From Paracoccus sp. (in: a-proteobacteria) (lineage in GTDB: Bacteria; Pseudomonadota; Alphaproteobacteria; Rhodobacterales; Rhodobacteraceae), in the NCBI RefSeq assembly GCF_030538495.1, contig NZ_JAUNTW010000009.1, positions 80,498 to 144,497 on the forward strand: a DNA stretch of 64,000 nucleotides, read 5' to 3'. Position 1 is the first letter of the stretch; the number at the start of each line of letters is the position of its first letter. Position numbers and translations under genes: made by a program. Below are positions 1 through 64,000 of the stretch, piece after piece. The notes beneath the pieces were generated by a model. The model had not been told where the DNA came from. It saw only the letters and a program-made list of their open reading frames with translations, and did not search any database.

Positions 1-489
1 TTTGCCGTCCCATGCGACCGCCGCCGTTTCCACGATGGTGGGCGAGTTATAGGCATGCGGGACCACGATCACCGGGCGACCGCTGCGCAGGGCGACCACA
101 TCGGGGCGGACGGCGAAATCCTGACCTCTGGCGGTGTCGGATGCCGTGCCGATGACCACGACGTCATGACCGCGTGCGGCTTCGTTGATGGTGCGTTCGC
201 GGGGGCCATACACCTCGAATGTGGCGCGGTCGCTCAGGCCGGCGGCGTCCACGGCGGCCTGAAAATCGGCGCGACGCCCCTGCACAAAATCGCTGTCATA
301 GGTGTCGATGATCCGCGCGATTTCCGGCGTCAGAAAGGTGCCCGCCTGATGGCGCAGCGGGTTTTCCGGCAGCCATACGGCGGCGGTCAGATGCGCGTTG
401 TATTTCTGCGCCATCTTGATCGCCATGCGCAGCGCGGCCGGACCGCCGCCGTTACCGGTATAGTTTGTCAGGATGCTGCGGATGCTCAT
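1..489 (-). CDS. Universal stress protein, UspA family (3' part outside window)
   Basis: The reading frame starts with ATG at 489 and is open to the window edge, so the C-terminus is missing (163 codons seen). The N-terminus has the Usp fold pattern: a first strand ILTNYTGNG, then a long helix GPAALRMAIKMAQKYNAHLTA, later VVVIGTAS and GRPVIVVPH. Usp proteins are small cytosolic nucleotide-binding-fold proteins, and the substrate is unknown here. It lies 75 bp downstream of, and in the same direction as, a TctC gene. Usp genes are common companions of TTT transporters in this group, so co-transcription is likely. Confidence 0.8.
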   Translation of the reverse strand, partial: MSIRSILTNYTGNGGGPAALRMAIKMAQKYNAHLTAAVWLPENPLRHQAGTFLTPEIARIIDTYDSDFVQGRRADFQAAVDAAGLSDRATFEVYGPRERTINEAARGHDVVVIGTASDTARGQDFAVRPDVVALRSGRPVIVVPHAYNSPTIVETAAVAWDGK

Positions 490-564
490 GGCGGGATTCC
501 TATGTCTAAAGTCAGCGGCGTTCTGTTGTATTTTCGTCATTTTTGCGCGCCGATACAACCCGGA

Positions 565-1668
565 TCAGTCCGACATGCGCACCGAATAATCGCGTGCCAG
601 GATGTCCAGAACATGTTTGCGCAAAGCGGGGTCGATATGCGTGGCCTGCCGCGCCAGCATCGCCGCATCGCGCCCGACCAGCGTGTCATAGGCGCCCAGC
701 CGTTCCGCCGCCAAAGCCTGATAAATCGGGTCGCGCAAGGCGGCGCTGATGGCGTCGGTCCAGGCGGTCTGAATGGCGGCGGGGGTGGTGCGCGGCACGA
801 CCAGCAGCTTTTGCGCGGCAAAGCCTGCCGTCGCAAACACCCGCAGCGCGTCATAATCGGGGCCGGATGGCGGCGCACCGTGGATCCGTTCATACAGTTC
901 GGCAAAGGTCGGCAGGTCGGGAAAGCTGGGATCGCGCTGTTCTTGCCCCTGCGCGTCCAGAACGCCCCAGCTGAACAGCGGCACCGCCCGCCCCGCTGCG
1001 ATTTGCGGCACGACATTGGCCAGATAGGCGGCGGTCGTCTGATGGTCGATATTCGCCGCGCCCTGCTGCATCGCGTTCAGCCCGTCGCTGCGCCCGGTAT
1101 AGCCAAAGATATAGCGCACATCGAAACCCAGCATCCGAAAAGCCAGCATCGGTACCAGATCCAGCGATGCCGGACCCATGCTGGCGTAACGCAGCCTCTG
1201 CCCCTGCAACTGCGCGGCGTCGCGCCATGACCGCACGCCCAGTTCCGGCGCGATATAAACCGCGCCGCCCGTGGGCGTGGCCATCAGCACATCCCAGTCA
1301 TCGAAATGGAACCGCACCCGGAAATCGCGCAGCAGATAGGTGATCTGCGTGGACCCCGATGTTCCCAGAACCATAGTGCCATCGGACCGCGCGCGCGATG
1401 CAAACAGGTTCGCGCCGCGTGTGCCGCTGCCGCCGGTTTCGTTGCGCAGCACGATTTCGGGCTGGCCGGGCAGGTAACGATGGATCAGAGGCGCCATAAA
1501 GCGCGCCCAGACATCGGACCCACCCCCTTCGTTAAAGGGGATGATCCATTCGATCCGCTGCCCGGTGAAATCCACCACAGGCACGTCCTGCGCGCCAATT
1601 GCGCGCGCGGGCAGGGCCGCCGCCAGCAGCGCCATCATCTGTCGCCGGTTCAGCGATCCCATCGGCAT
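565..1668 (-). CDS. TTT transporter substrate-binding protein, TctC family (copy 1)
   Basis: Encodes 367 aa, the normal TctC length. An export signal lies in the first about 27 residues (NRRQMMALLAAALPARAIGA), possibly Tat-like. The mature part has the family's PFNEGGGSDVWARF, LGTSGSTQ and ASMGPASLDLVPMLAF blocks. ATG 1668 is preferred because an AGGGGG Shine-Dalgarno lies 7 bases upstream; ATG 1674 would sit almost on it. It should be a periplasmic binder of an organic (di/tri)carboxylate. It is divergent from the tctD-like gene and is a full-length paralogue of the TctC encoded at 3953-5053, with conserved blocks along the whole length. Confidence 0.88.
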   Translation of the reverse strand: MPMGSLNRRQMMALLAAALPARAIGAQDVPVVDFTGQRIEWIIPFNEGGGSDVWARFMAPLIHRYLPGQPEIVLRNETGGSGTRGANLFASRARSDGTMVLGTSGSTQITYLLRDFRVRFHFDDWDVLMATPTGGAVYIAPELGVRSWRDAAQLQGQRLRYASMGPASLDLVPMLAFRMLGFDVRYIFGYTGRSDGLNAMQQGAANIDHQTTAAYLANVVPQIAAGRAVPLFSWGVLDAQGQEQRDPSFPDLPTFAELYERIHGAPPSGPDYDALRVFATAGFAAQKLLVVPRTTPAAIQTAWTDAISAALRDPIYQALAAERLGAYDTLVGRDAAMLARQATHIDPALRKHVLDILARDYSVRMSD

Positions 1669-1776
1669 GGTCATTCCCCCTGATGGCGCAACCCTAATGC
1701 GGGACGGGTGGCCCTGCCAGCCGATTTTTTCGTCTGTGGGCTTGCGTCTATGGGCCGGGGCGCGCAGGTTGCGCCC

Positions 1777-2451
1777 ATGCGTATCGTGCTGATCGAAGAT
1801 AACCAGATGCTGGCCCGCGCCGTGGCTCAGGCCCTGCGCGACGAAGGTCATTCCGTGGACTGGCTGGGCGACGGTCAGGACGGAGCGGAATTTTTGCTTC
1901 ATGCCGGGGCGGATCTGGCGATTGTCGATATGAACCTGCCGCGTCTGGGGGGGCTGGACGTGATCCGGCGTGTGACGGCAGGGGGCGCGGATATTCCGGT
2001 GCTGGTGCTGACCGCGCGCGACAGTCTGGATGACCGCGTGGCGGGGCTGGATGCGGGGGCGGATGATTACATGACCAAGCCCTTTGACATGGCCGAACTC
2101 TGCGCGCGCGTCCGGGCGCTTGGCCGCCGTCGCGGGCGGCGGGGGCAGGTCGTGGAAACCATGGCGGGGTTAGAGTTCGACCGCGCGGGGCGGCGTCTCT
2201 CTGGCCCGGACGGAGTGATCGACCTGTCCCGCCGCGAACTGGCGCTGTGGGAGGCGTTGTTTGACAGCGCCGACCGCGTGGTGTCCAAGGCCGCGCTGTG
2301 CGACAGCATCTATGGCACCGGGGCGGATGTGGATGTGAACGCGGTTGAATTGCTGGTGTCGCGCCTGCGCCGCAAAATCGAACCGGGCGGGGTTCAGATC
2401 AAATCCATTCGCGGCCTTGGCTATATCCTGCAAAGCACAGGCGCGGCATGA
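1777..2451 (+). CDS. tctD: OmpR-family response regulator, TctD-like
   Basis: Encodes 224 aa. The receiver domain (about 1-115) starts MRIVLIEDN, with phospho-acceptor D51 (IVDMNLPRLGG), T79 and K101 (MTKPFD). A winged-helix DNA-binding domain (about 125-220) contains LSRRELALWEAL and KSIRGLGYIL. The frame is open upstream, but homology begins at ATG 1777. Its last four bases overlap the kinase start (ATGA), so the two are translationally coupled. Position between two TctC genes and ahead of TctAB supports control of the tricarboxylate-type transporter. Confidence 0.9.
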   Translation: MRIVLIEDNQMLARAVAQALRDEGHSVDWLGDGQDGAEFLLHAGADLAIVDMNLPRLGGLDVIRRVTAGGADIPVLVLTARDSLDDRVAGLDAGADDYMTKPFDMAELCARVRALGRRRGRRGQVVETMAGLEFDRAGRRLSGPDGVIDLSRRELALWEALFDSADRVVSKAALCDSIYGTGADVDVNAVELLVSRLRRKIEPGGVQIKSIRGLGYILQSTGAA

Positions 2452-3845
2452 AGGCGCGGCTGTGGGGCGCGCGCAGCCTGCGCACGCGGCTGTTTGTGCT
2501 GATCGTTGGGCCTCAGTTGGTTCTGGCGGTGACGGCCAGCATCATTCTGAACTGGATGGCGCGGGATGTGTCGCGCGAACTCTATGACGACACGTTAAAG
2601 GTCGTGGCCCATGCCGTCGCGCGCGAGGTGATGGTGACGCGCGGCGATGTTCTGGCCGATGACCTGCTGCAATCGCTGCAAGAGGCTTTGGGCGACACGA
2701 TCTATTATCAGGTTCATGCGGCCGGGGGGCGGTTTGTGGTCGGGCGCACCGACGCGCCGCCCTTACCCGCCGGGGTGGAATATCCCGAAGGTATGGCGGT
2801 GTTTTACAACGCCGTTTACGATGCGCGCCCGGTGCGTGTGGTGGTGCTGCGCGAATACATCACCGACCCCGAACTGGATGGCTGGACCACGGTTCGGGTG
2901 TGGCAGACGGTGACGCAGCGTCAGGCCCTGGGCTGGCAGATGATGGGGCAGGCGGTTGTGGTGCTGGCGCTGATGGTGGTGTCGGTGGCGGGGCTGGTCT
3001 GGTTCGGCATCAATCGCGGGCTGTCGCCGCTGACCGATCTGCGCAATGCCGTGGCCCTGCGCAGCACCAACGAATTGCGCCCCATCCGCCGCCGCGTCCC
3101 GCGTGAGGTGATGCCGCTGGTCACCACCATCAACGGTCTGTTCACGCGGCTGTCGGCAGAGCTGGACCGCAGGCGCGCCTTTATTTCAAACGCCGCGCAT
3201 CAGTTGCGCAATCCGGTGGCGGCGATTCAGGCGCAGGCGGAATCGGCACTGGCGGCGGCGACGGATCATGACCGCCAGCACCGCCTGCGCGATCTGGCGG
3301 AACTGGCACGGCGGTTGTCGCGTCTGACGCAGCAATTGCTGCGGCTGGATCTGGTCAGCGATGATGGCGGTGCGACGCCTCCCCCCGCTCCGGTCGATAT
3401 GGGGGCGATTGTGGCGAATGTCGCGCGCCGCCATGTCCCCGCCGCCCTGCGCCGCGATGTGGATGTGGCGCTGAACGCGCCCGATGCTGCGCTGCCCGTC
3501 GCCGTGAACCCGGTGTTGCTGGAAGAAGCCGTCGATAACCTGATCGACAATGCGCTGAAATACGGCTGCCCGCCGGGCCGTGAATTGCGGCTGGACCTGT
3601 CGCAGCGTGACGGGCGGGTGATTCTGAACGTCACCGATGACGGCCCCGGCATCCCCGCTGACCTGCACGAATCGGTGTTTGACCGATTCTTTCGCGTGGT
3701 TGATAACGACGATGGCGGGTCGGGGCTGGGCCTGCCCATTGTGCGCGCCATTGCCCGCCGCGCGGGCGGAGACGCGGCGGTTGTTGCCTCTGCGCGCGGT
3801 TGCACGATCTGCCTGTGGCTGCCTTTGGCAAAAAAATCGGCGTGA
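2448..3845 (+). CDS. tctE: Sensor histidine kinase, TctE-like
   Basis: Encodes 465 aa. TM1 is about residues 14-36 and TM2 about 163-188, enclosing a roughly 125-residue periplasmic sensor. HAMP-like linker follows, then the H-box with H251 (AAHQLRNPVAAI), the N-box around N368 (DNLIDNALKYG) and the G-box DDGPGIP, followed by GSGLGLPIV. It should autophosphorylate and signal to the regulator encoded just upstream. In Bordetella BctE, a TctC-type binding protein presents substrate to this kind of sensor; by analogy one of the two flanking TctC proteins may do so here. Confidence 0.9.
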   Translation: MKARLWGARSLRTRLFVLIVGPQLVLAVTASIILNWMARDVSRELYDDTLKVVAHAVAREVMVTRGDVLADDLLQSLQEALGDTIYYQVHAAGGRFVVGRTDAPPLPAGVEYPEGMAVFYNAVYDARPVRVVVLREYITDPELDGWTTVRVWQTVTQRQALGWQMMGQAVVVLALMVVSVAGLVWFGINRGLSPLTDLRNAVALRSTNELRPIRRRVPREVMPLVTTINGLFTRLSAELDRRRAFISNAAHQLRNPVAAIQAQAESALAAATDHDRQHRLRDLAELARRLSRLTQQLLRLDLVSDDGGATPPPAPVDMGAIVANVARRHVPAALRRDVDVALNAPDAALPVAVNPVLLEEAVDNLIDNALKYGCPPGRELRLDLSQRDGRVILNVTDDGPGIPADLHESVFDRFFRVVDNDDGGSGLGLPIVRAIARRAGGDAAVVASARGCTICLWLPLAKKSA

Positions 3846-3952
3846 TCGGCAAGAAAATGACGCCGTGACAGTTTTCTGACAGCTTCGCATGGCAGAACCG
3901 GCGCATGAATAACACAGGCGCAAAATGCGCCGGTCCAACGGGAGGATACCTG

Positions 3953-5053
3953 ATGCAATCACCCATGCGTCGCATTCGCGGGATTGTCGCCGCGGCTGTC
4001 GCCGGCCTGACCATGGCCGTTTCGACCCCTGTCATCGCCCAGGATGTCAGCTTTTCGGGTAAGACCGTCGAATTCTGGGTTCCCTTTTCCGAAGGTGGTG
4101 GCGCAGATGTGTGGGCGCGTTTCTTGGCGCCGTATCTGTCGCGCCATCTGGACGGCAACCCCAACGTGATCATCCGCAACGTGCCGGGCGGCGGGTCCAT
4201 CACCGGCACCAACGAATTCGCGTTCCGCGCGCGTCCGAACGGGTTGCAGATTCTGGGAACCTCGGGGTCGACGCAATTCCCGTTCCTGCTGGGTGACAAG
4301 CGCGTGCGTTACGATTACGCCGATTTCACCCCGGTTCTGGTGTCGCCCACGGGCGGCGTGGTGTATATCCCCGGCAATCTGGGCGTGAAAGACGCATCCG
4401 AGCTGGGCGCGATCAAAGACAAAGAACTGGTCTACGCCAGCCAGGGCGCAACCTCGCTGGATCTGGTGCCGATGCTGGCGTTCGAGGTCTTGGGCCTGAA
4501 CGTGCGCCATGTGTTCGGCATGACCGGTCGTGGTGATGGCCGTCTGGCGTTTGAACGCGGCGAAGCCACCATCGACTATCAAACCACCTCGGCTTACCTG
4601 ACCAACGTGGTGCCTCTGGTCGAGGCGGGGACCGCTGTTCCGCTGTTTTCCTATGGCGTGCTGAACAGCGAAGGCGAAATCGTGCGCGATCCGTCCTTCC
4701 CGGACATCCCGCATTTCGTCGAAGCCTATGAAATGCTGCATGGCGAAAAGCCGTCGGGTCTGGCCTTTGACGCGTATAAAGCGTTCTTCATCGCGGGTTT
4801 CGCGGCGCAAAAGCCTGCCGTTCTGCCGAAAGGCACGCCCGATCACATCGTCAAGGCGTATCGTGACGCCTTCGCCGCTGCTGCCGCCGACCCGGAACTG
4901 GTCGCAAGCGCCGGTGAAATCCTGGGCGAATACCAGCAGGCCGTCGGCGACGACGTGGACACGCTGTATAAAGTCGGCACCACCATCGACCCCGAAGCGC
5001 GTGAATGGGTCCGCAATTATCTGCGCGAACGTCACCGCGTGACGCTGGACTGA
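3953..5053 (+). CDS. tctC: TTT transporter substrate-binding protein, TctC family (copy 2)
   Basis: Encodes 366 aa from ATG 3953, which has GGGAGG 7 bases upstream; an open extension upstream is not homologous. The Sec signal peptide RIRGIVAAAVAGLTMAVS ends near VIAQ. Family blocks: PFSEGGGADVWARF, GTSGSTQFPFLL, ASQGATSLDLVPML. It is the periplasmic receptor most likely to serve the TctAB permease that follows. A strong terminator between this gene and the permease gene should give more binding protein than permease, as is usual for such systems. The ligand cannot be read from sequence. Confidence 0.9.
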   Translation: MQSPMRRIRGIVAAAVAGLTMAVSTPVIAQDVSFSGKTVEFWVPFSEGGGADVWARFLAPYLSRHLDGNPNVIIRNVPGGGSITGTNEFAFRARPNGLQILGTSGSTQFPFLLGDKRVRYDYADFTPVLVSPTGGVVYIPGNLGVKDASELGAIKDKELVYASQGATSLDLVPMLAFEVLGLNVRHVFGMTGRGDGRLAFERGEATIDYQTTSAYLTNVVPLVEAGTAVPLFSYGVLNSEGEIVRDPSFPDIPHFVEAYEMLHGEKPSGLAFDAYKAFFIAGFAAQKPAVLPKGTPDHIVKAYRDAFAAAAADPELVASAGEILGEYQQAVGDDVDTLYKVGTTIDPEAREWVRNYLRERHRVTLD

Positions 5054-5067
5054 TCCTGATAGCACCG

Positions 5068-5103
5068 ACCGGGTGCCGCCCTCTGCGCGGCGCCCGGTTT
5101 TTC
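5068..5103 (+). terminator. Intrinsic terminator after tctC
   Basis: An 11-base stem, ACCGGGTGCCG pairing with CGGCGCCCGGT (one G-U pair), is followed directly by a T tract. It lies 15 bp after the tctC stop, and the remaining leader to tctAB (5104-5246) shows no other clear signal. It probably acts as a partial terminator within the transporter operon. Confidence 0.8.
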
Positions 5104-5246
5104 CGTCCCGTCTGACCGGCAATAACCGGCGCGGCACGTTTTTTTCGTCACCTTGCCGGAGCCATCCGGCCATCGCCACCCGGCGACCCTGTGCAGCGGC
5201 GCGGCCTCTGCGGACGGGACGCACGGCGGGTTAGGGGGTAACACCT

Positions 5247-7241
5247 ATGATTATGGACGCCGTATATGAGGCGCTCAGCACGGTGCTGACGTTTCATCAT
5301 TTCAAATATCTGATGATCGGGGTCGGTGTCGGCCTGATCGTCGGGATTCTGCCCGGTCTGGGCGGGATCGTCGGCATGTCGCTGTTGCTGCCATTCGTTT
5401 ACGGGATGGATGCGACATCGGCCTTGGCCATGCTGATTGGTATTCTGCCGGTTCTGGCGATTTCGGACACATTCGCATCGGTGCTGATGGGGATTCCGGG
5501 ATCATCGGCGTCACAGGCCACCATTCTGGACGGGTTCCCGCTGGCGAAAAAGGGACAGGCGGCGCGCGCGCTGTCGGCGGCCTTTACCGCGTCTCTGTTC
5601 GGCGGGCTGTTCGGCGCCATGGTGCTGACCGTCTGCGTGTTGGTGGCGCGTCCGCTGATCCTGAAATTCGGCGCGGCGGAATTGCTGATGCTGACGCTGT
5701 TCGGCCTGTCGATGGTCGGCGTGCTGTCGGGGCAAAGTCTGGCCAAAGGTCTGGTCGCCGCCGCCGCCGGTCTGGCGCTGGGGTCGATCGGGTCGGCCCC
5801 CGCAACCGGCGAATACCGGATGGAGTTCGGCACCCTGTATCTGATGAACGGCCTGCCGCTGGTCATCGTGGGTCTGGCCTTGTTTGCGGTTCCTGAAATC
5901 GGCGATCTGCTGCGCAAAAACAGCACGATTGCAACCAAAGGCTCGGCCTTGGGGGCGGGCTGGAAACAGGGGATCAAGGACACTTGGGTCTATCGCTGGC
6001 TGACGCTGCGTTTGTCGGGCTTGGGCGCGATTCTGGGGATGATCCCCGGTTTGGGCGGGTCGGTCGTGGACTGGATCGCCTATGGCCATGTGGTGCAGAC
6101 GTCCAAAGACAAAAGCGGTTTTGGCAAAGGCGACATCCGCGGCGTGATCGCGGTCGAGGCCACCACGTCGTCGAAAGAAGGCGGCGGTCTGGTTCCGACC
6201 CTGCTGTTCGGGATTCCGGGTTCGGGGTCGATGGCGATTTTCCTGGCCGGTATGGTGCTGATTGGCCTGCAACCGGGGCCGTCCATGGTCACGCAGAATC
6301 TGGACGTGACCTATACCATCGTCTGGTCGCTGGCCTTGGCGAACGTGATGGGGACGGCGCTGTGTCTGGTGCTGGCACCGGGCATCGCGCGCATTACCAT
6401 GATCCGTTACGCGCTGATCGCGCCCTTCATGATCATGGTGATTTCGTTTGCGGCGTTCCAGCCGAACCGGTCGCTGTATGATCTGGTCGCGCTGATCGGT
6501 CTGGGCATCATCGGGATTTTGCTGCGCCGTTTCGGCTGGCCGCGCCCGGCCTTCCTGATCGGCTTCGTGCTGGCCACGCAGGGCGAACGCTATCTGTATC
6601 AGACGATTCAGTTCTCGGGCTGGGATTTCTTTACCCGTCCGATCGTGCTGATCATCGCCGCCATCATCGCGCTGTCCATCTGGCTGAGCGTGCGGTCCAA
6701 AGGCGACGGCGGCAAAATCGCGACCGAGGGTGCCGGCACGGTGTCGGACGCCTATCCGCTGTGGCCGCAAATCGCATTCACGCTGGGTCTGATCGGGTTT
6801 TTCCTGTTCACCGTCTACGACACCTATAACCTGACCATGTTGGGCAAAGTGTTCCCGATGGGTGTTGCCACGGTTGGCCTGATTGCAAGCGCGTTCGTTC
6901 TGTATCCGCAGATCACGGGCAACCGCTCTAGCGGCGCGGTGTTTGACAGCGAAGAAAAGCTGCGCGCCGAAGATGACGGCCCCGTATCGCCGCAGAAATA
7001 TATCGGCTGGCTGGTCGCCTTTGTCGTGGCGATTGCGCTGGTCGGGTATTTCCTGGCGCTGATGCTGTTCTTTGTCGCGTTCCTGCGGATCGTTGCGAAA
7101 TCCAGCCTGCTGCAAACGGTGCTGTTGACGGCGGCGGCGGCGGCGGTGCTGCTGACGCTCAGTTCCGCGCTGAACCTGCAATTGCCGCCGGGGCTGCTGC
7201 AAGATCAGCTGTATGGCCAGTTGCCTTGGCCGCTGAACTAA
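5247..7241 (+). CDS. tctA: TTT permease, TctA-TctB fusion
   Basis: Encodes 664 aa, longer than the roughly 500 aa of TctA. Residues about 1-495 are TctA: a Gly-rich GILPGLGGIVGMSLLLPF block near the N-terminus, GIPGSSASQA, and a second GMIPGLGGSVVDW block, with many membrane segments. After a hydrophilic linker (about 485-510) four more membrane segments resemble the small subunit TctB. So both membrane subunits come as one chain, and no separate tctB is present nearby. It would import the TctC ligand using an ion gradient. It lies between two terminators and upstream of the PrpF-type gene. Confidence 0.9.
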   Translation: MIMDAVYEALSTVLTFHHFKYLMIGVGVGLIVGILPGLGGIVGMSLLLPFVYGMDATSALAMLIGILPVLAISDTFASVLMGIPGSSASQATILDGFPLAKKGQAARALSAAFTASLFGGLFGAMVLTVCVLVARPLILKFGAAELLMLTLFGLSMVGVLSGQSLAKGLVAAAAGLALGSIGSAPATGEYRMEFGTLYLMNGLPLVIVGLALFAVPEIGDLLRKNSTIATKGSALGAGWKQGIKDTWVYRWLTLRLSGLGAILGMIPGLGGSVVDWIAYGHVVQTSKDKSGFGKGDIRGVIAVEATTSSKEGGGLVPTLLFGIPGSGSMAIFLAGMVLIGLQPGPSMVTQNLDVTYTIVWSLALANVMGTALCLVLAPGIARITMIRYALIAPFMIMVISFAAFQPNRSLYDLVALIGLGIIGILLRRFGWPRPAFLIGFVLATQGERYLYQTIQFSGWDFFTRPIVLIIAAIIALSIWLSVRSKGDGGKIATEGAGTVSDAYPLWPQIAFTLGLIGFFLFTVYDTYNLTMLGKVFPMGVATVGLIASAFVLYPQITGNRSSGAVFDSEEKLRAEDDGPVSPQKYIGWLVAFVVAIALVGYFLALMLFFVAFLRIVAKSSLLQTVLLTAAAAAVLLTLSSALNLQLPPGLLQDQLYGQLPWPLN

Positions 7242-7252
7242 GCCATCCAAAG

Positions 7253-7280
7253 GGTCCGCGCCGCTGGTGCGGGCCTTTTT
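7253..7280 (+). terminator. Probable intrinsic terminator after tctAB
   Basis: GGTCCGC pairs with GCGGGCC (one G-U) around a short loop, followed by CCTTTTT. It is only 12 bp after the permease stop and 16 bp before the next gene, so it may attenuate rather than end transcription. Confidence 0.6.
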
Positions 7281-7295
7281 CGTTGGGGGGACGCT

Positions 7296-8384
7296 ATGGC
7301 ACAACAGCACGACATCCCGGTCATGGTGATGCGCGGCGGCACCTCGAAGGGGCCGTTTTTCCGCATGTCCGACCTGCCCGATGATCCGGCGGCGCGCGAC
7401 CGGCTGTTGCTGGCGGTGATGGGGTCGCCCGATGCGCGTCAGATCGACGGCATCGGCGGCGGCGATTCGCTGACCTCCAAGGTCGCCATGGTCGCGCCGT
7501 CCACACGCGACGGGGTGGATGTCGATTTTCTGTTCGCGCAGGTGTCCGTGACGGATGCGGTTGTGGATACCGGCCCATCTTGCGGCAATATCCTGTCGGG
7601 CGTGGGGCCGTTCGCGATTGAAACCGGCATGGTGGCTGTAACGGGGCGCGAAACCCGCGTCGTCATTCACAACCTGAACACCAACAGCCGGATCGAAGCC
7701 ATCGTGCAAACCGATAAGGGCGGCGTGATCTATGACGGCGACACCGCGATTGCCGGAGTGCCGGGGACCGCCGCGCCGGTGCGGCTGAATTTTATGGATA
7801 TTGTCGGGTCGAAAACCGGGGCGCTGCTGCCGACCGGCCATCTGCGCGAAACCATTAACGGCGTCGATGTGACGCTGATTGATGTTGCGGTGCCGATGAT
7901 GATCTTTCGCGCCGAGGATGTGGGCAAGACCGGGTTTGAAACGCCCGCCGATCTGGACGCCGACCGCGATTTCTTTGCCCGGATCGAGGCGATGCGCATC
8001 ATCGCCGGTCAGCGCATGGGCTTGGGCGATGTGTCGCGCCGGGTGATCCCGCGCATGGCCATGCTGGCCGCGCCGCGTGACGGGGGCCATATCGCCGCGC
8101 GGTATTTCGTGCCGCATAAAACGCATGCCGCCTTTGCGGTGACGGGGGCGTTGTGCGTGTCCACGGTCGCGATGCTGGCGGGGTCGGTGTCGGACGGGCT
8201 GGCGCAGCGCCCGGATGGCGACGACCGCGTGATCCTGATCGAACATCCCAGCGGCATGATCGACATTGCGCTGCGCACCACGGGGCAGGGCGCGGAATTG
8301 CAGATCGTCAGCGGCGGCGCGATCCGCACCGCGCGCAAATTGCTGGCGGGGTCGGTGTTTGTTCCGGCGGCGGTGCTGGGTTAA
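7296..8384 (+). CDS. PrpF / 4-oxalomesaconate tautomerase family protein
   Basis: Encodes 362 aa, typical for the family. It has the characteristic N-terminus VMRGGTSKGPFF, then IDGIGGGDSLTSKVA and DTGPSCGNIL, whose Cys corresponds to the active-site region of PrpF and GalD. Family members isomerise unsaturated tricarboxylates (aconitate, 4-oxalomesaconate). The link to a tricarboxylate-type transporter suggests that the imported compound, or a product of it, is the substrate. Which isomerisation occurs cannot be decided here. Its stop overlaps that of the convergent gntR gene by 4 bp. Confidence 0.88.
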   Translation: MAQQHDIPVMVMRGGTSKGPFFRMSDLPDDPAARDRLLLAVMGSPDARQIDGIGGGDSLTSKVAMVAPSTRDGVDVDFLFAQVSVTDAVVDTGPSCGNILSGVGPFAIETGMVAVTGRETRVVIHNLNTNSRIEAIVQTDKGGVIYDGDTAIAGVPGTAAPVRLNFMDIVGSKTGALLPTGHLRETINGVDVTLIDVAVPMMIFRAEDVGKTGFETPADLDADRDFFARIEAMRIIAGQRMGLGDVSRRVIPRMAMLAAPRDGGHIAARYFVPHKTHAAFAVTGALCVSTVAMLAGSVSDGLAQRPDGDDRVILIEHPSGMIDIALRTTGQGAELQIVSGGAIRTARKLLAGSVFVPAAVLG

Positions 8385-9040
8385 TCATCGTCCAGCGGGG
8401 TCGGCTGCCCCCGCATCGCCCGGATCCGCACCGCAAGCGCGGATTCGATATGCGCGCGCATCGCGGTTTCGGCGGCCAGCCCGTCGCGCGCCTGTAACGC
8501 GTCGATCACCGCCGCATGTTCGGCGGCGGCGGTTTCGGCCCGCATCGGCTCGGCCAATGTGGTTGGCCCCAAAATCAGCAAGGTTTTCTGCAACGCATTG
8601 ATCGTTTTGACCAAAAACCGGTTGCGCGCCGCGCCCAGCAGGGCGGTGTGAAATTGCCGGTTCAGTTCCTGCGCCGCCGCGCCCGCCTGTTCCCCCGCCA
8701 AAGCGTCGTTAATATCGCGCAGTTCCGCGATTTCCACGGGCAGCGCCATGCGCGCGGCCAGACGGGCGGCGGTGCCTTCTAACACGGTGCGCATTTCATA
8801 CAGTTCGATGATTTCGGCGTGGTCCAGACGGCGGATGGTCGCGCCCTGTCGGGGTTGGTGGATGACCAGCCCGTCGGTTTCCAATTGGCGGATCGCCTCG
8901 CGCACGGGGGTGCGGGAAATGCCGAAGCGTTCGGCCAGTTCGGTTTCGCGCAGCCGTGTGCCGGGCGGCAGCGCCCCCGCCCGAATATCCCCCAGCAGGC
9001 GGTGATAGGCGGATTGGCCCTGTGGAAAATCGTCGGTCAT
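8381..9040 (-). CDS. GntR-family regulator, FadR/FCD type
   Basis: Encodes 219 aa from ATG 9040 (MTDDFPQG). The winged helix, about residues 8-75, contains RETELAERFGISRTPVREAI; the helical FCD ligand-binding domain follows (ELYEMRTVLEGTAARLAA onward). FCD members bind organic acids, often with a metal. It is divergent from the AbrB-type membrane gene, and the shared 67-bp region carries a palindromic operator at 9055-9084. It probably regulates itself, the divergent gene and perhaps the convergent transporter/PrpF operon. Confidence 0.9.
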   Translation of the reverse strand: MTDDFPQGQSAYHRLLGDIRAGALPPGTRLRETELAERFGISRTPVREAIRQLETDGLVIHQPRQGATIRRLDHAEIIELYEMRTVLEGTAARLAARMALPVEIAELRDINDALAGEQAGAAAQELNRQFHTALLGAARNRFLVKTINALQKTLLILGPTTLAEPMRAETAAAEHAAVIDALQARDGLAAETAMRAHIESALAVRIRAMRGQPTPLDDD

Positions 9041-9054
9041 GGCTGTGTTCCGTA

Positions 9055-9084
9055 TTGCATACATTTGGATACAATAGTATGCAA
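9055..9084. promoter_or_regulatory. Palindromic operator between gntR and the AbrB-type gene
   Basis: TTGCATAC at 9055-9062 and GTATGCAA at 9077-9084 are perfect inverted 8-mers separated by 14 bp. The spacer holds a third related unit, GGATACAA (9068-9075). GntR/FCD regulators typically recognise GTAT/ATAC-containing dyads of this kind, and the element sits 15 bp upstream of the gntR start and 24 bp upstream of the divergent start. Confidence 0.75.
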
Positions 9085-9107
9085 CGCCCGTCAAGCAAGA
9101 GGTCATC

Positions 9108-10175
9108 ATGCCATCCCCCATCCTGTCCCGCGAATCGCTGATCCCCCAAGCCGGCACGCTGATGCTGGCCGCGGCGGGGGCCGTGACGTTTTACCTGTTG
9201 GGCCTGCCGTTGCCGTTTCTGTTCGGGCCGATGACGTTTTGCCTGATTGCGGCGCTGTCGGGGGCGCGTCTGCGCGGCATGGGGCAGGTGTCGATTGCTG
9301 CGCGCACCATTCTGGGCGTCGCGGTCGGCGCGTCGATCACCCCCGCCGTTATTGGCCAAATCCCGCAGATGGCGGCCAGCGTGGCCTTGGTCCCGGTCTA
9401 TGTCGCGGCGATTGGGCTGATCGGGGTGCCGTATTTCCGGCGGCTGGGGCTGGACACGCCCACGGCCTATTACGCGTCGATGCCGGGGGGGCTGCCCGAT
9501 ATGGTCGCCTTTGGCCAAGAGGCGGGCGCCGATATTCGCGCGCTGTCGCTGATCCATGCCACGCGGATGGCGGTTCTGGTGACGCTGGCGCCGGTGCTGC
9601 TGGTCTGGATGTATGACGCGCCGCTGACCGGGGCCATGGGGCAATCCATCACCGACACCAGCGGCGTTCAGTTGGTTCTGATGGCGGCGGCGGCTCTGAT
9701 CGGGTGGAAGGGGGGCGAACGCATCGGCCTGTTCGGCGCGGCCATCATCGGGCCGATGATCGTCACCGCCATTCTGTCACTGTCCGGCATCATCACCACC
9801 CGCCCCCCGGCCGAGGCGATCAAAGCCGCGCAGTTCTTTATCGGCCTGTCGATTGGGATTCACTATGTCGGGGTGACGCTGCGGGAATTGCGGCACTTTG
9901 TTCTGACGGGCTTAGGCTTTGTGCTGATCTTGGCGGCACTGGCGACGCTGTTTGCGGAAATCACTGTGCTGGCCGGATGGGCGCAACCGATGGAGGGGTT
10001 CCTGTCCTTCCTGCCCGGCGGTCAGGCCGAAGTCACCGTGCTGTCGATCATTGTTGGCGCGGATTTGGGGTTTGTGATCACGCATCACGTCACGCGGCTG
10101 ATCGTTGTGATCACAGGCGCGCCGATTGCCGCGCGGTTGCTGGGGCTGGGGAAACGGCGTCCCCCAACCCCCTGA
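9108..10175 (+). CDS. AbrB-family integral membrane protein
   Basis: Encodes 355 aa in about 10 membrane segments. It shows the duplicated AbrB-domain pattern, LPFLFGPMTFCLIAAL in the first half and LFGAAIIGPMIVTAIL in the second. A GGLPDMVAFG loop and FLPGGQAEVTVLS recur at equivalent places in the repeats. The family is often labelled ammonia monooxygenase by old mis-annotation; its real role, probably transport, is unproven. Start ATG 9108 has AGAGG 6 bases upstream. Expression is probably under the divergent GntR regulator. Confidence 0.82.
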   Translation: MPSPILSRESLIPQAGTLMLAAAGAVTFYLLGLPLPFLFGPMTFCLIAALSGARLRGMGQVSIAARTILGVAVGASITPAVIGQIPQMAASVALVPVYVAAIGLIGVPYFRRLGLDTPTAYYASMPGGLPDMVAFGQEAGADIRALSLIHATRMAVLVTLAPVLLVWMYDAPLTGAMGQSITDTSGVQLVLMAAAALIGWKGGERIGLFGAAIIGPMIVTAILSLSGIITTRPPAEAIKAAQFFIGLSIGIHYVGVTLRELRHFVLTGLGFVLILAALATLFAEITVLAGWAQPMEGFLSFLPGGQAEVTVLSIIVGADLGFVITHHVTRLIVVITGAPIAARLLGLGKRRPPTP

Positions 10176-10177
10176 TA

Positions 10178-11503
10178 TTATTCGCCTTTGATCAGTTTGC
10201 GGCGCAGCCAGCCCGAAAGGCTGTCCATGGCAATCACCATGCTGATCACCAGAATGATGTAATAGGTCACCTTTTCCCAATCGGACGTGGTTTGGATCGC
10301 CTGCGTCAGCATCAGACCGATACCGCCGCCGACAATCGCGCCGATGATGGTGGCGCTGCGGGTGTTGGATTCCAGGAAATACAGCATCTGCGACAACAGC
10401 ACCGGCATCACCTGCGGGATCACGCCGAACCGATACCGCTGCATGGCGTTAGCGCCGGTGGACTGGATGCCCTCGATCGGTTTTTTGTCCACGTTTTCCA
10501 AGGCTTCGGAAAACAGTTTGCCGAACGAACCGCTGTCGGTCACCATGATCGCCAAGGCACCAGTCAGCGGGCCGGGGCCAAAGGCGCGCGACAAAATGAT
10601 GGTGAAAATCAACGCATCCACGCCGCGAACAAAGTCAAACAGCCGCCGCACCGCGAATCGCACCCAACGGGACGGCGCAAAGTTCTGCGCGGCAAAAAAT
10701 GCCAGCGGCAGCGCGATGAAGGCCGCGCCGAACGTCCCCAGAAACGCCATCAGGATGGTTTCCAGAATCGCCCAGAACACCTCTTTGTGGCGCCAGATGC
10801 TGTTGTTCCAGAAATTGTCCAGCATCAGCGACAGGTTCGACTGCCCCGCCACCAGTTGATCGCCCGAGATGACGGTCCCCAGAACCTGCGCCGCGCTCAT
10901 CCCCGAAAACGGGCTGGACAGGTCGAAAAAGAACATTTCCCAGCCATAAAAATACCGCAGCGTTTCTGTGCGCGACCGGGTGACGGTCACGCGCCCCGCA
11001 TCGGTGGTCAGCGTCACGCGGTTATCGCCCGCATTGACGGTGCCGGGGAACGGCGCGTCGGGCAGGGACAGCGTGATCGGGTCGCCCACGGTGATCACCG
11101 CCGCGCCGTAACCCGCAATGTCATAGGTCACCACCGGCCCGTCATAGGTGACGCGATGCCCCGACCCCAGATCAATATCGGTGTGATCGCCCTGCATCTG
11201 CACCCATTCCGGGATCTGATGGGGGCCAAAAGTGGCGCGGGAACTGCCCTCGATGCTGACGGATGTGGTTTCCCGGCGATTGTCGCGGGTGACGTGGATT
11301 TTGTGACTGACCGCATCGGCCATCATGATCGCGGCGTTGTCCAGACGCGCGCGCTGCGCCAGACCCGGCAGGTCAAAGGCAAAGACGACATAGGCCAGAT
11401 AAGCCAGAATAATCACCGGAACCGACAGCGATAACAACCGCTTGCGGCGGAATGCATCCACAACGCGGGTTTCCAGTGCGGGGGACAGGGTGGCGGCGGT
11501 CAT
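10178..11503 (-). CDS. phnE: Phosphonate-type ABC transporter permease PhnE (long form)
   Basis: Encodes 441 aa, far above the usual 260-290 for PhnE. The C-terminal half is a standard permease domain with the EAA-type loop ENVDKKPIEGIQSTGANAM. The N-terminal part has one membrane segment (about 25-45), then about 180 polar residues before the permease segments, forming an extracytoplasmic insert. The start overlaps the stop of the upstream phnE by 4 bp. It likely pairs with the shorter PhnE as a heterodimer in the inner membrane. Confidence 0.88.
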   Translation of the reverse strand: MTAATLSPALETRVVDAFRRKRLLSLSVPVIILAYLAYVVFAFDLPGLAQRARLDNAAIMMADAVSHKIHVTRDNRRETTSVSIEGSSRATFGPHQIPEWVQMQGDHTDIDLGSGHRVTYDGPVVTYDIAGYGAAVITVGDPITLSLPDAPFPGTVNAGDNRVTLTTDAGRVTVTRSRTETLRYFYGWEMFFFDLSSPFSGMSAAQVLGTVISGDQLVAGQSNLSLMLDNFWNNSIWRHKEVFWAILETILMAFLGTFGAAFIALPLAFFAAQNFAPSRWVRFAVRRLFDFVRGVDALIFTIILSRAFGPGPLTGALAIMVTDSGSFGKLFSEALENVDKKPIEGIQSTGANAMQRYRFGVIPQVMPVLLSQMLYFLESNTRSATIIGAIVGGGIGLMLTQAIQTTSDWEKVTYYIILVISMVIAMDSLSGWLRRKLIKGE

Positions 11504-12357
11504 TGGGCGGCTCCGTGGGTCAGGCGGTGACGCAACACGCTGGAGAGTTGGTCAACAATGACGATGGTGGCAAACAGCATCAGGAAAATCGCGGCGGCTT
11601 CGTCGAATTTGCCCTGACCAAAGGTCATCGCGTTGCGCAATTCGTAACCAATCCCGCCCGCGCCCACGAAGCCCAGAATGGCGGATGCGCGGATGTTCAC
11701 CTCAAGCCGCAGCAGGGAATAGGACATGTAATTTGGCGCCACCTGCGGGATCACGCCCAGCCACATGCGTTGCGACCAGTTCGCGCCGACGGATGCCAGC
11801 CCCTCGACCGGCTTCAGATCGACGTTTTCGTTGACTTCGGAAAACAGCTTGCCTTGGGCGCCCGCGGTGTGAATGGCAATGGCGATCACGGCAGGCACCG
11901 GCCCGCCGCCCAGAATAAAGATCAAAATCAGCGCGATAACGATTTCCGGCACAGCGCGGAAAATATCCGACACCCGCCGCGCAACCGGCACCATGCTGGG
12001 CCAATAGGCCAGCCCGCGCGTCCCCATCAGCGCCAGCAGCGTGCCCAGAATACAGCCCAGCAGCGTGGCGACGATGGCGATGTTCAGCGTTTCGATCAGC
12101 GCGGGAAAGGCGTTCGCCATATGGCGCGGCATATTGCCCGCCTTTTCATAGGCTTCGGACACCAGTTCGCTGGGGAAATCGAACACTTTGCCGATCCCGG
12201 CCCAGAACCCGCCCGCATTGCGTCCATCCGCAATCCGCCAGCCGGAAATAAACACCACCAGAAACAGCAGCAGCGTTATGCCCGAATACATGCGGCGCCG
12301 CTGTGTCAGCGCCAGATAATCATCACGAATGGTCGAAATCCCGGCCGAAGCGGTCAT
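11500..12357 (-). CDS. phnE: Phosphonate-type ABC transporter permease PhnE (short form)
   Basis: Encodes 285 aa, the usual PhnE length. N-terminal membrane segment at about 20-42, then the binding-protein-dependent permease fold with EAA-type loop NENVDLKPVEGLASVGANW followed by GVIPQVAP. It forms the membrane channel with the long PhnE. It is third in the order phnC, phnD, phnE, phnE on the minus strand. No C-P lyase genes are in the window, so the fate of the imported compound is unknown. Confidence 0.9.
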   Translation of the reverse strand: MTASAGISTIRDDYLALTQRRRMYSGITLLLFLVVFISGWRIADGRNAGGFWAGIGKVFDFPSELVSEAYEKAGNMPRHMANAFPALIETLNIAIVATLLGCILGTLLALMGTRGLAYWPSMVPVARRVSDIFRAVPEIVIALILIFILGGGPVPAVIAIAIHTAGAQGKLFSEVNENVDLKPVEGLASVGANWSQRMWLGVIPQVAPNYMSYSLLRLEVNIRASAILGFVGAGGIGYELRNAMTFGQGKFDEAAAIFLMLFATIVIVDQLSSVLRHRLTHGAAQ

Positions 12358-12373
12358 CAGCGTTCCCCAAATG

Positions 12374-12407
12374 AAAAAGCCGGACCCCGCGCGTGGCAGG
12401 GTCCGGC
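12374..12407 (-). terminator. Terminator/attenuator between phnD and phnE
   Basis: On the minus strand, GCCGGACCC pairs with GGGTCCGGC (perfect 9-bp stem) and is followed by TTTTT. Its position between the binding-protein and permease genes fits partial termination that favours PhnD. Confidence 0.8.
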
Positions 12408-12422
12408 CTGTGGCCCGTCAGA

Positions 12423-13322
12423 TCAGTTCATTTCCGCTTTGCGGATTTCGATGATCGTGGTGTAGGCGTCGTGACCAATCGGGGTAAAGCCCGCGGTTTC
12501 GCCCGCCGCCACGCCATAGGCGCATTGCGGGTCGTTTTCGTGCAGACCGGCCAGCAGCGTGATGATTTTGTCTTTGGCGTCCTGCGGCAGCGATTTGCGC
12601 AGAACGATCGGGCCTTCGGCGATCGGTTTGGAACGCCAGATTTCCACGATGTCGTTCATGTCCACGATGCCCGCATCGGTCGCACGACGCAGCGCGCCCG
12701 AATTGTAGCCGTCTTCCCATTCGCCCTGACCATCGGCCCAGACGACGCCCGCATCGTAATCGCCGTTCAGAACCGCGATGATGGTCTGTTCATGACCACC
12801 CGAGAAACCGATTTTGCTGAAATATTCGCCCTCGGTCATCGAATAGCCAGCCTCGGGCAGTTCGACATTGGGGATCAGATAGCCCGAGGTCGAGTTCGGG
12901 TCAGCAAAGGCAAAGCTTTTGCCCTTCATGTCGTCCATCGAGGCGATGCCCGCATCCGCGCGCGCAAAGCCGATGGAATAATACATGTAGGAACCGTCCA
13001 GATTGGTTTTCACCATCACCGGCTCGACCGCTTCGGGGTCGTTGACGTAAACGGCGGCGTAACCCGACGCGCCCAGCCACGCCATGTCCAGCGAACCGCC
13101 GATCAGGCCCTGAATCACGCCGTTGTAATCAGCGGGGGTGAACAGACGCACCGGAACGCCCAGCGTTTCTTCGGCATAGGCGCGGAAACATTCGTTCGAG
13201 TTCAGGCGGTCCTGCACGTTTTCGCCGCCCAGCAGGCCGATGCGAAATTCGGTCAGGTCCTGGGCCGAAACAGCACCGGCCATTGCGGTGGTGGCGGTCA
13301 GGGCAATCAGCAGTTTTTTCAT
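12423..13322 (-). CDS. phnD: Phosphate/phosphonate-binding protein PhnD
   Basis: Encodes 299 aa with Sec signal KKLLIALTATTAMAGAVSAQ. The mature protein starts DLTEFRIGLLGGEN and contains FAFADPNSTSGYLIPN, the typical PhnD oxyanion-loop block, and GGHEQTIIAVLNGDYDAGVVW. It would bind a phosphonate, phosphite or related oxyanion in the periplasm and deliver it to PhnE/PhnC. Family length and motifs agree; ligand specificity cannot be read from sequence. Confidence 0.92.
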   Translation of the reverse strand: MKKLLIALTATTAMAGAVSAQDLTEFRIGLLGGENVQDRLNSNECFRAYAEETLGVPVRLFTPADYNGVIQGLIGGSLDMAWLGASGYAAVYVNDPEAVEPVMVKTNLDGSYMYYSIGFARADAGIASMDDMKGKSFAFADPNSTSGYLIPNVELPEAGYSMTEGEYFSKIGFSGGHEQTIIAVLNGDYDAGVVWADGQGEWEDGYNSGALRRATDAGIVDMNDIVEIWRSKPIAEGPIVLRKSLPQDAKDKIITLLAGLHENDPQCAYGVAAGETAGFTPIGHDAYTTIIEIRKAEMN

Positions 13323-13344
13323 GGTGTTCTCTCCGGGTGTTGGA

Positions 13345-14166
13345 TCAGTCGGCCATCATCCGCGCCTGAAAATCAGCGTCGGCGAGGGTGTCGGTGGGAA
13401 TCGCGGTCGAGGTCGCGGCTTCGTTAAAGCTGGCATCAGCGCCGTAAATGTCGCGCGCAACGCCGGTGGATAATTGGTCGGGCCGCCCGTCAAAGACGAC
13501 GCGCCCGTCACGCATCCCGATCACGCGGTCGCAATAGCGGCGCGCGGTGTCCAGCGTGTGCAGGTTGGCGATGACCATGCGGCCGTCTTCGACATTGATG
13601 CGTTTCAGCGTGTCCATCACGATCTGCGCATTCATCGGGTCCAAGCTGGCAATCGGTTCATCGGCCAGAATGATTTTCGGATCCTGCATCAGTGCGCGGG
13701 CAATCGCGACCCGCTGTTGCTGGCCGCCGGACAGGGCTTCGGCGCGTTTGGGGGCCTGTTCGGCGATGCCCAGACGGTCGAGAATTTCCAAGGCCTTTAC
13801 GATGTCGTCACGCGACCACAGGTTAAACATGGTTTGCAGCGTGGAACGGCGGTTCAGCACGCCATGCATGACATTCGACGCCACATCCAGACGCGGCACC
13901 AGGTTGAATTGCTGAAAAATCATGGCGCAATCGCTTTGCCACGCACGGGCATCGGCGCCGCGCAAGGCCAGAATATCGCGCCCCTCGACCCGGATTTCGC
14001 CGCTGCTGGCGTCGGTCAGGCGGTTCATCATGCGCAAAAACGTGGATTTCCCCGCGCCGGATCGCCCGATGATCCCCACGAAGGCCGGTCCGTCAATGCG
14101 GAAACTGACATCATCCACCGCAGCCTTTTGACCGAACATTTTCGTGACGTTTTTGACGTCCAGCAT
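13345..14166 (-). CDS. phnC: Phosphonate-type ABC transporter ATPase PhnC
   Basis: Encodes 273 aa from ATG 14166 ([12 protein letters not shown]). Walker [10 protein letters not shown] is at residues 34-42, followed by the Q-loop region, the signature [15 protein letters not shown], and Walker B KIILADEP with ASLDP after it. It energises uptake through the two PhnE proteins. The leader is unusual: a 9-bp hairpin contains the Shine-Dalgarno, and a candidate Pho box lies upstream, pointing to phosphate-starvation control plus a translational switch. An open frame extending upstream is not homologous. Confidence 0.93.
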
Positions 14167-14171
14167 GGTAA

Positions 14172-14193
14172 CCCCTTTGTATCGACAAAGGGG
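14172..14193 (-). promoter_or_regulatory. phnC leader hairpin that contains the Shine-Dalgarno
   Basis: In the mRNA, CCCCUUUGU pairs perfectly with ACAAAGGGG across the tetraloop CGAU. The AAGGGG end of the 3' arm is the only plausible ribosome-binding site, 5 bases before the phnC ATG. The site would be fully paired in the folded leader. No U tract follows, so this is not a terminator. Confidence 0.75.
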
Positions 14194-14224
14194 CTTTACG
14201 CGCGCTGCGTGACGGCAAGTTATC

Positions 14225-14246
14225 GTTTGTGTGAAGTTTTCGTGAC
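14225..14246 (-). promoter_or_regulatory. Candidate Pho box upstream of phnC
   Basis: Read on the minus strand, two adjacent 11-mers GTCACGAAAAC and TTCACACAAAC match at 8 of 11 positions. PhoB sites are tandem 11-bp repeats with a (G/T)TCA(C/T) core and A-rich tail, which this fits. It lies about 60 bp upstream of the phnC start. Confidence 0.6.
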
Positions 14247-14275
14247 TCACTCGGCGCCGCTGCGTCCCGCGACCG

Positions 14276-14332
14276 CCGGGGGCTTCGCGCCCCCGGACCC
14301 CCGCGGGATATTTGCACACAGAAGATAATGAG
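14276..14332 (+). repeat. Dispersed intergenic element, copy A
   Basis: GC-rich arms (GGGGGC ... GCCCCC, then GGACCCCCGCGGG) followed by ATATTTGCACACAGAAGATAA. A partial reverse-oriented copy of the AT-rich half (CTTCTGTGCATAAATAC) follows at about 14347-14363. The element lies between the 3' end of the glycosyltransferase gene and the phnC promoter. Related copies are near 31.5, 38.5 and 50.1 kb. Confidence 0.8.
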
Positions 14333-14402
14333 GGGTGCCTGCCGTTTCTTCTGTGCATAAATACTCAGATAGCGGCAGCAGTAACGGGCGTGCGGTCTGC
14401 GA

Positions 14403-15338
14403 TCAGGTGATCCGCAGCCGCCCCATCAACGCCGCCAGATACAGCGCCGCCGTTCCCGCGCGGGTTTGGCGATACAGACCCATCCGGCGCGCGGCGGTCA
14501 GCGCGGCGGGGCCGGGCAGGGTGGTCATCCGTGCGAAACGGTCCAGCAGGTCGCGGTTGTCCGGCGTCAGCAGATCCCGCGCGCCGTTCAGCGCCGCGAT
14601 GTTCTGGCCAAGCCAGCCGCCATAATCGCCCGCCATCAACTGACGCCAGCGGGACAGCATAGCGGCGGCGGTGTCGTTGCGGCCGACCTCGGACGCGCCG
14701 TGTTGGCGATACATCAGGCAGGGCGTGGTGTCGTGGTGCAGCGCCGCGCCCGCCCCCGATGTGATCTGATACGCCCACCAGTCGTGCGACAAAATCCCCG
14801 CCGCCTGCGCCGCCGGGCCTGCGCGTTTCAACAGCGCCACAGCCCCCGCGTTAAAGACCGAGGCATTGCCCGCCATAATCGCCTGCACCAAGGCGTTGCG
14901 AAAGGACAGCGGGCGCAGAAAGTGGCGCGATTCGGTCAGCACCTGCAAATCGGCATCGGTGATGATCGTGCGCGCGGCGTAATGCGCGGGGCCGGTTTGT
15001 GTGGCCAGCCAGCCTATTGCGCGGCGCAGTTTGTCGGGCCGCCACTGATCGTCTTGGTCGCAAAACGCCAAGGGTCCATCCGGGGCCTGCGCCACCAGAT
15101 GCAGGAAATTCTGCGTCGCCCCCGCGCGCGGGCCGGGGATCAGCGTCACCTGACCATCGGGGCGGCGGCGCTGAAAATCGCGCAGCAGGTTGGGTGTTTC
15201 GTCGGTTGACCCGTCATCGGATGCGATCAGCCGCCAATGCGGATCATCCTGCGCCGCGATGCTGTCCAATTGCGTGCCGATATACCGCGCCCCGTTATAG
15301 GTCGCCATGACGATGGTAACGGGCGCGGTCTGGGGCAT
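14403..15338 (-). CDS. Glycosyltransferase family 2 (rhamnosyltransferase-like)
   Basis: Encodes 311 aa. The GT-A fold starts at once with VTIVMATYNGARYIGTQLDS, then LIASDDGSTDET, and the metal-binding region FCDQDDQWRPDKL. These are the hallmarks of GT2 enzymes that add a sugar to surface polysaccharides or O-antigen. The C-terminal roughly 100 residues are Arg-rich and helical. It lies between the phn operon and fliL, same strand, 51 bp from fliL. A role in flagellin glycosylation is possible but not shown. Confidence 0.85.
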   Translation of the reverse strand: MPQTAPVTIVMATYNGARYIGTQLDSIAAQDDPHWRLIASDDGSTDETPNLLRDFQRRRPDGQVTLIPGPRAGATQNFLHLVAQAPDGPLAFCDQDDQWRPDKLRRAIGWLATQTGPAHYAARTIITDADLQVLTESRHFLRPLSFRNALVQAIMAGNASVFNAGAVALLKRAGPAAQAAGILSHDWWAYQITSGAGAALHHDTTPCLMYRQHGASEVGRNDTAAAMLSRWRQLMAGDYGGWLGQNIAALNGARDLLTPDNRDLLDRFARMTTLPGPAALTAARRMGLYRQTRAGTAALYLAALMGRLRIT

Positions 15339-15389
15339 GGGGTATCCTTTTGCCCCTTTGTGCCGCGCCGGTTGGGGGCGTGCAATAGG

Positions 15390-15854
15390 TCAGCGGCCTT
15401 GGCGGGCGATGTCTTCGATCAGCACGGTGGTGATGGGCTGGTCGGTGGCGCGGCGTGCGGCTTGGATCAGCCGTTCGCGCAGGATCCGCAGATTGCGTTC
15501 GGCGGTGAAGTTGCCGTCAAAGCCGCCGGTATTGCCGTGGATCAGCAATTCGCGCAGCAACGCATCGCGCAGGCGGTGTTCCTGTTTCTGCATCATCGGC
15601 AGGGCGTCGTCTTCGGTTTCCAGCGTCACCGTCAGCACCATCACCGCGCCCATATCGCCGTTTCGCGTCAGGGGGACGAAAAACTGCGTCGGGAATTTGA
15701 AATACCCCGCATTGATGGGCGTGTCGGATGGTGGCGGCGGGGTTTCGGGTTCGGCGTCCTCGGTCACTTGGGGGGCGGGGCGCAGGTGGTCGCCGGCAAA
15801 GGCGCCGCCGATCAGCGCGATGACCGGCAGCAGGATGGGGATGAGTTTTTTCAC
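15390..15854 (-). CDS. fliL: Flagellar basal body-associated protein FliL
   Basis: Encodes 154 aa. Starts with GTG (KKLIPILLPVIALIGGAFAG) giving one N-terminal membrane segment, then a Pro-rich linker, and the periplasmic FliL domain (YFKFPTQFFVPL ... VTLETEDDALPMMQKQEHRLRDALL). FliL surrounds the stator near the motor and affects torque. It is the last gene of the flgB-to-fliL block, 12 bp after flgH. The assignment rests on topology, size and context. Confidence 0.82.
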   Translation of the reverse strand: MKKLIPILLPVIALIGGAFAGDHLRPAPQVTEDAEPETPPPPSDTPINAGYFKFPTQFFVPLTRNGDMGAVMVLTVTLETEDDALPMMQKQEHRLRDALLRELLIHGNTGGFDGNFTAERNLRILRERLIQAARRATDQPITTVLIEDIARQGR

Positions 15855-15866
15855 GATAACAAAACC

Positions 15867-16592
15867 TTAGTAGGGCAGGATCATATCGGCGATTTGCTGG
15901 CCGATGCGCGGTTGCTGCACATCCGTAATCTGGCCACGCCCGCCATAGGAAATCCGCGCGCCCGCGATTCGGTCATAGGCGATTTCGTTGTTCCGCCCGA
16001 TGTCGCTGGGCCGGACAAAGCCGCTGACCGTCAGTTCGCGCAGTTCGAAATTGACCCGCACCTCTTGCGTGCCTTGGATGTGCAGCGTGCCGTTGGGCAG
16101 GCGGTCGATCACGGTTGCGGCCACGCGCAGGGTCAGGCGTTCGCGCCGCGACGTGTTGCCGGTGCCGCGATAGGTTGATCCTGACGACGCCTCGGCCAGC
16201 GTATCAAAGCTGGCGCCGTCGGGCAGTTTATCCGACAGACGTTGCGGGATGCCCATCATCTGCGACATGCTGGCGGTGTCATTTGCCTGACGGCTGCGGC
16301 CGGATGTGTTTTGCATTTCCGCCCGGTCGTCGATCTGGATCACAACGGTCAGAATATCGCCCCGCACCGCCGCCCGCCGGTCGCTGAGCAACGAGGATTG
16401 CGTCCCGGCATAGAGCGACGCCGCCGCCTCGGGGCGGCCGGAATCGACGGGAATATCAATCGGCGGGTTGATGATGGCGTCAAACTCTGCGGTGTCGCGG
16501 GGGGATGACAGGCTGGGCGGGCTGCCCAGATGATCGACGCGCGCGCAGGCGCTGATCGCCAGCAGAAAGGCCAGCAGGTAATGCGGTTTCAT
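15867..16592 (-). CDS. flgH: Flagellar L-ring protein FlgH
   Basis: Encodes 241 aa. A lipoprotein signal, YLLAFLLAISAC, places the lipidated Cys at residue 16. The mature part has SLLSDRRAAVRGDILTVVI, typical for FlgH, and ends with a conserved SDIGRNNEIAYDRIAGARISYGG-type region. It forms the outer-membrane L-ring around the rod. It lies between flgA and fliL in the same orientation. FlgI, the P-ring partner, is not in the window. Confidence 0.93.
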   Translation of the reverse strand: MKPHYLLAFLLAISACARVDHLGSPPSLSSPRDTAEFDAIINPPIDIPVDSGRPEAAASLYAGTQSSLLSDRRAAVRGDILTVVIQIDDRAEMQNTSGRSRQANDTASMSQMMGIPQRLSDKLPDGASFDTLAEASSGSTYRGTGNTSRRERLTLRVAATVIDRLPNGTLHIQGTQEVRVNFELRELTVSGFVRPSDIGRNNEIAYDRIAGARISYGGRGQITDVQQPRIGQQIADMILPY

Positions 16593-16607
16593 CGGGTTTC
16601 CTTTGGG

Positions 16608-17021
16608 TCAGTTCAGCACGGCCAGCGTGCCGTCCTCCATCACGCGGGCGGTGATGGTGGAGCGGGATTCAAGGTTCATAACGCGGATCAGGTCGCCTGC
16701 CGCGCCTTCGGACATGGCGCGGCCTTCGGTTTCAATCCGCAGCGGGCCGCGTTGAAAGGACAGGCGCACGATCTGATTGCGGCTGACCAGACGCGGGGCC
16801 TGCAACAGCGTGGCATGGATCGGGCGGCCTTCCTGAATCAGGATGCGGGTTTGCAGACCGATGGCCTGTGCGGGGTCGGTCAGGCCGGGGCGGGTGCTGT
16901 CCACGGCGCGCAGATCGGCGGCGGTCAGAACGGTGCCAGCGGGCAGGGTGCGGGCGGCGGCCAGCACGCCCGCATCGGCCAGCCCCGGCACCAGCAGCGC
17001 CAGAATTGCCAGCACACGCAT
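16608..17021 (-). CDS. flgA: P-ring assembly chaperone FlgA
   Basis: Encodes 137 aa, short for FlgA (often above 200), so essentially the C-terminal SAF/chaperone part. Signal peptide MRVLAILALLVPGLADA, then a SAF-type segment RTLPAGTVLTAADLRAVDS, and the FlgA signature GRPIHATLLQAPRLV. FlgA assists assembly of FlgI P-rings in the periplasm. Its start codon overlaps the flgG stop by one base, showing tight operon structure. Confidence 0.88.
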   Translation of the reverse strand: MRVLAILALLVPGLADAGVLAAARTLPAGTVLTAADLRAVDSTRPGLTDPAQAIGLQTRILIQEGRPIHATLLQAPRLVSRNQIVRLSFQRGPLRIETEGRAMSEGAAGDLIRVMNLESRSTITARVMEDGTLAVLN

Positions 17022-17806
17022 CAGCGCACCTGCACGGTTGCGCCCATCATCTGATCGGCGGCGGTGATGACCTTGGCGTTCAGTTCGTAGCCGCGCTGCG
17101 CCTTGATCAATTCGGTGATTTCGCGCACCGCATCGACCGAGCTTTCCTCCAGATAGCCCTGACGCAGCGTTCCCAGCCCGTTTTGACCGGGCGTCACCAC
17201 CTGCGCCCCGCCGGATGCAGAGGTTTCGATGAACAGGTTCGACCCAATCGCCTCAAGCCCCTTTTCGTTGGTGAAACCGGCCAGCGTGAATTGGCCCAGA
17301 TTTTCCGGCTCCACCCGATCCCCGAAATAGGCGTAAACCTCGCCCGCGGCGTTGATCGAAATGGAACGCGCGTCGTCGGGAATGGTGATGCCGGGGGCGA
17401 CCTGATAGCCGTCCGATGTCACGATCAGCCCATCGGGCGACCGTTTCAGCCCGCCGTCGCGAGTGAAGGCGGACATTCCCGACGGCAGCGTGACCTCCAG
17501 ATAACCGTCCCCGTCGATGGCCATGTCCAGATCGCCGCCGGTGGCGACCAGCGACCCCTGTTGCAGATTGACGGTGACGGCGGTCGCGCGCACGCCCAGC
17601 CCCAGCTGCACACCGGCGGGAACGACCGTGCCATCGGCGGCGGTGACGGTGCCGGGGCGCGTCGCCTGCTGATAATGCAGGTCGGCAAATTCAGCGCGGC
17701 GGGCGTTGTAACCGGTCGTGGACATGTTGGCGAGGTTGTTGGAAATAACCTCGACGCGGGTTTGTTGCGCGCTCATGCCGGTGGCGGCGATTTGCAAAGC
17801 TCTCAT
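17021..17806 (-). CDS. flgG: Flagellar distal rod protein FlgG
   Basis: Encodes 261 aa, the normal FlgG length. N-terminal rod signature MRALQIAATGMSAQQTRVEVI then NNLANMSTTGYNARRAEF. C-terminal coiled region ESSVDAVREITELIKAQRG and AYELNAK-type ending (YELNAKVITAADQMM). It builds the distal rod outside the inner membrane. It is 11 bp downstream of flgF. Confidence 0.95.
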   Translation of the reverse strand: MRALQIAATGMSAQQTRVEVISNNLANMSTTGYNARRAEFADLHYQQATRPGTVTAADGTVVPAGVQLGLGVRATAVTVNLQQGSLVATGGDLDMAIDGDGYLEVTLPSGMSAFTRDGGLKRSPDGLIVTSDGYQVAPGITIPDDARSISINAAGEVYAYFGDRVEPENLGQFTLAGFTNEKGLEAIGSNLFIETSASGGAQVVTPGQNGLGTLRQGYLEESSVDAVREITELIKAQRGYELNAKVITAADQMMGATVQVR

Positions 17807-17817
17807 AATGTGGTTCC

Positions 17818-18534
17818 TCAGCGGGTTAGCGCGGCGATGACGGATCGGATGCGCTGGTCTTCGCGGTCAAGAAAGGACTGGCCCAGTTCGTATGCGCGCT
17901 GAACCTCGATCATGCGGGTGATTTCGAAAACGGGATCGACGTTGGATTCTTCCAGAAAACCTTGGCGGATGCGGGGGTTTTCGATGGCCTCGGCGTCGTC
18001 GGTGGTGGTGAAGGTGGTGCCGCCCTGATGATGCAGTTGCGCGCCATCTGCGGGCGCAAACACCCCCACGCGGCCAAAGACGACGCCATTCGCGGACAGC
18101 GTGCCATCGGCGCCCACCGCAACCGATGTTGCGTTGTCGGGAATGATGATCGGCCCCTGCCCATCATCCAGCAGACGGAACCCGTCGGCGGTCATCAATT
18201 CACCTTCGGGTGACGGGATGAACGCACCGGCGCGGGTCAGGCGCGTGCCGTCGGGGGTTTCGACCATGAAAAACCCGTCGCCTTCGATCGCCAGATCAAA
18301 GGTGCCGTTCGTTTGCGTCATCACCCCCTGACCCAGATCCAACAGCCGCCCGCGCGCATGGGCCATCGACAGAGTATCCCCGCGCCGGTCCAAAGCCGCC
18401 AGATGTTCGGCGAAAATCACGCCTTCGCGGCGAAAGCCGGTGGTGTTGGCATTGGCGATGTTGTTCGCCACGACGCCCATTTCGCGCATCAGCCCCGATT
18501 GCCGGGTCAGAGTGGCATAAATTGCGTTATCCAT
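17818..18534 (-). CDS. flgF: Flagellar proximal rod protein FlgF
   Basis: Encodes 238 aa. MDNAIYATLTRQSGLMREMG and NNIANANTTGFRREGVIF are the axial-protein N-terminal motifs. The C-terminal ESNVDPVFEITRMIEVQRAYE is the usual rod signature. It is paralogous to the flgG product encoded next to it. FlgF joins FlgB/FlgC in the proximal rod. Confidence 0.93.
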   Translation of the reverse strand: MDNAIYATLTRQSGLMREMGVVANNIANANTTGFRREGVIFAEHLAALDRRGDTLSMAHARGRLLDLGQGVMTQTNGTFDLAIEGDGFFMVETPDGTRLTRAGAFIPSPEGELMTADGFRLLDDGQGPIIIPDNATSVAVGADGTLSANGVVFGRVGVFAPADGAQLHHQGGTTFTTTDDAEAIENPRIRQGFLEESNVDPVFEITRMIEVQRAYELGQSFLDREDQRIRSVIAALTR

Positions 18535-18537
18535 GTT

Positions 18538-18804
18538 TCAACGCTCCGCGACCAAAGGGATGATTTGCCCCAGAAAAAAATCCGACAGGGCGGTTGTCAT
18601 AAAGCTCATGCTGACCCAAAAAACGACCAGCATCAGGCCGACCTTGGGGACGAAGGTCAGCGTCATTTCCTGAACCGAGGTCAGGGCCTGAAACAGGCCG
18701 ATCACCACCCCGGTAATCAGCGCGACTGCGAGCAGCGGCGCAGAGATGCGCACCGCGATCAACAGCGCCTGACGCAACATGTCGAAGAGAAGGGCCTCGG
18801 TCAT
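18538..18804 (-). CDS. fliQ: Flagellar export gate protein FliQ
   Basis: Encodes 88 aa with two membrane segments (about 12-40 and 48-72). VRISAPLLAVALITGVVIGLFQ and LTFVPKVGLML are typical FliQ/FlhB-gate motifs. FliQ is part of the FliPQR core of the flagellar type III export gate. Presence between fliE and flgF is characteristic of this flagellar operon type; fliP and fliR are elsewhere. Confidence 0.92.
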   Translation of the reverse strand: MTEALLFDMLRQALLIAVRISAPLLAVALITGVVIGLFQALTSVQEMTLTFVPKVGLMLVVFWVSMSFMTTALSDFFLGQIIPLVAER

Positions 18805-18806
18805 GG

Positions 18807-19094
18807 TCAGACCGGCATCCGCAGGATTTCCTGATACGCCTCGACGACTTTATCACGGATGGCGACGACGGTTTCCATGGCCAGTTCGGCCTCGGCGATG
18901 GTTTGGACCAGCTGGTGGGTTTCCACCGATCCGGTCATGGCGCCGGTGGCGGCGCGGTCCACCTGCGCCATATGGGCGGCGAAATCCTCGGCCGCTTGGC
19001 CCGCGCGTTGCACGGCGGATTGGGTGGGGGCGCCCGGTTGCACCGCATTGCGGGCGGCGGAATAGGCATTGGCGGCGTTGATGCTGTTCATCAT
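18807..19094 (-). CDS. fliE: Hook-basal body protein FliE
   Basis: Encodes 95 aa, normal for FliE. The C-terminus has VETHQLVQTIAEAELAMETV followed by AIRDKVVEAYQEILRMPV, the FliE signature. FliE links the MS-ring to the rod. Only 2 bp separate it from fliQ and 12 bp from flgC. Confidence 0.93.
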   Translation of the reverse strand: MMNSINAANAYSAARNAVQPGAPTQSAVQRAGQAAEDFAAHMAQVDRAATGAMTGSVETHQLVQTIAEAELAMETVVAIRDKVVEAYQEILRMPV

Positions 19095-19106
19095 AATGGC
19101 GGTTCC

Positions 19107-19499
19107 TTAGCGGCGAAGAAGATCCAGAAGGCTGCTGCCCATCTGGCGGGTTTGTTCGAACATGCGCAGATTGGCTTCGTAACTGCGGCTGGCCTCTCGG
19201 CTGTCGGCCAGTTCGATGACCAGATCGACGTTGGATCCGGCGTAATAGCCGTTGGCATCGGCCATCGGGTGGCTGGGGTTGAAAATCTGGGGCAATTCGC
19301 TGCGGTCCAGATGAACGCGGCCCGTCGTCACGCCGCCCGTGGCGCGGCCCATGCGGGTTTCCTGTTCAAAGCTGACCAGCTTGCGCCGATAACCCGGCGT
19401 GTCGGCATTTGCCATGTTTTCCGCCGTGTGGCGCAGGCGTTCGGATTGGGCGCGCATCCCAGAGGCGGACAGGCGCAGGGGGGAAATAGGGTCGGTCAT
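19107..19499 (-). CDS. flgC: Flagellar rod protein FlgC
   Basis: Encodes 130 aa. N-terminal LRLSASGMRAQSERLRHTAE and NMANADTPGYRRKLVSF, then the FlgC block YAGSNVDLVIELADSREASR and SYEANLRMFEQT. It is a proximal rod subunit. Second gene of the flgB operon, 15 bp after flgB. Confidence 0.94.
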   Translation of the reverse strand: MTDPISPLRLSASGMRAQSERLRHTAENMANADTPGYRRKLVSFEQETRMGRATGGVTTGRVHLDRSELPQIFNPSHPMADANGYYAGSNVDLVIELADSREASRSYEANLRMFEQTRQMGSSLLDLLRR

Positions 19500-19514
19500 C
19501 TGCGGTCCTTTCTG

Positions 19515-19898
19515 TTAGCCGCGCCGCCCGATGCTGGTCCGCATCAGGTTCAGCGCCGAACGGTAAATGCCCAGCGACAGGTCGTGATCGCGTTTCAGTT
19601 CGGCGGCTTTGACGATTTCGTCTTCAATCGACACGCTGTTGCCGTTGGGCGACATGGCGGTCTGGTCATTCATCGGGCGCGCGGGACTGGCCCAGTCGGG
19701 CGTGGTCATGTGGCGCGGCTGCGTCACGCGCATGTCGGGCGCGGTGCGGCGATAGCTGTCTTCGAACGCGGCCATATCTTGGGCGCGATAGCCCGGCGTG
19801 TCGGCGTTTGCGATATTGCGCGCCACAACGGTTTGCCGCTGCGCCACATGGTGACCCATCGCACGGGCCATTCGCATCATTTCAATTTTATCGAACAA
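19515..19898 (-). CDS. flgB: Flagellar rod protein FlgB
   Basis: Encodes 127 aa. A TTG start at 19898 is preferred because AGGAG lies about 8 bases upstream; an in-frame ATG follows 6 codons later. Motif QTVVARNIANADTPGYRAQD is the FlgB rod signature. It is the first gene of the nine-gene flgB-to-fliL operon and is divergent from fliI across a 94-bp promoter region. Confidence 0.92.
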   Translation of the reverse strand: MFDKIEMMRMARAMGHHVAQRQTVVARNIANADTPGYRAQDMAAFEDSYRRTAPDMRVTQPRHMTTPDWASPARPMNDQTAMSPNGNSVSIEDEIVKAAELKRDHDLSLGIYRSALNLMRTSIGRRG

Positions 19899-19992
19899 TG
19901 AGGTTTCTCCTCTGCTGCATAAACCCGGTCTTAACCCCTATTGGTTTACAAACCGTTTCGACGGGCGGATTTCCTGCCGAAAAGGACAAAAA
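19899..19992. promoter_or_regulatory. Divergent flgB/fliI promoter region
   Basis: This 94-bp region drives flgB and fliI in opposite directions. It contains a TTAACC half-site (19931-19936), as used by CtrA, and a small palindrome GGTTTACAAACC (19943-19954). The second CtrA half-site is poor, so direct CtrA control is only suggested. CtrA is known to control flagellar genes in many Rhodobacteraceae. Confidence 0.45.
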
Positions 19993-21306
19993 ATGGACAA
20001 GATTGACTCAATTGCCCTGCAAATCAGCCAGATGCGGATGGCGCGGTATTTTGGCCGGGTGCAGGCGATCCGCGCGGGTATTATTCATGTGCAGGGGTTG
20101 GATGGTCACGCATCGGTCGGCGACAGGGTATTGATTTCGCTGCAAAATGGCATGGCCTGGGGTGAGGTGATCGGCCTGTCCCCCGACCATATCGAAGTGC
20201 TGCCCGAAGGATCGGTTGACGGGCTGTCGGTCGGCGCGCAGGTGGAATTGTTGTTCGCGCCGTCGATTGCGCCCTGTGATTCGTGGATTGGGCGAATCGT
20301 TGATCCTCTGGGGCGGCCTTTGGATGGGCGGGCGCTGCCGCAGGGGCGGATGCCGATGCCGTTTCGCGCCGATCCCCCGCCTGCGGCCACGCGGCGCAGG
20401 CTGGGCGCGCGGCTGTCCACGGGACTGGCGGTGTTCGATACGCTGTTGCCGCTGGTGCAGGGTCAGCGAATCGGTCTGTTCGCGGGGTCGGGCGTGGGGA
20501 AATCCACGCTGCTGTCGCAACTGGCCAAGGGCGTGCAGGCCGATGTCGTCGTTATCGCGATGATTGGCGAACGCGGGCGCGAATTGCGGGAATTTGTCGA
20601 AAAAACGCTGGGACCGTCGGGGATGGCGCGGGCGGTGATCGTGGCGGCGACCTCGGACCAGTCGCCATTGCTGCGGCGGCGTTGTGCATGGGCGGCGATG
20701 ACGGTGGCCGAATATTTCCGCGATCAGGGTCGGCATGTCCTGTTTCTGGCCGATTCGATCACCCGCTTTGCCGAAGCGCATCGCGAAATCGCACTGGCCG
20801 GGGGCGAGCCGCCCAGCTTTCGCGGCTTTCCGCCGTCGATGTCGAATCTGGTGATGTCGCTGGCGGAACGGTCGGGGCCGGGGCCGGACGGGGCGGGCGA
20901 TATTACTGCGATTTTCAGCGTGCTGGTCGCGGGATCGGATATGGACGAACCTGTGGCCGATGTTCTGCGCGGCACGTTGGACGGGCATGTGGTGCTGGAC
21001 CGGGCGATTGCCGAACGCGGACGCTTTCCGGCGGTCGATGTGGTGCGGTCGGTGTCGCGGTCGCTGCCCGATGCGGCGGATGATGCGGAAAACGCCATGA
21101 TCGCGCGGGCGCGGGCGGCATTGGGCGCCTATGCCGAATCGGAATTGATGATTCGCGCGGGGCTGTATTCGCCGGGATCGGACCCCAAACTGGATGAGGC
21201 GGTCAAGCTGTATCCCCAGCTGGATGCCTTTGTCGCCGGGCGCAGTCCGGGAACCGCGGCCAGTTTCACCGCGTTGGGTCAGGCGTTGCGGGTGCCACTG
21301 CGGTGA
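19993..21306 (+). CDS. fliI: Flagellar export ATPase FliI
   Basis: Encodes 437 aa. Walker A GSGVGKST is at residues 165-172, followed by IAMIGERGRELREF and Walker B region HVLFLADSITRFAEAHRE. The sequence FRGFPPSMSNLV and DGHVVLDRAIAERGRFPAVD confirm the FliI/type III ATPase class. It powers substrate unloading at the export gate on the cytoplasmic side. Its order divergent to flgB is conserved in roseobacters. Confidence 0.95.
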   Translation: MDKIDSIALQISQMRMARYFGRVQAIRAGIIHVQGLDGHASVGDRVLISLQNGMAWGEVIGLSPDHIEVLPEGSVDGLSVGAQVELLFAPSIAPCDSWIGRIVDPLGRPLDGRALPQGRMPMPFRADPPPAATRRRLGARLSTGLAVFDTLLPLVQGQRIGLFAGSGVGKSTLLSQLAKGVQADVVVIAMIGERGRELREFVEKTLGPSGMARAVIVAATSDQSPLLRRRCAWAAMTVAEYFRDQGRHVLFLADSITRFAEAHREIALAGGEPPSFRGFPPSMSNLVMSLAERSGPGPDGAGDITAIFSVLVAGSDMDEPVADVLRGTLDGHVVLDRAIAERGRFPAVDVVRSVSRSLPDAADDAENAMIARARAALGAYAESELMIRAGLYSPGSDPKLDEAVKLYPQLDAFVAGRSPGTAASFTALGQALRVPLR

Positions 21307-21395
21307 AATGGGGCGCAATAAACAAATGACGGCAGCGACCACTTAATCAATGTTAGAACGCAAGCCGTTCCCATTGCAGAAAAAAATCTGATTTG

Positions 21396-21412
21396 CGACT
21401 GTCTCGCAGTCG
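21396..21412. promoter_or_regulatory. Inverted repeat upstream of crp/fnr gene
   Basis: CGACTG and CAGTCG are perfect inverted 6-mers around TCTCG, 18 bp before the regulator's ATG. There is no T tract. It may be an operator or a leader hairpin; it does not match the FNR (TTGAT-N4-ATCAA) consensus. Confidence 0.4.
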
Positions 21413-21430
21413 ATTCAGGAAGGGTGCAGA

Positions 21431-22162
21431 ATGGCGATCACAGAATACTTTATTCGCTACCTGCAACGTCGCGACAGTTTGCGTGACGATGATCTTGCGC
21501 GTTTGCGGGCCATCAAGACCGAACAGGTCCAATTCGCCCCCGGCGAGGTGATTATCCCCGTTGACAGAAAAATCGGGCGCAGCTGTCTGATGCTGCGCGG
21601 CATGTCGGTTCGGTCGCATCAACTGGTCGGACGCCCTGATGAACGCGTCATCACGGCGCTGCATGTGCCGGGGGATTTCGTCGATCTGCACGGCTTTGTT
21701 CTGGCGGGTCTGGAACATTCCGTCGTCGCCGTCGGCCCGACCGAGGTTGAATTTATCGACCATGCCGAACTGACGGAAATCACCGAAAACTTTCCGCATC
21801 TGACGCGGCTGTTGTGGCTGGCCACCTTGATTGACGCGGCGGTGCATCGGCAATGGCTGGTCGCGGCGGCGTCGCTGCGGTCCAGTGCGCATCTGGCGCA
21901 TTTGCTGTGCGAGATTTACACCCGCCTGAACGCCGTAGGGGCAGCGACGAATCAGCAGTTTTCCTTGCCGTTATTACAACGCGAATTGGCGGATATCCTG
22001 GGCTATTCGCCGATCCATGTGAACCGAGCCGTGCGCGATCTGCGCGACCGCGGGCTGATCCGCTGGGCCGGTGCGGATGTCACGATTTTGGACTGGGCGG
22101 GGCTGACCAATCTGGCGCGCTTTGATCCGACTTATCTGGATCTGGAACGGCACAGCCGCTGA
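21431..22162 (+). CDS. Crp/Fnr-family transcriptional regulator
   Basis: Encodes 243 aa. An N-terminal cyclic-nucleotide-binding-like beta barrel (about 20-140, with VQFAPGEVIIP and HVPGDFVDLHGF) is followed by a winged helix (about 165-230) with LPLLQRELADILGYSPIHVN and RAVRDLRDRGLI. The Cys cluster of FNR is absent, and no clear cAMP-phosphate-binding motif is seen, so the signal is unknown. The stop codon is directly adjacent to that of the convergent extensin-family gene. Confidence 0.88.
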   Translation: MAITEYFIRYLQRRDSLRDDDLARLRAIKTEQVQFAPGEVIIPVDRKIGRSCLMLRGMSVRSHQLVGRPDERVITALHVPGDFVDLHGFVLAGLEHSVVAVGPTEVEFIDHAELTEITENFPHLTRLLWLATLIDAAVHRQWLVAAASLRSSAHLAHLLCEIYTRLNAVGAATNQQFSLPLLQRELADILGYSPIHVNRAVRDLRDRGLIRWAGADVTILDWAGLTNLARFDPTYLDLERHSR

Positions 22163-22855
22163 TTACTGGCATATGCGCCAGCCACGGTTCCGCGCGATCA
22201 CGTCCAGATGCAGATGGTCGTCATGCGCATCATTCGCGCCGGGGCCAAGAACGGTTGTGAAAAACAGACAGGCCGAGGCGCGGGCGGCGGCTTGATACGC
22301 TTCGGCCAGATCGCCGCTGTCTTGGCGCGGGATGATGGGCCAGTGGTCGCCGCTGTCGAACCCAAACCCCATCACATCAATCGCGTTGCCCAAGGCGTGC
22401 TGCGACAGGCGCGGGCGGTCCTGCCCGGTGCCGACGCGGGCGCGGCAGTCATATCCGGCTCCGGTCTGAATCTCGGTCAGGCGTGGCGCGCCGGGCAGGG
22501 TCGCCGCCGCCGGGCGCAGAAAATCGCGCGCCCAAAAGCCCAAGGCCCGCGCGGTATCGCAGCGCATCACCGGATCGCCGGTCAGGCGCAGGCCGGGCAG
22601 AATATGGCTGATCTGCACAGGCTGCGCGATGCCGCAATCGGGGTCGGTGTCGTCGCGGATCGGATCGGTTTCGCGAAACGTCGCACCTAAAATCCGCAGG
22701 GATAGCAGGCAGGCGGCATGATCCGCATCGGATTCGCGCAAATCCTGCCATGCGGGGGTTGCGGCTGGTGGGATGGGTGCGCTGCGTTGCGGCGGGCGGT
22801 CGGTCAGCCCCGCCCCGGCGGACAGGGCCAACACAAAAACCGCCGCCCGGATCAT
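22163..22855 (-). CDS. Extensin-family protein (D,D-peptidase-like fold)
   Basis: Encodes 230 aa with an N-terminal signal segment. The C-terminal extensin-like domain has RLSQHALGNAIDVMGF and AHDDHLHLDVIARNRG, whose His/Asp residues resemble the zinc ligands of D-Ala-D-Ala metallopeptidases, plus conserved Cys (YDCR, IAQ, RASACLFF). It probably acts on the cell wall in the periplasm. The start overlaps the stop of the upstream L,D-transpeptidase gene by 4 bp, so the two wall enzymes are co-translated. Confidence 0.82.
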   Translation of the reverse strand: MIRAAVFVLALSAGAGLTDRPPQRSAPIPPAATPAWQDLRESDADHAACLLSLRILGATFRETDPIRDDTDPDCGIAQPVQISHILPGLRLTGDPVMRCDTARALGFWARDFLRPAAATLPGAPRLTEIQTGAGYDCRARVGTGQDRPRLSQHALGNAIDVMGFGFDSGDHWPIIPRQDSGDLAEAYQAAARASACLFFTTVLGPGANDAHDDHLHLDVIARNRGWRICQ

Positions 22856-23955
22856 TGCGACAACGGGGTCACAAACCCATCGGGCTGCGGATCAGCGGGC
22901 TGCGTGTCGGGCAGGCTCAGCTGCGGCGTCGGCGCGGGGGGCGTGCTGCCTGTCACATCGGCAATGCTGGTGCCCGCGGGCAGAAATTCAACCGTTGTGC
23001 CGCCGATGCGCACCATTTTGGCCAATTCCTCGGCGTCCCAATTGGTTAAGCGGACGCAGCCATTGGATTGGTTGCGAAACAGCTGCGACGGGGTGGGGGT
23101 GCCATGGATGCCATAGGTCGGCTTGGTCAACCCGATCCAGACGGTCCCCACCGGCCCATTCGGCCCCGGCGGCACGATCAAGGCGCGGGTGTTGTCGCCC
23201 TGCTGAAAGTTGACGTTAGGGTTATAGGTATAGTTCGGGTTAATCGCCACATTCGCGACATTGTGGTTGCCCGATGGCGACGGTGTGGCCGCCGATCCGA
23301 TGGTTGCGGGATAATCCACCACCATATTGCCGCGCGCATTGTATCCGGCGACGCGGCGGTTATCGCGGTCAATGATGATGCGCGTGACCTGCGCGGTCAG
23401 CGGCGGGTTCGGGGCCATCACGTCAATTGTGGCCCCCGGCACCAGCGACACCCCCGGATTCAGAAATCCGATAAAGTGTTCGTCCATGTGGAACCGTTCG
23501 CCCAGCCGTTCCGCCACGCTGGTATAGGACATATGCGCCATCTGCGCCTTTTCGGCGTAATCGGTCGGGATCGAATCGACCAGCCCCTGCGCGTCGGCAT
23601 CCGTGATGGTATAGCTTTGCGTCACGGGGCGGCTGTCATAGGCTTGCAGCAGGTTCCACACATGCGGGTCCATCACGCCGTCAATCGGCAGCCCCGCACG
23701 GCGTTCAAAGGCGCGGATGGCGGACTGGCTCATCCCGCCTTTGATGCCGTCAATGACGCCGGGCGAGGTGCCGGACCGATCCAGCAGAATCTGCACCTTG
23801 GCCGTCAGCGCGGACCGCCCGCTGGGCAGATCGCCGCCGTCATATTGCGCGGCCTGAATATCAGCGGCGCTAAAGGGGCGGTCCTGCGCCATGACGGGCA
23901 GGGCGGTGGTCAGCGACGCCATCAGGGCAATGCCGGTGATGCGGGTGGGGGTCAT
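22852..23955 (-). CDS. L,D-transpeptidase (YkuD) with peptidoglycan-binding domain
   Basis: Encodes 367 aa from ATG 23955. Sec signal ITGIALMASLTTALPVMAQD; a PG_binding_1 repeat at about 40-100 (SAIRAFERRAGLPIDGVMD); a LysM-like/linker part; and the YkuD catalytic domain at about 210-335. The latter contains YGIHGTPTPSQL and SNGCVRLTNWDA with the catalytic Cys. It forms 3-3 cross-links or anchors proteins to peptidoglycan in the periplasm. Start chosen by the signal peptide. Confidence 0.92.
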   Translation of the reverse strand: MTPTRITGIALMASLTTALPVMAQDRPFSAADIQAAQYDGGDLPSGRSALTAKVQILLDRSGTSPGVIDGIKGGMSQSAIRAFERRAGLPIDGVMDPHVWNLLQAYDSRPVTQSYTITDADAQGLVDSIPTDYAEKAQMAHMSYTSVAERLGERFHMDEHFIGFLNPGVSLVPGATIDVMAPNPPLTAQVTRIIIDRDNRRVAGYNARGNMVVDYPATIGSAATPSPSGNHNVANVAINPNYTYNPNVNFQQGDNTRALIVPPGPNGPVGTVWIGLTKPTYGIHGTPTPSQLFRNQSNGCVRLTNWDAEELAKMVRIGGTTVEFLPAGTSIADVTGSTPPAPTPQLSLPDTQPADPQPDGFVTPLSQ

Positions 23956-24105
23956 GGGGGCCTCGGGCGGTTCGTGATGCGCGCAACATCGCGGATTTAA
24001 GGGCGCTGTTCCAGAGCAAAGCGCCACAACCTTGCCATCAACGCGGGATTGAGTTCACCATCGCGTCAACCTAAACCCATAGCAGGGAAAAAAGGGGGGA
24101 CAGGC

Positions 24106-25368
24106 GTGACAGGTGCGGCGGCAATGCTGGCGGCGGGGGTGCTGCTGATCCTGCGGGTGCCGGTGCTGGCCGTGGCAGTCGCGGTGTCGGCGCTGTCGGT
24201 GGGCGTGTTGGCGGCGCAGGGCGCGGTGACGCTGACCGATGCGGGCGCGGCGTTTTGGCGCGATCTGGCGGGGTTGGCGGGGCCGGAGCTGGCGCTGATC
24301 CCGCTGGTCGCGCTGTTCGGCAATCTGGCGCTGTATTCCGGGCTGTCCACGCGGATTTACGACGCGGCGGCGGTGCTGATGCGCGGGATGCCGGGGGGCG
24401 CGGTGATCGCGGCGCTGCTGGGATGCGGCGGATTTGCCGGGCTGTCGGGGTCGTCGGTCGCCTGCGCCACCACGATGGGCCGCATCTGCGTGCCGGATAT
24501 GATGCAGGCGGGGATTCGCCCCGGCGTGGCGGGGGCATCCGTCGCCATAGGCGGCACGCTGGGCGCGTTGATCCCGCCATCCGTCCTGTTGGTGCTGTTC
24601 GGGCTGTTGACCGGCGCGCCGGTGGCGGCGCTGTTTCTGGCGGGGATCGTGCCGGGGGTGATGTCGCTGGCGGTGATGGTGGCCGTCGCGCTGATCTGGG
24701 GCCGGGGTGGCCGAGCGGTCAGCCCCGCCGAACCCGGCGCGCGGCGTCACGCGATTGCGGCGGCGCTGCCAGCGGTTGCGGTGTTCGCGCTGTTGATTGG
24801 GTTGCTGACCGTTGGCGCGGGTGTCGCGATGCTGGCGGGGGTGGCGCTGATGGCGGTCATCGGCGTGGTCCAAGGCCGTTTGCCCCCCGAACGCTGGGGC
24901 GCGGTCCTGATGCAAAGCCTGCGCCATAGCGGCATTTTTCTGGCGGTGCTGCTGGCCGCGCGGGTCATGATGACGCTGATTCCGATGACGGGGCTGTTCG
25001 ATCTGTTGCCCGTTGGTCCGGGGCTGTGGCTGATGGGCGTTGTCGTCGCGCTGTTGGGGCTGGGCATGGTGATGCAGCCGCTGGCGGTGCTGGTGCTGGC
25101 GATGCCGTTTTTGGCCACGATGATTGACGCACAGGGGGCCGCCGCCGTCTGGCTGGCGGTGCTGACGATTAAGCTGTTGGAAATTGGTCTGGTCACGCCT
25201 CCGGTCGGGCTGGCGGTGTTTGTGGTGGCGCGCGCGGCTCTGCCGGGGCGGGATGGTGCGATATTCGCCGCCGTAGTGCCGTTTCTGCTGGCCGATCTGG
25301 CGGTGCTGGCGGCGCTGATCCTGTTTCCGGCGTTGTCGTTATGCCTGCCGCAGATGATGGGGATGTAA
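24106..25368 (+). CDS. TRAP transporter large permease (DctM-like), orphan
   Basis: Encodes 420 aa from GTG 24106, which has AGGGGGGA 5 bases upstream and matches the family N-terminus. About 12 membrane segments. GCGGFAGLSGSSVACATTMGRI and GGTLGALIPPSVLLVLFGLL are the DctM signatures, and the end has LLEIGLVTPPVGLAVFVV. TRAP systems need a DctP receptor and a DctQ subunit; neither is encoded nearby. The next gene, a thioesterase, begins 1 bp after the stop. Confidence 0.85.
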   Translation: MTGAAAMLAAGVLLILRVPVLAVAVAVSALSVGVLAAQGAVTLTDAGAAFWRDLAGLAGPELALIPLVALFGNLALYSGLSTRIYDAAAVLMRGMPGGAVIAALLGCGGFAGLSGSSVACATTMGRICVPDMMQAGIRPGVAGASVAIGGTLGALIPPSVLLVLFGLLTGAPVAALFLAGIVPGVMSLAVMVAVALIWGRGGRAVSPAEPGARRHAIAAALPAVAVFALLIGLLTVGAGVAMLAGVALMAVIGVVQGRLPPERWGAVLMQSLRHSGIFLAVLLAARVMMTLIPMTGLFDLLPVGPGLWLMGVVVALLGLGMVMQPLAVLVLAMPFLATMIDAQGAAAVWLAVLTIKLLEIGLVTPPVGLAVFVVARAALPGRDGAIFAAVVPFLLADLAVLAALILFPALSLCLPQMMGM

Positions 25369-25369
25369 G

Positions 25370-25771
25370 ATGTTAATCAAGGACGAAACCGGGGCGCAGC
25401 GGAACATCGGCTTTGTTCTGGATGTCGGGCGCGCGGACGGGCAGGGGCGCTGTTATTTGCAGGTGGGCGATCAGCACCTGAACCGCGCGGGCGTGCTGCA
25501 TGGCGGGATCATCACCACACTCTTGGACAGCGGCATGGGCGCGGCGGGCAGCTTGCATATCGACCGCGCGACGCTGCCGCCGCTGTTCACCATTTCGCTG
25601 ACGGTCAATTTTCTGGCGCCCGGTCGCCCCGGTCTGGTCGAAGCCTTGGCCCGCGTCACCGGAGGCGGTCGCCGCACGATGTTCATTGCGGGCGAATTGC
25701 ACCATCAGGATGGCACATTGATCGCCACGGCCACGGGGGTGTTTCGCCCCGCAGCCGCGCCAAAACCTTAG
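25370..25771 (+). CDS. PaaI-family thioesterase (hotdog fold)
   Basis: Encodes 133 aa. The 4HBT signature is visible: RAGVLHGGIITTLLDSGMG, then LTVNFLAPGRPGLVEALARV. PaaI-type enzymes hydrolyse acyl-CoA thioesters. It is immediately downstream of the orphan DctM gene and convergent (4-bp overlap) with the HutC-type regulator gene. Coupling to a permease suggests a catabolic unit, but the substrate is unknown. Confidence 0.85.
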   Translation: MLIKDETGAQRNIGFVLDVGRADGQGRCYLQVGDQHLNRAGVLHGGIITTLLDSGMGAAGSLHIDRATLPPLFTISLTVNFLAPGRPGLVEALARVTGGGRRTMFIAGELHHQDGTLIATATGVFRPAAAPKP

Positions 25772-26523
25772 GTATCCGACACAAGCCGATGATTCGGCGG
25801 GTAAAACTGCCGCGCAAAGGCAATGGGCGTGGCGTCACGCGATTTCACCATCTCGATGGTCAGCACCGGGGTGCCTTCGTCCACCATCAGATTGGTGGCG
25901 CAGTCCCCGGTCGCGGATTCGGCCAGAATGGCAAAGCGCCCCTCGGTCAGAGGGATGTTCTGACGCAGCCATTCGCGCACCGGCAGATCGGCAAAAGTTG
26001 CCTGCGTTATGTCGGGCAGCACATCGGGGTTCAGCCAGATCGCTTCGCAGCAATGCGGGCGGCCATCGGCCAGATGCTGGGTTTTGATCAGCAACAGATT
26101 CTGTCCCGCATCCACATGCAGCGCGTCCATGGCCGCAGGCGTTGCCCGCGCCAGACCAAAGCTGGTCATGCGAAAGGTATAGGCCGCGCCCGTCGCCTCG
26201 ATCTCGTCGCGGATTTCGGGCATGTCCAGCGTGCTGCGATGTTCAGGCGCAATCGCCACGCGCGTGCCAACCTTGCGGCGGCGTTCGATGATGCCGCTTT
26301 CGGCCAGATGGCGCAGCGCACGGTTCACCGTGGCCCGCGCGCATTTCAGTTCCGCCGACAGTTCCTGTTCGGTGGGGATCATCGAACCGGGCGCCCATTC
26401 GCCGGAACGGATGCGGCGCAGAACTTCGGTCCGGACGGATTGCCAGGTGTTCAGACCACGTCCTCCGGGGCGGGTTGTTGCGGGGCGCAATGACTGAGCC
26501 ATTGGGGTCGGAATTTTGATCAT
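25768..26523 (-). CDS. GntR-family regulator, HutC/UTRA type
   Basis: Encodes 251 aa. Winged helix at about 25-95 (SMIPTEQELSAELKCARATV then NRALRHLAESGIIERR), and a UTRA effector domain at about 110-245 (LLLIKTQHLADGRPHCCEAI ... GTPVLTIEMVKSRDATPIAF). It resembles HutC, whose effector is urocanate, but no hut gene is present here. It is divergent from the MFS gene across about 157 bp that shows no convincing dyad. Confidence 0.85.
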   Translation of the reverse strand: MIKIPTPMAQSLRPATTRPGGRGLNTWQSVRTEVLRRIRSGEWAPGSMIPTEQELSAELKCARATVNRALRHLAESGIIERRRKVGTRVAIAPEHRSTLDMPEIRDEIEATGAAYTFRMTSFGLARATPAAMDALHVDAGQNLLLIKTQHLADGRPHCCEAIWLNPDVLPDITQATFADLPVREWLRQNIPLTEGRFAILAESATGDCATNLMVDEGTPVLTIEMVKSRDATPIAFARQFYPPNHRLVSDT

Positions 26524-26680
26524 AATTGTAACAAATTTTACCTATTAACACGGTATCTATTTTGCTTGCGGTTTATGCGTATGACTACCTGTCGAAATGG
26601 TCAGGGTCGGGCGAAAAAAAGGCGCGAAACGTGGAATTTATGGTGCAATTCGTTAACCTTTGTTGTCTATCGTGGCGGGC

Positions 26681-27883
26681 ATGGCTTTGAACAATCACCA
26701 TACGGATTCGCGCGCGGTGCCTGTGTCCTGGGGCATCCTGACCGCCATCAGCCTGTGTCACATGGTGAACGATGTGATGCAGTCGATGCTGTCGGCGATC
26801 TATCCGCTGTTGCAGGCGGAATTTTCGCTTAGTTATGCGCAGATCGGGATGCTGACCTTTGCGTTTCAGGTGACGGCATCGCTGTTGCAGCCGGTGATCG
26901 GCGCGGTGACCGACCGCCACCCGCAACCGCGGTCGCTGCCCTTTGGGATGGCGTCCACCTTTTGCGGGGTGCTGTTGCTGGCCTATGCCGCTGATTATTG
27001 GGCGCTGCTGGTGGGGTCGATGCTGATTGGTTTCGGATCGGCGGTGTTCCATCCTGAAAGTTCGCGCGTCGCGCGCATCGCATCCGGCGGGCGGTTCGGC
27101 ACCGCGCAATCGCTGTTCCAGCTGGGCGGCAATTTCGGGCAATCGCTGGGGCCGTTGCTGGCGGCGTTTATCGTGGTGCCGTTGGGGCGACCGGCGGCGG
27201 CGTGGTTTGCGGTCGCCGCTGCCTTGGGGGCCGCCGCGCTGTGGCATGTGGGCCAATGGGCCGAGGGACGCCGCCGCGCCGTCACCGCCCGCCCCGACAC
27301 CGCCCTGCCATTGCCGCGCGGCGTGGTGATCAGGGCGATTGTCGTGCTGGCGATTCTGGTGTTCACGAAAAACATCTATACCGCCGCGATCAGCAGCTAT
27401 TTCACGTTTTTCAGCATCGAAAAGTTCGGGCTGGGTCCGCAGGGCGCGCAGATCATGCTGTTTCTGTTTCTGGCCGGAATGGCGGCGGGGGTGATGCTGG
27501 GCGGCATCATCGGCGACCGGGTGGGCGCGCTGACGGTGATCTGGGTGTCGATCCTTGGGGTGCTGCCTTTCACGCTGGCGCTGCCGCATGTGGGGCTGAT
27601 CCCGACCGGCGGGCTGGCCTTTGTCATTGGAGTTATTATGGCCTCGGCCTTTCCGGCGATTGTGGTGTTTGCGCAGGAATTGGTGCCGGGGCGCACCGGC
27701 ATGATTGCGGGGCTGTTTTTCGGCTTTGCCTTTGGCATGGGCGGCATTGCGGCGGCGGCGATTGGGGTTCTGGCCGATGCCTATGGCATCCGCACGGTGT
27801 TTGTCTGGGTGTCGGTCGTGCCGGTGCTGGGCGTGCTGACCGCGTTTTTGCCGCGCCGCCGTGATCTGATGCGTGCCGGATGA
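26681..27883 (+). CDS. MFS transporter, Fsr (fosmidomycin resistance)-like
   Basis: Encodes 400 aa from ATG 26681. Twelve membrane segments. HMVNDVMQSMLSAIYPLLQ near the N-terminus and GFGSAVFHPESSRVARIAS are characteristic of the Fsr/YfnC branch of drug:H+ antiporters. It would export a small molecule across the inner membrane. It overlaps the next gene by 4 bp (ATGA). No clear Shine-Dalgarno is seen before ATG 26681, so the exact start is less certain. Confidence 0.83.
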   Translation: MALNNHHTDSRAVPVSWGILTAISLCHMVNDVMQSMLSAIYPLLQAEFSLSYAQIGMLTFAFQVTASLLQPVIGAVTDRHPQPRSLPFGMASTFCGVLLLAYAADYWALLVGSMLIGFGSAVFHPESSRVARIASGGRFGTAQSLFQLGGNFGQSLGPLLAAFIVVPLGRPAAAWFAVAAALGAAALWHVGQWAEGRRRAVTARPDTALPLPRGVVIRAIVVLAILVFTKNIYTAAISSYFTFFSIEKFGLGPQGAQIMLFLFLAGMAAGVMLGGIIGDRVGALTVIWVSILGVLPFTLALPHVGLIPTGGLAFVIGVIMASAFPAIVVFAQELVPGRTGMIAGLFFGFAFGMGGIAAAAIGVLADAYGIRTVFVWVSVVPVLGVLTAFLPRRRDLMRAG

Positions 27884-29583
27884 CGCCGCGCTTTATCCAT
27901 ATCGGGCCGGATCAATCGGGGGAATGGGCGCTGTCCCGGATGTTCCGCGCGGCGGGTCTGGGCGTGGCCTGCCATGAAAAAGGCCGGCTGGCGGCGGATG
28001 TGCTGTATGCGCGCGCCTGTCGGGCGGCCCCTTTGCGGCAGGTGGATCAGGCGCTGATCGCGGGGCTGTATCGCCACACTCCTTTCTGGCGCCCCCCGAT
28101 CGAAGGCTGGCACCACGCCGATTACCTGCGCGCGCATTTCCCGGACGCGGTGTTTATCCTGACCGTGCCGGATGTGGATGACTGGCTGTTGCGCCGGGTT
28201 GCGGCGGATGATGGCGCGGCGTTGCGGTGTTATACGCATCATCTGGGGCTGTCTCCGGACGCTCTGGCCGACCGGTGGCACGCGGACCTGACCGCGCATC
28301 TGGAGGCGGTGACGGCGCTGTTTGGCGATGACCCGCGCCTGATCCGGGTGGATCTGACGACCGAGCCCCCCGCCGATCTGGCGGCGCGGTTGGCGGAATG
28401 GATGAGCTTCCCGGCGGTGCCGCAGGGCTGGTATGACCCCGCCGATGCTCTGCCCGATATGGCGATGCTGGACCCGCCCAAGCCTCCGCCGGTTCCCGAT
28501 GGCTGGGCGGATGATGTGGCCGCGTTTTGCCTGCGTGGGGTGCGGGCTGGCGCGATGCCCCCGAAACCGCCCTTGTCGGATCATGCCGGGGCGTGGGATG
28601 GCGGCGCGTTTGTGCAGCATCGCGGCGGGCATTTTCGCCCCTTTGTCGTGGCGGATGGCCCGGTCGGCCTGATGCGGGGGGACCGCCATCCGAAAACTCT
28701 GCGCGTCGAAGGCGTGATTAACGACATCCTGCGCCTGAACCGCCGCGACCCCGTCTGGATGGATATGGAGGATTCCCGTTGGATCGGATCCCCCCATGAC
28801 GCGACCTTGCCCGCACCCGTGATCGGTCACAACCGGCGCGAGGACGCGGAAAATGTGGTGCTGTGGCCTCTGCCCGGCCAGCATGAGGTCGGCCAGCCCG
28901 GCTTTGACGGCGTGGCCGACCGCGTGGCGTGGGATGACAAAGCCGACCGCGTGGTCTGGCGCGGCATGATTTCGGGCAGCGAACGGCGCAATCGTGTGCG
29001 GCCCGGCCCGGCCTCGCATGTGTTTTTGAAACGGCTGATGGCTGCGGGCGGCAATGTGGACCGGCGCGCGACGGCATGGGCCGGGCTGTGCCGCACGTCG
29101 CGATTCGCGCTGATCCGGCGGCTGTGGCAGCATCCTGACTTTGATCTGGGGGTGGTGATGGCGTGGGGGTTTCGTGCGGCGGCGCGCGATCCGTGGCTGG
29201 CCCCCTATTGTGTGCCGCGTCAGGACCGCGCGTTTTTCCATCAGTTTCGCTATCAGCTGTGCCTGACCGGATATGACCACCCGTCGAACTTCATGCAGGC
29301 CATCGACACCCAAGGCGTCGCTTTGGTCGAAGATGACGGCTGGCAGGTGTTTTATTCGGGCCGGTTCCGGCCGTGGGAACATTACATCCCCATTCAGCGA
29401 TACGGCGATGATATTCAGGACAAACTGGCATGGGCGCGCGCGCATCCGGCGGAATGTCGCGCCATGTCCGCCGCCGCCCGATCCGAGGCCGCGCATTTCC
29501 GCAACCCCGCCGCCCGCCGCGACCTGATGGCGCGGATCCTTGACGGGCTGGCCGCAATGAACCGATCCGATGATGACACCTGA
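27880..29583 (+). CDS. Chimeric protein: sulfotransferase-like N-terminus, GT90 (CAP10) C-terminus
   Basis: Encodes 567 aa. Residues about 1-180 resemble a sulfotransferase fold ([18 protein letters not shown], then [19 protein letters not shown]), but the P-loop for PAPS (usually a GxxRSGTTxL pattern) is degraded. Residues about 300-555 resemble glycosyltransferase family 90: [20 protein letters not shown], then [20 protein letters not shown] and [20 protein letters not shown]. It may transfer xylose, glucose or another sugar to a surface glycan. It overlaps both neighbours (the MFS gene and rnhB), suggesting one operon. Confidence 0.75.
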
Positions 29584-30202
29584 TTTCAGCTTTGAAACCG
29601 CCGCCCTGACCGCAGGCGCGCAGCGCATCGCCGGCGTGGATGAGGTCGGGCGCGGCCCCATTGCCGGCCCCGTCACGGCGGCGGCGGTCGTGCTAGACCC
29701 CGACAACATTCCCCCCGGCCTGAACGATTCGAAAAAGCTGACAGCGGCGCGGCGTGAAATGCTGGCCGAATGGGTCATGACGCATTGCGATTGGGCCGTG
29801 GCGCATGTCGATGTGGCCGAAATCGACCGCATCAACATCCTGCAAGCCGCGCATCTGGCGATGTGCCGCGCCGTGGCGGGCCTGCGCCACGCCCCCGATT
29901 TCGTGCTGGTCGATGGCAACCGCCTGCCGCGCGATCTGACCACCCCCGCGCAAGCTGTGGTGAAAGGCGATGCCCGTTCCGTGTCGATTGCGGCGGCGTC
30001 CATCGTGGCCAAAGTGTTGCGCGATCGCATCATGGTGGATTTGGCGCAACAGCATCCGGGCTATGGCTGGGATGTGAACGCCGGTTATCCCACGCCCGCG
30101 CATAAAACCGCGCTGCTAGATCTGGGGATCACCCCACATCATAGACGGTCGTTCAAACCTATCCACAACATCTTGTGTAAAGATATTTATCTAACCGGTT
30201 GA
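29570..30202 (+). CDS. rnhB: Ribonuclease HII
   Basis: Encodes 210 aa. [20 protein letters not shown] holds the first catalytic Asp-Glu pair (DE.GRG), followed by [13 protein letters not shown]; the third Asp lies in [10 protein letters not shown] and the fourth acidic residue in [18 protein letters not shown]. It removes ribonucleotides and RNA primers from DNA. It overlaps the preceding gene by 14 bp. Its 3' end includes a DnaA-box-like CTATCCACA at 30159-30167. Confidence 0.96.
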
Positions 30203-30272
30203 TTCAAAAAACAAATTGACCGCGAATCGGGTTTGAATCATTTTATCCACAGGCAGACCGACACAAAGTCGG
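30201..30272 (+). promoter_or_regulatory. ccrM control region: three GANTC sites, DnaA box, leader hairpin
   Basis: GANTC sites lie at 30201-30205 (GATTC), 30224-30228 and 30235-30239 (both GAATC). A perfect DnaA box TTATCCACA lies at 30243-30251, and a one-mismatch box at 30159-30167. A hairpin CCGAC-ACAAA-GTCGG is at 30258-30272, 17 bp before the ccrM ATG. GANTC is the target of CcrM, so the gene product can methylate its own promoter. Confidence 0.8.
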
Positions 30273-30277
30273 CGTGA

Positions 30278-31423
<1,146 letters not shown>

Positions 31424-31470
31424 TTTCGTTTCGCCAGTCCTGCCGCGTTTGTCCGGCCGGACCACCTGAC

Positions 31471-31499
31471 CCCGCCATGTCCGCATGGCGGGTTTTTTT
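31471..31499 (+). terminator. Terminator after ccrM
   Basis: CCCGCCATG pairs perfectly with CATGGCGGG around TCCG, followed by seven T residues, 47 bp after the ccrM stop. It is one of the clearest intrinsic terminators in the window. Confidence 0.92.
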
Positions 31500-31506
31500 G
31501 TGGAGA

Positions 31507-31564
31507 GCGGCCCGGGGGTTTCACACCCCCGGACCCCCGTGGGATATTTTTGCACAGAAGATAA
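31507..31564 (+). repeat. Dispersed intergenic element, copy B
   Basis: GC-rich hairpin (CCGGGGGT ... ACCCCCGG type arms) followed by GGATATTTTTGCACAGAAGATAA. It directly abuts the 3' end of the minus-strand alkB gene and follows the ccrM terminator. The AT-rich half matches copies A, C and D. Confidence 0.85.
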
Positions 31565-32695
31565 TCAAAGCGCGCTGCGTGGGTGGGGCAGGGTGCCGTG
31601 GTTGTAGTCGCTCCAATCCGTGATGTCGGGGTAGTGGTGTTTGCGCCATGCCCGGACGCGGGGATTCATGCGGCGGCGCCACAGCGGCGGGATCATCGCC
31701 ACAAAGGTCATTGCCGGGTATCCGAACGGCAATTGCGGCGCCTGATCGGTGTCGTAGGTTTGCAGCAGGGGAAAGCGGCGGTCGGGTTTATAGTGGTGGT
31801 CCGAATGGCGTTGCAGGTTGATCAGCAGCCAGTTCGACGCCTGATGATCGGCGTTCCAGCTGTGATGCGGGCGGACGGGTTCGTAGCGACCTTGGCCCAG
31901 ATGGCGGCGCGTCAGGCCGTAATGTTCGACATAGTTTGTCAGTTCAAGCTGCCAGATCGCGACCAGCGATTGCCATAGGAATAGGGCCAGCCCGGCGGCT
32001 CCGCCCAGCATCAGGGCCAGCCCCAGCATTGCGCCTTGCAGCGCGGCGTAGCGCCAGAACGGGTTTCTGCGGTCCCAGATGCGCCGGCCTGCGCGGGTCT
32101 GGCGCGCGGATTCGGCGCTCCACGCGCTGCGCAGGCTGCCCGGCAGGACGCGGGCGAAAAAGCGGTGAAACCCTTCGTTATAGCGCGCGGTTGCCGCATC
32201 GCGGGGCGTGGCGACCCAGGAATGATGCACGATCAGGTGTTCGCTGCGGAAATGGCTATACATCACCGTGGCCAGCAGCAGATCGCCAAGTCCGCGTTCA
32301 AGGGCGGTTTTCTGGTGCATCAGTTCGTGGGAATACACGATGCCGATGCTGCCCGACAAAACGCCGATGCCGAAGAACAGGCCGATTTTTTCCCAGCCAG
32401 ACAGGTGGCCGGTGGTTTGCACATACCAGATCGTGCCGAAAATCGCCGCGAATTGCAGCGGAAACCAGATGATCGTGATGGCGCGGTGCCAGAACAGTTC
32501 CCGCGTCGCGGTTTCGGGGTCGGGATTGGCGGTGCTGCGGCCCAGCATCGCGTCAAGCGCGGTCGTCACATACCACGCATAACCCGGCAGCAGCATCCAC
32601 CAATACCCGCCCATCACCGCCGCCCAGGCGACCAGCGGGATCATCAGAACCGACATCCAGAACGGTGCGGCGGCGGGGGGGCGTTTCTGTGTCAT
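31565..32695 (-). CDS. alkB: Alkane 1-monooxygenase AlkB
   Basis: Encodes 376 aa. Non-haem di-iron membrane hydroxylase. His boxes are present: SHELMHQK, then EHLIVHHSWVATP, and later LQRHSDHHYKPDRRF, plus NYVEHYGLTRR, which marks AlkB. Six hydrophobic segments. It oxidises terminal methyl groups of medium-chain alkanes in the inner membrane and needs rubredoxin, not seen nearby. Monocistronic; the 3' end abuts repeat copy B. Confidence 0.93.
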   Translation of the reverse strand: MTQKRPPAAAPFWMSVLMIPLVAWAAVMGGYWWMLLPGYAWYVTTALDAMLGRSTANPDPETATRELFWHRAITIIWFPLQFAAIFGTIWYVQTTGHLSGWEKIGLFFGIGVLSGSIGIVYSHELMHQKTALERGLGDLLLATVMYSHFRSEHLIVHHSWVATPRDAATARYNEGFHRFFARVLPGSLRSAWSAESARQTRAGRRIWDRRNPFWRYAALQGAMLGLALMLGGAAGLALFLWQSLVAIWQLELTNYVEHYGLTRRHLGQGRYEPVRPHHSWNADHQASNWLLINLQRHSDHHYKPDRRFPLLQTYDTDQAPQLPFGYPAMTFVAMIPPLWRRRMNPRVRAWRKHHYPDITDWSDYNHGTLPHPRSAL

Positions 32696-32704
32696 GGCGC
32701 GGTT

Positions 32705-33721
32705 TTAGCCGGAGTGATGCGCCTGCGCCATATCCCAGACTTTGCGCATCAATCCGGGCAGGGCGTCGCGGTCCACATCACGGGCCAGATGGCCTCGGGT
32801 CGGTTGGCCGGTCAGGTCGCCCATCATCACAGTCAGGTCCAGATTGAAATGCGAAAACACATGCCGCACCGTGCCGATGTCTTGCCATTCGGCCGGGCCG
32901 GGGGGCGGCAGGTCGCGCCCGTCCCAGCCGGTTGAGGGAAAGGCCAGCACGCCGCCCAGCAGCCCGCGCGCGGGGCGATGTTCCAGCAGAACCGCCGCCC
33001 CCTGACGCGCGACCCAAGCGGTGCCGGTGCGGGTGGGTTTGGGCGTTTTCGGCGCTTTGCGTGGCAGGTCGGCGGCGATGCCACGGGCGCGGGCTTGACA
33101 CTGCGCTGTCAGCGGGCAGATGCCGCAGGCGGGGTTGCGCGGCGTGCAGATCGTCGCGCCCAGATCCATCATCGCCTGCGCGTAATCGCCGGGGCGGTGT
33201 TGCGGGGTTTGGGTCGCGGCCAGCCGTGTCAGTTCCGCTTTGGCGCGGGGAAGGGGCGTTTCAACCGCAAACAGCCGCGCGATGACGCGTTCGACATTGC
33301 CATCGACCACGGTTTCGGGCTGATCAAACGCAATCGCCGCAATGGCCGCCGCCGTGTAGGGACCAATCCCCGGCAGCGCCAGCAGCCCCGCCCGGTCGCG
33401 CGGAAAGCCCGTTTCCGCAACCGCCCGCGCGCAGGCCAGCAGATTGCGCGCCCGTGCGTAATAGCCCAAGCCCGCCCATTCCGCCATGACCTGCGCGTCA
33501 TCCGCCGCCGCCAGATCAGCCACCGTTGGCCACAATTCCGTAAACCGCAGGAAATAGGCGCGGACGGCGGCGACGGTGGTTTGCTGTAACATCACCTCGG
33601 ACAGCCAGACGCGATAAGGGTCGGCGCCGCTGCCCCCGGGCGGAACGCGCCACGGCAGGTCGCGGGCGTGGCGGTCATACCACTGCAACAGACCGGGGGC
33701 GATCACCATGCCGTCACGCAA
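32705..33721 (-). CDS. mutY: A/G-specific adenine DNA glycosylase MutY
   Basis: Encodes 338 aa. The N-terminal HhH-GPD domain has PYRVWLSEVMLQQTTVAAVR (catalytic Glu) and LPGIGPYTAAAIAAIAFDQP followed by the catalytic Asp in ETVVDGNVERV. The iron-sulfur ligands are C-x6-C-x2-C-x5-C (CTPRNPACGICPLTAQC). A C-terminal Nudix-like domain recognises 8-oxoG. TTG 33721 has AGGGA 7 bases upstream; ATG 33709 is the alternative. It is divergent from dciA, a conserved arrangement. Confidence 0.95.
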   Translation of the reverse strand: MRDGMVIAPGLLQWYDRHARDLPWRVPPGGSGADPYRVWLSEVMLQQTTVAAVRAYFLRFTELWPTVADLAAADDAQVMAEWAGLGYYARARNLLACARAVAETGFPRDRAGLLALPGIGPYTAAAIAAIAFDQPETVVDGNVERVIARLFAVETPLPRAKAELTRLAATQTPQHRPGDYAQAMMDLGATICTPRNPACGICPLTAQCQARARGIAADLPRKAPKTPKPTRTGTAWVARQGAAVLLEHRPARGLLGGVLAFPSTGWDGRDLPPPGPAEWQDIGTVRHVFSHFNLDLTVMMGDLTGQPTRGHLARDVDRDALPGLMRKVWDMAQAHHSG

Positions 33722-33805
33722 TTTTCAATCCCTGTCAGTCGGGCCGCGCTTTTATTGCGGGGCGGGGGTGGGTAAGGATAAGGCGTCATAAACGAAATCG
33801 CAGCC

Positions 33806-34330
33806 ATGGCCCAGACACCGCAACGCAGCAAACGCCGCCCCAGCCGGGGGTTCCAACCCGCCGCCACCCTGCTGGCGGGCCGGGTGCAGCGCGCGGCCGA
33901 GGGGCGGGGATTCGCCGTCGCCCGCCTGTTGACGCATTGGGCCGAAATCGCGGGCGACCGGCTGGCGCGGGTCACGCGCCCGGTGCGGATCAGCCATGCG
34001 CGTGGCAGCTTTGGCGCGACTCTGACCTTGCTCACCACCGGGGCGGTCGGGCCGATGGTGCAGATGCAGCTGCCCGCGCTGCGCGACCGGGTGAATGCGG
34101 TTTACGGATACAACGCCATTTCGCGCATCGTGCTGACGCAAACCGCCGCGACCGGCTTTGCCGAAGGGCAGGCGGTGTTCGACCACGCGCCGCCCGCCCC
34201 ACGCGCGCCCGATCCGGCGCAGGTCGAACGGGCGGACCGCATCGGCGCGCAATTCACCGATCCCGATCTGGCGCAGGCCATGGCCCGCCTTGCGCTGAAC
34301 GTCACCACTCGAAAACCAAGAATCGTTTGA
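33806..34330 (+). CDS. dciA: DciA-like protein (DUF721)
   Basis: Encodes 174 aa. N-terminal helical DUF721 part with RLLTHWAEIAGDRLARVTRP, then a beta segment SFGATLTLLTTGAVGPMVQM and QLPALRDRVNAVYGYNAISR. DciA is the ancestral loader of the replicative helicase DnaB in bacteria without DnaC/DnaI; the assignment to that role is from the family. The C-terminal tail is Pro-rich and divergent. It is followed 13 bp later by the DsbA-like gene. Confidence 0.85.
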   Translation: MAQTPQRSKRRPSRGFQPAATLLAGRVQRAAEGRGFAVARLLTHWAEIAGDRLARVTRPVRISHARGSFGATLTLLTTGAVGPMVQMQLPALRDRVNAVYGYNAISRIVLTQTAATGFAEGQAVFDHAPPAPRAPDPAQVERADRIGAQFTDPDLAQAMARLALNVTTRKPRIV

Positions 34331-34343
34331 AAAGGATAACGCT

Positions 34344-34958
34344 ATGTTCCTTCGTTCTGTTATGACCGCCGCCGCTTTGGCCTTGGCCGTGCCGGCCATG
34401 GCGCAGGATGCCGCGCCGGAAACGCTGCCCGATATTGCGCTGGGTGCCGAAGACGCGCCGCTGACCATCATTGAATATGCCAGCTTTACCTGCGGGCATT
34501 GCGCGAATTTCCACACCGACGTGTTCCCGACGCTGAAGGCCGAATATATCGACACCGGCAAGGTGCGGTTCATGCAGCGCGATGTGTATTTCGACCAGCC
34601 GGGCCTGTGGGCCGGGATTCTGGCACGCTGCGGCGGGGACGAAAAATTCTACGGCGTGGCCGATATGCTGTTTTCGGAACAACGCGCCTGGGTGTCGGGC
34701 GGGTCGGGCGCGGAAATCGCCGCCAATCTGCGCCGCATCGGGGCCAAGGCCGGGATGACCGACGATCAGATGAACGCCTGCTGGGAAGACACGGCCAAGG
34801 TCGAACAACTGGTCGCGACCTTCCAACAAAACGCAACCGCTGACGGGATCGAGGCCACGCCGACCTTTATCATCGGCGGGGAAAAGGTGCGCAACCAGCC
34901 GTGGGACGCCTTGAAAGCGGTTATCGACACCAAGCTGGCCGAGGCCGAATCGCAGTAA
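34344..34958 (+). CDS. Periplasmic DsbA-family thiol-disulfide oxidoreductase
   Basis: Encodes 204 aa. Signal peptide RSVMTAAALALAVPAMAQD. The thioredoxin-like fold has the active site CGHC at residues 50-53 (YASFTCGHCANFH) and a cis-Pro loop ATPTFIIGGEKV. It is closer to the DsbA/BdbD-like group than to E. coli DsbA. It should catalyse disulfide formation or isomerisation in the periplasm. It probably shares a transcript with dciA and ends at the strong terminator 34996-35032. Confidence 0.9.
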   Translation: MFLRSVMTAAALALAVPAMAQDAAPETLPDIALGAEDAPLTIIEYASFTCGHCANFHTDVFPTLKAEYIDTGKVRFMQRDVYFDQPGLWAGILARCGGDEKFYGVADMLFSEQRAWVSGGSGAEIAANLRRIGAKAGMTDDQMNACWEDTAKVEQLVATFQQNATADGIEATPTFIIGGEKVRNQPWDALKAVIDTKLAEAESQ

Positions 34959-34995
34959 TCGGCGGTTGTAAGGCCGCGTCGCCGCAATCGTCAGG

Positions 34996-35032
34996 GTTTT
35001 CGGCCGGGCTGCGTTCCGGCCGAAAACATTTT
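34996..35032 (+). terminator. Terminator after the DsbA-like gene
   Basis: GTTTTCGGCCG pairs perfectly with CGGCCGAAAAC (11 bp), followed by ATTTTCT. The A/T base of the stem makes it usable in both directions. It lies 38 bp after the stop. The rest of 34959-35143 holds only the mscL promoter. Confidence 0.85.
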
Positions 35033-35143
35033 CTGCTGAACACAAAACCGCGAAATGCCGCAGCGTTCCGGCAAATTATGATTGATTTTGGTTAAAATAT
35101 CGCCATGCCCTAGGCGTATGAAGCGCGAACAGGGGACCATGTC

Positions 35144-35599
35144 GTGATCCAAGAATTCAAACAGTTTATCGCCCGTGGCAACGTCATTGACCTTGCTGTC
35201 GGTATCATCATCGGCGCGGCCTTTACCGGCATCGTCAACTCGGTCGTCGAAGATCTGATTAACCCGATTCTGGGTCTGCTGATCGGCGGCATCGACTTTA
35301 CGAACCTGTATGTCGTTCTGTCGGGCAATGTCGCGGACGGCGCCAGCCTGCAAGCGGCACGCGATTCGGGCGCGGCGATCTTTGCCTATGGCAGCTTCCT
35401 GATGTCGCTGCTGAACTTCTTCATCATCGCCTGGGCGGTGTTCCTGCTGGTCAAAGCGGTGAACAAAGTCCAAGCCGCCGCGAGCCGCGAAAAAGAAGTC
35501 GTCATCGTGGAAGAAGTCCCCGCAGGCCCGACGCAGGAAGAACTGCTGGCGCAAATCCGCGACCTGCTGGCCGACCGCAACGCGGCTCCGCGTATCTGA
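35144..35599 (+). CDS. mscL: Large-conductance mechanosensitive channel MscL
   Basis: Encodes 151 aa from GTG 35144. The N-terminal amphipathic helix [19 protein letters not shown] is followed by TM1 [19 protein letters not shown] with NPILGLL, a periplasmic loop, TM2 around [20 protein letters not shown], and a charged C-terminal bundle. All are MscL hallmarks. It opens as an emergency valve under hypo-osmotic shock. Monocistronic between two terminators. Confidence 0.96.
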
Positions 35600-35617
35600 T
35601 CTGCCGGACATGAACGA

Positions 35618-35648
35618 AACGGCGCGCCCATCCGGCGCGCCGTTTTTT
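35618..35648 (+). terminator. Terminator after mscL
   Basis: AACGGCGCGCC pairs perfectly with GGCGCGCCGTT across CATCC and is followed by a TTTT tract, 18 bp after the mscL stop. It can also stop the convergent small gene at 35656-35883. Confidence 0.92.
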
Positions 35649-35655
35649 ATGCGCG

Positions 35656-35883
35656 TCAGTCGCCGCCACCCCCGCCATCTGCGTCACCCTCTGCGTCAAT
35701 CAGGCGGTCGAACCAATTGCCGTTATCCGTGCCGTTGTTTTCGGGATAGGGGTCATGGGGACACATCCTGTCCCATCCTTCGCGGCGTCTCCGGCGGCGG
35801 TGCTGATTGGCCCACCGCAAAATCAGAAGCACTGTCAGCCCCAAGGCGCACAGGGCCAGCATCCACAGACCAATGCCCATCAT
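35656..35883 (-). CDS. Small single-pass membrane protein, function unknown
   Basis: Encodes about 75 aa. One membrane segment near the N-terminus (MGIGLWMLALCALGLTVLLI), then an Arg-rich stretch (HRRRRRREGWDRMCPHD) and an acidic Gly-rich tail. The start could be ATG 35883 or 35880; GGGGGA lies just upstream. No family is recognised. A 6-bp hairpin (CGGTCG-CTG-CGACCG) lies just upstream at 35894-35908. It is divergent from the Lrp-type gene. Confidence 0.6.
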   Translation of the reverse strand: MMGIGLWMLALCALGLTVLLILRWANQHRRRRRREGWDRMCPHDPYPENNGTDNGNWFDRLIDAEGDADGGGGGD

Positions 35884-35973
35884 GTCCCCCATTCGGTCGC
35901 TGCGACCGTCTGACCACGCAGCCGTGACCGTCAAGGGGTGGAACCATGGCCCCGAATCAACCATGATGCGGCC

Positions 35974-36435
35974 ATGACTGATCTGGACCCCATCGACCGC
36001 CGTATTCTGGCCGTTCTGCAAACCGACGGCCGCATCAGCAATGCCGATCTGGCCGCGCGGGTGCATCTGTCGCCATCCGCCTGTCACCGCCGCGTCCAAC
36101 GGTTAGAGGATGCGGGCGTCATTACCGGCTATGTCGCGTTGCTGGATGCGCGCAAACTGGGCCGCCCGACGGTGGTGTTCGTGGAAATTACCCTTTCCGG
36201 TCAGGCGGATGAGGTGCTGGAGGCCTTTGAACGCGGCGTCGCCACCATCCCCGAATTGCTGGAATGTCACCTGATGGCCGGATCGGCGGATTATCAGTTG
36301 AAAATCGTTGCCCGCGATACCGATGATTTCGCCCGCATCCACCGGCAACATCTGGCGCGGCTGCCGGGCGTGGCGCAGATGCACAGTTCGTTCGCGCTGC
36401 GAACCGTGGTGCGCACGACCGTGTTTCCGGTGTGA
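35974..36435 (+). CDS. Lrp/AsnC-family transcriptional regulator
   Basis: Encodes 153 aa from ATG 35974 (MTDLDPIDRRILAVLQTDGR). The helix-turn-helix ISNADLAARVHLSPSACHRR is followed by a RAM/ligand domain at about 65-145 (PTVVFVEITLSGQ ... LMAGSADYQLKIVARD). These regulators usually respond to amino acids. No adjacent target operon is evident; it is followed by a terminator and the convergent rpsU gene. Confidence 0.92.
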   Translation: MTDLDPIDRRILAVLQTDGRISNADLAARVHLSPSACHRRVQRLEDAGVITGYVALLDARKLGRPTVVFVEITLSGQADEVLEAFERGVATIPELLECHLMAGSADYQLKIVARDTDDFARIHRQHLARLPGVAQMHSSFALRTVVRTTVFPV

Positions 36436-36442
36436 CCCCAGC

Positions 36443-36477
36443 AAAAACCCCCGCAACCGGATGGCGCGGGGGTTTTT
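36443..36477. terminator. Bidirectional terminator between lrp-type gene and rpsU
   Basis: AAAAACCCCCGC pairs with GCGGGGGTTTTT, 12 bp, so it has A and T tracts on both sides. It serves the convergent lrp-type gene (stop 36435) and rpsU (stop 36498). Confidence 0.92.
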
Positions 36478-36497
36478 ATGACGCGGATCGCGTTGTC

Positions 36498-36704
36498 TTA
36501 CAGTGCGCCTTCGCGCTGTGCTTTTTTACGAGCCAGCTTGCGGGCGCGGCGGACGGCCTCGGCCTTTTCACGGGCTTTCTTGACCGACGGTTTTTCGAAA
36601 TGCTGCCGCAGCTTCATTTCACGGAACACCCCTTCACGCTGAAGCTTTTTCTTCAGTGCGCGAAGCGCCTGTTCGACGTTATTGTCGCGAACGTTGACCT
36701 GCAT
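36498..36704 (-). CDS. rpsU: 30S ribosomal protein S21
   Basis: Encodes 68 aa. [20 protein letters not shown], followed by [15 protein letters not shown] and a basic tail ([17 protein letters not shown]), is unmistakable for bS21. It is part of the small ribosomal subunit near the anti-Shine-Dalgarno. It is divergent from the COQ9 gene. Confidence 0.97.
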
Positions 36705-36796
36705 GTGGTTGTCACCACCTTCCTAAGTTAGAGTTGCAAAGATTGCAGGAACCGCCCCATTATCACCCAAACCCGCCTTTGTCCAGTGAGGATGCG

Positions 36797-37450
36797 ATGA
36801 CACAGACCGAACGCGATGCGCTGCTGGATGCGGCACTGATCCATGTGCCGTTTGACGGCATGAACGACCGCGCCCTGATGGCCGGGGCGCGCGATCTGGG
36901 CATCCCCGACCAGATGGCGCGGGTCCATTTCCCCGAAGGTGGTGCGGCTCTGGCCGCCGCTTATCACCGGCGCGCGGATGCGGAACTGGCGCGGATGCTG
37001 GCGGATACGCCGCTGGACGGGCGGTTTCGCGATAAGGTCGCGCAGGCGGTCTGGCTGCGGCTGGGGCTGGTGGATCGCGAACTGGTGCGCGCCGGCGCCA
37101 CGGTTCTGGCACTGCCGCATCATGCGGGATTGGCGGCGAAACTGGTCTGGGAAACCGCCGATGTGATCTGGCGCGCCTTGGGCGACACATCCGACGATGT
37201 GAATTGGTATTCCAAACGCGCCACCCTTTCGGCGGTCATCAGCGCATCGGTGCTGTTCTGGCTGGGCGATGATTCGGACGGGCAGGCCGACACCCGCGCC
37301 TTTATCGACCGCCGCATCGACGGCGTGATGCGGTTCGAAGGGGTCAAGGCGAACCTGCGCAAACTGCCGGGGATGGACATGCTGACCCGCGCCGCGTTTG
37401 GATGGATCCGCGCGCCGCAGCCGCGTGATTTGCCGGGGCGGGGGGAATGA
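36797..37450 (+). CDS. COQ9-family ubiquinone biosynthesis protein
   Basis: Encodes 217 aa from ATG 36797. The start resembles a TetR-like fold (ERDALLDAALIHVPFDGMND), and the C-terminal COQ9 domain has DTSDDVNWYSKRATLSAVIS and RIDGVMRFEGVKANLRKLPG. COQ9 binds lipids and assists the COQ7 hydroxylase step of ubiquinone synthesis. It overlaps the quinone oxidoreductase gene by 4 bp, so the two are likely co-expressed. Confidence 0.92.
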   Translation: MTQTERDALLDAALIHVPFDGMNDRALMAGARDLGIPDQMARVHFPEGGAALAAAYHRRADAELARMLADTPLDGRFRDKVAQAVWLRLGLVDRELVRAGATVLALPHHAGLAAKLVWETADVIWRALGDTSDDVNWYSKRATLSAVISASVLFWLGDDSDGQADTRAFIDRRIDGVMRFEGVKANLRKLPGMDMLTRAAFGWIRAPQPRDLPGRGE

Positions 37451-38445
37451 CCATGTTTCCCGATGCGATGAACGCGATTGAAATATCCGCCCCCGGCGAT
37501 GCCGATATGCTGCGGCCCACGCGCCGCCCGGTGCCGGTCCCCAGCCATGACCAGATCCTGATCCGCGTGCATTGGGCGGGCGTCAACCGCCCCGATGTGC
37601 TGCAACGCGCGGGCAGCTATGCCCCGCCGCCGGGCGCGTCCGATCTGCCGGGGCTGGAGGCGGCGGGCGAAATCGTCGGCATGGGCGCGGGCGTCACCCG
37701 CTGGCGCAAAGGCGAAATGGTCTGCGCGCTGCTGCCGGGTGGGGGATATGCCGAATATGCGGTGTGCCACGCTGATCACGCCCTGCGCATCCCGGCGGGG
37801 ATCGAGACGCGACAGGCGGCCTGCCTGCCCGAAACCGCCTTTACCGTCTGGTCCAATGTGGTGCAGCGCGGGGCCTTGCGCGGCGGCGAACGGTTTTTGG
37901 TCCATGGCGGCACCTCGGGCATTGGCATGATGGCGATTCAGACGGCGCGGGCCTTGGGCGCGCGGGTCTTTGCCACGGCGGGCAGCGATGAAAAATGCGC
38001 GGCCATCACCGAACTGGGCGCCACGGCGATCAATTACCGCAGCGATGATTTTGTTCGGGTGCTGCGTGACGCGGGCGGGGCCGATCTGATTCTGGATATG
38101 GTCGGCGGCGATTATATTCCCCGCAATATCAAATCGCTGGCCCCGGATGGGCGGCTGGTCATGATCGCGTTTCTGGCGGGGCCAAAGGTCGAACTGAACT
38201 TTGCCCAGATCATGGTGAACCGCCTGACGGTCACGGGGTCCACCCTGCGCCCGCAATCCGACGTGGCCAAGGCCGAAATCGCCGACGATCTGCGCAAAAA
38301 GCTGTGGCCGTTCATCGCGGGCGGGCAGGTCGGGGTGCGGATCGACAGCGAATTTGCCCTGAACGACGCGGCGGCGGCCCATCGGCGGATGGAAAGCAGC
38401 CAACATATTGGCAAGATCGTTCTGAAGGTCGCGGGCGACACCTGA
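37447..38445 (+). CDS. NAD(P)H-quinone oxidoreductase, PIG3/zeta-crystallin type
   Basis: Encodes 332 aa. Medium-chain dehydrogenase/reductase without the structural-zinc Cys cluster. HWAGVNRPDVLQRAGSYAPP and LPGLEAAGEIVGMG are N-terminal signatures; the nucleotide site is VHGGTSGIGMMAIQTARALG. The end matches the PIG3 group (RMESSQHIGKIVLKV). It reduces quinones with NADPH in the cytosol. Coupled to COQ9 by an ATGA overlap. Confidence 0.92.
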   Translation: MTMFPDAMNAIEISAPGDADMLRPTRRPVPVPSHDQILIRVHWAGVNRPDVLQRAGSYAPPPGASDLPGLEAAGEIVGMGAGVTRWRKGEMVCALLPGGGYAEYAVCHADHALRIPAGIETRQAACLPETAFTVWSNVVQRGALRGGERFLVHGGTSGIGMMAIQTARALGARVFATAGSDEKCAAITELGATAINYRSDDFVRVLRDAGGADLILDMVGGDYIPRNIKSLAPDGRLVMIAFLAGPKVELNFAQIMVNRLTVTGSTLRPQSDVAKAEIADDLRKKLWPFIAGGQVGVRIDSEFALNDAAAAHRRMESSQHIGKIVLKVAGDT

Positions 38446-38460
38446 GGATGGTGCGGATGC

Positions 38461-38495
38461 CTCCGGCGGGGATATTTGGACACAGAAGATATGGT
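38461..38495 (+). repeat. Dispersed intergenic element, copy C (short)
   Basis: CTCCGGCGGG followed by GATATTTGGACACAGAAGAT. It lacks most of the GC-rich hairpin of copies A, B and D but keeps the AT-rich half. It sits between convergent genes, about 20 bp beyond the stop of the minus-strand PAS gene. Confidence 0.75.
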
Positions 38496-38514
38496 GCGTC
38501 GCCCGTGACGGATA

Positions 38515-40149
38515 TCAGCTATGCGGCGCCAAGGCGGCGTGCGGCGGCGGGATGTCCGGGTCGGGACGCGGCGACAGCGCCACGCCATTCAACGGCAAGG
38601 CCGCAATCGCGGTCAGCGCCTGCGCGGTTGGCAGGCGAAACCGCACCATGCGCCGCCCCGCCGAGAGTTGCGTGACGGACCAGCCCAACAGCTCACCCGA
38701 GGGGCCGGACATTGCGCCGCTGCCATTCCCTTGCGGGGCGTTGCCCGTCAGACATTCGCGCAGTGCCGCCAGACCGGGGCCGTCGGCGGTGACGCTTTGC
38801 CAGATTTTCAGCGTTTCCGTGATCGTCGCGGCGTCGCCGCCCCACAGATCGCGATAACTGCGGTTCGACATCACCAATTCGCCCGAATTGCCAAACACCA
38901 CCACGCCATCGTCGATCCCGTCCAGAACATGCGCACCCAGCGTCAGTTCGGCCCGGAATTTGCGGGTCAGCGACATTTCCGAGGTGATGTCTTCGAACAA
39001 AAACGCAATCGCGCCGTCGGGATGGGGGCGGCCGGTCACGCGATAGGTTTGACCGCCGGGCAGCGACCAGGTTTCGACATGGTGGCCGATGGAGGCCGCG
39101 CTTTCCAGATTGGCCATTTGCTGCCGCCAGCTGCGGTAATCTTTGGGTTCGGGAACCATGCGCTGTTCGCGCAACTGGTCCAGAAAATCAATCAGCGTGG
39201 GGCGTCCGACCAGAAAACCCGTCGGCAAGCCGGTCAGATCAATCAGCGCCGGATTGAACAGCTGCAAATTGCGCTGACGGTCAAAAATCGCCAGCCCGAT
39301 GGGCAAATCGGCAAAGGTTTTCGTCAGCGTCTGCACAAATTCGCGCAGGCTGCGTTCGGCGCGCACGGCGGCATCGGCGGGCAGGGCAAAGAACATTGTC
39401 TGATCGCCCAGCGGCTGGCTGTGGCAGTCATACCAGAACACCGTGCCGTTATCATCCAAAGGCGCGCGCCGCGTGGTCGTGCCTGCGCCGGGAACGCGCG
39501 TCGGCTGATCCAACAGACGCGGCAGAGGCCATGCCGCCGACGCCCCCGAACTGGTTTCGACCTTTTTCAGATAGGCGCTGTTGGCCCAGACGATCTGGCC
39601 CTGATGATCCTGACGCCAGACCAGAATCGGGGCCTGATCCAGTGCGCTGCGCAGGTGGTCCAACTCCTCTTCCATGGCTTGCAGGGTCATCGAATCGACC
39701 GTGATCCCGGCGTCCTGGGTGTCGGGGCTGGTGAGGGTCAGGCGAATCAGATGGGGGTCCAGCTGTTCGGCCACCAGCCGCAGCTGCGCGGCCCCATTGC
39801 CGCGTTCGCCCCGCAGAACCACGCGCCCCTGTTGCGCAAGGCCCGCCAGAGCGGTGTCCAGATCGCCGAAATGCGGCCCCAGCCACTGCGTCAGGCGCAC
39901 CCAGTCCGAATCGCCATGGCTGAGCCTTTGCAACAGGTTATGCGCCGGTGTCGTTGCGTCAATCAGCCGCTGCCCGCGAAACAGAAAGATCATCGGTTGC
40001 AGATGGGCGACCAGCCCGCCGCCCGCCCGCGCGCCGGTCTGGCGCCATGTGTCCCACAGCCGGATCACGACAATCGCCAGCAGGGTTGACCCCGCACCCG
40101 CCGCCAGAACCGCCATTACCGCCAACAAACCCTGAATATCCACTGTCAC
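38515..40149 (-). CDS. Membrane-anchored PAS-domain protein without kinase domain
   Basis: Encodes 544 aa from GTG 40149. One N-terminal membrane segment (about 9-30), then at least three PAS-like modules: about 165-250 (LVWRQDHQGQIVWANSAYLK), about 285-375 (GLAIFDRQRNLQLFNPALID) and about 405-480 (GVVVFGNSGELVMSNRSYRD). No H-box or ATPase motifs are visible, so it is not a complete histidine kinase. It lies 36 bp downstream of regB, same strand. It resembles the N-terminal sensory part of DivL-type proteins; function uncertain. Confidence 0.75.
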   Translation of the reverse strand: MTVDIQGLLAVMAVLAAGAGSTLLAIVVIRLWDTWRQTGARAGGGLVAHLQPMIFLFRGQRLIDATTPAHNLLQRLSHGDSDWVRLTQWLGPHFGDLDTALAGLAQQGRVVLRGERGNGAAQLRLVAEQLDPHLIRLTLTSPDTQDAGITVDSMTLQAMEEELDHLRSALDQAPILVWRQDHQGQIVWANSAYLKKVETSSGASAAWPLPRLLDQPTRVPGAGTTTRRAPLDDNGTVFWYDCHSQPLGDQTMFFALPADAAVRAERSLREFVQTLTKTFADLPIGLAIFDRQRNLQLFNPALIDLTGLPTGFLVGRPTLIDFLDQLREQRMVPEPKDYRSWRQQMANLESAASIGHHVETWSLPGGQTYRVTGRPHPDGAIAFLFEDITSEMSLTRKFRAELTLGAHVLDGIDDGVVVFGNSGELVMSNRSYRDLWGGDAATITETLKIWQSVTADGPGLAALRECLTGNAPQGNGSGAMSGPSGELLGWSVTQLSAGRRMVRFRLPTAQALTAIAALPLNGVALSPRPDPDIPPPHAALAPHS

Positions 40150-40185
40150 CGCCTTAACTTTTCAGGCAACGTAACGCCTCAACTA

Positions 40186-41493
40186 TTAATATAGTGTTAA
40201 TGACGCCGGATTTTCTGGCAAGGCCTGCCGGTCATCGGCGGCGATGCGGTCGATGGGCCATGTGACGCGCACCTTTGCCCCCGTTGCTCCGTTCGCGAAA
40301 TCCACCTGCGCGCCTGACCGTTCCAGCAGCGTTTTGGCGATGAACAGGCCCAGCCCCATGCCTTCATATCCGCCGCGGCGGGGCGTTGAACGCTGCCGCA
40401 GATAGGGGTCGCCCAGCCGCGCCAGAATCGCGGGGGGATAGCCGGGGCCGTCATCGGAAATCGTCACGCGCAGCAGATCGCCCGTTTCGGCCACCACATC
40501 AACGCGGGTGGCGGCGAAATCAACGGCGTTCTGGATCAGGTTGCGCAGCGCGTGAATAACGCCCGGATCGCGGCGGATAATCGGGCCGGCCGCGTCAATA
40601 TGAATCGCCACCCCGCGCCCGGCATGAGGGCTGGCGGCGTCGTCAATCACCGCGCGCAGCGGTGTGGCGCGCAGATGCAGGTCGTCTTTGCCCGCCTGAC
40701 CCATATTGCGCAAAATCTCGGCGCAGCGCATGGCGCAATCGCGCAGGGCGTTCGCATCGTCGCGCAGATCGGGGCGGTCCTGCAATTCGTCGGCCAGTTC
40801 CGCCGCGATCAGTTTGATCGTCGCCAGCGGCGTTCCCATTTCATGCGCGGCCGCCGCGATGACTCCGCCCAGATGTTGCAGCCTTTGTTCGCGCAGCAGG
40901 GCCATCTGCGTGGCAAACAACGCGCTGTTCGTGGCCTGCAATTCCGCCGTGACCCGGTGGGCATAGGTCGCAAAAAACGCCACCCCGATGACAAGCGCCG
41001 CCCAATGCCCCAGCATCAGCAGCGGGTCCATCTGTAACACCGACCCATCCGGCGCGATCAGAGGCTGGGCGAACACCGCGGCCAGCGTCATCAGCGCCAC
41101 CGTCGCCACGCCAAGCGCAACCGTCTGGCGCGCGGTCAGCGTTGTTGCCGCAATTGTGACCGGCGCCAGCATCAACAGCGCAAAGGGATTGGTCAGCCCC
41201 CCGGTCAGCCCCAACAGCAGTGACAGCTGCAACAGGTCAAATGCCAATTGCCCTGCCGCCTGACGCGGGGACAACTGCATCGGAGAATGCCGCATCAGCC
41301 ATAAATTGCTGGCCACCAAGGCCGCAATCAGCGCCAGCACCGGCCCCAAGGCAAAGCCCAGGCCCAGCCACAGCGCCACCACGACCGACGCCAACTGACC
41401 CAGCACCGCCGCCCATCGCAGCAGCATCAGGGTGCGAAGGCGGATCGGCTCGGCCCGGTTGTGGTCCATTCCGGGGGCGGGGGGGTGTTGCAT
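40186..41493 (-). CDS. regB: Redox sensor histidine kinase RegB/PrrB/ActS
   Basis: Encodes 435 aa from ATG 41493, with GAGG upstream. Six N-terminal membrane segments. The quinone-binding loop GGLTNPF is at residues 98-104. H-box AHEMGTPLATIKLIA has H217, and the redox-active Cys region RDCAMRCAEILRNMGQAGKDD has C253 and C257 (C257 corresponds to the conserved RegB Cys). The C-terminal ATPase domain has SDDGPGYPP. It senses ubiquinone redox state and phosphorylates RegA. Divergent from senC. Confidence 0.95.
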   Translation of the reverse strand: MQHPPAPGMDHNRAEPIRLRTLMLLRWAAVLGQLASVVVALWLGLGFALGPVLALIAALVASNLWLMRHSPMQLSPRQAAGQLAFDLLQLSLLLGLTGGLTNPFALLMLAPVTIAATTLTARQTVALGVATVALMTLAAVFAQPLIAPDGSVLQMDPLLMLGHWAALVIGVAFFATYAHRVTAELQATNSALFATQMALLREQRLQHLGGVIAAAAHEMGTPLATIKLIAAELADELQDRPDLRDDANALRDCAMRCAEILRNMGQAGKDDLHLRATPLRAVIDDAASPHAGRGVAIHIDAAGPIIRRDPGVIHALRNLIQNAVDFAATRVDVVAETGDLLRVTISDDGPGYPPAILARLGDPYLRQRSTPRRGGYEGMGLGLFIAKTLLERSGAQVDFANGATGAKVRVTWPIDRIAADDRQALPENPASLTLY

Positions 41494-41574
41494 GGGAACC
41501 TCGTGCTGTGGTTGCTTGATAACCTTGGCGTCATGGGCGATCAATGCGCAGCACCCAGCATAAGGAGACACAAC

Positions 41575-42204
41575 ATGGCAGACCGCAGGTTATTGATGAT
41601 CGGCATTGCCGCGACGGTCGGGGTTTTGTTGGGCGGCGGTATTTATCTGACCCAACAATCGGCGGGTGATCGCTATGCCCAATGCCGTCAGGGGGTGGTC
41701 GCCGGGGGGCTGGACAGTTTCGGCACCGATTTCACCCTGACCCGCGCCGATGGTCAGCGCGTCACAAATGAACAGGTGTTTGATAAACCCAGCCTGCTTT
41801 ATTTTGGATATACATTTTGCCCGGATGTGTGCCCGCTGGACACCGCGCGAAATGCCGAAGTGGTCGATATTTTACAGCAGCAGGGCCATGATATTCAGTC
41901 GGTCTTTATCACCGTGGACCCTCGCCGTGATACGCCGCAGGTTTTGGCCGATTATGCGTCACTCTTCAGCGATGATATGATTGCCCTGACGGGCAGTGAT
42001 GATGAAATTGCTGCTGTAAACCGGGGCTGGCGGAATGTTTTCCAACGTCACGATCAAGAGGATAAAGAATTTTATCTGGTCGATCATATGACTCACAGTT
42101 ATCTGGTGATGCCGGGAACCGAAACCGTCGAATTTTTCCGTCGCGATGCCGAAGCGGAACCGATGGCGGAACGTGTCGGCTGTTTTATGAACGCGCGGGG
42201 ATAA
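41575..42204 (+). CDS. senC: SCO1/SenC copper chaperone
   Basis: Encodes 209 aa from ATG 41575, preceded by AAGGAGA. One N-terminal membrane anchor (about 6-25), then a thioredoxin-like SCO domain with the copper ligands C82 and C86 (YTFCPDVCPLDTAR) and His in LVDHMTHSYLVM. It delivers copper to the CuA site of cytochrome oxidase in the periplasm. The position between regB and regA is the canonical Rhodobacter arrangement. Confidence 0.95.
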   Translation: MADRRLLMIGIAATVGVLLGGGIYLTQQSAGDRYAQCRQGVVAGGLDSFGTDFTLTRADGQRVTNEQVFDKPSLLYFGYTFCPDVCPLDTARNAEVVDILQQQGHDIQSVFITVDPRRDTPQVLADYASLFSDDMIALTGSDDEIAAVNRGWRNVFQRHDQEDKEFYLVDHMTHSYLVMPGTETVEFFRRDAEAEPMAERVGCFMNARG

Positions 42205-42256
42205 TGTTGCGGTTTGAAATGGGGGTTTTGCGCCCTATATCCACGCCACGAGGTCT

Positions 42257-42814
42257 ATGATGTCTGAAATTGAATTGCGCCCCGGTCCTGATCCGTCCTT
42301 GTTGCTGGTCGATGATGATGAGATATTTGTCACCCGCCTGGCCCGCGCGATGGAGCGGCGGGGTTTTTCCCCGGTGACGGCGTTTTCCGTGGCGGATGCG
42401 TTGGTCCAGATTGACAACCGCCCCGCCGCCTATGCCGTGATTGATTTGCGGCTGGGGGACGGAAACGGGCTGGATGTGGTGGACGCGCTGCGGGCCAAAC
42501 GGGCGGATGCGCGCATCATTGTGCTGACCGGCTATGGCGCGATTGCCACGGCTGTGGCGGCGGTGAAAATGGGCGCGACCGATTATCTGGCCAAGCCCGC
42601 CGATGCGAATGATATCACCGCCGCCCTGCTGACGACGGGGGAATTGCTGCCTCCGCCGCCGGAAAACCCCATGTCGGCTGACCGGGTGCGGTGGGAACAT
42701 ATCCAACGGGTTTACGAACAATGTGACCGAAATGTCAGCGAAACCGCCCGCCGCCTGAATATGCATCGCCGCACCTTGCAACGTATTTTGGCAAAACGTG
42801 GCCCAAAAGAGTAA
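42257..42814 (+). CDS. regA: Redox response regulator RegA/PrrA/ActR
   Basis: Encodes 185 aa. Receiver with SLLLVDDDEIFVTRLARAME and phospho-acceptor D63 (AVIDLRLGDGNGLDVV), identical in position to R. capsulatus RegA; T in IVLTGYGA; K in YLAKPADANDI. After a Pro-rich linker comes a Fis-like helix-turn-helix (NVSETARRLNMHRRTLQRIL). It activates or represses respiratory, photosynthetic and nitrogen genes with RegB. It is followed by hvrA as in Rhodobacter. Confidence 0.97.
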   Translation: MMSEIELRPGPDPSLLLVDDDEIFVTRLARAMERRGFSPVTAFSVADALVQIDNRPAAYAVIDLRLGDGNGLDVVDALRAKRADARIIVLTGYGAIATAVAAVKMGATDYLAKPADANDITAALLTTGELLPPPPENPMSADRVRWEHIQRVYEQCDRNVSETARRLNMHRRTLQRILAKRGPKE

Positions 42815-42895
42815 CGGGAATAAAAATTCAGTTGTGGGGTTTTTGAAATTCGGCTAGGTTTCGGCTATTGCTTCTTAACAGGCGGAAAAAAGAAA

Positions 42896-43207
42896 ATGTC
42901 TCTCGACTTCGATCAGATGTCCCTGAAGGAAATGCGCGATTTGCGCGCGAAACTGGACCGGGCTATCAATTCATACGAAGATCGCAAACGCCGCGCCGCA
43001 ATGGCCGCCGTCGAAGAAGCCGCGCGTGAACACGGGTTTAATTTGGCCGATCTGACCGGCGCAAAAACCCGCCGTGGCGGCACGGTTGCACCGAAATATG
43101 CAAACCCCGCTGATCCCACGATGACCTGGACCGGTCGTGGCCGCAAACCCCGCTGGGTTGTGGACCAGATGGAGCAGGGCAAAGATCTGGAAGATCTGGC
43201 AATTTAA
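42896..43207 (+). CDS. hvrA: H-NS-family regulator HvrA
   Basis: Encodes 103 aa. N-terminal coiled coil (MSLKEMRDLRAKLDRAINSY) for dimerisation and the C-terminal DNA-binding motif TWTGRGRKPRWVVDQ. HvrA acts as a nucleoid-associated regulator, first described for low-light control of photosynthesis genes in R. capsulatus. 81 bp after regA, it ends at a strong terminator. Confidence 0.93.
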   Translation: MSLDFDQMSLKEMRDLRAKLDRAINSYEDRKRRAAMAAVEEAAREHGFNLADLTGAKTRRGGTVAPKYANPADPTMTWTGRGRKPRWVVDQMEQGKDLEDLAI

Positions 43208-43210
43208 TAA

Positions 43211-43240
43211 AACGGGGCCGCAGATGCGGCCCCGTTTTTT
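43211..43240. terminator. Bidirectional terminator after hvrA
   Basis: AACGGGGCCGC pairs perfectly with GCGGCCCCGTT around AGAT, followed by TTTT; A residues precede it. It overlaps the stop of the convergent HD-hydrolase gene (43239) and can serve both genes. Confidence 0.93.
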
Positions 43241-43841
43241 AGTCATCCATCCGTGCAATAATTTCAGAATATCGTTCTAAAAACGCCTGACGAACCTGAG
43301 CGGGCGGGCGCAGATTTATCGTCAACCCGGTGGGCAGGGTATTGCGGCCAATCGGAAACAGCTTTTTCGCCTCGGATTCCGAAAAACCGGCGATCTGCAC
43401 GGCCTCAATCCGGGCGGAAATGCGGTCGGCGGCTTTGATCTGGGATTTGATGGTTTTGGGCAGCGCCGCGGGCAGGCCGAAACAGCGGTGAATCGCCGCC
43501 GTCAGCCGTTCATCCATGGCGCGGTAATCGGGGCCAAGCGCGTCTTTGACCGGCGAAATCATGTCGCCGATGACATATTCCGGCGCGTCATGCAGCAGTG
43601 CCGCCAGCCGCCATTTCGGCGCAATGCCGGGATTCTTGGCGGTAAAAATATCGTCAACCAGCAGAGAATGCTCCGCCACGGAATAGGGCCAGTCGCCCAC
43701 CGTCTGGCCGTTCCATCGCGCCACAAAGGCCAGCCCGTGCGCGATGTCAGAGATTTCAATGTCGAACGGCGTCGGGTCCAACAAATCCAGTCGGCGCCCT
43801 GACAGCATCCGCTGCCAGGCGCGGTGCGGTCGGGGCGCCAT
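43239..43841 (-). CDS. HD-domain phosphohydrolase (YfbR-like)
   Basis: Encodes 200 aa. The HD metal site is VAEHSLLVDDIF (His) and LAALLHDAPEYVIGD (His-Asp), with a distal Asp in KAADRISARIEA. YfbR-type enzymes are 5'-nucleotidases on dNMPs. The prophage here encodes an enzyme of the same class at 58286-58876. The gene sits 6 bp before secB on the minus strand (downstream of it), so the two may be co-transcribed. Confidence 0.85.
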   Translation of the reverse strand: MAPRPHRAWQRMLSGRRLDLLDPTPFDIEISDIAHGLAFVARWNGQTVGDWPYSVAEHSLLVDDIFTAKNPGIAPKWRLAALLHDAPEYVIGDMISPVKDALGPDYRAMDERLTAAIHRCFGLPAALPKTIKSQIKAADRISARIEAVQIAGFSESEAKKLFPIGRNTLPTGLTINLRPPAQVRQAFLERYSEIIARMDD

Positions 43842-43847
43842 TGGGGA

Positions 43848-44357
43848 TCAGGACAGGGCTTGACCGTCGGGCGCGCCTTGCGCGGCCTGACGACGGGCCA
43901 GTTCCTGACGATACAGCGCCACGAAATCCACCGGGTCCATGTTGAAGGCCGGGAAGCCGCCGTCGCGGGTCACGTCCGAAATGATGCGGCGCACAAACGG
44001 GAACATCAGGCGCGGGCATTCGATCATCAGGAAGGGGTGCAGCTGATCTTCGGGAACGCCTTCGATCTGGAAGACCCCGCCATAATCCACTTCGGCGATG
44101 AACAGGGTCGAGCTATCCGCACGGTTGGTCGAGGTGATGCGGAATTTCGTAACCACTTCATATTGGTTTTCAACCTGCCGCTTGCGGGCGTCGAGGCTGA
44201 CCTGCACATTGATTTCCGGCTGAACTTCGCCCGCCAGAGCGCCTTTTTGCGCGACGGCGTTTTCAAACGACAGGTCGCGGATATACTGCGCCAGCACCTG
44301 CAGGCGCACCTGCGGTTGTTCGGTTGCGGTGCCGTTTTGGGTGGTTTCGTCGGTCAT
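43848..44357 (-). CDS. secB: Protein-export chaperone SecB
   Basis: Encodes 169 aa. LQVLAQYIRDLSFENAVAQK, followed by VQPEINVQVSLDARKRQVEN and HPFLMIECPRLMFPFVRRII, are the SecB signatures. It keeps precursors unfolded for SecA. Clustering with fxsA and Tim44 is typical of Rhodobacteraceae. Confidence 0.97.
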   Translation of the reverse strand: MTDETTQNGTATEQPQVRLQVLAQYIRDLSFENAVAQKGALAGEVQPEINVQVSLDARKRQVENQYEVVTKFRITSTNRADSSTLFIAEVDYGGVFQIEGVPEDQLHPFLMIECPRLMFPFVRRIISDVTRDGGFPAFNMDPVDFVALYRQELARRQAAQGAPDGQALS

Positions 44358-44412
44358 GGTCTGCCCTCATCCATTGGGTTTCGCGTGCTTGTATCAGGGG
44401 CGGGGGGCTTGC

Positions 44413-44910
44413 TCAATGCTGCGACCAGCCCGAAGGCCGATGATTTTGCGCGGCATTTGATATAATTTCCTGCGGCTTCGGCTGTGGCGGCTGATCGTCC
44501 TGCACCACATAATCGCCGTCAATCACCCCGTCGGCATAGGGCGGGCGATGCGGGTCACGCGCCCGCCGCACCCGCGCCGACATGCGCGCCAGCACCGCGT
44601 CGCGCACCATCGGGATCAACAACAGCAATCCCAGCGTGTCGGTGAAAAAGCCCGGCAGGATCAACAGCATACCCGCCAGCACAATCAACACCCCATGCGC
44701 CAGAGGCCGCGCCGGGTCGCGCAATTCGTTCAGGCTGCGTTGCAGGCGAATGCCCGCCGTGGCGCCCTGATGGCGGATGATCGCCACGCCCAAGATGGAC
44801 CCCAGAATGACCAGAAACAGCGTCGGCCACAGCCCGATCAGCCCGCCCACCTGAATGAATAATGCGATTTCGATAATCGGCAATGCCAGAAACAGCGCAA
44901 GAAACCACAT
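44413..44910 (-). CDS. fxsA: FxsA-family membrane protein
   Basis: Encodes 165 aa from ATG 44910 (MWFLALFLALPIIEIALFIQ). Motifs: VGGLIGLWPTLFLVILGSIL, then LLILPGFFTDTLGLLLLIP. Three to four membrane segments, followed by a Pro-rich cytoplasmic tail. FxsA overproduction suppresses F exclusion of phage T7 in E. coli; its normal role is unclear. Upstream in-frame extension is not homologous. Divergent from the Tim44-like gene. Confidence 0.9.
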   Translation of the reverse strand: MWFLALFLALPIIEIALFIQVGGLIGLWPTLFLVILGSILGVAIIRHQGATAGIRLQRSLNELRDPARPLAHGVLIVLAGMLLILPGFFTDTLGLLLLIPMVRDAVLARMSARVRRARDPHRPPYADGVIDGDYVVQDDQPPQPKPQEIISNAAQNHRPSGWSQH

Positions 44911-45019
44911 GCTTTTCCCCTTTGATCCGGTGCGCAAAACTGGACTTGCGCGGCGTTCGTCCCTACATAATGTCCCAAGCTCAAGATACCAACAGACCCG
45001 TTCGAAAAAGGCCGTTCCT

Positions 45020-45676
45020 ATGTCTAATCCGCTGCTGCAATTACTGGTTCTGGCCGCGATTGCGATTTTTCTGATCCTGCGGCTGCGCAACGTGCTGGGG
45101 ACGCGCGACGGGTTCGAACCCCCGCGCACCGACGAACAGCCGCGCCCCACCCCCAAATTCGAGGTGATCGAGGGCAGCGCCGAACAGGTCGATCACGACA
45201 TTCTGGACCACGCCCCCGCTGGCAGCGCCAGTGCCGATGCCTTGGCCGCGATGAAACAGGCCGAGCCGTCCTTTGTGCTGCGCGATTTCCTGAACGGGTC
45301 GAAATCGGCCTATGAAATGATCCTGATGGCGTTTGAACGCGGCGATCTGTCGGATGTGCGGCCGTTTTTGGCCGAACCTGTGGCCGATGCGTTCCAATCG
45401 GTGATTGATCAGCGCGTGGCCGCCGGCCAGACCGTGCAGGCGCAGTATCTGGGGACGCGCGAAACCGCGCTGACGGCGGCGGAATTTGATCACGTCACCG
45501 GCATGGCGGAAATTTCCGTGCGGTTTGTGGGTGAACTGATCGCGGCCACGCTGGACGCTGACGGCACCGTGATCGAAGGCGACGCCAAAGCCCCGCGCAA
45601 ACAAAAAGACGTTTGGACCTTTGCCCGTCACATGGGGCAGGATGATCCGAACTGGCAGCTTGTTGCGACGGGCTGA
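45020..45676 (+). CDS. Tim44/TimA-like domain protein
   Basis: Encodes 218 aa from ATG 45020. N-terminal membrane segment NPLLQLLVLAAIAIFLILRL, then VLGTRDGFEPPRTDEQ, a linker, and the Tim44-like domain at about 80-215 (FLNGSKSAYEMILMAFERGD, then ISVRFVGELIAATLDADG). It is the bacterial relative of the mitochondrial import motor anchor Tim44. It is coupled to the following smr gene by a TGATG overlap. Confidence 0.92.
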   Translation: MSNPLLQLLVLAAIAIFLILRLRNVLGTRDGFEPPRTDEQPRPTPKFEVIEGSAEQVDHDILDHAPAGSASADALAAMKQAEPSFVLRDFLNGSKSAYEMILMAFERGDLSDVRPFLAEPVADAFQSVIDQRVAAGQTVQAQYLGTRETALTAAEFDHVTGMAEISVRFVGELIAATLDADGTVIEGDAKAPRKQKDVWTFARHMGQDDPNWQLVATG

Positions 45677-46272
45677 TGCGCCGCCGCCGGGGTCTGACCC
45701 CTGAGGATGCCGAGATTTGGGCGCAGGTCGCCCGCACCGCGCATCCCATGCACCCAAAGCCTCGGGTCGCGTCCGATGCGAAACCCAAACCCGCGCCGGT
45801 CACGATCCGCGCGGGTTTGGCGTCTGATTTCAGCGTCCCCGATTTTCGCGTGGGACAGGCCGCACCCACATCCAAGGGCGGTGTGACCCGCGCCCAAACC
45901 CCGGCGCAGCATCTGGCGGCGGCATCGCTGCGGATGGATCACAAAACCCATCGTAAGATGACGCAGGGGAAAATGCGGCCCGAAGCGCGCATCGACCTGC
46001 ACGGCATGACGCTGGCGCAGGCGTTTCCCGAATTGGTGCAATTCGTGATGTCTTGCCATGCGTCGGGGCTGCGGCTGGTGCTGGTCATCACCGGCAAAGG
46101 CAGCAGCGGCGATCCCGGCCCTCTGCCCACCCGCCCCGGAGCGCTGCGCCACCAGGTGCCGCATTGGCTGCACAGCCCGCCTTTGTCGCTGGTCGTGCAA
46201 CAAGTCACCGCCGCCCATTACCGCCACGGCGGCGAGGGGGCGTATTACGTCTATCTGCGGCGGATTGGGTAG
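45676..46272 (+). CDS. Smr-domain protein
   Basis: Encodes 198 aa. The N-terminal half is basic and low-complexity. The C-terminal Smr domain (about 105-195) has ARIDLHGMTLAQAFPELVQF, then LVLVITGKGSSGDPG and GEGAYYVYLRR, with the LDLHG-like and HGxGxG-like (here TGKG) motifs. Smr domains are DNA/RNA nicking or ribosome-collision endonuclease modules. Its stop is only 10 bp upstream of the first degenerate CRISPR repeat. Confidence 0.9.
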   Translation: MRRRRGLTPEDAEIWAQVARTAHPMHPKPRVASDAKPKPAPVTIRAGLASDFSVPDFRVGQAAPTSKGGVTRAQTPAQHLAAASLRMDHKTHRKMTQGKMRPEARIDLHGMTLAQAFPELVQFVMSCHASGLRLVLVITGKGSSGDPGPLPTRPGALRHQVPHWLHSPPLSLVVQQVTAAHYRHGGEGAYYVYLRRIG

Positions 46273-46282
46273 GGGGGGGCGC

Positions 46283-46614
46283 TTGTTCCGCTGCGACACG
46301 GGGATGAAACGGCTGGCTCGGTCCAGACAGACATATCCCGCCGCTGTTCCCTATGAATCCGGGGATGAACCGATCGACGTGGAGGTGTCGGCCTTTCCGG
46401 TCGACTGTTCCCCGCGAACGTGGGGATAAACCGTGATTGATCTGGCGGATATGCCGCTGACCAGTTTGTTCCCCACGAACGCGGGAATGAACTGCAAATC
46501 CGCGACGTGCCGCTGGTCGATCCCCCTGTTACCCACGAGCGTGAGGGTGAACCGGACAAGGCCCTGATCGAGTCGGGTCGAAATTACTGTTCCCCGGAAC
46601 GCGGGGATGAATCG
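46283..46614 (+). CRISPR. Degenerate type I-E-like CRISPR array, six diverged repeats
   Basis: Six 28-29-nt units at 46283-46311, 46344-46372, 46405-46433, 46466-46494, 46526-46554 and 46587-46614. The consensus starts CTGTTCCCC, has palindromic arms CCCCGC/GCGGGG around GAAC, and ends GGGGATGAACCG, as in type I-E. Spacers are 32, 32, 32, 31 and 32 nt. Every unit differs from the consensus (for example the first has CGCTGCGACAC in place of the loop side, and the last lacks one base). No leader fits in the 10 bp after smr, and no cas gene is in the window. It looks like a decayed array. 46615-46808 beyond it shows nothing recognisable. Confidence 0.85.
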
Positions 46615-46808
46615 AACTGTCCGCGCAGTGTGCCGGGCCTTTGTCATCTGTCGGAAGCGGTTCCGCAACGGACCTAATTTCTATGGCTTCCCGCATCTGC
46701 CGGGCAAAGCGGGCTAACGGATCGCGGCGACGATGCGCGTGCCGATTGTGACGGTGGTTTACGATTTGGCTAACGAAAAGACACGCCGGTGGCGGGCCTG
46801 CGCAATAT

Positions 46809-47000
46809 TCAGGCGGCAAATATCTTAATAAGAACAGCGGCCAAGCCAGCCCCGGCCCCGATCAGCGCGGTAGCAGCCCTCGCACCGACTGCCAGCGGGT
46901 GCCACACCGTTTCTTTCGAAATTTTCGCCGTTTCCGCGATCAGCTTGGCGATTTCGGCGCGCATCTTGTCGTCGGCAAGGCTTTGTTCTTGGGTGGTCAT
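46809..47000 (-). CDS. Small protein with C-terminal membrane segment, unknown
   Basis: Encodes 63 aa. The N-terminal half is a charged helix (QSLADDKMRAEIAKLIAETA), and the C-terminal half is a hydrophobic segment (GARAATALIGAGAGLAAVLI). AAGGGA lies 8 bases before ATG 47000. The upstream palindrome TTTAACG-N5-CGTTAAA (47050-47068) resembles motifs around the neighbouring XRE gene, so that regulator probably controls it. No function is known; it looks like accessory, possibly phage-derived, DNA. Confidence 0.6.
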   Translation of the reverse strand: MTTQEQSLADDKMRAEIAKLIAETAKISKETVWHPLAVGARAATALIGAGAGLAAVLIKIFAA

Positions 47001-47049
47001 GTCTCGGTTCCCTTCGGTTCGGATGGCACCGAGTCGTTATTGCTTCAAA

Positions 47050-47068
47050 TTTAACGAATACCGTTAAA
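47050..47068. promoter_or_regulatory. Candidate operator, TAACG dyad
   Basis: TTTAACG and CGTTAAA are perfect inverted 7-mers around AATAC, 50 bp upstream of the 63-aa gene. Related TAACGGAT units occur at 47317-47325 (upstream of the XRE gene) and, inverted, at 47086-47095 (end of the XRE gene). Confidence 0.6.
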
Positions 47069-47084
47069 AATGTCAATCAAACCG

Positions 47085-47291
47085 CTATCCGTTAGTCTTC
47101 TGCGGCCAGTCATTCGGCCTGTAACCGTCCAGATAGGCCCGAACCAGCCTTTCGACGGCGGCACTGATCGCGGTCGCGCCGCGCTCTAACTCGCTGACGC
47201 GGACGGAATGCCCGAACCCCAACAAAGGGGCGATTTCGTGTTGTTTCAGCCCAAGACTTTTGCGGGCCGCTTTCAGTTCGTCGGCTGTCAT
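47085..47291 (-). CDS. XRE-family helix-turn-helix regulator
   Basis: Encodes 68 aa from ATG 47291 (MTADELKAARKSLGL). The HTH is KQHEIAPLLGFGHSVRVSEL, ending ERGATAISAAVERLVRAYLD. It is a small cytosolic DNA-binding protein. It lies upstream of the 63-aa membrane protein gene, same strand, separated by an 84-bp gap with the TAACG dyad. A toxin-antitoxin pair cannot be shown. Confidence 0.8.
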   Translation of the reverse strand: MTADELKAARKSLGLKQHEIAPLLGFGHSVRVSELERGATAISAAVERLVRAYLDGYRPNDWPQKTNG

Positions 47292-47361
47292 CGTCGCCCC
47301 CCTGTTTGATTTACATCTAACGGATTGCGTCACTTTTTCAAGGGGGCATTATGGCTGACCC

Positions 47362-47856
47362 CTAATCCCGTCGCGGCGACACATCCTGACAGATCGGCAC
47401 GACATAATTCGGGGGCAGGGCGGACGCCGCAATCGCGCGTTCGGCCACCATCACGCTGCGGGTGGTGGAGGCACCCTCTGACGGATGATCGCCAATTTCG
47501 ACCCGGCCCGTCAGCAGGTTCACATCGCACACCGTGACCGAGGCCGACAGCCGGTCGTTCATCGTCTGCGTGAACCCGGCCAGCACATAATCCCCGCCGC
47601 GCGACGCGAATTTGTATTCGTTTACCACCCCCATGCTGCCGCACACGTCGCAGCCCGCATAGACCGTAAACCCGGTATCCGTGCGTTCCACATCGGGAAA
47701 GCCAGTCATATTCGGCAGAACGGAAAACGCCGCGCGGATGGAATAATCTTCGATCACGACGACGCGGTTATCGGCGGGGGTCATCACATTGACGGCGTGG
47801 ACGGGACCGTTCGGCCCGTCCCCCACCACAATCGCCACCAAAGCCGCCGCAATCAT
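47362..47856 (-). CDS. Exported protein of unknown function
   Basis: Encodes 164 aa. Starts MIAAALVAIVVGDG, a weak signal or membrane segment. It contains a CDVCGS motif (GCDVCGSMGV) and a late Cys (VVPICQDVSPRRD). No family is recognised. Its start overlaps the 3' end of the upstream PLDc_N-like gene by 4 bp, so they are probably co-transcribed. Confidence 0.6.
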   Translation of the reverse strand: MIAAALVAIVVGDGPNGPVHAVNVMTPADNRVVVIEDYSIRAAFSVLPNMTGFPDVERTDTGFTVYAGCDVCGSMGVVNEYKFASRGGDYVLAGFTQTMNDRLSASVTVCDVNLLTGRVEIGDHPSEGASTTRSVMVAERAIAASALPPNYVVPICQDVSPRRD

Positions 47857-48032
47857 CGGCTGTAATTCGCGCGCGGACCCGCGAAATACCAGATGATGAG
47901 GCCCAGCACCGGCAGAACCGCAATCAGGATGATCCAGAACAGTTTCGTCCCGGTGGATTCATTCGTGTTGATGACCTGCGCAATCGCCCAGACATCCAGA
48001 ACAAAGATGATAACGCCAAACAGCCAGCCCAT
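47853..48032 (-). CDS. Small membrane protein, PLDc_N-like
   Basis: Encodes 59 aa from ATG 48032, with GGAGG 5 bases upstream. Two membrane segments: GWLFGVIIFVLDVWAIAQVI and FWIILIAVLPVLGLIIWYFA followed by GPR. This is the PLDc_N (phospholipase D nuclease N-terminal) pattern seen as stand-alone small proteins. Role unknown. It follows hslU by about 58 bp on the same strand. Confidence 0.8.
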   Translation of the reverse strand: MGWLFGVIIFVLDVWAIAQVINTNESTGTKLFWIILIAVLPVLGLIIWYFAGPRANYSR

Positions 48033-48089
48033 ATCGGCCTCCATGTTGATGCAACCGAGGAACCCGCAGACCAGCCCCCCGGTTCCGTT

Positions 48090-49388
48090 TTACAGGACGT
48101 AACGTGACAAATCCGTGGACCGCGCCAGATCGCCCAGATGTTTTTCGACATAGGCGGCGTCCACGCTGATCTGCGCGCCGCTTTGGTCGGGGGCGGTAAA
48201 GGACAGTTCTTCGAACACCCGTTCAATCACGGTATAGAGACGCCGCGCGCCGATATTTTCGATGGCGCCGTTCACCTCGGCCGCGATGCGGGCCAGGGCG
48301 GCGATGCCGTCATCGGTGAATGTAACGGTCACATCCTCGGTCGCCATCAGGGCGGTGTATTGCCGGGTCAGGGCGTTGTCGGTTTCCGACAGGATGCGGA
48401 TAAAGTCATCTTCGGTCAGCGCGCGCAGCTCCACGCGGATCGGCAAACGCCCCTGCAATTCGGGCAGCAAATCCGACGGTTTCGACACATGAAACGCGCC
48501 GGATGCGATGAACAGGATGTGATCGGTTTTGACGGGACCGTATTTGGTCGATACCGTGGTGCCTTCGATCAGGGGCAACAGATCGCGCTGCACGCCTTCG
48601 CGGGACACATCGCCGCCGCGCACCTCTTGCCGGGCGGCGACTTTGTCGATTTCGTCAATGAACACAATGCCGTTTTGCTGGACCGCCTCCAAAGCGGCGG
48701 TTTTCACCGTTTCATCGTCCAGCAGTTTGTCGGCCTCTTCCGCGATCAGCAGGTCATAGCTTTCGGCGACGGTGACTTTGCGCCGGACCTTGCGCCCGCC
48801 AAAGGCCTTCATCAGGCCGGACAGATCCATCATGCCCGCGCCGGGCTGGCCCGGCATGTCCATCATGCCCAGCGGGTTGGTGTTGTCCGTCACCTCAATT
48901 TCAATAACGGTGCTGTCCAATTCGCCGCGCTTCAGCTTGTCGCGGAACATCTGGCGGGTGCCGTCGCGGGCGCTGTCCCCGGCCAGAATGGCGACGACGC
49001 GATCTTCAGCCGCCCTGTAGGCGCGGGCTTTCACGTCTTCGCGCATCCGGTCGCGGGTGTCGATCATGGCGGCGTCGGTCAGGTCGCGGATGATCTGTTC
49101 CACATCGCGCCCGACATAGCCGACCTCGGTGAATTTCGTCGCCTCGACCTTGATAAAGGGGGCGTTTGCCAGCTTCGCCAGACGGCGGCTGATTTCGGTT
49201 TTACCAACCCCGGTCGGCCCGATCATCAGGATGTTTTTGGGATAGACCTCATCGCGCAGATCATCGCCCAATTGTTTGCGCCGCCAGCGGTTGCGCAGCG
49301 CCACGGCAACGGCGCGTTTGGCATCACGCTGCCCGATGATAAAGCGGTCCAGCTCGGACACGATTTCGCGGGGGGTCAGGTCGGTCAA
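48090..49388 (-). CDS. hslU: ATP-dependent protease ATPase subunit HslU
   Basis: Encodes 432 aa, normal for HslU. TTG start with AGAGGTG upstream. Walker A GPTGVGKT is at residues 57-64 and Walker B is [12 protein letters not shown]; the end matches the HslV-binding C-terminus (LSRYVL). It unfolds substrates for HslV. Unusually, hslV is not adjacent: an opposite-strand gene and a repeat lie between them. Confidence 0.97.
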
Positions 49389-49488
49389 GGATCACCTCTG
49401 TCGTCTTTCCGCATCATCTAGACAGCGCGGCGCGGCGTTTCAACGGGTGGGGCTGGATTTGGTGGTCGGTCGGGTGCAGGATGAGGGG

Positions 49489-50067
49489 ATGGAACAGAAT
49501 GACACAATGACCCGGCGCGGATTGGCTGCGCGGTTGACGGCTGCCGCCGCCACGGTGGGATTGGGCGCAGGGCCGGCACAGGCCGCCGCGGATCCGGTGC
49601 TGCGCGATGCGGCCCTGCGCGGGCTGGCACTGGCGGGGATGCGGGGCGATCCGGTGGCGCAGGCCGCCGCCGACCGGACGCTGGCGCAGATGGCGCAGAC
49701 CGACCCCGAAGGCGCATTGCTGGCGCGGCTCTATCGCCGTCTGGACGCGCCGCCGACGACCTATCACGAACCGGCCCCGGCGGCGGCGCGCGATGCCTTG
49801 GCGTTGCTGCATGATCTTATTGCGGCCTGTCGCCCGGTCAGGTTCCATTATACCGATTTGCAGGATCAGGACAGCGAACGGGTGGTGCTGCCGCTGGCCT
49901 TGGTCCACCCGCCGCAGGGGGTAAAATTGCTGGCATGGTGTCAGGAACGCGGCGATTACCGCCAGTTTTTTGTCCGCGCCATGGATGCCCTGACGCCGCA
50001 AATGGGCGATTTCCGCGCCGAACGAATGACACTCCTCCAAGGCCTAGCCGAAAAAGAACGCGCCTAG
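49489..50067 (+). CDS. Exported WYL-like domain protein
   Basis: Encodes 192 aa from ATG 49489; ATG 49507 is an alternative. The N-terminus MTRRGLAARLTAAAATVG, followed by a hydrophobic Ala-rich stretch to AQAA, resembles a twin-arginine signal. The C-terminal part (about 110-180) looks like a WYL fold (RPVRFHYTDLQDQDSERVVL ... KLLAWCQERGDYRQFF). WYL domains normally sit in cytosolic regulators. It lies on the plus strand between hslU and hslV. Confidence 0.7.
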   Translation: MEQNDTMTRRGLAARLTAAAATVGLGAGPAQAAADPVLRDAALRGLALAGMRGDPVAQAAADRTLAQMAQTDPEGALLARLYRRLDAPPTTYHEPAPAAARDALALLHDLIAACRPVRFHYTDLQDQDSERVVLPLALVHPPQGVKLLAWCQERGDYRQFFVRAMDALTPQMGDFRAERMTLLQGLAEKERA

Positions 50068-50069
50068 CC

Positions 50070-50120
50070 TTATCTTCTGTGCAAAAATATCCCGGGGGTC
50101 CGGGGGCTGGCCCCCGGCGC
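50070..50120 (-). repeat. Dispersed intergenic element, copy D (inverted)
   Basis: TATCTTCTGTGCAAAAATAT followed by CCCGGGGGTCCGGGGGC and GCCCCCGG, the reverse complement of copies A-C. It starts 2 bp after the stop of the WYL-like gene and ends 5 bp before the hslV stop. Confidence 0.85.
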
Positions 50121-50125
50121 CATCG

Positions 50126-50683
50126 TCAGGACTCCAACACCTCAACCGTCAAACGCCCATTCGTGTAAACACAAATATCGGCGGCGATCGCCATAGCCTT
50201 ACGGGCAATCGCCTCGGCGTCCAGATCGGTTTCCAGCAACCCCCGCGCGGCGGCGAGCGCGAAATTCCCGCCCGACCCGATGGCCGCAACGTCATGTTCG
50301 GGCTCCAACACATCGCCCGCGCCCGTCACCACCAACAGGTCCGACCCGTCGGTGACGATCAGCATGGCTTCCAGATTGCGCAGATATTTGTCGGTGCGCC
50401 AATCCTTGGCCAATTCCACACAGGCGCGCTGCAACTGACCGGGCGCGGCCTCTAATTTCTTTTCCAACCGTTCCAGCAGGGTAAAGGCGTCCGCCGTCGA
50501 TCCGGCAAAGCCCACAACCACATCGCGCCCGCCCGGACGCAGGCGGCGCACTTTGCGCGCGGTTCCCTTCATCACGGTGGGGCCGACGCTGACCTGACCG
50601 TCACCGGCCACAACCACACGCCCGCCACGACGAACCGCCAGAATGGTTGTGCCATGCCAGCCGGGGAATTTGTCGTCACTCAT
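50126..50683 (-). CDS. hslV: ATP-dependent protease subunit HslV
   Basis: Encodes 185 aa from ATG 50683. The propeptide ends WHG before catalytic T12 ([20 protein letters not shown]), followed by [18 protein letters not shown] and [17 protein letters not shown]. It is the proteasome-like peptidase of HslUV. It is separated from hslU by about 740 bp. Confidence 0.97.
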
Positions 50684-50767
50684 CTGCGCCTCATCGTTTT
50701 TGCTGTGGATCAGATATGGATGCGGGCGCGGGGTTGCAAGCGGGGCGCGTCTGCGTAACCTGCGGCC

Positions 50768-51450
50768 ATGCCTGACGACCGCCACCTGACTGTATATCTG
50801 CACCCCCCGATTCTGGCGACCGCGCGCGCCGGCAAGCTGGGCTTTCTGAACCGTATGACCGCGCTTTTGACGGCGCGCGGCTGGGGCGTGACCATCGAAC
50901 CATCGAGTGACGCCGCGCGGGCGGATGCGCCGAACCGCCCCGGCTATGCCCTGTTTCATATGGAGCGTCCGACCCATCCCCGCGCCCTGACATTCCGGCT
51001 GGCCTATCATTACCCGTTCTGGCGGTTGGAACGGGTGGCTGAACGGTGGCGCTGGCCGGTGGCGCAGGCGGCGTTTGAACCGGGCGATCCGGCACAGGCG
51101 CGCGATTTCGCCGCCCGCCTGCGCAACCGCGTGCTGCCGGGACCAGAACCGGTGGCGGGCGATCACATCCTGATCCCGCTACAGGGTCACATCCGCAAAC
51201 AGCGCAGCTTTCAATCGGCCAGCCCGTTGAAGATGATCCAGGCCGCCGCGCGCACGGGCCGCCCCTGCATCGCCACGCTGCACCCGAAAGAGGTTTATGA
51301 CGACCGCGACCGCGCCGCATTGGACCGGCTGGCCGCGCGTTTTCCGAACCTGACCATCGGCGGCGACACGGCGCGCCTGCTGCGCGATTGCGCCTTTGTG
51401 GTGACGCAAAACAGCGGCGTGGGTTTTGACGGGCTGATCCTGTGGGGGGG
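50768..51450 (+). pseudogene. Capsule/polysaccharide-export-like host gene interrupted by the prophage
   Basis: The frame runs to 51481, but host-like sequence ends at about 51450. Seen: [40 protein letters not shown]-like segments, ATLHPKEVYDDRDR and VVTQNSGVGFDGLILWG. The motif TQNS.V.FDG is normally followed by a C-terminal segment that is absent here; instead the frame enters phage-end sequence and stops after 10 more codons. The remainder should lie beyond the right phage end, outside the window. Confidence 0.7.
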
Positions 51451-51457
51451 TGAACCA

Positions 51458-51597
51458 GACGGGATGAAACGGCATAGGTGATCAGCACCCAGAAAGCGCC
51501 GGAATCGTTGAAGAAAACGACGTTTTTTGCAGGGTGTGCATTCTGGACGGTTTGAGACGATTTTACCCAAATCGGCGGGCCGAATGGGATGAAAGCG
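51458..51597. other. Left-end repeated sites, probable transposase binding
   Basis: Three related 14-mers: GACGGGATGAAACG (51458-51471), GACGGTTTGAGACG (51546-51559) and AATGGGATGAAAGC (51584-51597). They lie within 150 bp of the presumed left end and outside any gene, like the L1-L3 sites bound by MuA. Confidence 0.6.
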
Positions 51598-51620
51598 GCG
51601 CTGAATGAGCGCCGTCTTTT
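51597..51620 (+). terminator. Hairpin at prophage left end
   Basis: GGCGCT and AGCGCC form a 6-bp stem around GAATG, followed by GTCTTTTG. On the plus strand it could stop transcription entering from the interrupted host gene; it lies just beyond the repressor gene's 3' end. Confidence 0.5.
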
Positions 51621-51621
51621 G

Positions 51622-52284
51622 TTAGAGGGTGCGACCCACCCAGACGACGCGACCGACAGCGTGAAAGCGGTCGACGTGGTCTTTGTCGATAATGAACGGT
51701 TTGTAGGCGGGGTTGTCGCTGACGACTTCGAGAGCATCCGGCAGCACGTTGATGCGTTTGACGAACACGCCATCGCCATATGTGAATGCCCAGACCGCGC
51801 CGGTCATGCGCTGATCTGCGGTGTCGATCATCACCAGGTCGCGGTCGGCCACGGTGGGCAACATGCTGTCGCCCTGCGCATCCACGATGATCATTCCGTC
51901 CGGTTTTCGGCCCAGCCTGCGGGTAAAGAAATCCGGCGGAAAGGGAATGGAATCAAGGCGTTCTGCGCGATCCACAAAGCTGCCATAGCCCGCAGACAGG
52001 GACACATCAAAGCGCGGCACGTCGATCAGGGCGCGGGGTGAAGGTGCTTCTGGCGGGAGCGTTGTTGGCGCGGCCTCTCTGCCGGTAAGGAGCCAGTCCG
52101 CGCTAACCCCCGCCGCCCTAGCGAGTGCCAAGAGGTTGTCTGCGCGTGGAATCGAGCCGTTGAGAATGCTGTTCGCCGTGCCGACAGGGATACCTGACTG
52201 CTTTGCGATCTGCCGCGCGCTTGCAGTCCCAAAGGTGTCCTTCACTCGCCCGACCAATCCTTGAATGTTCGAATCTTCAAACAT
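51622..52284 (-). CDS. Prophage repressor, S24/LexA-like (c)
   Basis: Encodes 220 aa. N-terminal HTH (ARQIAKQSGIPVGTANSILN), linker, then an S24 peptidase-like domain with Ser140 (DAQGDSMLPT) and Lys176 (DGVFVKRIN). An Ala98-Gly99 pair in LSAGYGSF is the likely self-cleavage site. So SOS-type induction of the prophage is plausible, unlike Mu c. Its own start lies inside an operator dyad at 52261-52288. Confidence 0.92.
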   Translation of the reverse strand: MFEDSNIQGLVGRVKDTFGTASARQIAKQSGIPVGTANSILNGSIPRADNLLALARAAGVSADWLLTGREAAPTTLPPEAPSPRALIDVPRFDVSLSAGYGSFVDRAERLDSIPFPPDFFTRRLGRKPDGMIIVDAQGDSMLPTVADRDLVMIDTADQRMTGAVWAFTYGDGVFVKRINVLPDALEVVSDNPAYKPFIIDKDHVDRFHAVGRVVWVGRTL

Positions 52285-52395
52285 TCAAGTAACATTTGAA
52301 GGTTTGAGTGACACTTGAGTGTTTGCTTAAGTCGCTGATTTTAAAAACAAACTGAACATAACGCCGCTGGTGAATGAAAAATCCAACATTCAAGT
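52261..52395. promoter_or_regulatory. Prophage operator region (repressor/Ner control)
   Basis: TTGAATGTT (52261-52269) and AACATTCAA (52280-52288) form a 9-bp dyad. AACATTCAAGT occurs at 52280-52290 and again at 52385-52395. Degenerate inverted units TTTGAGTG and ACTTGAGTG lie between (about 52303-52320). The region is AT-rich, between divergent c and ner, as expected for early and repressor promoters. Confidence 0.8.
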
Positions 52396-52493
52396 TCGAT
52401 TTATCATTTACTTCGTTCTTAATATCAAACATTATCGCCCCGAGGTTGACACAAAACAGCACAACACCCCGCTGGAACGGGGAGGAGGCAGAG

Positions 52494-52796
52494 ATGAACA
52501 GTATTCCAATCGGCTGGCACCCTGCGCGCATTCGCGCCGAGGTTGTTTTGCGGGGCGGAAATTTCCGCCGGATCGCCCGCGATGCGGGGATCGACCACAC
52601 CTGTATTTCCAAGGCGCTGCGCGTCCCCTGTTACGTTGGGGAACAGGCATTGGCCCAGTTCGTGCAGGTTCCGGCCCATGAGATTTGGCCGAGCCGCTAT
52701 GATGCCGATGGAATGCCGCGTCATGCCCGCACCCGCGCCAAGCTTATCGCCAACAGGGTGACGTTAAAACCCGCAAAAACGGCGGGAATGGTGTAA
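52494..52796 (+). CDS. ner: Ner/Nlp-like DNA-binding protein
   Basis: Encodes 100 aa from ATG 52494, with GGAGGAGG upstream. The N-terminal SIPIGWHPARIRAEVVLRGG, followed by NFRRIARDAGIDHTCISKAL and AHEIWPSRYDADG, matches the Mu Ner/Nlp family. Ner turns down the early and repressor promoters. First gene of the rightward early operon. Confidence 0.88.
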   Translation: MNSIPIGWHPARIRAEVVLRGGNFRRIARDAGIDHTCISKALRVPCYVGEQALAQFVQVPAHEIWPSRYDADGMPRHARTRAKLIANRVTLKPAKTAGMV

Positions 52797-52798
52797 AA

Positions 52799-52963
52799 AT
52801 GGCCGCTTTGTTCGTTAAATCGTTCATCAGCGCCCTGCGCGCGGCTGATCTGGACGACATTTTGGGCGCAATTGCGATCTGGGGCCTGCTGATTCTGGGC
52901 CTGTGGATCGGATTTGGTGCAGGGCTGGCCGATATGGGCCTGATCGCCGAGGTGCAGAAATGA
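52799..52963 (+). CDS. Small phage membrane protein
   Basis: Encodes 54 aa (MAALFVKSFISALRAADLDD then a hydrophobic segment AIAIWGLLILGLWIGFGAGL). One membrane segment. 2 bp after ner; overlaps the next gene by 4 bp. Function unknown. Confidence 0.6.
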   Translation: MAALFVKSFISALRAADLDDILGAIAIWGLLILGLWIGFGAGLADMGLIAEVQK

Positions 52964-53145
52964 GCCTGCGGTTTGACAGCCCTGAAAGCCCGATGGCGGC
53001 GCAAGTTACGCTGCTGGCGGCTGAAAATGATCGGCTGCGAGGCCAAATCGACCGGCAGCGCGCCGCAATCGACTGGCTGTTCGGTGAAATGGAACGGCTT
53101 AGCGGTGAAGTCATCAAAATCCGCGCCGATGAGGCCCGGAAATGA
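52960..53145 (+). CDS. Small phage coiled-coil protein
   Basis: Encodes 61 aa. A heptad-like helix (AAENDRLRGQIDRQRAAIDW then LFGEMERLSGEVIKIRADEA) fills most of the chain, so a coiled coil is likely. It overlaps both neighbours by 4 bp (ATGA at each end), and so is translationally coupled to the transposase. Function unknown. Confidence 0.65.
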   Translation: MSLRFDSPESPMAAQVTLLAAENDRLRGQIDRQRAAIDWLFGEMERLSGEVIKIRADEARK

Positions 53146-55298
53146 CGACCGCCGCCCTGTCCCCTGATGATGCGTGGAAAAGCCCTGCCGGTTGGGCCGC
53201 CGAAGGATTGAATGGCATGCCCAAGACGATGCAGGCCATCGCTCTGGTCGCACAATCCGAATGGCGCGCCCTCGGTCATGGCAAAGCCCGCAAGCGCAAG
53301 GGGCGCGGGGGCGGCTGGGAATATCATGTGTCCTGCCTGCCGGATGCGGCGCAGGCGGATTGGTTGCGGCGGCAGCGCGCCGCCGAGGCGCAGGCCGTGG
53401 CCCAGCATCGTCAGGCACAGGTCGCGCGCGCGGTCGAAACCGCCCCCGAAACCATCACGGCCCGTCGCCGTCAGATCATGGAGGCGCGCGCGGCACTGGT
53501 GATCGACATTCAGCGCCGGGAATTCACCCTGAAATCCGCATCCAAGGCGATTGCCAGCCTGCTGGCCGATGCCGAAAACGGGTTGCTGCCGGATTTGATG
53601 ATGAAGCAATTGGATCTGGCCACGGACAAAAAGCGCAGCGCGCTGCCCAGCCGGTCGCGGCTGTTTGAATGGCGGCGTTTGTATCAGGATGGCGGGGTCA
53701 AAGCCCTGCTGCCCGACACGCGCGCGCAGGAGGTCAAACAGGATCATCCCGTCTGGCTTGCCGAAATGCTGCGGTTCTATTGTCGCCCGCAAAAGCTGAC
53801 ACTGGCGGATGCGCTGAAGGCGATGGCGGCGGCGCGCCCGGATGAATTCGTGCCGTCCTATGACCAAGCGCGGCGCGCGCTAAAGGGCCTGCAAGGCACG
53901 GTTCGTTGGATCGACGCCCATAAGGGCCGCGAAGGGCCGCTGGCGCTGAAAGCGCGGCTGGCTTTTGTGCGCCGGACGCTGGACGGGGTGGAGCCCACCG
54001 AAATCTATACGGCGGACGGTAAGACGTTCGAGGCGTATGTTGCACACCCCATTCATGGGCGTCCGTTCCGGCCAGAAGTCACGTCGATTCTGGATGTGGC
54101 CACGCGCAAATGTGTGGGCTGGTCCGTCGATTTGGCCGAAAACAGCCGGGGAACGGCGGATGCGCTCCGCACAGCCTGCGCCAATAACGGGATTCCGGCG
54201 ATTTTCTACACCGACCGGGGGCCGGGCTTCCGCAACAAAATGATGGACGATGCCAGTTTGGGCATCTGCGCGCGGCTGGCGATCACGACCCAGCATTCAC
54301 TGCCCTATCTGTCGCAATCGCGCGGGATTATCGAACGGTCGCATCAGACGATCTGGACGCCCTTGGCGAAAACCTTTCCGACCTATTGCGGCGATGACAT
54401 GGACCGCGAGGTGTTTCAGCGGCAGCACAAGGCCATCGGTCGCGACATCAAAGAATTTGGCCACAGCAACGCCCTGCCGTCATGGGATGATTTCGTGGCG
54501 GCGGTTGAGGCGGCGGTTGCGGCCTATAATGACCGGACCCATTCTGGCCTGCGGGTGCGCGACGGCGCGACGGGCCGGATGCGTAAAGCCAGCCCGAATG
54601 AATGTTGGGCCAGCTTTGTTCAGGCCGGATTCGAGGCGATCCCGCTGGAGGCGCATGAGGCCGACGATCTGTTCCGGCCCTATTTCAAGCGCACCTGCGC
54701 GCGCGGGGAGATTTCGTGGAACAACAACAAGTATTTCCACGCCGATTTGCAGGCATTTGACCGAATGGAGGTCATTGTCGGCGTCGATATTCATGACGCC
54801 AGCAAGGTCTGGGTGCGGCGGCTGGAAATCGACGATGGCAAGATCGTGCCGGGGGCGCTGATCTGTGTGGCTGATTTCTACGGCAATGCGCAGCGGTATT
54901 ATCCGCAATCGGTCACGGAAAAGGCGAAGGAAAGCCGCAGCAAAGGCCGGATGCGCCGCATTGACGCCAAGCGTGACGAGATCGAGGCCGAAACCCGCGC
55001 GCCCTATTACATCGAGGGCCGGGTGGAACAGCCCGCCCCCTTTATCGACGCGACCCCGGTTGCCGATCCGGTCGCGACCCTTTCCCCCGCAGCACCCGGC
55101 GCGCCGCATGAGACGGCCCGCCATTGGGATGAAGATGCCGATTTCGCGCTGCGGGTTTTGGAAGATCCCAGTCTGCTGACGCCCGGCTGGGCGCGGCTGC
55201 TGGACGATAAAATGCGTCGCCCCACCGGGCGGGACATTTTGAGAGAGGCAGGCGTGGACCTGATGGATTTGGAAGACCTGATCAGGTCCGCCGCCTGA
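53142..55298 (+). CDS. Transposase A, Mu A-like (DDE)
   Basis: Encodes 718 aa. N-terminal winged-helix end-binding domains (about 1-250) begin with PAGWAAEGLNGMPKTMQAI. The rve/DDE core has D292 (IYTADGKTFEAYV), D358 (IFYTDRGPGFRNK) and E398 (SQSRGIIERSHQTIW); Mu A has these at 269, 336 and 392. A C-terminal beta-barrel and MuB/ClpX-interacting region follow. It catalyses integration and replicative transposition. All catalytic residues are intact. Confidence 0.97.
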   Translation: MTTAALSPDDAWKSPAGWAAEGLNGMPKTMQAIALVAQSEWRALGHGKARKRKGRGGGWEYHVSCLPDAAQADWLRRQRAAEAQAVAQHRQAQVARAVETAPETITARRRQIMEARAALVIDIQRREFTLKSASKAIASLLADAENGLLPDLMMKQLDLATDKKRSALPSRSRLFEWRRLYQDGGVKALLPDTRAQEVKQDHPVWLAEMLRFYCRPQKLTLADALKAMAAARPDEFVPSYDQARRALKGLQGTVRWIDAHKGREGPLALKARLAFVRRTLDGVEPTEIYTADGKTFEAYVAHPIHGRPFRPEVTSILDVATRKCVGWSVDLAENSRGTADALRTACANNGIPAIFYTDRGPGFRNKMMDDASLGICARLAITTQHSLPYLSQSRGIIERSHQTIWTPLAKTFPTYCGDDMDREVFQRQHKAIGRDIKEFGHSNALPSWDDFVAAVEAAVAAYNDRTHSGLRVRDGATGRMRKASPNECWASFVQAGFEAIPLEAHEADDLFRPYFKRTCARGEISWNNNKYFHADLQAFDRMEVIVGVDIHDASKVWVRRLEIDDGKIVPGALICVADFYGNAQRYYPQSVTEKAKESRSKGRMRRIDAKRDEIEAETRAPYYIEGRVEQPAPFIDATPVADPVATLSPAAPGAPHETARHWDEDADFALRVLEDPSLLTPGWARLLDDKMRRPTGRDILREAGVDLMDLEDLIRSAA

Positions 55299-55321
55299 CC
55301 CAACAAACAAAAGGAACTTAC

Positions 55322-56092
55322 ATGAGACCGAGCTTTGTTGAAACCAAAAATTACCGGGCCTTTCGTGGCGCGCTTGACCATCTGGAGGGGCGCGGAGCCG
55401 AAGAATGCCGGTTGATCGTCGTGGATGGCGCGCCGGGTTTGGGAAAAACCACGATCCTGCAACGCTGGGCGGCGCTGGGAAGCTGTTTTTACCTGCGCGC
55501 CAAAGATGACTGGACAACCTATTGGCTGATGCAGGAGCTGCTGGAGGTGGGCCGGATGTCCGCGCCCCACGGCCATGCCGCGCGGTTCAACAGCTGCCTA
55601 CAACTGTTGGCCGAACGTCAGCGCACCGCCGAAATGGTCGGCAATCAGTTTATCGTGGTGCTGGACGAGGCGGATTATATTTCGGCCAAGCCGAAGCTGA
55701 TGAATCTGGTTCGCGATCTGGCCGATGTGTCGGGGGTCTGTTTTGTCTTGGTTGGCATGGGGCGCATCCGTGACAATCTGGTCCGGTTCCCGCAGACCGC
55801 CAGCCGCGTCAGCCAATATGTGCGTTTTGAACCCGAAGATGTTGCGGGCGTGACCGCGTTTCTGGCCACGAAATGCGAGGTCAAGGTGGCCCCCTGTCTG
55901 GCGGCTTTCGTGGCCAGTGCATCCGGCGGCTATAACCGCGAAATCGTTGAGGCGATCAAAAATATCGAGCGTTTCGGGCTGCGTCATCCGCCATCCGGCG
56001 ATGATGGCCTGACCATGCGCGACATGGCCGGTCAGCTGCTTCTGAATGACCGCAAAACCGGCAATCCCATCACCGTTCCGGGAGGAAAATAA
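55322..56092 (+). CDS. Transposition target ATPase, Mu B-like
   Basis: Encodes 256 aa, shorter than Mu B (312). Walker A GAPGLGKT is at 36-43 (VVDGAPGLGKTTIL) and Walker B is FIVVLDEADYI. AAA+ filament-forming ATPase that selects target DNA and gives target immunity. The N-terminal HTH of Mu B is missing, as in many non-Mu relatives. Downstream of A by 23 bp. Confidence 0.93.
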   Translation: MRPSFVETKNYRAFRGALDHLEGRGAEECRLIVVDGAPGLGKTTILQRWAALGSCFYLRAKDDWTTYWLMQELLEVGRMSAPHGHAARFNSCLQLLAERQRTAEMVGNQFIVVLDEADYISAKPKLMNLVRDLADVSGVCFVLVGMGRIRDNLVRFPQTASRVSQYVRFEPEDVAGVTAFLATKCEVKVAPCLAAFVASASGGYNREIVEAIKNIERFGLRHPPSGDDGLTMRDMAGQLLLNDRKTGNPITVPGGK

Positions 56093-56093
56093 G

Positions 56094-56468
56094 ATGACCC
56101 AGCATGTGCATTTTGACCTGACGCGCGCCGAGAAAAAGATGCGCGCCGAGATTGTCGCCAGTTTTGACCGGCAAATCGCGGAGGCTGACAGCGATACGCA
56201 ACGTCAGTTTTTGACGGATCAGAAAGAGCTGACGCTTGCGGCCTATGTCCCGATGGCCCTGAAAATGGTGCAGATCAAAAATGACGGGCGATCCTATGAC
56301 GATTTTTCGGCGCTGGCCGGGATCGTGTTCAGCAATGTGTTCCGAATGATGGTCATCAATTCGCCCAATCGTCGGCGGGCTGTGACGGTATTCCACGGTC
56401 AGGCGACGTGTCAGGGCTATGACAATATCGCTTTTGAAGTCGCCCCCGAACAGGCGGGCCGGGCATGA
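56094..56468 (+). CDS. Phage early protein, unknown
   Basis: Encodes 124 aa from ATG 56094 after GGAGG. Mostly helical N-terminal half (TRAEKKMRAEIVASFDRQIA), no recognised domain. 1 bp after mu B; overlaps the next gene (ATGA). Position matches the small early genes of Mu between B and gam. Confidence 0.7.
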   Translation: MTQHVHFDLTRAEKKMRAEIVASFDRQIAEADSDTQRQFLTDQKELTLAAYVPMALKMVQIKNDGRSYDDFSALAGIVFSNVFRMMVINSPNRRRAVTVFHGQATCQGYDNIAFEVAPEQAGRA

Positions 56469-56677
56469 GTGTGTTTATTCTGTCCGATAAAAGAGATGAC
56501 GGTTCGAGAGAACGTGATCCGATTTTGCGCGACTTCAGGGCTGTTTTCGAAAAGGGCCGTCTGGTTGTGAGCCTGACCGTCGAGGTCCGCGACGCATATG
56601 AAATCGGCTACACCCTCAAACAACTTGAGGAGATCAAAGCAGCGCATGCCCCCCTTATCAAAGGGGCCGCGAAATGA
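56465..56677 (+). CDS. Phage early protein, unknown
   Basis: Encodes 70 aa. MSVFILSDKRDDGSRERDPI, then a beta-like core VFEKGRLVVSLTVEVRDAYE. No family recognised. Overlaps both neighbours by 4 bp. Confidence 0.65.
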   Translation: MSVFILSDKRDDGSRERDPILRDFRAVFEKGRLVVSLTVEVRDAYEIGYTLKQLEEIKAAHAPLIKGAAK

Positions 56678-57237
56678 GTGCCGTTCAGACCGCCATTCTG
56701 GGCCAGATCGGCGCGGGATGCCTGACCACGGGTCAGATCATCGCCGCCACGGGGTTCATTCCACAGCAGGTCTATACCGCCTGCCGCAAACTGATCCTGC
56801 GCGATCTGATCGCCCGACAAGAGATCGGCTGTTTCGCCCTGACCGATGCGGGCCGCGAGGTGCTGGACGGCAAGCGGTCGATCCGCAGCAAGATCGGGCG
56901 CGCCAAGGCACCGAAAGGGCGCGGATCGCTGCGTCAGCGGGCGTGGAATGTCATGGCGATGACGTCAGTGTTCACGGTCCCTGATCTGGTCACCGTGGTC
57001 TGCGAGGGGGCCGAGCGCCGGGCCAGTGACAATCTGCAACGGTTCTGCGCGCGGCTTGCACAGGCGGGGTATCTGGACCGGCTGACCGCGCGCGCGCCCG
57101 GTGCGCGGCTGTCGTCAAATGGCTTTATCCGCTACCGCGTCCGCCGCCACACCGGCCCCGTCGCGCCCAGTTTCCGGCCCGAATCGTCCGCATTTTACGA
57201 CCACAATCTGGGTCAGGAGGTGTGCTGTGATGGCTGA
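56674..57237 (+). CDS. Phage winged-helix protein
   Basis: Encodes 187 aa. Two winged-helix-like segments: about 1-60 (GCLTTGQIIAATGFIPQQVY then CRKLILRDLIA) and about 95-145 (FTVPDLVTVVCEGAERRASD then NLQRFCARLAQAGYL). A putative DNA-binding regulator of the early region; not a named family. Overlaps the next gene by 8 bp. Confidence 0.7.
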   Translation: MSAVQTAILGQIGAGCLTTGQIIAATGFIPQQVYTACRKLILRDLIARQEIGCFALTDAGREVLDGKRSIRSKIGRAKAPKGRGSLRQRAWNVMAMTSVFTVPDLVTVVCEGAERRASDNLQRFCARLAQAGYLDRLTARAPGARLSSNGFIRYRVRRHTGPVAPSFRPESSAFYDHNLGQEVCCDG

Positions 57238-57574
57238 TGCTGCCCCCGAATGGCTGGTGATCCTGCGCCGTGAATGCAACGCGCGCCCGATTGCCCAGGT
57301 CGCGCGTCAGTTGGGCTATGCCCGCACCTCTGTGTCACTGGCCGTGCATGGTCGCTATGGCGGCACCGGCGCACGTCTGGCCGCGCGGGTGATGGCGGTG
57401 TTCGACCGGCCTGTCACCTGCCCGCATCTGGGCGCACCGATCAGCCGCGCGCACTGCGCCGATTTTCGGACGCGCCCCCTGCCCACCAATTCCGCCGCCG
57501 ATCTGAAGCATTGGATCGCCTGCAAAACCTGCCCGGTCGTCACCGGGACCACCCAAACCGAAAGGACCGCCTGA
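57230..57574 (+). CDS. Phage HTH protein with Cys-rich C-terminus
   Basis: Encodes 114 aa. HTH-like PIAQVARQLGYARTSVSLAV, then Cys residues TCPHLGAPISRAHC and ACKTCPVV, spaced as in a metal-binding module. Seen in Mu-like phages of alphaproteobacteria near gam. Function unknown. Stop overlaps the gam start (TGATG). Confidence 0.7.
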   Translation: MADAAPEWLVILRRECNARPIAQVARQLGYARTSVSLAVHGRYGGTGARLAARVMAVFDRPVTCPHLGAPISRAHCADFRTRPLPTNSAADLKHWIACKTCPVVTGTTQTERTA

Positions 57575-58107
57575 TGGCAAAAAAAGTGAAAAAAGCGGCG
57601 GCAAATCTGCCCATTCCTGCCGATGACAGTGAGGCGCGCGAAACGATCCGCGCCATCGGCGATGCCAACCGCGACATCATCCGGCTGCAAGCCGAAATGA
57701 ACGATCAGATCGCCGCCGTGCAGGAAGAATATGGCGAAAAAGTCGCCCCCCTGCGCGCGCGTGTCGAGGCGCTGACGGACGGGCTGCAAATGTATGCCGA
57801 TGTCAATCGCGTGCGGCTGACCCGCGACGGCAAGGTGAAGTTCGCCGAGTTTGTTACCGGCAAGATTTCGTGGCGGCACCGCCCCGCCAAAGTCAGCCTG
57901 CGCAAGGTGGATGAGGTGATCGCCGCCATCAAAGCCGCCGGTCTGGCTAAGAAATTCCTGCGCGTGAAGGAGGAAATTAACAAAGACGCGATGCTGGAAA
58001 AAGCCAATATCGCGCAGGCCAGCGGCATCGCGGGCGTCACCATCGGATCGGACGGCGAGGATTTCATTGTCGAGCCGTATGAAATCGACCTGAAAGGGGC
58101 AGCGTGA
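57574..58107 (+). CDS. gam: Host-nuclease inhibitor Gam
   Basis: Encodes 177 aa, like Mu Gam (174). Long N-terminal coiled coil (RAIGDANRDIIRLQAEMNDQ) and a C-terminal part with FLRVKEEINKDAMLEKANIA, typical of Gam. It binds double-strand DNA ends, like Ku, and shields phage DNA from RecBCD-type exonucleases. Confidence 0.94.
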   Translation: MAKKVKKAAANLPIPADDSEARETIRAIGDANRDIIRLQAEMNDQIAAVQEEYGEKVAPLRARVEALTDGLQMYADVNRVRLTRDGKVKFAEFVTGKISWRHRPAKVSLRKVDEVIAAIKAAGLAKKFLRVKEEINKDAMLEKANIAQASGIAGVTIGSDGEDFIVEPYEIDLKGAA

Positions 58108-58289
58108 TGGTGGAACTGTCGAATGCCATCAGCATGGCGTGGCACGAGCTGAACGCATCGCTGCGCAGTGCCGCGCGCGGTGGTGCCAGCCTTGATGAAA
58201 TGATCACGCTGCTGCGCCGCCGGGCCGATCAGCTGGATCATGCCAAACAGCGCGGTCTGACCGCCAAAGACGCGGTGAAATATCCATGA
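58107..58289 (+). CDS. Small phage protein, unknown
   Basis: Encodes 60 aa from ATG 58107 (GTG 58104 possible). Helical (ISMAWHELNASLRSAARGGA then DEMITLLRRRADQLDHAKQR). Overlaps gam and the HD gene. No family recognised. Confidence 0.6.
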   Translation: MVELSNAISMAWHELNASLRSAARGGASLDEMITLLRRRADQLDHAKQRGLTAKDAVKYP

Positions 58290-58876
58290 TCCAGTGCATG
58301 ACCACTTATGGCCTGATTGACCTCGAACGCCTGACCGCGCGCGATGTTGAGGCACCCGTTCTGGCTGAAAGCCTGTCCAAAATCAACCGGTTCAACGGGC
58401 GCACCCCGCAACCATGGTCGGTCGCCGTCCATTCGGTGATCGTGTCGCGACTGGTCAACCCGCGCGCCGCTGCGTGGGGGCTGCTGCATGATGCGCATGA
58501 GGTGTTTCTGGGCGATCTGACCACCCCGGCGCACGACTATCTGGAGACGTTCGGCGACCTCGGCAATCTGCGCGCTGCCAAAAACGATCTGGACATCCAG
58601 ATCGCGCGATACTGGCAGCCCGCCGTCCTGCCGTCGGTCCTGGACGAGGTCAAGCGCATCGACCGCATCACCTGCGCCGCTGAAATGTTTGTGTTTTTCA
58701 GGGCCGATGTCGCCATCCGCCCCGAAGATCACGACGATCTGGACCGCGCCATCAATCTGATCCGCGATCTGGACACCGGCCATGATTGGCGTTTCGCGCG
58801 CCAGTTGTGGCTGAACGAGGCCATTGATCTGGCCAGCATCGGTCAACTGGCCCTGCCCAACCACACCAAAACCTGA
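58286..58876 (+). CDS. Phage HD-domain phosphohydrolase (YfbR-like)
   Basis: Encodes 196 aa. Metal site VAVHSVIVSRLV (His) and GLLHDAHEVFLGD (His-Asp), with distal Asp in IDRITCAAEM. Same class as the host protein encoded at 43239-43841 (LLHDAPEYVIGD), but the sequences otherwise differ. Likely a nucleotidase on (d)NMPs during phage replication or in defence against nucleotide-based immunity; neither is shown. Confidence 0.85.
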   Translation: MIQCMTTYGLIDLERLTARDVEAPVLAESLSKINRFNGRTPQPWSVAVHSVIVSRLVNPRAAAWGLLHDAHEVFLGDLTTPAHDYLETFGDLGNLRAAKNDLDIQIARYWQPAVLPSVLDEVKRIDRITCAAEMFVFFRADVAIRPEDHDDLDRAINLIRDLDTGHDWRFARQLWLNEAIDLASIGQLALPNHTKT

Positions 58877-58893
58877 ACCCGAAAGGACATATC

Positions 58894-59166
58894 ATGAAAA
58901 CCGTCAGCAAATCCGACATCATCCGCCAGATCGCACAGGCCCACGGCCAGACGCAGGACAATGTCCGCGCCAGTGTCGATGCCCTGATCGACGCCATTCT
59001 GGGCCATGTGCAGGCCGGGGCCAAGGTCAACCTGACCGGGCTGGGGGCATTCAGCCTGCAACACCGCCCCGAACGGATGGGCCGCAACCCATCCACCGGG
59101 GAACCCGTCCAGATCGCGGCCAAGGATGTCCTGAAATTTAAGCCCAGCCAACAGCGCAAAGCCTGA
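58894..59166 (+). CDS. HU-family DNA-binding protein
   Basis: Encodes 90 aa, normal HU length. SKSDIIRQIAQAHGQTQDNV, LTGLGAFSLQHRPER and the DNA-arm motif GRNPSTGEPVQIAAKDVLKF. It may help transposition-complex assembly, as host HU/IHF does for Mu. Encoded within the phage early operon. Confidence 0.95.
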   Translation: MKTVSKSDIIRQIAQAHGQTQDNVRASVDALIDAILGHVQAGAKVNLTGLGAFSLQHRPERMGRNPSTGEPVQIAAKDVLKFKPSQQRKA

Positions 59167-59172
59167 TGCGAA

Positions 59173-59192
59173 ACCGGCCCTGCGGGGCCGGT
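59173..59192. other. GC hairpin after HU gene
   Basis: ACCGGCCC pairs with GGGCCGGT across TGCG. No T tract follows, so it may protect the transcript 3' end or be Rho-related rather than an intrinsic terminator. Confidence 0.5.
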
Positions 59193-59242
59193 CGGTCGGG
59201 CGTGGTGGCCCGGTCCTGATGATGCGGCCAAAGGAGTGAAAA

Positions 59243-59410
59243 ATGCTGTTACCATTGATCATCGTGGGGCTGATCCTGTCCTTTATGGGCGGCGTGGCCT
59301 GTGGCGCAATTGCCAGCGACGGCGACCCTCTGCCCGAGGGCTGGTATCTGCTGCCCAGCGTGGCGATTGGGGCGCTGCTGATGCTGGCGCTGCTGTGGGT
59401 GCTGGTATGA
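59243..59410 (+). CDS. Small phage membrane protein
   Basis: Encodes 55 aa, with AAGGAG upstream. Two hydrophobic segments: LLPLIIVGLILSFMGGVACG and YLLPSVAIGALLMLALLWVL. Overlaps the next gene by 4 bp. A holin-like topology, but in the early region; function unknown. Confidence 0.65.
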   Translation: MLLPLIIVGLILSFMGGVACGAIASDGDPLPEGWYLLPSVAIGALLMLALLWVLV

Positions 59411-59952
59411 CCCCGCGCATCACCACCCACAGCCGCCCGGATGGCGGCGTTGAAGTGCGCCAGATCACCGAAACGGTGATCGCCACCTTTACCGATCCGG
59501 CCCATGCCGCCTTGTTCTGTGCGGCGCTGACGGCGGATGAAACGCCCGATGCCCGTTTTTTTGACCACGCGGAAGGTCAGCCGGATGCGGCCCCTGCGCC
59601 GGTCGCCGTCGTCGCGGTCCAGAACGAAACCGATACCCCCCCAAATCGGCAGGCCAGACGGGATGAAATGGACGATGACCGCCCCCGCCAGCCCCCCGAA
59701 ACCACGGTTCAGGCCAGCGATGACGACTTGCAGTGGGCCTTTGCCCGCATCGAATCGGGGGACAAAATCCAAGACATCGCAGCGGAAAAGGGCTGGAACT
59801 GGCGGTCGCTGCGCGCGTCATGGTCGCGTGAATGTCAGCGCCGCCAGAAAGAGGTTGCGGCGTCCGGCCCGGTCAATTGCACCCTGTGCGACCGCGCATT
59901 CACCCCGTCTTTGTCCAATCCCGACACCTGCGCGCGCTGCGCGAAAGGATAA
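59407..59952 (+). CDS. Phage protein with C-terminal zinc-ribbon-like motif
   Basis: Encodes 181 aa. Middle section has an HTH-like stretch (IESGDKIQDIAAEKGWNWRS). The C-terminus has C-x2-C and C-x2-C pairs (NCTLCDRAFTP ... DTCARCAKG), likely binding zinc. Seen just upstream of gp16 in related phages; function unknown. Confidence 0.65.
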   Translation: MTPRITTHSRPDGGVEVRQITETVIATFTDPAHAALFCAALTADETPDARFFDHAEGQPDAAPAPVAVVAVQNETDTPPNRQARRDEMDDDRPRQPPETTVQASDDDLQWAFARIESGDKIQDIAAEKGWNWRSLRASWSRECQRRQKEVAASGPVNCTLCDRAFTPSLSNPDTCARCAKG

Positions 59953-59955
59953 GCC

Positions 59956-60387
59956 ATGAACGCCAACGCCATCATCAACATCGCGAAATCGCAGATGGGG
60001 CTGGACGAGGCCACCTATCGCGCGCTGCTGGCGCGCGTGACGGGCAAAGACAGTCTGCGCGCCATGAATGACCGCGAAAAACGCGCGGTCATTGACGAAT
60101 TGAAACGCCGGGGATTCCGGGTGCAGGCCAAGGGCAAAACCCTGCCTGCATCCACCAAAGCATATGCCCGCAAAATCCACGCGCTGTGGCGGTCGTGTTA
60201 CCAGCTGGACATCGTCCAGGACGGATCGCGCGCCGCCCTGCGTGCGTTTTGCCGGAATATGACCCAGCCGGGACAGGCCAATATCGCCACCGATCCCGAC
60301 CTGATGACCTATGCCCAAGCCCAGCCCGTCATCGAGGCGCTGAAAAAAATGGAAGCGCGCGGAAAAGCAAAGGCAGGGCGCGGTTAA
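59956..60387 (+). CDS. Gp16/GemA-like regulatory protein
   Basis: Encodes 143 aa. IINIAKSQMGLDEATYRALL, then VTGKDSLRAMNDREKRAVID and KRRGFRVQAKG, and HALWRSCYQLDIVQD are typical of Mu Gp16 (GemA). GemA of Mu alters host gene expression and DNA supercoiling. The stop overlaps the stop of the reverse-strand cargo gene by 4 bp. Confidence 0.9.
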   Translation: MNANAIINIAKSQMGLDEATYRALLARVTGKDSLRAMNDREKRAVIDELKRRGFRVQAKGKTLPASTKAYARKIHALWRSCYQLDIVQDGSRAALRAFCRNMTQPGQANIATDPDLMTYAQAQPVIEALKKMEARGKAKAGRG

Positions 60388-60971
60388 TGGGCGGCGTCGG
60401 TCAGGCTGTCCATGAAGTCGTGAAGGTCACGACTGTCGTCAGCTTCGCAAAATGCGATGAAAGCGGGCATCAGCTCGTTGATGTCGGTATCGTCCAGCTC
60501 CGCGACGCTTGCCGCCCCGGCGAGATACAGCGCGCCGCCGATCAGTGCCATTTGAATAGCCGGAGAGGATGCGCCGGTATCAACTGCGCGTGCTTGCGTG
60601 AGAATGTCACGGCATGGCACCCCGTTCTCAATAATATACACCGCGATGTCGCCAAACTGTTGGTAGGACACTGTCGTTTTCGGTTGTGCATCGTCAACGC
60701 CGGTCGGGCCTGCGGTATCAGCCGGGGCGGGTGTGGACGGACGGCGGTCCAAGGATATTCTGCGTTCAACAAGTTCGTCCAGCAGCTGTTGGTATTCGTC
60801 GCGCATGGCGTCCCGGTCAACGCCGGGTTCCATCACGTCGCGCTTCAATGCCTCGGTGCGTTGGTAGATTTCCGTACTCGTCCATTCGGACAGGGGTTTG
60901 TTGGGCGTGTCGGCAGCGGCGACGAGCGGCGCGGAGATCAGCGCCAGAACGGCGCAGGTCATTCTAAACAT
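60384..60971 (-). CDS. Prophage cargo gene: secreted protein with HdeA-like C-terminus
   Basis: Encodes 195 aa. Signal peptide RMTCAVLALISAPLVAAAD; a helical and Pro-rich middle; then a C-terminal roughly 80-residue domain with C120 and C175 (VPCRDILTQ ... FIAFCEADD), reminiscent of HdeA-type periplasmic proteins held by one disulfide. It is on the strand opposite the early operon, directly after gp16, as expected for a separately expressed lysogenic-conversion (moron) gene. The HdeA resemblance is an inference from pattern only. Confidence 0.65.
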   Translation of the reverse strand: MFRMTCAVLALISAPLVAAADTPNKPLSEWTSTEIYQRTEALKRDVMEPGVDRDAMRDEYQQLLDELVERRISLDRRPSTPAPADTAGPTGVDDAQPKTTVSYQQFGDIAVYIIENGVPCRDILTQARAVDTGASSPAIQMALIGGALYLAGAASVAELDDTDINELMPAFIAFCEADDSRDLHDFMDSLTDAAH

Positions 60972-61284
60972 ATCATTTTCCCCTGTTGGTTGAACGGCAA
61001 CCGTTGCGCGCATTGGGCGATTCGACAAGGGGATTTGACATCGGGGCGACAAATGGGCATTCTAAACACCTCCGGCGCACATCGTCGGATCGGGTTTGGC
61101 GACCTGTTTGTAGTAACCCTGACGAAGGGCGCGCGGCGATTTGCCAGCGCCTTTTCCTATGGTCGGGCGTCGTGGGAGACCGAAAGGTCTGCCGCGTCGG
61201 CTACTCCGCGGTTCGCCAACCTGCGACTGCCCGGCCACCCTTTTGGCGAAGGTGGTTCGGGCTTAACCTGTAAGGGACGTAGCT
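60972..61284 (+). ncRNA. Probable structured untranslated region upstream of the BRO-N gene
   Basis: About 313 bp without a convincing gene. It has a stem AGACC-GAAA-GGTCT with a GNRA loop (61177-61190) and a longer hairpin 61229-61262 (GCCCG/CGGGC, CCACC/GGTGG, loop TTGGCG). The hairpins lie 22 to 95 bp before the BRO-N ATG. An ATG at 61053 opens a frame through it, but codon use and the overlap with the next gene argue against coding. It could be a leader or a phage small RNA. The left part also holds the cargo gene promoter. Confidence 0.5.
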
Positions 61285-61860
61285 ATGAACGAACTGAAAT
61301 TCCACGACACCGAATTTACCGCCATCGACCGCAACGGTCAGGTTTGGCTGTTGGGGGTGCAGATTGGCGAGGCGCTGGGGTATGCGACGCCCAGCGAGTC
61401 GATCAACAAAATCTATCAGCGGAAAAAGCGCGAATTTTCTGGGGAAATGACGCAAAAAGTCAAAATGACTTTTCAGGGTCAGCACCGAAATATGCGGGTG
61501 TTCAGCCCGCGCGGCGTGATGTTGCTGGCGATGATGGCCGACACCCCACGCGCCGCCGAGTTCCGGGCATGGGCGATGGATGTGCTGGAAGGCAAAATCC
61601 ACACCGCTGCTGCGCAGGCGGAAATCAACACCCTGCGCGCCGAATTGCTGCGCCAGAACCGGCGCTGGGACCGGCTGCGGCAGATTATCGGGCTGGGCCT
61701 GACCCGCGCGGAACTGGCGCGCGCCTTGGGTATCAGCACATCGACGCTGTATGTCGATCTGGCCCGCATGAAGTCGCTGGGCCTGATCGCCCCGCAGGCG
61801 CTGACCGGTTACGGCCCGCGCCGCGACAGCCGTCAGGTGGAGATGTTCGCCCATGTGTGA
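61285..61860 (+). CDS. BRO-N domain phage protein (antirepressor-like)
   Basis: Encodes 191 aa. BRO-N at about 1-100 (LKFHDTEFTAIDRNGQVWLL, then EALGYATPSESINKIYQRKK and FSPRGVMLLAMMADTPRAAE). The C-terminal HTH has LTRAELARALGISTSTLYVD. BRO-N proteins often counter repressors. It is preceded by the structured region and overlaps the next small gene by 8 bp. Confidence 0.88.
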   Translation: MNELKFHDTEFTAIDRNGQVWLLGVQIGEALGYATPSESINKIYQRKKREFSGEMTQKVKMTFQGQHRNMRVFSPRGVMLLAMMADTPRAAEFRAWAMDVLEGKIHTAAAQAEINTLRAELLRQNRRWDRLRQIIGLGLTRAELARALGISTSTLYVDLARMKSLGLIAPQALTGYGPRRDSRQVEMFAHV

Positions 61861-62017
61861 TCGCCCCATCGACCGGCTGGAAAACGCCACTGCATGTCTG
61901 CGCGCCGTCCGCGATCTGGTCGCAACCCCGCGCGACATCGACCCCAGCCCGGATGATTTCTACAGCCTGCTGGACAGCATCATCCGCGAATTGTCCCGCG
62001 TCCGCGCCGATCTGTAA
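61853..62017 (+). CDS. Small phage protein, unknown
   Basis: Encodes 54 aa (MCDRPIDRLENATACLRAVR then ... DDFYSLLDSIIRELSRVRAD). Helical and acidic. Overlaps the BRO-N gene by 8 bp. No family recognised. Confidence 0.6.
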   Translation: MCDRPIDRLENATACLRAVRDLVATPRDIDPSPDDFYSLLDSIIRELSRVRADL

Positions 62018-62041
62018 CACCCCCATCGCAGGGGGCCGGTC

Positions 62042-62635
62042 ATGAACGACTGGCCCTTTGCCCATCTGACCCCCATGAAATACGGCGTCATTCTGGCCGA
62101 TCCGCCGTGGTCGTATCAGATGCGCAGCGCCAAGGGGCACGACAAATCCCCCGAAGCGCATTACGCCACCCTGTCCCATGACGAACTGTGCGCCCTGCCG
62201 GTCGGGCATCTGGCCGGGCCGGACTGCATGCTGTTTTTGTGGTCCACATGGCCGCATCTGCCGCAGGCCATGGCGCTGATGTCGGCATGGGGATTTACCT
62301 ATGTCACCGGCGGATCATGGACGAAGCGAACCCGCCATTGGAATGTCGCGATGGGGACCGGCTATGTGCTGCGATCCGCGACGGAACCGTTTTTGCTGGG
62401 CAAAATCGGCGCGCCCCGCGCCCGGTCGCGATCCGTGCGCGGCCTGATCGACGCCCCAATCCCGGACCTGATCGAAGGCGTGCGGCGCGAACACAGCCGC
62501 AAACCGCCGGAAATGCGCGCCATGATCGACGATCTGTTCCCCGATGTCTGGGGCTGCGAATTATTTGCCCGTGAGCCGTGGCCCGGTCGCGACGTCTGGG
62601 GCAATCAAACCGACCTGTTTTCAGAGGCATCATGA
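62042..62635 (+). CDS. MT-A70-family adenine methyltransferase
   Basis: Encodes 197 aa. Catalytic DPPW (ILADPPWSYQM), then LPVGHLAGPDCMLFLWSTWP and RSVRGLIDAPIPDLIEGVRR, standard for phage MT-A70 enzymes that methylate adenine N6 in DNA. Distinct from the host CcrM (DPPY). It may protect phage DNA from restriction. Overlaps the mor-like gene by 4 bp. Confidence 0.9.
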   Translation: MNDWPFAHLTPMKYGVILADPPWSYQMRSAKGHDKSPEAHYATLSHDELCALPVGHLAGPDCMLFLWSTWPHLPQAMALMSAWGFTYVTGGSWTKRTRHWNVAMGTGYVLRSATEPFLLGKIGAPRARSRSVRGLIDAPIPDLIEGVRREHSRKPPEMRAMIDDLFPDVWGCELFAREPWPGRDVWGNQTDLFSEAS

Positions 62636-62994
62636 CCGATATTCCATCATCGCTTGAGGATGTGGCCGAAGCCTGCGGCACCCGCGCCGCGCTGGCGCTG
62701 CTTGCGCATTTCGAGGGGATCGACCTCTATTTCCCGCACAATCCCCGGCCCGATCACCCGATCTTGCAGGCGCTTGGCCCCGAAGACGGCCCGGCGGTCT
62801 GTCATTACATGGCGGGCGAAACCGTCACCATCCCCAATCGCAGCCCGGCGAAACGCCGCGCTCGCATTCTGGCGCTGCACGAACAGGGATTGTCAACCGC
62901 CGCGATTGCGCGAAAGATGCACCAGACCCAACGCTGGGTGCGCGAGGTGATCCGGCGCGCGGGCGAGGACGATCAGGGGGATTTGTTCGGCTAG
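62632..62994 (+). CDS. Mor/C-family transcription activator
   Basis: Encodes 120 aa from ATG 62632. The N-terminal LEDVAEACGTRAALALLAHF, then EGIDLYFPHN and VTIPNRSPAKRRARILALHE, followed by the C-terminal HTH STAAIARKMHQTQRWVREVI, fits the Mu Mor family. It should activate the middle/late promoter; the next gene begins 81 bp later, behind a palindrome. Confidence 0.8.
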   Translation: MTDIPSSLEDVAEACGTRAALALLAHFEGIDLYFPHNPRPDHPILQALGPEDGPAVCHYMAGETVTIPNRSPAKRRARILALHEQGLSTAAIARKMHQTQRWVREVIRRAGEDDQGDLFG

Positions 62995-63003
62995 GACGTT
63001 GCC

Positions 63004-63013
63004 GGAACGTTCC
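63004..63013. promoter_or_regulatory. Palindrome upstream of the endolysin gene
   Basis: GGAACGTTCC is a perfect 10-bp palindrome, 9 bp after the mor-like stop and 62 bp before the endolysin ATG. Mor/C proteins bind dyads upstream of their target promoters, so this is a candidate site. Confidence 0.5.
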
Positions 63014-63075
63014 GCCCGTCACCCAAGGGCCATGATGAGGGACACCTTTCGGGAACCACTTTGCCCGAGGCCCCC

Positions 63076-64000
63076 ATGACGATCACCCCCGAATTGCTGC
63101 GCCGCATCGCGCCGGTGCCTGCAACATCCGCCAAGGCCGCGCGTCAGCGCCGCATCACCGACGCCATCGCCCCCCATCTGTCGCGCCTGTTGCCCATGGC
63201 GAGCATCGTCGGCCCGTTCCGTCTGGTGCATTTTCTGGCCCAAGCCGCCCATGAAACCGACAATTTCACCACGCTGGAAGAATATGCCAGCGGCGAAGCC
63301 TATGAAGGCCGCGCCAATCTGGGCAACAATCAGCCCGGCGATGGCCGCCGGTTCAAGGGACGCGGGATTTTCCAGACCACGGGGCGGCACAATTACGCCG
63401 AGACGGGCCGCGAACTGGGCGTCGATCTGATCGCCGATCCGGCGCAATTGCTGGATCCCGAACTGGCCGTGCGCAGCGCGATTTTTTACTGGAACAGCCG
63501 CCGCATGTCGTCGCTGGCCGATGCCAATGATGTGGAGATGGTCACCCGGCGCATCAATGGCGGGGTGAACGGTCTGGATCACCGCAAGGCCCTGACGCGC
63601 ACGGCGGCGCAGGAATTGTTCGGCGCGCCGCTGCACCAGATGACCCTGCGCGCCCCCGAACGCAGCGCGGGCGTTCGCGTCCTGCAAGAGGCGCTGAATG
63701 CGGTGCATTATTTCACGGGCGCGGTGGATGGGGTGTTCGGCCCGCGCACCGATGACGCCGTGCGCGCGTTTCAGCGGGATCGCAGCCTGACCATTGACGG
63801 CATTGTCGGGGCGGCGACCTGGGCGCGTCTGGCCGGAGCCGTGGCCGCAGGCGAGGTGCGCGAGGTCAGCCCGGATCGTGCCAGTGCCAGCATCACCGAT
63901 CTGGCGGCCAAGGGATCGCGGATCGCGTCCAGTTCGATTCAGGGCGTCATCACCACACTGGCCGCATTGGTCAGCGCCCTGCCGCTGATCTTGGCCGATG
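63076..64000 (+). CDS. GH19-type endolysin with peptidoglycan-binding domain (3' end outside window)
   Basis: ATG 63076, open to the edge (308 codons). The GH19 (chitinase-like) domain at about 1-200 has VHFLAQAAHETDNFTTLEEY (catalytic Glu), then FKGRGIFQTTGRHNYAETG and RRINGGVNGLDHRK. PG_binding_1 follows at about 205-260 (AVDGVFGPRTDDAVRAFQRD, then LTIDGIVGAATW). It degrades the cell wall at lysis. A hydrophobic stretch begins near the edge (TTLAALVSALPLILAD), possibly a membrane anchor. Confidence 0.9.
   Translation, partial: MTITPELLRRIAPVPATSAKAARQRRITDAIAPHLSRLLPMASIVGPFRLVHFLAQAAHETDNFTTLEEYASGEAYEGRANLGNNQPGDGRRFKGRGIFQTTGRHNYAETGRELGVDLIADPAQLLDPELAVRSAIFYWNSRRMSSLADANDVEMVTRRINGGVNGLDHRKALTRTAAQELFGAPLHQMTLRAPERSAGVRVLQEALNAVHYFTGAVDGVFGPRTDDAVRAFQRDRSLTIDGIVGAATWARLAGAVAAGEVREVSPDRASASITDLAAKGSRIASSSIQGVITTLAALVSALPLILAD

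What the first reader, a model, noticed from the sequence alone, without database searches (positions are those of the whole stretch)
46283..46614. Decayed type I-E-like CRISPR array with conserved spacing but diverged repeats, no cas genes
Six 28-29-nt repeats alternate with 31-32-nt spacers. The ends (CTGTT..., ...ATGAACCG) and the hairpin (CCCCGC-GAAC-GCGGGG) match type I-E, yet every unit carries changes, and the first starts 10 bp after the smr stop, leaving no room for a leader. Even spacing with point changes suggests an old relic, or an array that is no longer selected by Cas6e. No cas gene is in the window.
Basis: partly seen in the sequence, partly recalled or inferred. Interest (0 to 1): 0.8.

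Follow-up and report, generated by a model that had tools for sequence, protein, structure and literature searches.

The report
Decayed CRISPR array behind smr gene
A bacterium of the genus Paracoccus carries, just behind an ordinary gene, a worn-out stretch of CRISPR memory whose entries still resemble phage genes, while a complete CRISPR system with the parent repeat sits elsewhere in the same genome; it is an instructive relic rather than a new kind of system.

Summary
In detail: six type I-E-like repeats (five of 29 nt, one of 28) and five spacers of 31-32 nt at 46283-46614, starting 10 bp after the smr stop. It is a genuine CRISPR relic. Three of five spacers resemble phage genes: S2 a terminase (28/32), S3 a tail fibre (28/32), S4 the Gp36 gene of this genome's own Mu-like prophage (26/31, first 21 nt exact). 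None of these 124 matched the array at this locus; in two of them smr directly abuts its convergent neighbour, so the array lies in a 1.09-kb insert probably gained in this lineage. A second decayed, leaderless array lies on contig C4. Best explanation: a leaderless fragment that takes up no new spacers and decays, mostly by transitions. Use as a guide against the resident prophage is not excluded, but damaged hairpins, an AAA flank and the missing leader speak against it. New member of a known kind.

The parts
45676..46272 (+). smr gene (Smr domain, PF01713), directly upstream
46273..47361 (.). insert between smr and its convergent neighbour, holding the relic array and two small ORFs
   Evidence: stops of smr and the neighbour overlap in G014 (L021) and G019 (L028)
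46283..46311 (+). repeat R1, 8 substitutions, weak fold (-5.2 kcal/mol)
46312..46343 (+). spacer S1, no convincing target found
46344..46372 (+). repeat R2, 5 substitutions (-6.2)
46373..46404 (+). spacer S2, 28/32 to a phage terminase large subunit gene (phrog_38) on G014:C11; AAA in front there, AAG in several viral relatives
46405..46433 (+). repeat R3, 2 substitutions, hairpin kept (-12.4)
46434..46465 (+). spacer S3, 28/32 to a J-like tail fibre gene (phrog_5616) on G014:C38, ATG in front; short match (23 of 24 nt with one flanking repeat end, E = 1) to gp19 of Paracoccus phage Shpa
46466..46494 (+). repeat R4, 4 substitutions, imperfect hairpin (-8.2)
46495..46525 (+). spacer S4 (31 nt), 26/31 with the first 21 nt exact to the Gp36 gene of the resident Mu-like prophage (G000:C23:15604), AAA in front
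46526..46554 (+). repeat R5, 6 substitutions, imperfect hairpin (-6.6)
46555..46586 (+). spacer S5, only partial, coding-like matches
46587..46614 (+). repeat R6, 28 nt, one base deleted (-11.5)
46809..47000 (-). 63-aa ORF in the insert; its first 35 residues have relatives in 5 other genomes of the genus; weak PHROG match of unknown function
47085..47333 (-). 82-aa helix-turn-helix regulator, phage-type (phrog_14076)
47362..47856 (-). convergent neighbour, relatives of which abut smr in G014 and G019

Best explanation
The segment is a real but decaying fragment of a type I-E CRISPR array. It descends from the same repeat lineage as the genome's live array on contig C5. It came to lie, without a leader, at the junction of smr and its convergent neighbour, within about 1.1 kb of accessory DNA. 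Without a leader it takes up no new spacers (inferred). Its repeats, and probably its spacers, have since drifted, mostly by G:C-to-A:T transitions. Its spacers record older members of phage groups that still circulate: one of them lies on a phage contig that three live spacers match at 31-32 of 32. Shown: repeats, period, shared repeat type, cas genes in trans, phage-like spacers, empty site in two relatives, no leader. Inferred: how it moved, loss of adaptation, and loss of most or all crRNA output.
For: Period of 60-61 nt and I-E repeat anatomy. Live I-E array with 16 exact copies of the parent repeat plus one with a single change, and all eight cas families beside it. 20 of the 124 other genomes of the genus have repeats within 3 mismatches; no copy listed for them is within 1 mismatch (listing truncated), so the repeat looks private to this lineage, and R3, R4 and R6 keep its GAAC loop. 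S2, S3 and S4 match phage genes. Of 16 live spacers, I01, I02 and I03 match the phage contig G014:C11 at 31/32, 32/32 and 32/32, each behind AAG, and S2 lies on the same contig at 28/32. Insert absent from two relatives and array match at this locus only in G000 of 125 genomes. In the five gap-free repeats 18 of 25 substitutions are transitions, 15 of 25 G:C to A:T (my count). A second decayed array on C4, L011:2505-2914.
Against: S1 and S5 have no convincing target. The spacer matches are imperfect and each rests on few sequences: per-genome E-values were 3.7e-4 (S2) and 1.6e-5 (S3) in a draw of 101 genomes and 1.3e-3 (S4, own genome); the Shpa match is weak on its own (E = 0.3 and 1); among 34 viral-contig relatives of the tail fibre gene S3 finds nothing above 21/32, and among 80 terminase relatives S2 reaches at most 25/32. 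At positions where a phage homologue gives a reference, S2 and S3 show 3 unsupported bases of 64 by eye against 27 of 174 in the repeats (Fisher p = 0.027, counts entered by hand). This hints that repeats decayed faster than spacers, which plain neutral decay does not predict; but spacers that can be matched are by selection the better kept ones, so I do not rely on it.
Confidence: 0.85

Rival explanations
1. The relic still works in trans: read-through from smr makes a precursor, Cas6e from C5 cuts the better hairpins (R3, R6, perhaps R4), and Cascade carries S3- or S4-guided RNA, giving weak immunity, priming, or silencing of the resident Mu-like prophage.
For: Full cas set in the genome; R3 and R6 keep strong hairpins; same strand as smr, 10 bp after its stop; S4 matches the resident prophage exactly from its first base over 21 nt, and 0 of 2000 shuffled S4 sequences reach 26 matches on that contig.
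Against: R4 and R5, which would cut out S4, fold poorly (-8.2 and -6.6 against -14.3); the S4 site is preceded by AAA, while the three live spacers with a found target have AAG; the one promoter-like site found in 45500-47100 is on the minus strand; no leader. No RNA data.
Confidence: 0.08
2. The array came in on a phage or plasmid as a small cargo array and decayed after integration.
For: It lies in a 1.09-kb insert with a phage-type regulator and an accessory small ORF.
Against: The repeats are of the host's own type. No record in the phage and plasmid collections looks like a source: of 27 phage and 29 plasmid records listed, the long matches are at about 69-73% identity, which I read as other I-E arrays, and the rest are short words (records not opened, apart from phage Shpa).
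Confidence: 0.12
3. A CreTA-like antitoxin RNA or other repeat-like regulator rather than an array.
For: Degenerate repeats, and one spacer with a partial match inside the genome.
Against: Six regular units, phage-like spacers, no cas locus nearby. A toxin RNA gene was not searched for. CreTA features are recalled and come from no call.
Confidence: 0.02
4. An unrelated tandem repeat that looks like CRISPR by chance.
For: The repeats are diverged.
Against: Parent repeat in an array beside cas genes of the same genome, spacers resembling phage genes, no chain of at least 3 units in 10 shuffles.
Confidence: 0.005

Closest known systems
Type I-E CRISPR-Cas array
   Same: 29-nt repeat with GC hairpin and ATGAACCG end, 32-nt spacers, phage-like spacers; I-E cas genes in the genome
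   Different: No leader, every repeat changed, cas genes on another contig
Orphan or leaderless CRISPR arrays away from cas loci (passages seen of PMC12814883)
   Same: Short, distant from the cas locus, no leader
   Different: A matching complete cas locus is present in the same genome, so it is an orphan only in position
Self-targeting spacers classed as non-effective for lack of a PAM, mutated adjacent repeats or missing cas genes (Stern et al. 2010, known to me here only through a passage of PMC6990116)
   Same: S4 nearly matches the resident prophage; the repeats beside it are mutated; the flank is AAA
   Different: The match is 26/31, not full, and the prophage may be a relative of the original target

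Membership tests
Type I-E CRISPR array | 29-nt repeats with I-E hairpin and conserved ends | tested here: met
   2-8 changes per gap-free unit; hairpin strong in R3 and R6, weak in the other four
Type I-E CRISPR array | spacers of about 32 nt, period about 61 | tested here: met
Type I-E CRISPR array | spacers from mobile elements with an AAG or ATG flank | tested here: inconclusive
   3 of 5 spacers match phage genes imperfectly; flanks ATG (S3), AAA or AAG depending on the phage (S2), AAA (S4):
Type I-E CRISPR array | leader upstream of the first repeat | tested here: not met
   smr ends 10 bp upstream, and the stretch differs from the one before the live array
Type I-E CRISPR array | I-E cas genes in the genome | tested here: met
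   on contig C5, not adjacent
Type I-E CRISPR array | processed into crRNA | not testable with these tools
   no RNA data
Decayed orphan array (relic) | repeats derived from a recognisable intact parent repeat | tested here: met
Decayed orphan array (relic) | no spacer uptake | not testable with these tools
   needs several strains of the species
CreTA | toxin RNA gene beside the repeat-like RNA, near cas genes (recalled) | not tested
   the cas locus is on another contig; a toxin RNA was not searched for

The most novel reading that the evidence does not exclude
The relic is kept as a guide: the live I-E system in trans loads S4 RNA, whose perfect 21-nt seed side and mismatched far end let Cascade sit on the Gp36 gene of the resident Mu-like prophage without destroying the chromosome, damping its late genes; repeat decay would then be partly selected, to weaken autoimmunity.
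Probability: 0.04. Interest if true: 0.75.

Novelty: new member of a known kind. Interest (0 to 1): 0.35.

Why it matters
It is a small natural experiment: one genome with a live array and two decayed arrays of the same parent repeat, and with live and dead spacers against one phage contig. Repeat decay, spacer decay and phage escape could be compared in one lineage, and one could ask whether near-self spacers speed up the loss of an array.

Tried and rejected
Self-targets: only S4 gave a clear one. The other matches of the array in its own genome at E <= 10 (one search lists 50 places, itself included) are the live and C4 arrays or words at E 0.058 or worse. The best of those words, on C15 and overlapping S3, was fetched and shows no ungapped match of 23 or more for any spacer tested. 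The G061 match of S4 (26/31) lies in a gene that looks chromosomal to me by eye (no family search), and I discounted it. Ten genomes of the family matched the S4 part; 8 were fetched and read. They reach 19-24 of 31; two lie in homologous proteins, one looks integrase-like by eye, and none was put to a family search; I took them as short coding words. S5 matches in G041 and are likewise words of 20-28 nt. Exact 20-21-nt pieces in viral contigs gave 0 hits for S1, S2, S3 and S5 and 2 for S4; over the whole spacer those two reach 23 and 24 of 31 and I did not count them. PMC6568314: 0 whole-word occurrences of AAA in the main text, so I cannot say how AAA performs. C4-array stretch and live-array stretch against phages: no spacer target that I trust. 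Spacer against repeat decay: suggestive at best, see the Against line. Literature: search listings only; passages of three papers.

Sampling: one search drew 101 genomes of the genus (own included); one search covered 125 (own included); one search covered 394 of a larger family. The chain scan covered L012-L121 as far as each locus reaches beyond smr (for a few loci a few hundred bases or less); only L012, the window's own locus, gave a chain.

Full report
What is there. Between 46283 and 46614 six units resembling the type I-E repeat follow each other at 60-61 nt. Five are 29 nt long and one 28; the spacers are 32, 32, 32, 31 and 32 nt. The array starts 10 bp after the stop of smr and reads in the same direction. 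A chain scan finds this one chain in the 64-kb window and none in 10 mononucleotide shuffles.

The parent. The window lies in G000:C19 of a 2.67-Mb genome in 27 contigs. The first 37 named smr relatives listed (L042-L078) are all labelled Paracoccus, so I take the genus as Paracoccus, by inference. Contig C5 holds a clean array: 16 exact copies of CTGTTCCCCGCGAACGCGGGGATGAACCG plus one with a single change. Beside it are Cas3, Cse1, Cse2, Cas7, Cas5, Cas6e, Cas1 and Cas2. Each matches an NCBIfam model above its curated cut-off; Cas3 does so with the two domain models, while the full-length model PRK09694 stays below its cut-off. So cas genes are not near the array but are in the genome.

A second relic. 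Contig C4 has another decayed array, L011:2505-2914, with one unit at 1 mismatch, one at 3, and others more decayed. It begins about 20 bp after the stop of an open frame at L011:2069-2485 (no Pfam match) and in the same direction. Both relics lack a leader and start right behind an open frame. Two cases are too few to call this a rule.

Origin. One search finds repeats within 3 mismatches in 21 of 125 genomes, G000 included. For the 20 others no listed copy is within 1 mismatch, and the copies printed have other loops (such as ACAC, ATGC, ACGC; the listing is truncated). Relic units R3, R4 and R6 and the best C4 unit keep the GAAC loop, so they descend from the repeat of this lineage. In one search, 26 of 125 genomes show some match to window 46283-47080, but only G000 matches the array at this locus; the other matches are to other arrays, to the small ORF, or short. 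None of the smr loci L013-L121 has a chain of at least 3 units within the stretch held. In G014 (L021) and G019 (L028) the smr stop overlaps the stop of the convergent neighbour, so the window carries 1.09 kb extra, 46273-47361. That neighbour was recognised in only these 2 of 109 smr loci, and in many others a different gene follows, so the junction is variable in the genus. The insert also holds a phage-type helix-turn-helix regulator and a 63-aa ORF with relatives in five other genomes, one of them also beside a regulator of this kind. A clean deletion in both relatives is the alternative; a gain in this lineage is simpler.

Spacers. S2 matches a terminase large subunit gene (phrog_38) at 28/32 on G014:C11. 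In seven of the viral relatives printed the three bases before that site are AAG; in G014 they are AAA. S3 matches a J-like tail fibre gene (phrog_5616) at 28/32 on G014:C38 with ATG in front; the best phage record is Paracoccus phage Shpa gp19, 21 of 22 nt at E = 0.3, or 23 of 24 at E = 1 with two bases of repeat. None of 34 viral-contig relatives of that gene matches S3 above 21/32. S4 matches 26 of 31, exactly over its first 21, at G000:C23:15604 (E = 1.3e-3 for the exact part). The place is a Gp36 gene (PF07030) of a Mu-like prophage with Mu-type transposase and gpT head protein; 0 of 2000 shuffled copies of S4 reach 26 on that contig, the highest being 23. S1 and S5 have no convincing target. 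As a yardstick, 3 of 16 live spacers (I01-I03, next to the leader) match G014:C11 at 31/32, 32/32 and 32/32, all behind AAG. The live array thus holds near-exact memory, and the relic blurred memory, of related phages.

Decay. In the five gap-free units 18 of 25 substitutions are transitions and 15 of 25 go from G:C to A:T (my count), as expected of unselected DNA (general knowledge). Folding energies fall from -14.3 kcal/mol in the parent to -5.2, -6.2, -12.4, -8.2, -6.6 and -11.5 in R1 to R6. The 5' 17 nt carry 20 changes in 102 positions and the 3' 12 nt 7 in 72 (p = 0.09, counts entered by hand), so no part is clearly protected. Repeats may have decayed more than spacers (27/174 against 3/64 by eye, p = 0.027), but spacers that can be matched are the better kept ones, so this is weak.

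How it most likely works. Most likely it does not. Without a leader adaptation stops (recalled from type I systems). With mutated repeats, processing by the Cas6e of C5 would be poor for most units (inferred). The near-self spacer S4 would be tolerated because the repeats around it are damaged and the flank is AAA. [quoted passage not shown] Passages of PMC6568314 name AAG and ATG as consensus PAMs of E. coli I-E. A remaining guide function against the resident prophage cannot be excluded without RNA data.

Known or new. Orphan and leaderless arrays are known (passages of PMC12814883). This is a new member of that kind, with the useful twist that parent, relics and phage targets can be seen together.

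Noticed in passing
window 59166-59233 (+): Type II hammerhead ribozyme, 68.2 bits (Rfam RF02276).
   Followed up: no
window 61155-61242 (+): C4 antisense RNA, 61.8 bits (Rfam RF01695); may point to phage-derived DNA near the window's right end.
   Followed up: no
L010 2488-3492 (-), G000:C5: The live array holds a block of three spacers twice, in the same order: a duplication inside the array.
   Followed up: partly
L011 2505-2914 (+), G000:C4: Second decayed leaderless I-E array behind an open frame that follows a glutaredoxin gene.
   Followed up: partly
L128 1575-1971 (+), G099:C1: A seven-unit I-E array in another genome of the genus in which five of seven repeats differ from the consensus.
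   Followed up: partly
G000:C23 (L275, L276): A 26-kb contig of the same genome with Mu-like transposase, terminase, portal and head genes.
   Followed up: partly
window 46272-46279: A run of eight G that begins with the last base of the smr stop and ends just before the first repeat; the C4 relic also starts behind a G-rich stretch.
   Followed up: no
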